64,000 bases of DNA from the NCBI GenBank assembly GCA_008933995.1, contig WARS01000071.1:7279018-7343017 (forward strand), read 5' to 3'. A program made the translations under genes and the position numbers. Numbering within the stretch: the first letter of the stretch is position 1; every line of letters begins with the position of its first letter. This DNA comes from Datnioides undecimradiatus. Its lineage: Eukaryota > Chordata > Actinopteri > Lobotiformes > Datnioididae. This document shows, in pieces, positions 1 to 64,000 of this stretch. Under the pieces are notes generated by a model that ran no database searches, was not told the DNA's origin, and saw only the letters and a list, made by a program, of their open reading frames with translations.

Positions 1-3000
1 CCTCGCAGAAGACAAAGCAATCCATCATTAAGAGGAAAGTCATCAATCATATTCTTTGTATAAAAAAAATCTTAAATAATAAAGCTGAAGCTCGGTATTT
101 TCAGGTCAAGGGGTGAATTCCTGAAGTCTACCTATTTGGGCTGGTTGATACTGTATCAGCAGTTTTTAGACATCATCATCAGTAACAGGCTGGAGGCACA
201 AACATTAGACTGATATTTAATTATATTTAAAATACTCTGGTGGACATGTTCCTGGATTTTTAGCAAAATCAGTTCACCGTTTACAACTAAGGCTGGTTTT
301 ACAAGCATGTCGAGCAGCCCTTGTTCGATTCAGTTCAGACCGACTGTACAGTAAGATAATTAAAAGGATTGTTACAGTGGTCCTGCTCTGTAACTAAAAC
401 AAAGCACTCATTATTGCTATCCGCTCTTGTAAAAATGTATATTTAGAGTGCTGAGTCATTCAACAAAATGTTCCTAACGCTGAGGACTTTTATACCTTCA
501 CTGCTACATTTAATTTTGTACCTTTAACTGGGTGAAAAGCCTTTGATTTGGGCTGTGGTGAGGGCTACTTCTCATTCAGTACGTTTCATTTTTTAAATCA
601 TTGAGGTCAGGACACCTTGGTCAACACATCCAACTGTGAATGATTTTTATTTGAGCTACAAAGGATGTAGAGGATTTAGACAAGGACTGCGAGCAGCTCA
701 AATCAGACTCGGACAGACACGGAGTTATTCTGCCATCTGTTGGATTTACATAAAACTGCAGCAGTGTATCCGCAGTGACAGGACTGCGCTTCATAGAACA
801 CGCCACAATATATATAAAGAGTAAGGATCAGTAGTACTGAACAAGATTTGATAGTAAAAAAAAAATAATAATAATTGTGAGTCATTTAATATATTTAAAA
901 CTTGCTCTCCTGCTATAGTGTTTTTCAATATTATATTGTTTTATTACAAGGCCCACACACTGCAGCAGTATTTTAATTAGGAAACATTTTCAGCGGCTTT
1001 AATGTAAAATATATCCATATAATCGTTTACAGTAAAAGTCCTATATTAAAATACACACACACACAGTAGCAGAAGAAATATTCAGTTCATGTACTTGGTT
1101 ACAATCACCTCTCTCATGCTACTATAATACTAAACAAAACGCCCTCCAAATGTTACTACTAAAAATACTAATTTTCCAGAAAAAAAAGAAAAAAGTATCC
1201 CAGGACAGGTGATTTACCCTGACTCTGACCCACTGGTCTCTCATTTAAGAAGTCCTTGTGCTCTACCAAGGGATATGATTTATCCAAAAAGAAAAAGGTT
1301 TTAATTTTATCATGCAATTTGTTAAACACAGGTCCAAGTCCTTCTTGCTTTAAAATACAACCCTGCTGATGGAAAAAGCTTCTTACTCTATAGATCATAA
1401 TCCCAGCAGCCTTTAGGAGCATTCAGGTCATTTTGGGGGGAAATATATCACAAACCTGCACATTTCCTTTGGCAGTAGTTACATCTGCACTTCCTTACTT
1501 TTATTCTGGGCTCTAGTGAGACTTTACCTGAGCTGTCATTGCACTCTTGAAGAAAACCTACTCCTTGATTTCTTTGTTTGCTGATATCGGCTTTCACTAA
1601 ATTTCTTTCCTACCCTTCATATGTTTGTTTAATTTGATTGTAGGAACTTTGAGGTGACTGTTTCACTGCCAGGAAAAGGTTCAATGTTAGTGGGGTTCAG
1701 ATTCAGCAGGGCACTATCGAACCTGGCTGTGTTCAGTCAGCTGTACATCATTGGCTGAAAGAGGCAAAGCCCTTTTCACATGAGTGATGCAGGCCTCTGA
1801 CAACTTTGTTACTTAACTAATTAAGACAATCATTAAAAAAAAATGTGTTACTGCAGATTCAATTTGTCTAAAATACATTTTGCCAGTAACTAATAACAAT
1901 ATGAGTCATTGTGGAATATATAGGGAAAATGCTTTTCACAGCACCACAGCGTCTAGTATACAGGGTTGGAAGTAATACGTTATGTTTAGGCTGTAATGGC
2001 TGTTTTTAAGAAGACCATTAGAAAGAATTGTTAATTCACTTTTACTTAAGATTTTTTTTTCACATGTTAAATTGGATTTGTTAGAGAGTAAAGAGAAAAG
2101 TCAGATTAAAGTCCAGATTAACTGTGTGAGAATGAAACAGATTAAAAGGATACAAATCAATAGCTGCAGCAGAGAAGCAGGACAGCAGAGCTTCAGAGAG
2201 GTTCATGAGAGAGACCATATAAGTGCCTGCAGTCTCCTTAGCAATTAATGGACCTGTATCAGCAAATAATTACATACACTATCACATTTTGAATTTCTAC
2301 ATTGAATAAAACATAGGACATACTGAAGAGGGGAAATCACTTATTGTGGTAAAATATAATTGACTATGATCACAGCTGGTCCTGATCTCCCTAGGGCCCA
2401 AAGCAAAATTCTGCTGAGGTGCCTTCCTACCTGCCCCAGGAGCCATGTAAACCATTTGCCATCGCCACACGGTCACATCTGACAACCGAGTGCTCACGCT
2501 ACTATCGCCCCTCCTTTAAAACAGTCTGCTCCATCTGTCAGCCTAAAAATAAGCATAACAGAATGAGGGATAGACAAATCAGATTTAGTGAATAAAGTGT
2601 TTTTTTACAGAATCTTGAGATAAGTGAATAATAATAATTAAGATAAAAAAGAAATTGTAAAATTTATTTAATGGAGAAAATAATTAAATAGAACATATAC
2701 AGTCAATATCAATCCATTGCTCATCAGCTTGCTTTTCCACACCTTGACTGAGAAACTAGATAATCACAGCCTTGTTTGAAATGAAATGCGCCTGATGATA
2801 CAGCCTGTTATCTGTCATAGTCCACACAGAGGCTGCTGCTTCTGCTGAGGAGCGCGAGTTTCATTTCATCTTTTGCATGCAGTGTGTATACACACCTTTA
2901 ATATCAAACTTCACTTAACAAACTTCTCTCACTTTTGCCAGACACAAAGTCACAGGACACAGCCACCGAAGTGGCTGACAGACAGGTGTACTCAGGTAGC

Positions 3001-4370
3001 ATACATCGACTTAACGTAACTGTTGTTTGCTTACATCAGTCTTAGACAGGAGAGGGCACAGAGTTTACCTGTTGCTGTTAATTCCCCGCTGTGGTGTTTG
3101 TTTTTCTCTTTTCGTTATCTGCTGTTAGTTACGTCTCATTTTCTTTTTAAAGTTGTAAACACTGACCCCTCTTTGGCACGAGGAAGACGTAGGCCCCTTA
3201 CGCATCTACGGGGCCTTACCTAACTTGCGTAAAAAACGTAAATGGCTCTGTCTGTGGTTAATGTACAATTAATGTTACGTTGCTTTAGTTTTTAGGCGCC
3301 AAAATGGGAGAATAGATAGGCGGGGGCGAGCACAGGTGAGCGTCGCTGTAGTGCACCATGGGTAATGGAGTTTATTATGGGCTATATGAACAGCCCTGAG
3401 AACTACACAGAGTAGACTGCTTGTAATGTGACAGAGAGTCTGAGTGTACTGGTTACAGTGGGACAGAGAGGTAGGATTGACAGACTGGCGTTCAGACAGG
3501 ACAGAGAAGAACATCAGCAATGCATGTGCCTGTGTATACGCACACCACACAATGTGTAAAAACTATGTAGTCTCTACTGGAGAAATGTGAATTAAAAGTA
3601 AATTTACTCAAGTACTGAACAAATTTAAGAGATTTTTGCCCAACTTGAGTCTTCATACCTTTTTTCTATTTCTATTCCACTACAACTCAGAGGGAAACAG
3701 TGTACTATTTACTTCACTACATTTATCTGATAGCTTTAGTTATTACTTACTAACATATTAATTAATTCAACCATGAATGCATCATTTTCTATAAGATCAT
3801 TTTACTATTACCATCATGTGCGAACATGTCTCTAAAAACACCAACTTATCAAATTGATCATTAAAATGATCTAATGACTGGTCCTTTTTTAAAAAAGTAT
3901 ATCTAATTTGAGAACTAACTACTAAATAGGCTGTCAGACAAATGCAGGGGAGAATAAAGAAGTACCAAGCATTTTATCTCTGAGGTGTGGAGGTGTATAA
4001 AAAATTAAGTTCAGAAAATGACTCAAAATACAAGTAGGCTTGTGTCAAATTTGAACTAGAGCTATAGTACTCAACTAAATGTAGGCCTGCTTTTCACCAC
4101 TAATCGTACAAAAACATTGCTAATGTATTAAAATATAAAGACTCTTCCTGTCGTTTTAAATACTTTACACTGCTTTAGGTTTAACAATAAAACAACTATA
4201 ATAAACGTTTATGTTAAATTTGCACAGAATGGTCAGCTGTGTAGGAGATATTCACCCCCATCAAACTGCAACATCACCTTAAATGCCTCAGTCTGCAAAC
4301 CCACGGGTGAAACTAATGTCCAGAGTAACAGTAATCACAGCGAGCTTTTTTACTTTCACCATAGGTTTGA
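1..4370. other. Gene-poor region upstream of pcbp2
   Basis: I see no exon that I can support here on either strand. The open frames are short, lack recognisable domains and are not joined by plausible splice sites. The stretch is AT-rich with a short CA run near 1053. Around 1015-1115 there is a degenerate piece of the same dispersed repeat described at 3575, ending in a TACTTGGTTAC motif. An imperfect inverted repeat with GTAGGCCCC and GGGGCCTTAC arms lies at about 3188-3221. Distal regulatory sequence for pcbp2 is possible but not demonstrable. Confidence 0.5.
3575..3765. repeat. Degenerate teleost dispersed repeat (TACTCAAGTA type)
   Basis: The segment contains the motifs TTTACTCAAGTACTGAAC and CACTACATTTATCTGATAGC, which I recognise from a very common teleost interspersed repeat, probably a non-autonomous DNA element. 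The copy is degraded and may extend to about 4110, where TTTTCACCAC resembles the element end. Related copies occur at 12578-13112 and 17628-18320. The class assignment is from memory only. Confidence 0.45.
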
Positions 4371-4610
4371 TGTTTCAGCCGCGGCAGCGCTGCGGGTGGG
4401 CGGGGTCGACCCGGTTAGGGGGGCGGGGCAGTTGAGAGGTCAAAGTTGAATTCATTTTGTCTTTTGTGCCAAGCAGAAGAGTGGAGTCCGATCGAATAAC
4501 GGTGTCTCTTCCCTCTTCCCCGGATCCTTTTAAAACTCCCTCCCGAACCTCTCCCCTTCTACCCTTGCCACCCTACCCACCCCCTGAACACACTTCAAGG
4601 GACGGTTCGG
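4370..4610 (+). promoter_or_regulatory. pcbp2: pcbp2 CpG-rich promoter and non-coding first exon
   Basis: A sharp rise in GC and CpG content begins at about 4378. Two GGGCGGGG boxes (4398-4405 and 4421-4428) are typical Sp1 sites of a TATA-less housekeeping promoter. A likely 5' untranslated exon follows and ends at 4610, before a strong GTAAGA donor at 4611. CpG-rich sequence continues to about 5000. The transcription start is inferred to lie between about 4430 and 4500. Confidence 0.55.
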
Positions 4611-5471
4611 GTAAGACCTCTTAAAATAATACGGCTTTGTTTTTTTCCCTGTTTGCTTTCAGAGTGAAGGACGGGGGGATAACTCGGTGTGCCTCAGTGC
4701 GCTCCGTAGGCCGCGGGATCAGACTATTTCCTGGAGGAAACGATGTTAGCGATAGCTTACCTGAACGGAAAATCACCGGGCTGAAATCAACCTGGTGGCT
4801 GTGTTAGTTGCCGGCCAGCAGCTTTTTTGGTGTGTTTTACGTATTTAAAAGCTTAATAACCCGCAAGTACAGTGATTCCTGCAGGAATGAATCGGGGGAA
4901 GTAACAGTGGGAAATGCTAGCGTGCTAACTTAGCCAGCAAATCTCGCTTGCGTGACTAGCTGTGATGCTTTCTCTGAAATAGTATTTGCGATATTAGCGC
5001 TGTCCCACGGGTCCTCTGTTGTTACTATCGACATAAAGCTCTTGTAATGAAGCCAGGACGTTTCGACAGCTCCCGTTTAGATATTAAAAATGTATCGGAA
5101 AGCTATGTCGCCACAGCTGTTCAATTCCAGAAGATAGTCATAGCCGCATGGAGACAGTGGGTCATTGTGCTAACGTGAATAAGTGGATTCGGGCCAGTCT
5201 AATGTGAATTACTGGCCTGAAACGTCCCATTCTTTCGGAGTGGCAAACTAACGTTATTAAAGTACAGTGTTAGCTCGAGTCTACAAGATGTTAACTGGCT
5301 GCATCACTTCATTGAGCTGCACTGACAGCAGCTTTTTTTTGGTAAACAAGGCTCTCCAATGAAATGCCCCCATAGTTTTCCAGTAACTACATTTGTCCCT
5401 GATGGTCACATTTTCCGCTCTATTGCAGACATTCAGCCAGCGACCAAAGACCCACTTTGTTGGCCAGTTTA

Positions 5472-5493
5472 GTGTGTGTGTGTGTGTGTGTGT
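5472..5493 (+). repeat. (GT)11 microsatellite next to pcbp2 start codon
   Basis: Eleven uninterrupted GT units end 16 bases before the pcbp2 ATG at 5510. Depending on which of two candidate acceptors is used (AG at 5427-5428 or AG at 5506-5507), the run is either 5' UTR or intronic sequence upstream of the acceptor. Confidence 0.9.
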
Positions 5494-5509
5494 CGATTCA
5501 GCTGCAGCA

Positions 5510-9184
<3,675 letters not shown>

Positions 9185-10400
9185 CATGGAGGATCTTCAT
9201 CAGCACCTAATGTAACCCCTCCCCCTACTTTTTACCAAGAGGTCCCTTATTGAACTTAATGCAAAAACCAAGTACTATAAACTCACTGTTTTCTCCTCTG
9301 CTTTGGTTAAAAACCTACTCAGTTGTAATTACACCATTATCATGATATTGGTATTTTATTTATTTATTATGTTTTTAAATTCCCTTTGCATATAGTTTTT
9401 AAAGACTTCCTTCTGTTGTATTTTTTTCCTCTTATTTTACTGTATATCTGTATGATCTTCTTGATATAGGTAAAACGTTTTAGAAAAATCTGAAAAGGCA
9501 TAAATAATGTTTTTCTTATGTCAGATTTTTCTTAGAAAATGTAAAAATGAAGAAAAAAACACACACAATAACATTATAGATGGACTGTTCTTTCCCTTCC
9601 TTTTTAAATATCTATTTATTTTTATTTAATACACGGCTCCTTGTAAGAGTAGAGTTCATTGATATTTGCCATCTTCTATTTGAAGCTGTATTTCCTGAGT
9701 GAGGCATTGTGGGATTGACGGGTTTCAGTGGGTGTAAATGATCTCCAGTTGAAGATGTATGCAGGAACAACCTTTTTTAGTCCTAAGGTTAATTTATCCC
9801 TTGTTGAGTGCGGGTTCAAAGGAGAATTTTAAGCTACATTATGTCTCACCTCTAATTTGCTGAATAATTGTTTTGTGTCATTCCTGTGTTTCCATCCGTT
9901 TTATTTCTCGATCAGGACTTTTGAGCATTGTTGTGTAATGGATTCTGATAAGGGTGGGTGGGCCTTGGTCACCAGGAATGGGCCTGAATGAGAGGAAAAT
10001 ATTTTCTTTTCTCTGAAATTACTAAGACCATAGTAATGACGGTGATGATGATAATGATGATAATAATAACATTGAAATGTTTGTTTTAAATAGAGAAAAT
10101 ATTTTTTTTAACTGCAGGGCTGGGGAATGCTGCAAGGGGCAAAACTACAAGACATATTGGTCTTTATAAGTATATTATGCTGAGGTATTAAATTATGACT
10201 AACTAGAAGGAGAATTATAGAATTAACACTAGTTTCCTGCTATCCTTTTTTGCCTGGGTCAGATTTTATTTTTTATTATTCTTTGCAGGATGAAGAAACT
10301 CACGTTTTTGTGCACGTTTTCAAACTATTGTAGATCTGGGTGCAATTAAATTGTTGAAGAAATGAAATGCAGAAATAAAAAAGATGTGAAATGCTTACAA
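9185..10400 (+). other. pcbp2: pcbp2 3' UTR with polyadenylation signal
   Basis: The AT-rich sequence after the TGA at 9182-9184 has no further exon. An AATAAA hexamer at 10374-10379, followed by TG-rich sequence, is the best candidate end of the transcript, giving a 3' UTR of about 1.2 kb. AU-rich stretches near 9350-9620 are typical of a long regulated 3' UTR. Confidence 0.6.
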
Positions 10401-11704
10401 AACAACTGTTGTCATTCTCATGTTTTTTAAGCTTACTAAACCATTTTTTTTAAAAAGGGTTATCAGAGTGAAAGTAACTGGTAACCCAAACTCTTCCAGT
10501 TTGGACATGCTTGAAGTCATTGAAAATAAGGATTTACTTCCCGATCATGGCACGTGTTTCTAGAAAAACAATACAATTTTTTTTTTTTTAACCAATACAT
10601 TATTTATTGTTGCTCATAATATTTTGCTTTCGATATAATTCCTATGTTACAGGTACAATGTGCAATGCTGTATAAAAACAAAACATTTCTATTCAAACCC
10701 AAAGGATACTTACTGTTATACTAGTAACCACCACAGAGAAGTGCTCTATTCCTTATCTGGCTACTTCTGCAGTTATCTTAAAGGGTAAAAGGAACAGTTG
10801 AGGTTTTTATGAAGAGTATCAACATTGTGAACTACAGGAGTCCAAATGGTTCTTTACTTGAAGTGAAACTCTGCCACTTTTACACAATAAAACTGATTTT
10901 ACAGGTCCTAGGAAGCACTAAAGCCTGTGTGGAAGAAATTGTATGTGGCCCTCTGCGTCATACAACTGAACTGCCTCAAATGATGTCATATGAGTCAGCT
11001 TCATTGGTGCTGAGGACCACAAATTAAAAATAAAAATAAAAAATATATCTGCGGAGTTAGAAGCTAGTTAGCTCAGAAGTCTGTAGCTGCTCCACATCTC
11101 TGCTTCAGGCTTGCAGCTCAAGGCTACGTTAGCAGCTACTAGAATAACACAACAGGATCTCTTGGCACGACTGTTGTTGGACAAGTTGCATTGTGGGTAA
11201 CGTAGGCAGGTTTTGACTTATTGGAATAAAGAGGACGGCGTCGCCGGTCCTGCTGCATCGTTTTTGACAGTCTTGAGTCTGACAATGTTAGCAGAGCGCA
11301 ATGTTTATTAAAGCACCCACAGGTTTGTAGTGTTTGATGCTGAGATGTTACCTCGGTTAGCAATGCTAATGCATGTCAGAGGTAATTCTCTAGACACACT
11401 CTACCCTTCAAATGTGCATCCGACTAATAAAAACATTTAAAAAGCCAACGATGTCTGGCAGAGCAGTATCTATACAGTGGCATAAGTGCATCATGGGTGA
11501 ACCCAGTGGTCTCCCCTCCTATCACACATTTGATAACCTTAATAAAAAACCTCAAGCATGTCTTACGTGTATTTGAAACTCAGTAGTCTTAGGGTTAAAA
11601 AAAATAATATATCACCTACTGAGAATCCTAATTATGCATCATGGTCGATGTCTTGGTGAGGTTTTCATTCCCTTTAGACTTTTTTTTTTTCTTGAGTGCT
11701 GACA
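10401..11704. other. Convergent intergenic spacer, pcbp2 / map3k12
   Basis: No gene is seen between the two tail-to-tail transcripts. The stretch is AT-rich with poly-T runs. The part from about 10790 to 11330 has a gene-unlike, moderately GC-rich texture with repeated GCAGCT/TTAGC words and may be an old repeat, but I cannot name it. Confidence 0.45.
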
Positions 11705-12376
11705 TTTATTAACAAAAAAAAGTAACTGAAGTAATACTTTCAGGATTAAAAAAGTGTAAACTTTCACAAAATATAAAACTGACACATTCGAACCATAAAT
11801 TATAAACATATAGTCATGCATTTGTTCACAGGGCTGCATACCGTTTAGTCTTACATTTTTATCTTACAAATAAAATAAAGTTAGATATTTCTCATGTGGT
11901 ACGTCATGGATATTTACATTATTATTCATTAGTATTTGATGCATTAGTGTGTGGAGTATCATGGAGGATGCTCCCAGAGTGAGGATTAGAGTGTTTAAAG
12001 GACGAGTGTGGTATCTTGTGCGTGCGTGTGCGTCTGTGGAAGGGTTTTTGCTGAACTGGAGCAGTGGCTAAGGTTACCTTGGTAACTATTTTGCCTAAAA
12101 AAAAACCCCTACTGAACTTAAAATGACATTTATCATATGTCACAAGCTGCCAAAATATCTGATAGTCAGGTTATGACAAATGCCCTATGTCATCTGATGT
12201 AGGTTTGCCAGCCAACAAACTTATGAGACACCATAAGTCAACTTGTCATAGTCTGAGTGGTGTAGTAGGTGTGATCCCTCATGACAACAGTAATGTACTG
12301 CACTGACAGATTGGTGTACGCCTGTGATGGTTGTTCACTGTAGGGTAGCAGGAGGTCTTTTCTAGTTTCCAGTGCT
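11705..12376 (-). other. map3k12: map3k12 3' UTR (approximate)
   Basis: Sequence following the TAG stop at 12377-12379 on the minus strand. TTTATT on the plus strand at 11705-11710 is an AATAAA on the transcript and is a reasonable end. Other AATAAA candidates exist further on (for example near 11300), so the true end is uncertain. Confidence 0.35.
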
Positions 12377-15300
12377 CTATGGAGGTCCTGTATGGGGCGC
12401 CTGTGGAGACCCCTGATAGGGTTGAGATGGCGGCGCCCATGCTCCAGCACTGGGAGGACGGCTGGGCTCTCCACTACCTGACTGATCCAGCTCAGCGCTG
12501 TCGCAGTCAGAGTCATCGCACAGGGCCCGACTCTACAGAGAGAGAGGAGAGAGAAAAATGACATGATGGACAGCAGACGGTGTGGCAAGTATTCAGACCA
12601 TTTATTTGAGTAAAACATAAATTAAATGTAAAGAAATCCATTAGAAGTAAATGTCCTGTATTTTAAAAATCTGATGTACTTCAATGTAACAACCACATTT
12701 TACTGTTTACTGGTTGAGGTGTATCTAGTTCTCTGAGGTAATGTGATATTATTAAAGGTTCAGCAAATCAGGAAAGACAAAATGACAAAATTCTGCAACT
12801 CTGCTTTCATTTGTTTAGCATCTATTTATTTTTGCAGCTCACATCTTATCTGTCTACTGAAATGTAGCAAAGAACAGACATTGTTTTTGGCTTAAAGCCC
12901 AAAATGGTTGGGAACCACCGGCTTTTCTCTTCAACAACAGATTTTTATTTTTGTAATATTTTTTCATCTCATTCTGAAAAGTAAAAGGCGAAAGACTTTT
13001 ATCTAAAATGTAATGCAACATAAAATGGATATACTCAAGTAAAGTACAAGAACCTGTATAATCCCTTTAGATGCAGTCCATGAATAGATATACTTGGTTA
13101 CGTTCCACCTCTAGTTTTTCAATAAGAAGCCTAAGAAGACTCAAACTGACACGTGATCCTCTGAGGAGCTGCGTTACCTCATTGGGATTCTGCCCAGCGT
13201 CCAGCTGAGCTTTGGCCTGGCCCAGCGCTCCATCTCTCTCCGACAGGCCGTCAGAAGCCTGCGCGGGATCAGTGTTGTCCGCCGGGATCTCCGACCCCTG
13301 AGAGAGGAGGTCGTCGCTGCGGTCATCCAACCTGTCGTCTGTGTTGGTGCTGACCACGTCAGGGGTGCCACTATGGGAGTGGTCAGTGGTGTGGCCCTCC
13401 TCACCATCCGACACCGAGAGGTTCTCTGAGCTGAAGGTAGACACCGACTGGCACTTGGTGATGCTGGTCGGACGTCTGGAGAGATTAAAAAGAAACTATA
13501 AAATCGAACCACGAGATTGATGATATGAATGAATGACGCAAATTAAAAAATATTCTACATTCTTGAAATAAATCAGCAACTTGTCAGAGAGGGAAGATGG
13601 CTTGAGGGAATTTTCCAGTGACGAAGGACAGCAAGTTACTCACCGTCTCCGTGGTAACTCAACCTCGCTGTCAACTTCACCCTCCTCCTCTTCGGATGAC
13701 ACTCCACGCCTCTGTAGTCAGAAACAGGAAAAATGCACAAGTGAAAATGATCAAAGCATCACCAGAAGAGCACTGTGGAGCATGATCAGACATCTGACAG
13801 TGTACCTGTTTGCGTGTGATAGCTGCCCTGTACAGAATGGCTGAAGGAGTGAGGTGCTGACTCCCGATTCCCCCCGAAGCTCCTCGGGGCAACCTCACGG
13901 CGCCAGCTCCTTCCTCTTTATCCTCCCCATCAAGTGGCAGGCGTGGAGATCCCAGAGACCCCCTCCCTGCTGCCGCTCCCCTCCCACACGGTGAGTCTGG
14001 GCTGCTGGAGAACGGGAACGATGCAGCGTCCTCACTCGGCGTGTCACTGCGTGGGGGGGTTTCTGTGAGGTCATCTAGACCAGCTGCACCCACCTCTGAT
14101 CCCCCTAACCCTGCAGAGGCACTGAGGCTCCCCCCTCTTTCCAACCCGCCTACAGAGGACTCCCCTTTTCCCTGGCCCTCTGCCTCTAGCGTGGTGCAGA
14201 TGAGGTCAGGGCTGGAGGAGGAGAGCTGCCTCTGCTGCTGCTCATGGCTGAGGCCCCGCAGGGCTGCAGAGGGCTCCAGGAGCTGCTTCGAGGTGTTAGT
14301 GGTAGCACTGTTAGCCTGGGCAGTTGTGTCCCTATTAGGGGAGGACTGATTCGCCTTAAGTCCAGCCAGGTCCCCGCTGCTGCCCTTACCAGGCTTGCGA
14401 TGGCGGGTCTTTACCCTCCTAGACCGGCTGGGAGAAGTGGAGCTTCTGTTGGGGCAAGCTGGGATAGTGACTTGCATCACAGAGGAGTCCATTTTGGGAA
14501 TGATTACCTCAGACTTGAGGATGTCTGGCCTGAAGGGAGTAGGAGGGATTAGTCAACAACTACAATCCACAAGCCTAATGAATATTCATTTATCTACTTC
14601 AGTATCAATCTTTTATGAAATGACGCCTGAAATGAGATCTCATACCTCTTTCCTGAGGGGAGTTTCTGTGGGACATTCCTCTTCTTGATGAGTTTGTCCA
14701 TTGAGTTGGAGGAGCTGCTCTGTCTGGAGCTGTGGTGCTTAAACAGACCAGGATACTTCTTATCCAGAGATTGCTCTCTCCTGGAAATGAAAGCAAATAA
14801 CAGCGAAGAGTTGTAAATGCACTGAGGCTTATGAATTTGTAGAGAATGGTTTGCAAACATAGACCCTGTGTTTATGGATTTATTTGTACCTCTGCAGCTC
14901 TTTCTCCTTGAGCTCCAGCTGCAGCATGACAGCGCTTAGCTCCATATAAAGGTTGTTCGCCCTCTCCAGTTTCCTCTCATAGTGTTCGCGAATGTCCAGA
15001 GCATGCCTGAGAAGAAAAGAGGCTGCTGATGTCATTGTGCATCCGCATGAGAGATTACAAATGCTCCACAATAGACGTGCACTCAAAACATTTGTTTCAT
15101 CCACAGGGGCCCGACAAAGCAGCGACATCGTGAAATAGGACAGAGTGAAAGTGGCCTCATACATGTAAGCTGATGCAGTGCCATCATCTACTGGCTGGAC
15201 ATCCCGGGTTAACATGAAACGATGAGGCCTAAAGGTAAAACACAGACCTGAGCTCCTCTCTGCGGCGGTTGATCAGTTCCTCATCGAGCCGGTGGAGACA

Positions 15301-18300
15301 AGTACCATCAGATTTAATCTTCTCAAAGTGCTGTTTCACCTCTTCTCGCCATTCAGCCTGAAGAGAGCACATTTCTGTTAACCAGCTCTGTCTAGCCAGA
15401 GTCGGCTTTAGAACCAGCACACAATGCCTGATTACTGTGCTGCATGCCATGTCTATTTATGTCTGTTTACGTATGTTAAATACAAGATTTGTGTGTCTTT
15501 CGGTGCACCTACGTGTCTTCCATATTCAGACTCAGTTAAGCAACCGTACCTGAGACTTGAAGTATGTCTCTTGTGGAGTGGACAGGACGTCTGCTGACGC
15601 TATATCCAGATGAAGAAGGATCTGACGGAAAGAGGGCCTATTCCTGGGCTTACAGTTCCTGCAAATCCAAGATGGGAAAGACAGCTGTGCACATTTATAA
15701 TTCACTGTAAAATCAATAAAGTCCTGAAGCCACAGACTCACGCCTTCCCATGCATCTATTCTCAACCCCTGCTCCCCAACAGCTCATTCTACCTGTCTTT
15801 TCTCATTCTGACTGTCTGTTTTCAGGCATTACGCACCAGCACTGTCTGAGGAGTATCTTGAAGCCGTCAGGGCAGCTCTCAGGTACGGGCAGCTGAAGGC
15901 TGTTGTTTCCCACGCCCCAGATGATGGCAGATGAGTCCACATCTTTATAGGGGATCTCTCCGGTTAGCATCTCCCACAGCACCACTCCAAAGGACCTAAA
16001 AGTTAAGCGAAGCTTTATTTATTCAAGGAGCCTCATTGGGGTCAAAATCTCTTTAACCAAAGAGGCTGGAGAAAGAATTACATAACAACAAGACAGTGTG
16101 GACACACAAAACAGTCATTACACGCACAAAATACAGGAAGTAGATCAAATGTATGGTAGAGGAATGAATGTTTTTGAAACATACAAACTCATGATATTGA
16201 TACAATATCTAAGACTCACCAGATGTCCACCTTTTCTGACACTGGCTCATTTCGAATTACTTCAGGGGCCATCCACGCTACGGTGCCAGCAAATGACATC
16301 TTGGTGCTCTTGTCACTGAGCTCCTTCGAGGTGCCAAAGTCAGAGATCTTTACCAAGTCGTCATGTGTAATCAGCATGCTGCAAAGGTGAGATAACATGT
16401 AATGTCACATGGAAATATTAGGGAATTGGTAATGAAATTTCACTTGTCGTGCTGGCTGAATTTCTCATCAGGCCAGCTGTCGGGTCTGTCGACTTACTTT
16501 GGGGACTTGAGGTCTCGATGGATGATTTTGTGGAGGTGGAGGTAGTTCATGCCACCTGCGATGCCCATAGACCAGTCAACCAAGAGGGAGGGGGTGATTT
16601 TACGGCCTGCCCTCAGCACCTCATACAGTTGGCCTTGAGCACAGTATTCCATCAAGATACAGTAACAAGGAGCCTGGGTGCACACGCCCCTGGAAGGGAA
16701 CGGGGCAGTCAGATAACATTGCACAGGGGAACAGAAAGGGAAAGCTATCAAAGTGTGATTTGTGCAATTAAATGATACATGACTCTGTAGGATATAATGA
16801 TTTCCCTCACTTGAAAGTGATGATGTTGGGGTGCTTGAGTTTGCGGAGGTGTTTGATCTCTGTCTCTTTGATGTCCCGCACTTTCTTTACAGCCACGTCT
16901 TCCCCGTGGAACTTGCCCAGGAAGACCGCCCCCTGCGCCCCACTGCCCACCCACTGCAGGTCGGAGATTTCCTCAAAAGGAACCTCCCAGGACTCTAAAA
17001 GCAGACCAACAAGTGAAAAAGACAAACATCCATAAGTAAATGTGAAATTACGAAGCGCTGCACAAAATGAACCCGTGTATTGCAACTGCACCCTTTCGAG
17101 AAATTACACCCATCACACACTGCAAAGCCTCCAAATGTCAATATGTGCTCCTGCCAGTTTGGGCAGGAAGGAGTCAGGGGGTTTACTGAGCAAATGCTAG
17201 ATCCATGCTACACATTAAAATTGGCTGGCAGGACACAATTACATCATACAAAGCGCCTGCCATGTTCAAACAAATAGTATATTGACAGCTTATCCAGCAG
17301 AATATTGCATTTCTATCCAGAGATAAGAGAAAATTTGAGGGAAAAGCAACGATCCACTCATAGTCTAATCTGTCTGTCATCTGTCATACTGACTCCACTT
17401 AAATGACTGTGAGAGCATGGTCACTAAAGAGAGACGAGCTGGGCAGAATAAAGGAGACAGGCAGATCAATTCTTCATGAGGTCCACTGAAGTGTCGAGAT
17501 CTCCGGAGTGCTGCTGCAGCACAGGCAGATGCACACGATGCTTCCTCCGGCCAGCTGTGAAACCTCACTGACAGACCTGCTGCCGGCAGGACACGGTGAC
17601 AGACAGCGAGGAAAATTATCGAGTTCTAGCGTGGGAAAATAAAGTATATTTATTCGAGTATTGTACTTCTTTACAATTCAGTGTAGTCTTTGTCGTCTGC
17701 CACTCGATACTTCTATTTAACTAAGTTACAAGGTGAAATATTGTAGTTTCTACTTCTCCACATGTATCTAACGGCTATAGTTACCAGTTATTTTTCCGAT
17801 TTTACATTCAAAAATATAATAGGCTTATAAAATACAACATTTTATGAAAGATCAAACCAGTCCTTTACTTTTTGGCTTTTGATCTCTTACAAAAAAGCAG
17901 TGTGTAGTTGTGTGTAGCAGTTCCACCAAAGAAATAATGTCCCTCTAAATTTATAAGATGGTTTCTTTTGAATAGATCTGGGCCAAGGAGGGCAAACTAC
18001 TCAACATTTAACCAAACAAAAAAAAGCAAAGATTGGAGAAATGAACTCAAATTTGTGTCACTGAACATTTTTTTTATACTTTCCTGCCCCTATAATCATC
18101 TAATGAACCCACAGATTTATGTTATGACCCATTGGAATGACCCATTTTCTGCAGAATGAGCGCTATTACTTTTGCTATTGTAAGTACATGTTGTTAATAA
18201 TACTTCTGTACATTTGCTTAGATTGGATAATAAATGGAAGACTTTTATTTGTAATGGCTTTTTTGTGATTGGTCATTTTATCTTAATGGAGGATCTAAAT

Positions 18301-18946
18301 ACTTCTTCCACCACAGTGGAGCCTGAGCTTCATGGGCTACATGAGCTCATGATGTCTATGTTGCATCGCCATAGTTACAGAGGTACTGAGATATACTGAA
18401 TTACACGTTTAAGTCACAAACCTGTCTTCCAGCAGAGGCACAGATCGCACAGAAGTGGAACATTTACTGTTTTCTTCACTTACCTTCGTGGCTATGTTTG
18501 TGTTCAGTGGAGTAGGCCTTTCCAATCATGGTCCAGACTGGTTTTAGGCAGCCAAACAGTCCCTCCAAAAAACCTCCACTTCCTGATTGTAGCCGAATGT
18601 TGTCCGACTGGCTCCGAACAGCGCCAGCCTCTGGACTGTGCCCGGCCTCGGCCCCGCCGCCACACTGGCAGGCCTCATGTTCATGTAGTTTTAGCACGCT
18701 GTTGTCAAAATGGGCTGAGGGTCCATCACTGGGAGTAGGGCTGCTGCCGCCCGGCGCCACCTGTCCACCGGTGTCAATGGACAGCACGTTACGCAGGACA
18801 CACTGTGTGGGGGTCAGGTCCGTTTCGGGGGTGCAGGCAGGGGTGTCTCCATCGAGTCTTCGATAGGGGGGTTCTGAGATGGGGGTACTGAAGCCTGATA
18901 GGGAAGGGGAAGGGGCACGGGGCTCATGGATACAGGTCCCACTCAT
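12377..18946 (-). CDS. map3k12: Dual leucine zipper kinase DLK (MAP3K12)
   Basis: MAP3K of the mixed-lineage family that drives JNK/p38 signalling in axon injury. Thirteen coding exons in transcript order: 18946-18484, 16994-16811, 16689-16498, 16378-16220, 15995-15837, 15658-15550, 15357-15248, 15006-14890, 14780-14646, 14529-13806, 13711-13644, 13475-13178, 12532-12377; 2874 nt, 957 aa. Kinase landmarks: glycine loop GSGAQG 171-176, VAVK Lys191, HRDLKSPN 273-280 (Asp275), DFG 293-295, MAPE 316-319. A coiled-coil/leucine-zipper region follows (about 423-520; [25 protein letters not shown]). The long C-terminal tail is low-complexity Ser/Pro/Gly with the conserved [35 protein letters not shown] and DSDCDS blocks. 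The N-terminal exon carries [19 protein letters not shown]. The chosen ATG gives MSGTCIHEP; an in-frame upstream codon is GTG, not ATG. The protein is somewhat longer than human DLK, mainly in the tail. Neighbour pcbp2 is convergent, as in human. Confidence 0.95.
12578..13112. repeat. Teleost dispersed repeat filling last map3k12 intron
   Basis: The left end GTGTGGCAAGTATTCAGACC and the right end TATACTTGGTTACGTTCCACC, with the internal word ACTCAAGTAAAGTACAAG, mark a degenerate near-complete copy of the TACTTAAGTA family. The host intron is 12533-13177 (645 bp), so the element accounts for most of it. Both flanking splice sites are normal. Confidence 0.55.
17628..18320. repeat. Near full-length teleost dispersed repeat in map3k12 intron
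   Basis: The copy begins near GTGGGAAAATAAAGTATATT and ends GGATCTAAATACTTCTTCCACCAC, with CTACTTCTCCACATGTATC and AATACTTCTGTACATTTGCT inside. The ends (GTGGGAA and TTCCACCAC) are short imperfect inverted repeats, which fits a non-autonomous DNA transposon. It sits in the 1.5 kb intron between coding exons 1 and 2 of map3k12. I see no target-site duplication. Confidence 0.6.
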
Positions 18947-20480
18947 CAGGGGTTTCCCCAACACAGCGGGTTAGGGTGGATGGAGGATGGAAAGATGAGA
19001 AGTAAACCTGGAGGAGAAGATTTATGAAAACAAATGCATTAGATTGATTGATAATTGTTAGTTTCACCATAATCCATCTTTGTGTTCAGAGGTAAACAGT
19101 ATGCATACTGCTCTGCCACATAGCAGCAAGTGTGGAGTCATTTCAGCACTGGACAGCTCCATAAGTAAAATGGACAGCTCCATTTGCAGCGAGGAGCCGT
19201 CCAGGGCTGAAACCACTGCTACCTTTTACTTCTCCTGTCTCTTTTGATCTTTTAGGATATCACTTGAGTTTCCACTAACTTTTCTTTTACTCAAGCAAAG
19301 CAAAACAACAAAACAGCGGAGCCTGCTGTGAGTTGGGCATCCAGCCAATCCCCAGGTTTAACCACTCAGTCACTCCATTTCCACAACCAAATTCTGTCTG
19401 AATCATGCAGCAAAGCTTCATCTCTGTGTCTATGAATGGGAGAACCAGCCGGCCCAATGGAGCCATCACCCAGAGTGAAAATGGGCTTTATGAATGAATC
19501 GACCGGAGGAGGTTGTACAGTCCACAGCCCTGGCTGTCACCTGTTCTTTAACTGTCCCTCTGAGGCGCATCAGTGTCCGACTGGATCAGAGCAAAGCTAC
19601 TCAGCAGCACCCATATGTCGTCCGTCATGCATCAAGTGAAGAGCATTGTGTGCATCTGAGGAATATGACGAATTGCATAACCACCTCAGTGTTGGATGTG
19701 TACGTACGTCCGTGCGTGCGTGCGTGCCTTCATGTGTGTGTGAGAGAGAGAGCGACGAGGGGAGAGGGAGAGAAGGGGGGAGAGAGAGAGCACATGTATC
19801 CAATACACACATCCCACACCAGCTCCATTTCTTTTACTGCACCACTGCATGAGAAGAGCCACGGCGAATGAGCGAAATGAGAGCGTGAAAAAACGGGCAA
19901 TAAACAACCACCGGGCCTGTGCGAAGGAGCAGTGCACACACGCACACAAACGCAGGAAGATCAATCTTTAAATAACCGAGGATGTGATGATGACACTCAG
20001 CAGCATCACAGCCGACGTGCATGAATTGCAAGCCCGATGCCTACTATGGTCCATGCCAAGTGAAACTGCCGCAGCGTCTGTACATTTACTCAACGTTGGC
20101 ACCAACACAAATATTCCGCGATGTGGGCTTTCTTGCTGCACAAATATGATTTTCTAGTGTTCATCGACGATGATTCGTTCCTTGGCAGCACCAGTTCATT
20201 GGTGCAGTGTGAGCGGCGTGAACGCTACCGCACCAAGCAACGGCATCATGCCTTACCGTCCTGTGATACCTGATTTCTTATACAATCAGCATTTAACCGG
20301 ATAGTATGACATTCCCATACCTTTCTGCCTGGTTGATGTCGCGTTGTCAAGTGAAGGGGTGGGCTCGGCTTTCTATTTGTCGGTGATAACGAGCAGATCG
20401 TTGTTTTTCTTCGGTGCGGTCAGTCTGTTGTAATCCCAGTCCCTATATCCACGAGTTTCACGTTACTGGGATGAATCCCA
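18947..20480 (-). other. map3k12: map3k12 5' UTR: leader, intron and non-coding exon
   Basis: On the minus strand a pyrimidine-rich acceptor (TCTTCTCCTCCAG, AG at 19009-19008) gives an exon start at 19007, leaving 61 nt of leader before the ATG at 18946. A matching donor, GGCAGAAAG followed by GTATGG, ends a probable non-coding exon at 20321 that would start near 20480. The 1.3 kb intron between them holds an inverted-repeat cluster at 19141-19212 and simple-sequence runs at 19704-19796. This is inferred from splice signals only. Confidence 0.45.
19704..19796. repeat. Compound simple-sequence tract
   Basis: Successive runs of (CGTG)n-like, (GT)n, (GA)n and GGGGAGA-rich sequence, purine-rich on the plus strand from about 19741. 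It lies in the 5' UTR intron of map3k12. The chance frames across it are low-complexity and not coding. Confidence 0.75.
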
Positions 20481-20576
20481 GCGGGCAAATTGTGTTATCA
20501 ATAACCGGGGACCCATGCAACGTGAGGCGCGCTGGGTTTTTTGGGGGAGGGAGCTGTCTCCTTCCCAGTGCTGAAT

Positions 20577-20584
20577 TGACGTCA
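20577..20584. promoter_or_regulatory. Perfect CRE palindrome TGACGTCA
   Basis: A full consensus cAMP-response/ATF site lies about 100 bp upstream of the inferred map3k12 non-coding exon and about 1.07 kb upstream of the aaas ATG, in the CpG-containing head-to-head interval. CREB/ATF and c-Jun/ATF2 dimers bind this site in general; use in this fish is inference. Confidence 0.6.
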
Positions 20585-20769
20585 CGGAAATGCGAGTTGC
20601 GCCGCAAGGGGGCGCTACCAAAACCTCTGCAAACACATACACATCCATAGAAAATGCTATCACTTTTCCATCATCGCATCCAGCATCTTTGTCCACAAGA
20701 TTTGCTGTTCTGTGCGCATTTTAATCCATATTTTTTATGTTTGAGCCGTGCTGCAACTAAGTTCATGCC

Positions 20770-20890
20770 CCGTGTGAGCCAGCATCAGCAATCTTCTGCT
20801 GCTGATGTGTCCTTGAGCAAGACACACTGCTTCGCAGCCGGCTGCAGGTGCTGGTGTGTAACTCAGCTGACCATGCGCTTCGCCCTTTAT
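20770..20890. repeat. SINE fragment, head-to-head promoter interval
   Basis: GATGTGTCCTTGAGCAAGAC is the hallmark internal phrase of abundant tRNA-derived fish SINEs, followed here by a diverged segment up to about 20890. No intact Pol III promoter or tail was identified, so this is a fragment. Confidence 0.5.
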
Positions 20891-21654
20891 AGTAACAAGA
20901 CAAATACAGCGACCTTATCTTAATCAAATTTACAATTCAGATGCTTGTTTATTCCAATTAAGTGGTCAATAACATGAAAACGACCCTTGTTTACTGGAAA
21001 GAATGCACCACGGTAAAAACTCAAAGTGCAAACAACTTGATTGTTTGGTTAGATACAATTATTATTTTATCTAAAATTAAAAAAAATAAAATAAAATTAA
21101 AATTATTATTTTATCTCGGGAAACAACTATAACAACAAACAGTAACTGGTACTTGTTTGGATCAGTGCGTGTGTGCAGTTACGCTCTGTGTCCTGAGGGA
21201 GGCAGCACACCAGCTCTGACTGGTTTGTGCCTAGAACTCCGCACTGCTTGTCCCTCTGGCTTGCCGTAGTCGTCACGGCGGGATTGACTTGAAATATGGG
21301 AACTAAAGTGTCACAACAGCGTAGTATGTACTTTTCCTTTGTCGTTTGAAAACACAACGCGTGATAAGTGGCTACACTCAACAGGAAACACTACAAGGTA
21401 ATTTCCAAGACATATAAAAGAAAGCACAACCGTCGCTGTCGAGAACAAGCCGACATCAAAGTTGTTAGCTAGAGCCGGCTAGCTAGCCTTAACCGTGTTA
21501 GCTGACTACCCAGCTGTTTGTCCACCGTTTTCCACGTGTGTAGCGTTACAGTCAGCTGTTGAGGTGTAAACATGGCATCCACTACTACTGTTTTTGTCTG
21601 TCTCACCCATGGTGTATTTCTAGGGTCCAGTGTCGGGGGTTCACCGCGTTGAAG

Positions 21655-24600
21655 ATGTGCTCCTTGGCGCTGTTTCCTCCTCCGCTGCCCTCCGGACAGA
21701 CCACTCTGTGCGAGTCCAACAACGAGCTGCTATCAGGAACCACCTCCGAAGACCAGCTGAAACAGGTCGGATCCACAGCTTCTGTGGCTACTGTACAGCC
21801 TGTTTACGTAACTTTAAATATCTCACGACACAATGACAGTTTTTATTGTGAGATCGGTTCATGAGACATTTGGTGGAAATGGGCAGGGGTCCAAAATCAC
21901 AGCACCACCTTGAACAAGAAGACAGACATGCAGCGTATATGTGATTCTGTATGCATATGGTGTGCGTTAAAGGTTAGCACATGTTCGTATGTTTTGTGCA
22001 GGAGTCGAGTCCTCTGAGCTTGTATTTCCCCCGAGAGTCTCTGAAACTCCACAGTCGCACAGAGAGCAGCAGCAAGGCAGCCTTCCTGGACCACTCTGAA
22101 ACACTGTGGATGAGGAGTGCTGCGGCATGGTAGGACACACACACACACACACACACACACGGGGATAACAGCATACAGTGACACACAACATACACTTTCT
22201 CAGTTTATCAGGTACACGCACCTGGTTAAACCTGTGCAGTCTTGCAGTAAAACCAAGCTTCATGAATGCTGACGTGTTCAGTGGTTAAGGAAAGTTCATT
22301 AGAGAGGTGTTTGTGCAACGTAATGTACATTTTGAAAGATGTAGTGTCATTGGACTATGTTGTATTTTAAGGAGTTGCGAGAGAGAAAAGTGTTTTTATT
22401 ATTTAGCTGATCCCCCCATTGATAAATTAAGATCCCCATTGAAAAAAGTAATAGAAACATCTGTTAATATAATGCAGTGCAGCACCATAAACTGATCACA
22501 GAGTTGAATTAACATTTTCAGTTAAATGCTAATATTCTAACCTTCCTCAGTTTTATTTATTTCAGGACTGTTATATTAGTCTAATTGTGCCTAACAAATC
22601 GGGAGTAATACCACATATTTTATGTGATGACTGTGTGATATTGTAGCCTGACCAGCACAGGTCTTTTAAGTCTGAAATAAATGGCTTTAATGATTAAAAT
22701 AAACTAGTCAGTACATTTTGAAATTATTTAGTAAGACAGTGATCCCCCAGTGGTTCTCGAAGTGTGTTTGCTCTACAAATCTAAGGCAAAAGCGTCAAAT
22801 GAACTGATCCAATATCTACTCGCTACATTAAGATGTTTAAGTTTTATAAAAGTAATAAGGACAATTGAAATGATACGCGTAACTTGCAATCTTTTTAACA
22901 TTTAGCGACCAACGCCTTGTACATATGTCAAACATTTGCAGAGTAGCCATAAATTTGTAAACCAGTTAAACTGTCAGCACAGGGAACAACTGATACAGCT
23001 GCGCCTCGTTGTTGCAATCTGCCGAACAACTCAAACCAATTTGTCACACTTTTACAACGTACAGAATCATTTGCACCAGCATTATAACAACATATGTTTA
23101 GAGCTCGCATCACAGTTTACAGTCACAGTCTGTCACAGACAAAGATCGTTTATGCAGTTCTTCTCTGTCCATTTCAGGCGGGATGGTGGTTTCACAGGGC
23201 TGCTCACTGAAATTACCAACTCACAAACAGAGGGTATGTTCTACTTTGGTTCAACACGTAATATGATCCAATACACACATACTTATGTACGTTGTTGTAC
23301 GTTAACTCTCCCGTATCCTGTGCTCTTGTAGTTCCTAAATGGCTTTCTATGAGTTCTGGTTGCATCCTGGCGTTGCTCCGAAAGATCTCATCCTTTCACG
23401 GGTCTCTGTTTCCTCATGTCACAGTGAGTTGTTTTTGCTGGTTAAATGTGTTGTTGACAGTGCTGCAGTTTGCCAAATGTTAGTGTTGATGTACTATAAT
23501 GTGTATTACCTGTTTGTGACTTGTTTCCTAGTTGAGCAGTGAGGACATGATTGCTGAGTTTTCACAGGTTCTGAACTGGTAAGAGCCAAATTCATAACCT
23601 TAAGGAATGGCTTGAATTTGTGTTTTGCTTGTATTTTAAACAAAAATTGAAGATAAAATTAAAAAAAACAAAAACATTTTCGAGCTTTCTTGGCTTAAAT
23701 CCTTCTTGCGTTACCAGGTCTGACTGTGTGGTGCGAGCCTTTGCCTGGCATCCTCATACGGATAAATTTGCTGTAGCTCTTCTGGACGACTCCATTAAGA
23801 TCTACAACCCCAAAAGGTATGGAAGCATCGAAACTATGCTCTGAAGAATCGCGCTGCTGCTGGTGGGACAGTGCCTAGAATAAAGTCTGTGCTGCTTATT
23901 CATCACTAAATTTACAGGGGGACAAAACAGCAGTCATATGAATCACTAATGCAGCAGGAATAGTCTAAATTTCTAGTGTTTATGTAGTTTATATTTGTTT
24001 ATCTGTTCAGTTCTCATGATATGATGTCAGTGCTGGTCTGTAGATATGTGTACTCAGTCACAATAAAACTTTATGTCTCCAGGACAGGCTGCAAACTTGT
24101 GAACGGCAGCATTGTTCTGTGACCTCTCAGTCAGTCTGTGACAGCATCGTCACTCGCTCAGCCTGCTTTTGTTCCCCGTCTCTCAGCGCCACAACTCCCA
24201 CACTGAAGCATCGCCTGCAGAGGAGTGTTGCAGCAGTGCAGTGGAAGCCGCTGTGCGCGTCTGCCCTCGCTGTCGCTTGTCAGAACTGTTTACTGGTCTG
24301 GCATGTGGACCCCTGCTCATTATCAACCAGGTACATAAACTGCACTTCATCCTCCAACCTTATTAAGTCCTAAAGTCCTTCAAATCAATAGATTCCTTAT
24401 GTTTTTTATTTTAATTTGGATTTTTTTCTGAAGCTGCTGATGTGTCTGCAGGCTGTTGTGAAACATCACACATTTATATATGTTAAAAATGAGACTGGAG
24501 GCTGTTTAATCCTTCTCTGCTGAGTCACCATCAGACCTGTCACTGCTGTTAGCCGCGGTACCCAGCAAGCCAATTATATCCTAATTGATTAATCTAGCTA

Positions 24601-27284
24601 TCAATTTTCTGCTACTTATCTGAGTCCAGGCCAAGTTAATTAAGTATTTTACCAGTAATTATTATTATATACAGCTGCTATGTGCTGACAAAAATGTGAT
24701 TATGAATCTCAACAAAATCATTAACTTAATAGATCATTTTCTCTACTGTTTTTATGTGAAGTAATTACATTTTATGTGTTTAAAAGGTCGTAGTTCGAAC
24801 TCGGTGAACTTTACCGAAACCCTGAAAATCTTCCGTTGTTGTCCTCCTCTCACCCCATCCAGGCCCTCGTCTGGTTGCGCTCAAGTTTTGTCTCATCCCG
24901 GTCACTCACCAGTCACATCCATCGTCTGGTCTCCAAGTGGATCTCTGCTCCTGTCGGCCTCACCTATGGATACTGCAATGATGGTACCAGGCGGCAGCTT
25001 CATCTTTAGGTCCAGGGATTGACAACGTCTACTAAGTTCCTTTACTAAGTTTCTGTGGCCGGCCGTTGTGCCTTTCAGGTTTGGGATGTGGCGTCAGAAA
25101 GCTGCGTTCCGCTTCAGCGTGTTGGAGGAGGCGGGGTCACCTTCCTGTCCTGGTCCCCTGATGGCAGCCACGTCCTGGCTTCTACACCGTCTACCCTTTT
25201 CAGGTTCGAGACGCCGCTTGAGAGATTAAAACGTTCCACCAGATTTTCTAATATACCTTCCTTTTAGAGCTACAATAGCACATTTCCAGTGAAAGATATG
25301 TTAATCTCTCAGTGAATGTGTGCGAAATGTTCTCTGTGTGGCGCCGAATCAACGGCCACTTGCTGTGTCACAATCAAGGCTCACACACACCTTCCATGCC
25401 CACTCGCAAATGTTTTAGGGATTAGTGGAACAGCCTGGAGTTTAGCAGGTGTTATGAGGTCAAATGCAGACAGGAAGTAGAGTTTGTATGAGTACAATTG
25501 AGTACAAGTACAATTTCTTCCTTCAGGGTCTGGGAGACCAGAATGTGGACGTGTGAGCGTTGGCCATGTGTGAAAGGGCGCTGCCAGGTGAAACCACATT
25601 TCAAAGTTATTGTTCAGTCATTTGTTTTAATTACGCGTGTGTTAAACAATCATCTTTTTTGTTTTTGTTTGTCAGTCTGGCTGCTGGAGTCCAGATGGGA
25701 GGCGACTTCTCTTCACCGTACAGGGAGAGATGGTCATCTACGCTCTGACCTTCACTGATACACCAGGTTATCTCTCAACCTCTACTGAATAACCTGTTAT
25801 TTACACACAGTGTCCTGTCTTATTTATAATTCCCTTCCTGCTTTAATTGGATTAAGAAGTAATGATAGTACTTAGGAGCTAACTTGAGGGGTTAAAGAGT
25901 GTTAACTAAAAGACGTTGACTCGTGTGATGTCATCCAGCAGGTGTGCCTACAAGCATATCGAAGGGGCCGCAGGCAGCAGCAGTGGTGGCCGACCTATCA
26001 GAGACGACCTTTAACACACCAGAAGGAGACATCATGTAAGGGCTCTTAATCAAATCGCTAATTAGCTTAACCGAAGCAAAAAACAGTGAAAAGCAAGTCT
26101 TCCGGACACGTCCCGAGAGAGAGAGGAGAGACAAAGACAAACCCGACAGATCAGGCCGTGTTCTCTGCTGCAGCCACTGAGTTTCCCTCACCTCTGTCTC
26201 ATTTGTCTGCCAGTGTTGGAGGGGAGATCCAGTCTTTAGCCTGGGACCCAACAGGAGAGAGGCTTGCAGTGCTTCTGAAAGGTCTTTCTCACCTTTCTTC
26301 AATTCACCCACATGAGCCCAGTCGGTATTATATTGGTGCTGTTTATATAATAAGTTTTGATAACCCGTCTCCGTCTTCTCTCAGGTGATCCTCAGGCAGC
26401 TGACCGGCCTGCGATCATAGCCGTGTTCAAGACGAGAACCAGCCCCGTATTTGAACTTTTGCCATGGTTCGTACTTTTATGAGTGGTTGCATTTCAAATT
26501 TGCGTAGCTTTAGAAGAGCTCTAAAGTATTGCATTTCACAGAGTAGCACTACAGCGTATCCCTTTTGAATATGCTGACGAGTTCTTGTGTTTCTTTGTTT
26601 AGTGGTTTTGTTCAAGGGGAGCCCGGCGCAGAGCCAAGACTGATGCAGTTCCATCCAAACTTCCAGCATGGAGCTTTGCTCACTGTGGTCAGTCTTACCC
26701 TGTACTTTCCTTATTTTTACCCTCATATTATGTTTTAGTAAGTAATGTGGTAGTTTCAGAGAGTCTTATAAAACCTTGAAAAGACTTACATTTGCAAAAT
26801 ACTTTCTTTGGATGCTGGTTTTTGTGTTTAATTGTAGGATATTGGGAAGTGTTATACACTTAATAAGTGGGGCTGTGTGGGGTTAACAGTAGCTAACTAA
26901 AGTGCATCCAGGTCCATGTCACATTAATAAATAATTGATGTTATAAACTACTCAAAAGTACTGAAATAAATGTAATGTAATAATAGATCATTCTGGACCA
27001 TATCCTCTCCTTTGGTTTCATCATAGTTTCATATTTGGCTTCGGTTATAAACTGCATTCTTTGCAGTATCAAATTGAACTCGGTGAACCCTGCAGACACC
27101 AAAGTAACATTTCTCTCTCTGTTCTCAGTGTTGGTCCAGTGGGAGAATTACCCACGTGCCTTTCTACTTCCTGAGCACCGGCCTCCCCCATTTTGGCCTC
27201 AGTGGCAGTCCAGCACTGCCACGCCCTCAAGCAAGGCCCGCCGACTTTGCCAACCAGTCACTATTTACGGAGCTCATCTCTTGA
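21655..27284 (+). CDS. aaas: Aladin, nuclear pore WD-repeat protein
   Basis: Nucleoporin of the cytoplasmic/nuclear pore face, anchored through NDC1; loss of the human gene causes triple-A syndrome. Sixteen exons: 21655-21765, 22002-22129, 23178-23233, 23332-23423, 23532-23578, 23718-23816, 24187-24330, 24863-24983, 25079-25203, 25527-25587, 25676-25766, 25942-26035, 26214-26281, 26385-26466, 26603-26687, 27129-27284; 1560 nt, 519 aa. Strong family matches: start [34 protein letters not shown] (first WD unit), [59 protein letters not shown] and [15 protein letters not shown]. The WD units form the middle of the protein (about 145-345), with further beta-propeller-like blocks after. The C-terminus is about 30 residues shorter than human (546 aa) and lacks the Pro/His-rich tail. 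Exon 12 has a tandem NAG acceptor. The exon 1 donor (CAG|GTCGGA) is weak but keeps phase. Confidence 0.93.
22135..22160 (+). repeat. (AC)13 microsatellite at an aaas splice donor
   Basis: The repeat begins five bases after the exon 2 donor junction (exon ends 22129, intron GTAGG then ACACAC). CA-repeat RNA is a known binding site for hnRNP L. Confidence 0.95.
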
Positions 27285-27341
27285 CCTACCCACAAGCTGC
27301 TACCACATACTCACAAATCACTGTTGTTATCACAGATTGTC

Positions 27342-27347
27342 AATAAA
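27342..27347 (+). terminator. aaas: aaas polyadenylation signal
   Basis: AATAAA 58 nt after the TGA stop (27282-27284), followed by GTGTAG and T-rich sequence. This implies a very short 3' UTR. Confidence 0.7.
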
Positions 27348-28512
27348 CGTGTAGAAAGTTCCTGCTAACACTTGTTTATTCTCTGTATTCAGCGCAGACA
27401 GCACACATACTAAATATGGTTGACTTTTGAGTGTGCCGATCATGCACACTGGTCTCCCACAATGCAATGCCAGGCATTGGAGGCTCTCAGCCGAAAGTAA
27501 AATAAATTCTGGGTGGCGGTGAAACGGCTCCAAAATGTTTGCAGATCCAAGAAATGTTCACATCCTGATGTAATTTGCAGCGGCTTTCCAAAGTCTTGTT
27601 TGAGTGACAGCTGACATCCCGCATATTAAATCAAAAGCCAATCAGGCCTGCTTATTTTTGTATATTACTGAAACGGTACACTGTCAATGCTAAGCAAGTA
27701 GCCGTCTGCACACTGTAGGATAGTTTATGAATTTGGTGCACACCTTGTGTTTTACTCCATGCATTCTTCTGAAAACCTGGCGCCTACATAACTCAGAGTG
27801 CAGCTCAACCACCAACTGTCTTCTAGCTGTCAAAGAGAGATGACTACAGAGGTCTGGTAAATTCACTTATTTCATGTTTTCCCACAATTGTACTTTTTCA
27901 ATTTTGAATCTTTAAATGTATTTTAACTACTTTAGTTTTTTTTCCCTTTTTGTATCGATTTAAAGTGGACTTTTTGTTTGTTGAGTTGCTATTAGCACAT
28001 TTTATTTTAAGTAAGAGTATGTCACTGGGAGGGCTACAGTCAAGCTTTTATTACTCAGGACAGACGGGAGAGGAAGCTGGCCACAATACAGACAAATAGT
28101 GATGCTGCAGCTGCTCAGATGCATCATTACTCTACAAAATACTTGATTCCAGTCACCAAAATGTTCTTTATTTATGCCTATTAGTTCAGACAAACAGGAG
28201 CCAACTACGCCCAGCCCCACCCTGAAACCGCAGAACGAATACAGTACTTTTATTCCTTTTGTTATGAGATTCTCTCATATCAAAATACACACTTGCATCA
28301 CAGTCTTAAGCTTTCACACACACGCACTCACATACACAGACTATGCACTCACAGTCAAGAGTAACTGACCTCATGAAATACAAGTATAACAAAAAAAAAC
28401 ATTTAAGCACACATGAATGGTTCTGTTGAAAGAAGAAATACGTCCCCACGCCATTTCTGTTTTTATTCAAAACTCAATTAAAAATCAACTTCATTCTTAA
28501 TTCGGTTTTCCT
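27348..28512. other. Convergent intergenic spacer, aaas / col2a1
   Basis: No gene or RNA is recognised. The sequence is AT-rich between the two transcript ends. The col2a1 3' UTR may reach into its right part, because additional TTTATT words (AATAAA on the minus strand) occur near 28246 and 28462. Confidence 0.45.
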
Positions 28513-29843
28513 TTTATTTTCCAATTTACATCAATTAGAAGTGTAACAAAATAAAAACAAAAATGACCATAATAAAATTAATTCAAAAAATGTACACGCC
28601 CTCACACACACAGAGACAACCCACCCTGGTCGTTTTAGAGCAACCGTCCTCAGAGTCCTGCGATCTGTTTCCGGGGTCTGGACTCCAGAGGAGGCCTCCA
28701 AGTAGCCCCTGTCTCCCCTGTTTAACCCGACTGCACCCCTCCTCCAGGGTGGAGTGTGAGTGTGTGGTGTGAGGCTAGTGGGAATTAGGGTTGGGGCGGC
28801 GTTTGGTGGAAACTGAAATACAGAACTCATAGCACCTTCTGAAGAGAGAGCAACCCAAAGCAAAGATGGCCATTCAGCCCCAGATCCACCTGAAAGCTAA
28901 TGTTTGGTCAGCTCAGATTTAAACTCAACATTTTCACTTTGTTTTTCAGCGTGAGGTAGCTTTAAACAATCTGGATGACTACAATAAAAAAGCGAAAACA
29001 AATTTCCCTCAAATTCTTCAAAGCAAATTTTTCCAAATGAGAACTGGGCCTTCTTCTGATGGGCAGTCAAGGGGTACAGGACATTGAAACATACATCCCG
29101 AATGTGACCTCACTTTCCAAAAAGTGTTGGTGTGCATATAGACACATGTACACACATAATGTGGAAATATATATAAAACCATCTGGTTGTTTATAAACAC
29201 AGACTTTTACAACAATAGAACCAAGGATTTATAATACACAGTAAAGGTTTTGCTCCTGCGCACGATGGACTGGCCTGGAGCACCTGGATTTGATTTTTAC
29301 TTACTGAGAATATTACTTTTTGTCTACGCTGATTCAAAATGCCATATTTGTGTGTCAGGAGGGAAACAGGGAGGGAGGTGGAGTAGGACTGGGACAGAGG
29401 TTGTGCGGCTGTTCTGTAGTGGAAGGGGGGGCTTGTCTTACTTACAAAGTGAACCCGCCCAGTCCTACCTCAGCTCTGCCCATTCTGGTTAGACAATAAA
29501 TAAGTGACATCAAGTCATGTTTCTGTTCTCCATAACTTGTTCGCTTGGTCCCTCTTCCTCCTGGCTCTGACTCATTCCCGTCAACAGTGGGCCATGGGAA
29601 ACATGACTGGATCTCAGGAAGCGGGTTGACAGAGAATGCTGGTGTGATGTACAGATATTGCCGGTGCCCTTCAGTGCTAACATCCAGGGAGTACAACTTG
29701 GAGAGCACTTCGTTGTGAGAGAAAAAGTATCAATTTTCTTTTATAATTTCCAGTCTTCTTTATTGTGGAAGTGTGTGTGTAATGTTTCATGGTGGAGTTT
29801 ATTTATTTCCTGTGTTTTTGGGGGGCCATTGTGATATTCCACT
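28513..29843 (-). other. col2a1: col2a1 3' UTR (maximum extent)
   Basis: Follows the TAA at 29844-29846. Several minus-strand AATAAA signals are visible: plus-strand TTTATT at 29759-29764 and 29799-29804 (short 3' UTR, under 100 nt), and distal ones at 28513-28518. Alternative polyadenylation is plausible; no RNA evidence is available. Confidence 0.4.
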
Positions 29844-50424
<20,581 letters not shown>

Positions 50425-50438
<14 letters not shown>

Positions 50439-50466
50439 GTCTAAATATTAGACATGCAGGAGCTTG
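50425..50466 (-). promoter_or_regulatory. col2a1: Collagen-type 5' stem-loop enclosing the start codon
   Basis: On the transcript a perfect 9-bp inner stem CATGTCTAA / TTAGACATG (plus 50448-50456 and 50436-50444, loop of 3 nt) ends on the initiator ATG. A 4/3 asymmetric internal loop (CCTG / TTC) separates it from an outer AAGCT / AGCTT stem (50461-50465 and 50428-50432). A four-codon uORF (M-S-N-I-stop) lies inside and ends two bases before the main ATG. This is the layout of the LARP6-bound 5' stem-loop of type I and III collagen mRNAs. Confidence 0.65.
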
Positions 50467-50637
50467 GGTGAGAAGTGAAGTGACGGACGAGACCAGGCTT
50501 TCAGTCAGCGGTGTGTTAAGTGTGTGTTCCCAGAGACTTATGGCACCATGCAGTCAAACCCTCCAAAATCTAAGTGGAATCCAACGCGGGGCCCCAGCTG
50601 GCACTCTGCACCCACCGCGTCAGGGCAAGCACCGCGG

Positions 50638-50643
50638 TTTTAT
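50638..50643 (-). promoter_or_regulatory. col2a1: col2a1 TATA-like box
   Basis: CATAAAACC on the minus strand, flanked by GC-rich sequence, about 200 nt upstream of the ATG. Initiation near 50605-50612 would give a 5' UTR of about 170 nt, similar to other fibrillar collagens. This UTR also contains a three-codon uORF starting at 50549 (M-V-P-stop). Confidence 0.45.
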
Positions 50644-52159
50644 GTCCACTGTGCCTTGTATGGATCTTCGTATATTCCAAAATACCAGTCCTTCCCCCAG
50701 ACCCCCTGTCAGGCTGAAACCTGAACCTCATCTCCCTCCCCTCAATCCAACAGCATCTACTCTCCCAGGGATTTTTTTAAACTCAAGCCCTCCTTCCTTG
50801 ACCTGCTTGGCCTGGCCTGGCCTGGCCTGGCCAAGAGATGCACCTTCACTTTCACATTAAAAGGGGAGCTACAAGCAGCAGAGCACAGGTCAAGCACTGA
50901 CTCAGCTACATGTCATTGTGTCAGTGAATTAAAATTTGTAGAAGTTTCAGCTAATCTTCAGGGCCACTCTCTCTGTTAGAATGACCAACATGTGGTATAG
51001 TAAAAGTAATTGCTTTCTTGTGGACAATCCCATGAATCTGAAGTACACATTGTTAGATTTGTTAGATTCACCATTGAGATATAAATTGAAATTAAATAAA
51101 TATGTTATGGTGTACCTCTGCATGATAAAAATATGTTCTACTGCTTGACAATGCGGAAACTGATTACAGACAAATTTAAGTACTGCCTTAATCACATGAG
51201 CTAAACTATGTTGTAGGTCATGATAAAAATCACCCTCACCCAATCAATAGACCTGGCCAGAAAACAGTCTTTCTAATCCTCTGTTGGACTTTTCTAAAAA
51301 AAATTTACTAAAAAACTGGAAGATAGCTGAAACTCCCCAAAGTATGTATGAGAAAAACCTGTAAGGTTTGCTATTTACCAATAAAATATTAGTGAAACTA
51401 TTATGGACAGTGTGTGAGACCGTTTTTCTCTAACTGAGCTATAGTGACAGATGTTCTAGTTAACTTATCACTGTGGCTAGTTATGCCTGACTGCTTAATA
51501 AAGCTTGAAATCTTTTTTTGTACAGGTCTCAAATACTAAGGACAAAAAAATGAATGCCATTTTTGTAGACTAATGAAGTGAAGTTATGGGAACCCAATAC
51601 TGGGTCAGTGAGGTTGTTTGTTTCAGTCTAGTCTCTTGGATTATGGATTAATCTGCAGACCTTGGACAACCTTAAAGTGTTGAGTTGACCAATCGAGTGA
51701 GGTTATGTCATGTTCACACTGCAGGCAAACCTTCTGAGAACCTTGTCTGTTTGGACAAAGGCCATTGACAAGAGGTTGTGAGATCTAGTTAAAAGAACAA
51801 TCCTCCTGTGCCTCACATAGAAAGGAAATCTTCCCTTGTGTTAAAAATACATTTTCCACATTCAGCAGTTACACACTGTGTTCACGTCAGTTGATCACTT
51901 GCTTATAAGCAATTTAATTGTCCAGTAGGTCTGTCAAAATATATAAACCTACATAGCAGCATTCCAGACAAAATAGCACATATATGCCAGAACTACCTAT
52001 TGTGAAGCTGAGCCAGAAGGGTGATGAAATGTCTGTGTGATCTTTATCATGTACTCCTCTTTAGATAGGCCCAGGTGAGTGGGCTTGAAAGGAGGTCTTT
52101 GTCATGAGGAGAGGCACTGTAATTCCAGGGTCACGACCCTCTAGAAAGCCCCCTCATTC

Positions 52160-52232
52160 CACATACAGGAAAGAAAGATTTGAACCCACCATCTTAGCTC
52201 TTGTCTGCCATGTCTATGAGCTATTTGGCTTA
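52160..52232 (-). repeat. tRNA-derived SINE head (degenerate)
   Basis: On the minus strand an A-box-like TAGCTCATAGAC and a B-box-like GGGTTCAAATC are spaced about 30 nt apart, the geometry of an internal Pol III promoter. The acceptor and anticodon arms do not pair properly, so this is not a functional tRNA but probably the 5' part of a tRNA-derived SINE. Confidence 0.4.
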
Positions 52233-54583
52233 CTTGAACTGTGTATAAGGCGGAAGTTAGAAAACCAATCCAACTCAGTCTTTGAACTAAACAGGTATCT
52301 TCTCTTTTTTCTCACTCTATATTTATTCAAGGCTCGTCTTGGCCTTATCTGATACTACAAAGTCTGATCATCATAGCTCACCCAGTAATACATAGTACAA
52401 CAAGTAAACCCTGGTTTTGTATGCTTTTCTGGTGTTAGAAATTTCACATTTAACAGGACACCATGCTCAGTAATGATGTTGATGAGCAACGAAAACATCT
52501 CAGGAATTCAAACAGCCAGTTACCCAGCTGAATCAATAATCGGTGGCCTTTAGACAATAGAGGGTGTATACAGTGCCATTCTGCACCAACACTGTGTCCA
52601 GTTTGCTGTGTCAGGTCAAGTCATTGTTGCTATGTCATGGGTAAAAAGGCAAGACTTGAGTACTGAAAAATAGTTTCAAAGCAAACCACAATGAAATCAT
52701 ATACAGATATGCAAGAAAGAAATCAGAAGATCAGCTCAGCATCAGCTATGCCTTGTCTGAAGAAGAAACACTGAAAATAGAAATCAAGATGAATCTAGAG
52801 ATGCTAATGAAATTACTGTTGCCATTTATAGCATCCTACAAGTGCTGAGGATGTAAATTCTTAAAACAACAGCACAGCTGAGAGCTGTGCAGCAATCACT
52901 GAGCATTCATCTGCCACTGTTCTCGTTGACGATGATGCAGCAATGTCACTGAATACCAGAGCAACTTCAGCTAGAGATTTGTATCCATATACAGCAGGAA
53001 TACTGAGTTCATTTCGGCCATACACATCCTTTTTCTCTGGTGCTCTGACTGTATACTGCAGTCTCCCTGCACACACAATAGGCCTCTGTGTGCACGGCCC
53101 GCGGAATGCTGCGAGATGGCAGGGCAGTGGGATAGCTCCATGGTGAGGATGGGGGTTGGTGGGTGAGGAAGGGTGTGGAAGGTAGAGGGATGAAGGAGAA
53201 GGGGGGTTGGTTTGAGCTTAGGGGAAGGGGAAGAGATGGCAGTGACGGACGGAGGGTGGTGATCGGGGGGGGGGCTGACCTCTCATAACTGTACGGGTGC
53301 ATAGAGGCTCCAGGGGTCTAGAAGGTGTCTAGGTTTCGGCACAGTGACCGCAGCAGAGGGGTAGCTGTGGTACTCTGTGTACACATAAACTGGTGACAGG
53401 AGGGTAGTCAGCACCCACCTGGGTGAGAGGAAAGGACAGACTGGTCCTGAGGGCTGACAGTGTTTCACAGTGTTTCCTGTCCTTCATGAAAAAAGGACTG
53501 ACTGAGTGGAGATGTTCACATGGTTCTTAACCAAATATGAACCAAAATGGAACCATTAGAAGATACACAAGACACTAATGGCCAGCACACACTCAAAGTG
53601 CATCGTTACAGTAATAACATCATAATTGTTGTGACAAAAGGAAAAAAGCTACCTTTAAGCAATTAAAACCACATTTAGATGAGGAAAAACTACTAACTAT
53701 TGAAACTTGCAGATGTGTAGCATATAACACATATCATACAAGCATGCATTTAGCTTACTATTAACATGCATCACTAACATTTGGCATGTTATCATGGTAT
53801 GTTAACATTAAATTTCTACTAATTAAATTTTTGGTTACGTGGAGGCAGCAGCAATAACAAAACATGTCAACACCTTCTAACCTGATGGCAAAAATGTTAG
53901 AAATCATTCATTTGGAGGCACATTTTGGGCCACCTCACTCTCTTTTAGCTCTGTTTTTGGTCTCTACCAACTCCTCACAGAAATATCTAGTTCTTTAGCT
54001 GCTAAAGGATCCTGTTCAGATAGTTGCTAACTTTGTCTGTCTGCCATTTGCTGAGCAAGAAGTGTATGAGCTGTGTGCTGATACTAGCTGCCTGCTGCAG
54101 ATGAAAACTGCACCATGAGAACAATGAAAGCAAACCAAAACAGTACATTTTATGAAAATATCAAGTGTACCTGCTATAAAGTCAAAATGCACTTGAGGCT
54201 GATTGGAATTTGATCTTTAGTTTTAAAGGCAGGAACCATCTTTTTAGGACCCTAATAATCACTAAAAATATAAATCTGCACAAGTGCTACACTACAAAGT
54301 GCAGGACAAAAACTTTGGGCGGCCAAAATAACTAAACTCTCCCTGTAGCAAAAACCAGACATGTTTGTGTCATTAATAGATAAATGGACAGATAGACAGA
54401 TTGATAAACTTCATTCAGTATTAAGTTAAATAATGCAGGCTGAATCTCAATCTGGTAGAACTGTTACATCATCAGTCTTATAGTCTACAAAGTTTTTAAT
54501 ACACCGATTTTGATTTTGTGGCACTCTTGGCATTAAGGCACCACCTTAGGGAACTCTCTTTCTGCCAGATAGCTCTCTCTTTC

Positions 54584-54604
54584 TGTGTGTGTGTGTGTGT
54601 GTGT
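54584..54604 (+). repeat. (TG)n microsatellite
   Basis: An uninterrupted TG run of about 21 bases preceded by a CT-rich stretch. Confidence 0.9.
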
Positions 54605-57261
54605 CGCTATATAGGTTAGGGTCAGTTTAGAGAAGGGATGGATTTCCTTTCACCCCGAATAGCACGGGGATAATGGCCCTTATCCTTTGATTTGAGATAT
54701 GCATTAAATGATGCATTAAATCTCTACAAGCATTTAACAGTTTCTAATAAGGTGCTTCATTTCATGGCTCTACTTACTAGCAAATTGTAACCAAGTAGGC
54801 AGTCTTTACATTTTGATCAGATTTTAGGCTTAACGGGAACTGGAAATGGGCTTAATTAAGTTGTTTTAGGCATTTTGTCTGTTAAAAAGCATTCAGTCCA
54901 AGTGGTGTTTGGTAGCTTTGAGTATATTGAGAATATGTTTAAGGTCCAGAGGGGCTTTGAGTGATTTAGAAAAATAAGCACGCATCAGTCCTATAAAAAT
55001 AGCAATGTAATTGGCATTATGTGATCAGAACAGGCTGTTTAAGAGGGTAAGTATTGTATCCATTGCTTTACAACTTATATCTCTTACTATGTTCATTACA
55101 TATTTGACCACCTGTTTTTCAGTTCTCAGATGCTGGTAACTAGCCCATGTCTTATGTTATGTTCCCAGAGTAAAATCTTTATCTGATTAATAAACACACT
55201 TTCAATCAAATTCCGATAGCTACTACACATTTTCCTCACTAAAGTCTCCAAAACTGGCTGCCCAAAGTTGTCTCTAAGCCGAGGCTTTACCTAGACCTGC
55301 AGATTACTGAGCCTGAATCAAAGCACCAGACCCGGTATGTTTCTTTTCCTGTGTGAGGTGGAGGGGGGGGAAGAGGTTAAGTTTGTCCAGGCTTGGTGTA
55401 TGCAGTGAGGGGGGCTTTCTCACACAAGATGGAGGATGAAGGGACAAAGGTGGCATTCATTGGCCCAGGAATGGAAAACATTTTCGCCTGAAAACAGAGA
55501 AGCTACAACCGGCAGAGGTATTGCGGAGAGGCCATGGGTTAGCATGCACCCCTTTGGAGAAGTCACACGCCTAGAAATGCAGAGGAGACCTCCAGAACCT
55601 AGTGAGGCCTCATTGATTTAGTAATGGAGATAATATCATGTCACCCTCTCAAATCTGTTTGGAAATGAATACAATACAGTCTGCAAGTGTGAAAAAGGTA
55701 GAATGTGATTGTTTAGCATTTGTGCTGTGAAACAGAACATTGGCATGATGGATTATCATCAGAATTCTTTACCATCTCCTCAGTGATTCAAGTTGCCTTT
55801 ATATGAATTATCTTGAAAAGAGCATGAAGGAAATGAAAAATAAAATATAAATAGTAAGATAAATCCCAATGGCGTCAAAATTTCAGCTGACCTTCTAGTG
55901 TGTTGTAAAATGCTCCATCAGTCAGCCATTGTCCTACTGAGGAGCATCTCACACAGGAGCAGACATCAAAGACAGGAAACCAGACCTTAGACTCAAGAAA
56001 TCACAAATTATTCAATAAACTGTGTTTGAAGCACCAGGAAACCTGCCAAAAAAAACCTTACGGAGAGGAAGGATCTTAGTCGCATTACTGTGATGTGTCC
56101 TCTCAATAAAACAACTGAGTCAAAGAACCGAGACTGACGTGAGTATAGGGTCCTGGAGTGAGTACGCCACCTAGAGGACAAGACAGTAGGGTTTCACAGT
56201 GTCAGTGTGTGAAACTCACCATGGGGTGTCGCCATCTAACAGCAGTAGAAAGGATTCTTTAAGTGACAACCTGACTTATTACCTTTTTAATTATTTAGCA
56301 GGCTGGACAACTACACACATTTGATCATTAACGCCAGTCTATGGTAATGTTGAATAATGAATAATAACACTTTTAATCTAATTAATGTCAGATCAAGCTG
56401 AACATTATTATAGAGGAATTTCTGATTCGCCAAGTGAATGTCACATTTTCATGATTACCCCTATCATCAATTGTCATTAAGAGAAATAATGCATGCAATA
56501 ATATGATTTCTGTAGTGGTAGATGTAGTAATTCTGCTACAGCAAAAGCTTTGTAAAGTAATTAATAGCACAAATATTTACAGAAAACAGTAAAATACATT
56601 AAAAGTACGCAAAATCAACAATCAAACTTAATCGTAAATTCCAGACCTTTAGTGTCCTCTTTCAGTGATAACAGTTAAATAAACCTGTTTTTGGCATACA
56701 TCCACTTGTCCAAGGCCAGATTATGTTGATACTGCGCTGTTTGATGAAGAAAGCTTGTTTATGTCTATATCCTCCTGACTACCAGGAAAAAAAATATTGT
56801 CCAATACAATTTTTTTTAAAATTCCCCAATCTTTGTAAGGTACCCCTTCACATTTGGTATCACTGAAAAGCCCTAAATGTCCTCTGTAGATAGAAAAAGG
56901 AGTTAATTCCATATTATAAAGTGGGTGGGCGATATTCAGGTTTAAAAATGTCCTCCACAGAGGACAAATTTGAACTACTGGTAGTCTGGAGGATATGACA
57001 TCTGACTCAATTTAAACTTGATCTCACTGTGTGTTATCACTACAGTAATTTATTTCCATACTGTAATCCAACCCTCCTTTAAATTTTAATACACACCAAA
57101 TTCACAACGTATCATCAAGTGAAAAAACAAAACAAAACTGAGTACCCTTTAATCAGAGACTAGACTAAATTCAAGTAGGGAGTACGACTTTAGTATGAAA
57201 TTGATTTCCCCCTTTGTAATCAGCAGCTGCAGTAGAAAGTCATAGGTACTGGTTTGGTTTC

Positions 57262-57484
57262 AGAAGCTTCTGGTTATTGACCCCATGCCTGAACCAACGT
57301 GCTGCCAGAGTCACAGCCCCGCCCCCGAGAAACAGCCTGTACTTGATCCAGTGTGTAAGACAGCAGCTGCTATTAAAGCTCTGAGGACCAAGGGGCACTG
57401 GTCACAAGTATCTCTCTAGATCAGCTAGTGGGGGAAAAAAATAAACTCCTTTGAATTATTAAACATTAAGCCCTACTTATCACA
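57262..57484 (+). promoter_or_regulatory. gls2: gls2 proximal promoter and 5' UTR
   Basis: A CCCCGCCCCC box lies at 57317-57326 and a TATA-like TATTAAAG at 57371-57378, 107 nt before the ATG at 57485. A perfect AGAAGCTTCT palindrome (57262-57271) fits the core GAAnnTTC of a heat-shock element. Start-site position is inferred from these spacings. Confidence 0.4.
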
Positions 57485-60400
57485 ATGCATTGCCTGAAAA
57501 GTCTGAGGACAGCTAACCCGGGAATCTTGCAGCTATTTAAAAATGCAGGGATCTCCGCCAGAGTTGGAGCTGACAACATTGTTTTGTCCAGAACGCAGCA
57601 ACCTGTTCCTCTCCCCTGCTGGGCCGCAGCATCACCCCACACCCACAGAGCCTTTCATCACCAGAAGGGCCCTGATGTGGACCAAGGACACTCAAAGTAG
57701 GTCACAGTAGACTGTCTCTAAACGAATAAATCACCATTAATTAGCCAAAATAGTATTCAGTATTATTCTTCATGATTTCAACACGATATTCCATGTAGTG
57801 TTCCCGAGGGGGCCGTCTGGTGTACTTAATTGTCTGTCTGTTGTAGTGGTAATTTAATAATTCTTGCCACAATAGTAACTCCTAATGTTACCACCATCAT
57901 AAAAGTTACGTAGCTAATGTGCAGAAAATGTCTGATTTAGCTCATACAATCTCTGAAGTGCAGCATTAATCATAAATTTGCTTTTACTCTTACCAGTCGT
58001 CATTTCCTTGCCAGACGTGAAGGTCGATACCACATTCATATGGGTCCGTTATTTCCGTATTGTCCGTTATGCAGCTAGACGTTTAGCTTACATTAGCTTA
58101 GCAACGACTGAAAAAAGTTAGCCTGGCCCCATACTAAACTATATATACGATGTAAAAAAAGACAAACGCCAACCAGGATCTCTAAAGCTCACCATTAGCA
58201 TTATATATTGTTTGTTTAATCTGTACATAAACTCAGGTGTAAAAACAGGCTTAATTTTAGTTAAGTTTGAGTATTATAAGACTTCTTTGCTGGTATTCAT
58301 CTTCAGTTAAGTCCGCTGGTTGCTTAGCAACCTCATGCTCTTGGGCAGAGGTTAGAAAGTTATTTCGCTTAGTAAAGAAATAGTCCTGCAACTGCTGCAC
58401 ATGAAATCACAACTTGTCATGTATATATTTAGTGTAAAAATATTTTTTTAAAAGTGACTTGTAATGTTTTGTTTTGTTTTGCAAGCTATACTTGCTGGTA
58501 GGCCATTTTTAAAAAAAAATTTGGGCAGTAGAAGACTTCAGCCTGCTTCCTGTCATATGCTAAACTTATTAGGTAGAGCTTAAATTTGTTTATTGGTTAG
58601 ATAACTTTACTTAACGTTACTGAACTCACAATGACCAAATCTTTAGCACTTATTCCAAAATTGAAAGATCCAATAAGCAAGGGGGACAGAGAAAACATAC
58701 TGGCCATTGTATATGGGAATCCTTCATTAGTATGCTTGTATTTTATGTAGGTACAGTCATAGCATAGCAAAAACAAGAACTAGGCCAATAGCTGGATGTT
58801 AGCCAGTATTTTCACTAATGGCCATGTTGTTGACATAACGTTGACACACCGTTCATGGTTTTGAACTGATAGATTGGAGCCAGTCCAAACTTAAAGATCA
58901 CAGCATATGTGTGTTGTGTTGTTTCTTGCAGAAGTAGATTGATGTCCAGCATGGAGGACCTACTTTTCTACACCATCACTGAAGGCAAAGAGATGATCCC
59001 CATCTCCCAGTTCATCTCTGTGAGTAAACATCGTATTCACACTTCTCTGTTATGCCATGAACTGTTTTGACTGTCATTGACCATGTGGACATACACAAGC
59101 ACACTGTTCCCTTGTTTTCCCTAAAAAGCATGACTTTAGTTGAACCAACCTTGTGGAGTGACATAGGACCCTACAGCAGGAATCTTGAGCATCTTCATAT
59201 GAATGCAGGGTAAAGTTTAAAAGGTGTTTATGGGTTTTCTTATGTAATAGGCCTAAATATAGTAGGTGTGACACTTAGGTAATCAGGAGTGTACGACATA
59301 CATTTACACATTGATTTTTAATTATTTTTAGACTTTATTACAAAAAATATCTCACATTTTTGAGGTGGGACCAGCAGATGCAATGGCAAATTTGTTACAT
59401 TACAAGTAACTCGATTACTAAATTCGATTGCAAAGACACACACACATACTACTGAAGTCTTGCAAGGGGCCAGTCCCATAACATGCACATATAAAGACTT
59501 TGTGGAGTTTTGTGCATTGTGATAACTATATAACTATTGCAAAAATTCAAATCTTTGCTTTAGCTTCATATTGTGCAACTTTTCAGACAATAAGACTGAC
59601 GTGGGCATCTGGTGACCTCGGTGTCTATGACAACTCAGTAATTTTAAAAAGGAGCATGCATTTAGGAGAAAAGACGTGTGTCAACACAGGTGGCTTGTTG
59701 ACACATCATGGATGACTAGATGTGTTTGTAGATGTGACTGGGTTGGGACATGGATGGTGCAAGTGTTAGTCAGTGTCCACACACAACAGCTAAATGCTGT
59801 TGTCAGCCTAAAAGAATACTTCTTGTTAAAAGAAAGCATTGTTCTTAAAGTCGGAGTCATGCTTAGTCGATGTATAGTCGGTGCTTAGTTGGTGTATAAA
59901 TGGCAACTTCGGATGGGAAATCCCTGTACTTATATGTACTACCACTGAAACAGCCTTTAATTTAAAAAATATGAACAGATATTACTCCATTAAGACATTT
60001 CCAAACTTGCTTTAAGAATATATATAATATTCGTTCTAATTATAGACTAATGACTGGTTAGGGCAGAGATAGAATTGAAGAATTGGACTAACAAAGTTAG
60101 CTAGACCTGTAACCTTTAATTACAGTTGTAAATCTGACTTGTGCAAAAGGTAAACTATCAAATAAAATAATGAACTTTCTGTTGATAGAGTGATGTCTTG
60201 ATCAGGTAATTGTTTCGCATTTACATCACAATTTGTGTTTAATTTAACAGTTTATAATTAATAATGAACACATTCAGGCATATGATATACTTGATCATTT
60301 CATTGGGTGCTGTCATTCACATCCGCCTGTGTCTGTTTTGTGTTTTTATTCAGTTTGTGATGGCTAAACTGTTCACAAAACCTAAACAGAATAACTTGCT

Positions 60401-63400
60401 ACTCAGTCAGTTGGAGGATAAAATTCTAAAATCAGCACAAAAAAGCTATGAGCACAGCACCAACTTTAGCATTTCCTGCCCTGAAGCCAAGAATCACTCA
60501 CACACATTCAATAACAGCAACAGCAAGCTTGCAGCCATGTGCTTGTTGGTCTATTTGCTCACTGAATCACTTTTCAGATGAGATGACTCAAAAAAACACT
60601 GGAGCCTCTCTAGTCAGGAGGGTTGTGCACATGGCAGCCCCAAAATAGACTCATATGGTTCATACAGCCGCTGCTAGCCTGACGTGTGACTTACAAGAGG
60701 TATTCCAGTGATCTGGTCTATGCCTGTATTTCCTCATCAGCCCCATGTGGCCATTCCTGAGTTTATGTAGCTCCCTAATTTTATGTTCCATCTATATATT
60801 AAACATCCTGCTAATTGAAATTACATAAAGACTGCTGTGCATGATACAGAGTCTGTCATCTCTCACTTTTCACTTTGTGTATTAATTTTCTCAAACCCAT
60901 CTCATCATCTGCCTCACCAGGCTTTGAGAAAAACCGGTTTGTTGACGTCTGATCCCCGGTTGCGTGACTGTGTCCATCAGATGCGACAATTTACACGTGA
61001 CTCTGTCGGTCCGGTCATGATGGACAAGACGCTATTCAGAAGGTGAGAAAAGCTTTATTTATTTATAGAGACATAGTTATGAACACCATTCTTCAAATGG
61101 TACTATTCATCTTTAACCTGCATGTGAAAAAGTAGACAGAACACTCAGTTTCCATCACTGCTGCATAACTAGGTTTTTGTGGTGTTAACTCTAATGTTGT
61201 ATCAAATAGATTTCTTTATACACATGATTTATGTATTCACATTAGTTTTGCATTTTTCCATTGCACATGGAGCTGAGAATATATTTTTCCCCAAAAAGAA
61301 TGGAAAAAAGGACAAAAGTGTGCAGGGTGCAAGGTTATGTAAGGTTATGGGCAGTTAAGTAAAGGAGCAATAGGAGGACTAATCCGTGCTCAGCGCTATT
61401 TAAGTCCAAGAGACTGACAGAGACAGGCGTTTTATGGCTGACAGCTGCTACTAACCAAATTCACGTGCACACATGCCAGCCAAAGCAGTGTAGACTTCAG
61501 AAAGACGGAGGGTCTCCAGGGTTGGAACCGAAAGGGCATTATTCTGGTTGAGCTCCAGACTGTGGCAATTACATTAGTAGACTCAACAGATCTGTAAGCT
61601 CCATGCAGTCTGCTGTCCAAACAGTGTCATTTGTAAGTGCAGCTCACTCTATCTCATCCTGTGGCCTGGTTACGCAGTCATACTGTCAAACTTAATTGCC
61701 CGTGCCTGGCTTTCTTTACTTGTTTTCTTAAATTTGTGAGGTTATCCTTTCCTGAAGAACACTGAAGAGCTTTCTATAAATATGCTTCTAGAAATAGAGA
61801 GCTGTCTCCTATTTTTTTTAGGAAATGACCCATATGAATAATGCAAGCTCTCTCCGCTCTCCTCTCCTGGTGGCACAAAACCTCACGCTAGCATCGCCTT
61901 GGATTAGTGAGCGCTGCTGGCCAGATATTTTAGCTCAGAGCAGATCTGCGAAAGGACGTACATGCCTTTTGTTGAGAGCGCTGCACCATTGCTGAATAAT
62001 TCTAGCAATAAAAATTCATAATACCTGTTTAACCCTACTAGCTGGGTGTTTGTTGGCCTGAGGCAGGTCACTTTAAATCCAGTGTTAAGGAAAGGAAAGA
62101 TGAGCTCCAAGTTCATAGTTTAGCATTGTAAATAAATATAAATTTTAGTGATATAATCAGTTCTTATGTAGAGTCAATCTCAGTGATTGAGTGTTCATGT
62201 CAAATGGGCTAGACATTTTTATAACAAGGAGACGAGGCAGGAGGCTCATATTACACTAACTGCATCATCTGCATTTGAAGTTCTTATTATGACATCATTT
62301 CAATCATCTGTCTGGTTGTAGGTTTGTGGGTAACAACATCATGCTGCTAACTAAGGCTTTCAAAAAAAAGTTCATCATCCCAGACTTTGCTGAGTTTACC
62401 CAGCAGATCAATAAGATATATGAAAGTGCACAACAGCAGGAGGCAGGACAAGTAAGTAGCATACTAACAGATATACTCATTCACAGTCTGCTCACTCACT
62501 ACAGTCACACTCACAGGTGTTTGATGCCTTCATGCAGGTAGCTGATTACATTCCCCAGCTGGCTAAGTTCAGCCCTGATCTCTGGGGTGTATCTCTGTGC
62601 ACAATCGATGGACAGAGGTACAGTTACAGCTTTACTTCAATGTATGCTTCCATTCTGAAAACCTCCATCGCGTGCATCGTGTCACTAACCATTCATCTCC
62701 ATTTTTGTTTGTTTTTTGTTTCTTTTCCCCATGCTTTTCCATTACATCCTCATGTCACGCAGACACTCTGTAGGTGACACAAAAGTTCCCTTCTGTCTGC
62801 AGTCGTGTGTGAAGCCTCTGGAATATGCCATCGCTGTGCACGACCTTGGCAGTGAACGTACTCACCACTTCGTGGGCAAAGAGCCCAGTGGATTCAAGTT
62901 CAACAAACTGTCACTAAATGAGGAGGGTAAGTGATTGTAAGTGAGCGTAATCAAGACTTTCACTCCAGTTATCGTCTCTACACAATGACGAGGAGTAACG
63001 GTAATGCAGAGTGTACATATGATTAATCCTTGCTTTGTTTAAAGCAAAACTCCAAGAGACACACCTTCATTTCTGGCATCACTGGTCCTTCAGTAATCAG
63101 TCATTTTAACAGTACGATTATTGGCAAGATAATGCAAGAACAGGTCCTTAGTTTACTCGAGAAATGTCCAGATGGACTTTCAGCCAAACTGTGGACCATT
63201 TTATCACCTCACCTCTGTAGCCGCTTGCTATTGCGTACTCCCCTCTGCAGCAAACTGACTGTACAGTACTTGCTCTGTTTATTAGCTGAGGTTACTCTAA
63301 GTTCCCCTGATGAAATGTCCCCTGTAATCTCAGCATTTTCATTGCTCTTGTGGTTAGGGGCAAATGAGTGATAACATGCTCTTGTTTCTCGTGCAGATAA

Positions 63401-63455
63401 ACCACACAACCCGATGGTAAATGCCGGAGCTATTGTCATCAGTTCTTTAATTAAG
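57485..63455 (+). CDS. gls2: Glutaminase, mitochondrial, GLS2-like (5' part)
   Basis: Hydrolyses glutamine to glutamate and ammonia in mitochondria. Seven exons are visible: 57485-57696, 58932-59019, 60921-61042, 62322-62451, 62538-62617, 62763-62926, 63397-63455; 855 nt, 285 codons, ending at phase 0 before a GTAAAA donor. The gene continues beyond the window, so the rest of the catalytic domain and the ankyrin repeats are not seen. Exon 1 encodes a basic, Ser/Arg-rich presequence ([20 protein letters not shown]) fit for mitochondrial import. [18 protein letters not shown] and TSDPRLRDC form the EF-hand-like region. Catalytic residues by homology to GLS: Tyr188 (VADYIPQLA), Ser225 and Lys228 (FCLQSCVKP), Asn274 (PMVNAGAIV), with the same spacings as Tyr249, Ser286, Lys289 and Asn335. 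The HSVGDTK and presequence resemble GLS2; [10 protein letters not shown] and DKPHNPMV resemble GLS. Context (12q13 block) favours gls2. Confidence 0.87.
58080..58350. repeat. Teleost dispersed repeat in gls2 intron 1
   Basis: TTAGCTTAGCAAC, AGTTAGCCTGG, TCTCTAAAGCTCACCATTAG, TTGTTTGTTTAATCTGTAC and CCGCTGGTTGCTTAGCAACC follow in the order of a repeat that I recognise as widespread in fish genomes; class not assigned. It lies within the 1.2 kb first intron. A shorter relative is at 37445-37690. Confidence 0.6.
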
Positions 63456-64000
63456 GTAAAATCTAAAAGCTTGCCAGCAGTGAAACAGTGATATGATAGC
63501 AGCTACTCACTGAATGCATACAGTGCAGTTGGTTGTCATTAATGAGGATGCTGGGACAAAACAAAGGTTGAAATCTGAGGATGTATCCAGTCAGGCCATT
63601 AAATAAGCTCTCTGTTTTTAAACCCAGACCTAATTAAATGCTTTTCCCCTTCAATTATTACTGTGCATCATAGCGTAAAACAGTAATGATGAAATACAAA
63701 AAGCTAAATAGGATATTCAGACACGGGTCTATGTTCCAACAACAAATGGTGCCTTAGGATTTTTAGCTACATCTTCAGAGGAAGCGGGAAGTTGTGCAAA
63801 GAAAAAGTACGAGGACCTCTTCCACCGATTTTGCAAGATGAAAGCGGCAATGTGCAGCCTGAGAAGACTTCCTGTCACGTTCATTTTGGCACTTTTCACT
63901 CATCAAAATGCCATACTTGCAACACATGCACGGGGATGTGAGCATCCTGTGGGACACACAAATTTATTTAAAATCTCTGAAACGTGACACTGCCACTGTT
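63456..64000 (+). other. gls2: gls2 intron, truncated by the window end
   Basis: Intron sequence following the exon that ends at 63455. No further glutaminase exon is recognised before 64000. Confidence 0.7.

What the first reader, a model, noticed from the sequence alone, without database searches (positions are those of the whole stretch)
50425..50466. A type I/III collagen 5' stem-loop around the start codon of a type II collagen gene
Seen: the transcript folds as a 9-bp perfect inner stem (CATGTCTAA/TTAGACATG), an asymmetric 4/3 internal loop and a 5-bp outer stem, with the initiator ATG in the inner stem and a four-codon uORF inside. The first coding bases ATGTTCAGCTTTGTGG and residues MFSFVD match what I remember of human COL1A1, not human COL2A1 (MIRLGAPQ). 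Known: the 5' stem-loop of COL1A1, COL1A2 and COL3A1 is bound by LARP6 and couples translation to chain folding; it is described as a type I/III feature. Inference: the ancestral fibrillar collagen had it, fish col2a1 kept it and mammalian COL2A1 lost it, so col2a1 could be under LARP6 control in fish.
Basis: partly seen in the sequence, partly recalled or inferred. Interest (0 to 1): 0.78.

Follow-up and report, generated by a model that had tools for sequence, protein, structure and literature searches.

The report
Collagen start-codon hairpin in fish col2a1
In one fish-like genome the RNA hairpin that wraps the start codon of type I and III collagen messages also wraps the start codon of two type II (cartilage) collagen genes, with its tiny upstream reading frame intact but the LARP6 landing site altered.

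Summary
The hairpin is real and not chance: minus strand, CATGTCTAA-TAT-TTAGACATG, initiator ATG at 50438-50436, exon 1 of a type II collagen gene. An exact pattern search of this unnamed 581-Mb assembly (by inference a teleost) finds the core plus first coding bases at six places. All six lie at starts of fibrillar collagen genes: two col2a1, two col1a1, col1a2 and one col3a1/col5a2-like gene. The 18 untranslated bases before the ATG are identical in the window gene, the second col2a1 and one col1a1; flanking blocks match at 11 of 18 or fewer. Pairs covary. All six genes carry two 3-5-codon uORFs; the second lies in the hairpin and stops 2 bases before the main ATG. Three papers say no collagen mRNA other than I and III has this element. 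The LARP6 inference is weakened: the bulge A needed for binding is missing in both col2a1 copies; the three type I genes keep all five critical bases. My reading: a start-codon hairpin plus mini-uORF that gates initiation across these collagens, with an intact LARP6 site only in type I. One genome; no transcript or binding data.

The parts
50448..50456 (-). 5' arm of the inner stem, CATGTCTAA (untranslated)
50445..50447 (-). apical loop TAT
50436..50444 (-). 3' arm of the inner stem, TTAGACATG, ending in the initiator ATG (50438-50436)
50441..50455 (-). uORF2 inside the hairpin, ATG TCT AAT ATT TAG (MSNI*), stop 2 bases before the main ATG
50461..50465 (-). 5' side of outer stem, AAGCU
50428..50432 (-). 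3' side of outer stem, AGCUU (coding); its A and G are the B2 bases that the type I genes leave unpaired in the short fold
50457..50460 (-). 5' strand of the internal loop, CCUG (B1 region; the A of type I is absent)
50433..50435 (-). 3' strand of the internal loop, UUC (B2 region)
50538..50549 (-). uORF1, ATG GTG CCA TAA (MVP*)
   Evidence: lies between the TATA-like box and the hairpin
50638..50644 (-). TATA-like box CATAAAA at -206, so the 5' UTR is estimated at about 175 nt (inferred, no transcript data)
50345..50438 (-). coding part of exon 1, signal peptide [31 protein letters not shown], then GTAAGT
48183..48389 (-). exon 2, VWC module (type II N-propeptide; ends approximate)
29844..50438 (-). 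type II collagen coding region: exon 1, VWC, Gly-X-Y exons, telopeptide, COLFI domain, stop

Best explanation
Shown: two col2a1 genes of this genome carry a homologue of the collagen 5' stem-loop, with the initiator AUG in its 3' arm and a mini-uORF inside it whose stop lies 2 bases before the AUG; the same plan occurs at all six places found. Inferred: the hairpin and mini-uORF form a start-codon gate. The stem hides the AUG from scanning ribosomes; a ribosome that starts at the weak upstream AUG melts the stem while translating 3-5 codons, terminates beside the main AUG and may restart there. In type I mRNAs LARP6 grips the bulge and puts this gate under its control. In col2a1 the bulge has changed, so the gate probably works without LARP6 or with weaker binding.
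For: Six exact genome-wide hits, all at fibrillar collagen starts, 0 in the reversed-pattern control (the tool calls its counts lower bounds). 18 of 18 untranslated bases identical between the window gene and the second col2a1, and with col1a1 on C20, against at most 11 of 18 in 11 flanking blocks even with shifts of up to 12; 16 of 29 fourfold sites identical between the two col2a1 copies in one C-propeptide exon. Pair counts on six sequences: 92.5% of cells paired (2 of 500 shuffles reach it), 6 cells changed on both sides (2 of 500), covariation score 0.244 (1 of 500); the best slid version pairs 60%. Two short uORFs in 6 of 6 genes; the gap between CATGTCT and AGACATG is 7, 7, 7, 10, 7 and 4, so the uORF2 frame is kept. 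Type I mRNAs are printed as having two short uORFs. In 6 of 6 the main AUG has G at -3 and uAUG2 a pyrimidine. LARP6 site. The inner stem stays at 0.98 or more pair probability in the estimated 5' UTR of both col2a1 genes.
Against: One genome; transcription starts are inferred from TATA-like boxes (five of six genes). The frame argument rests on two length changes (col1a2 -3, col1a1 on C489 +3), the covariation on six paralogues with few changes; seven of ten inner pairs never vary. The outer stem of the window gene has a mismatch. In the long-context fold the col1a2 hairpin falls to about 0.56 (37 C) and 0.26 (25 C), the col1a1 C489 bulge is only partly open, and the window's own bulge is less sharply defined, so the open/closed contrast is clear only in 62-nt folds. 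The circled bases of the review figure were not visible; that B1 A is the A six bases before CATG is deduced from the type I sequences here. A human 5' UTR survey states that its hyperconserved elements, one of which contains the COL1A1 LARP6 site, do not overlap uORFs (passage), which speaks against uORF2 as a selected feature. Ribosome behaviour is not tested.
Confidence: 0.6

Rival explanations
1. Full type I-like LARP6 element: fish Larp6 binds the col2a1 hairpin and controls type II collagen synthesis.
For: Stem, spacing and B2 UUCAG are the same as in col1a1. A Larp6 La motif that keeps Q99, Y103, F114, T133 and F135 (F102 is Y) is present on C495; a second, more diverged one on C9.
Against: No A in B1 of either col2a1 copy; B2 A and G (window) or G (C315) predicted paired in the short fold; printed single mutations at these bases abolished binding. 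[quoted passage not shown]
Confidence: 0.25
2. Relic: the hairpin is an inherited leftover in col2a1 without function, conserved only because its 3' arm is coding.
For: Human and mouse COL2A1 have another start. LARP6 contacts are altered in both copies.
Against: The last 18 untranslated bases are 18 of 18 identical between copies whose fourfold sites are 16 of 29 identical in one exon; a relic arm should have drifted.
Confidence: 0.1
3. Short gene conversion between col1a1 and col2a1 copied the element recently.
For: 37 of 38 bases identical between C20 col1a1 and the window gene, the only blastn match in two 3-kb stretches.
Against: It must have hit both col2a1 copies; both share a B1 ending CCUG that differs from col1a1.
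Confidence: 0.05

Closest known systems
Collagen 5' stem-loop (5'SL) of COL1A1, COL1A2 and COL3A1 mRNAs
   Same: Start codon in the 3' arm, inner stem CATGTCT/AGACATG, outer stem using the first coding codons, bulge in the same register, two short uORFs
   Different: It sits in type II genes; the B1 strand reads CUCCU or GCCCU instead of AGUCU/AAUCU, and part of B2 is predicted paired in the short fold; the hairpin is estimated at about 145-150 nt from the cap instead of the printed 75-85
LARP6 binding site on type I collagen mRNA
   Same: B2 C, A and G present in sequence
   Different: B1 A absent in both col2a1 copies; binding untested

Membership tests
Collagen 5' stem-loop (structural family) | Stem-loop that encompasses the start codon, two stems flanking a bulge | tested here: met
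Collagen 5' stem-loop (structural family) | Sequence and pairing conserved with type I elements | tested here: met
   against type I genes of the same genome; a printed COL1A1 primer
Collagen 5' stem-loop (structural family) | Accompanied by two short uORFs | tested here: met
   printed for type I; assumes transcription starts near the TATA-like box
Collagen 5' stem-loop (structural family) | Located 75-85 nt from the cap | tested here: inconclusive
   about 145-150 nt if transcription starts 30 bases after the TATA-like box at -206; no transcript data
LARP6 target | Critical B2 bases C, A, G present and single-stranded | tested here: inconclusive
   present in sequence in both copies; A and G paired in the window gene, G paired in C315, in 62-nt folds; less sharp for the window gene in the long fold
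LARP6 target | Critical B1 bases U and A | tested here: not met
   no A in B1 of either copy; U at -2 before CATG kept, U at -4 changed to C
LARP6 target | Binds LARP6 | not testable with these tools
   needs gel shift or CLIP

The most novel reading that the evidence does not exclude
The start-codon hairpin with its frame-kept mini-uORF is an ancestral, LARP6-independent translation switch of the clade A fibrillar collagens (types I, II and III and perhaps V); LARP6 uses it only on type I mRNAs through the bulge, and mammalian COL2A1 lost the switch altogether.
Probability: 0.35. Interest if true: 0.75.

Novelty: new variant of a known kind. Interest (0 to 1): 0.57.

Why it matters
Three papers state that this stem-loop occurs in no mRNA other than those of collagen types I and III (passages). 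Here it is in two type II genes, with the LARP6 contacts changed and the hairpin plus uORF unchanged. That separates two functions usually treated as one and gives a natural variant for testing what the hairpin does without LARP6.

Tried and rejected
Rfam scan of the window: no family reached its threshold. Exact pattern scans of genome contigs and viral contigs: 0 hits; these are microbial and viral collections, so cross-species conservation could not be tested. Searches for printed sequence strings: 3 papers, all opened; 55 papers held a term, 40 listed, one listed paper opened, PMC13398859, whose match was a medaka il1b primer. Topic searches: 3 papers; 31, 30 listed; 99, 30 listed; 263, 8 listed; none; 8,456, 8 listed; 14, 5 listed; 13, 8 listed. 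No title or abstract start listed describes a stem-loop in a type II collagen mRNA; these are capped listings plus the passages cited. The primary papers (Cai 2010, Stefanovic 2014, Castro 2017) are not held, so no claim is made beyond these searches. Papers seen as passages: PMC4813270 (plus its section 4 whole), PMC7055395, PMC6344531, PMC4085608, PMC13031558, PMC9839813, PMC12611027, PMC12564778, PMC2716783, PMC13398859, PMC7484617, PMC8887668; PMC4288179 passages and one section. Recalled, not from calls: human COL1A2, COL3A1 and COL5A2 letters, human gene neighbourhoods. I first called the C468 gene col3a1: its start MMSFV is like printed human COL3A1 and its C-propeptide exon matches COL3A1 best in the PDB (no COL5A2 there), but telopeptide and C-propeptide look like COL5A2 from recall, and exon 1 lies 19 kb before the VWC exon on the same strand, so that they form one gene is likely, not proven. 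No hairpin with an M-x-S-F start was found in the fetched 20 kb around the VWC exons on C483, but its first exon was not located.

Full report
What is there. The window lies at C496:7279018-7343017 of a 581-Mb assembly without a name. By inference it is a teleost: it has two col2a1, two col1a1 and two larp6-like genes. On the minus strand, from about 50.6 kb down to 29.8 kb, lies a type II procollagen gene. Exon 1 encodes the signal peptide [31 protein letters not shown]. A VWC exon follows, then Gly-X-Y exons, the telopeptide and the C-propeptide with stop, COLFI by Pfam. Type II rather than type I rests on the VWC match, the telopeptide [20 protein letters not shown] (the two col1a1 genes here read differently) and printed human type II epitopes. 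The C-propeptide matches type I and III in the PDB, where no type II C-propeptide was among the matches. Neighbouring exons match aladin, a protein kinase, a KH protein and glutaminase (the aladin exon is below that family's cut-off for a whole protein).

The hairpin. Perfect 9-bp stems ending in ATG occur at 8 of 7,289 ATGs examined, and all 8 are four collagen start hairpins seen from both strands. At 7 bp the count is 24, of which 12 are the six collagen hairpins on both strands and 12 are background.

Relatives in the same genome. An exact pattern (CATGTCT, 4-13 bases, AGACATG, then NTSAGCTT) hits six places in the whole genome and none with the pattern reversed (counts are lower bounds by the tool's own note). 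They are the window gene; a second col2a1 on C315; col1a1 on C20 and C489; col1a2 on C480; and a gene on C468 with start MMSFV. The C315 gene is type II: its telopeptide is [20 protein letters not shown], with the printed type II epitope EKGPDPL exactly, and its first 30 residues match the window's at 26, against 11 for either col1a1. The C468 gene is col3a1/col5a2-like: start like printed human COL3A1 MMSFVQ, C-propeptide exon closest to COL3A1 in the PDB, but COL5A2-like to my recollection; if it is col5a2 the element reaches type V too. Between the window gene and C20 col1a1 a 38-base stretch with 37 identities is the only blastn match in 3 kb. The last 18 untranslated bases are 18 of 18 identical in the window gene, C315 and C20, while the next 11 blocks of 18 match at 11 or fewer even when shifted. 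Fourfold-degenerate sites of one C-propeptide exon are 16 of 29 identical between the two col2a1 copies. On the six-sequence alignment 92.5% of cells pair, six cells change on both sides, and 1 of 500 shuffles reaches the covariation score (with five sequences and 15 pairs, 0 of 500). One such change is in the second col2a1, where codon 5 is ATG instead of GTG and its outer-stem partner is U instead of C.

uORFs. Each of the six genes has, in its last 200 untranslated bases, two ATGs, each opening a 3-5-codon uORF. The first lies at -68 to -111 (at -111 in both col2a1 copies); the second starts in the hairpin's 5' arm and its stop ends 2 bases before the main ATG. The gap between CATGTCT and AGACATG is 7, 7, 7, 10, 7 and 4, so its two length changes keep the frame. 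Type I collagen mRNAs are printed as having two short uORFs. In all six the main AUG has G at -3 and uAUG2 has a pyrimidine there. TATA-like boxes lie upstream of the first uORF in five of six genes, so both uORFs are probably transcribed; this is inferred. Against this, a survey of human 5' UTRs says that its hyperconserved elements, one of which contains the COL1A1 LARP6 site, do not overlap uORFs (passage).

LARP6. The review gives five critical bases: B1 U and A, B2 C, A and G. In 62-nt folds the three type I genes leave B1 (AGUCU or AAUCU) and B2 (UCAG) unpaired at 0.9 or more. The window col2a1 has B1 CUCCU with B2 A and G paired (0.12, 0.00 unpaired); C315 has GCCCU with B2 G mostly paired (0.19) and A open; the C468 gene differs too. 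In longer folds the contrast is less clean, and the col1a2 hairpin itself drops to about 0.56 or 0.26 depending on temperature, while the inner stem of both col2a1 genes stays at 0.98 or more. The firm point is therefore in the sequence: no A in B1 of either col2a1. Type III is printed as binding LARP6 with lower affinity, and the zebrafish type I genes as all keeping the element. A larp6 La motif on C495 keeps Q99, Y103, F114, T133 and F135 (F102 is Y), and one on C9 differs at F102, Y103 and F135.

Judgement. Homology with the type I element is well supported within this genome (about 0.93). That the hairpin and uORF2 act as a start-codon gate is the likeliest mechanism but is inferred (about 0.55). 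LARP6 control of col2a1 is possible, not supported (about 0.25). The printed statement that no other collagen mRNA has this element does not hold for this genome.

Noticed in passing
G000:C483:3219184-3224244 (loci L008-L012, L031), C-propeptide at C483:3207831-3208345: Five VWC exons in a row upstream of a fibrillar collagen C-propeptide that reads GETCISANP, COL5A2-like as I recall; a paper on fibrillar collagens describes clade A genes with a VWC domain or none (passage).
   Followed up: partly
window 50664-50678 (minus) and the matching place in L024: GGAATATACGAAGAT is identical and starts 34 bases upstream of the CATAAAA box in both col2a1 copies: a conserved promoter block.
   Followed up: partly
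window about 50808-50832: Short GGCCT-type tandem repeat in the upstream region of the collagen gene.
   Followed up: no
window about 6.0-8.4 kb (+), 15.5-17.1 kb (-), 23.6-27 kb (+), 62.3-63 kb (+): Exons of a KH-domain protein, a protein kinase, aladin and glutaminase flank the collagen gene; I recall human counterparts on 12q13, as for COL2A1.
   Followed up: partly
L071 (G000:C9:4520600-4521100): The second larp6-like La motif differs at positions (F102, Y103, F135) that human LARP6 needs for RNA binding.
   Followed up: partly
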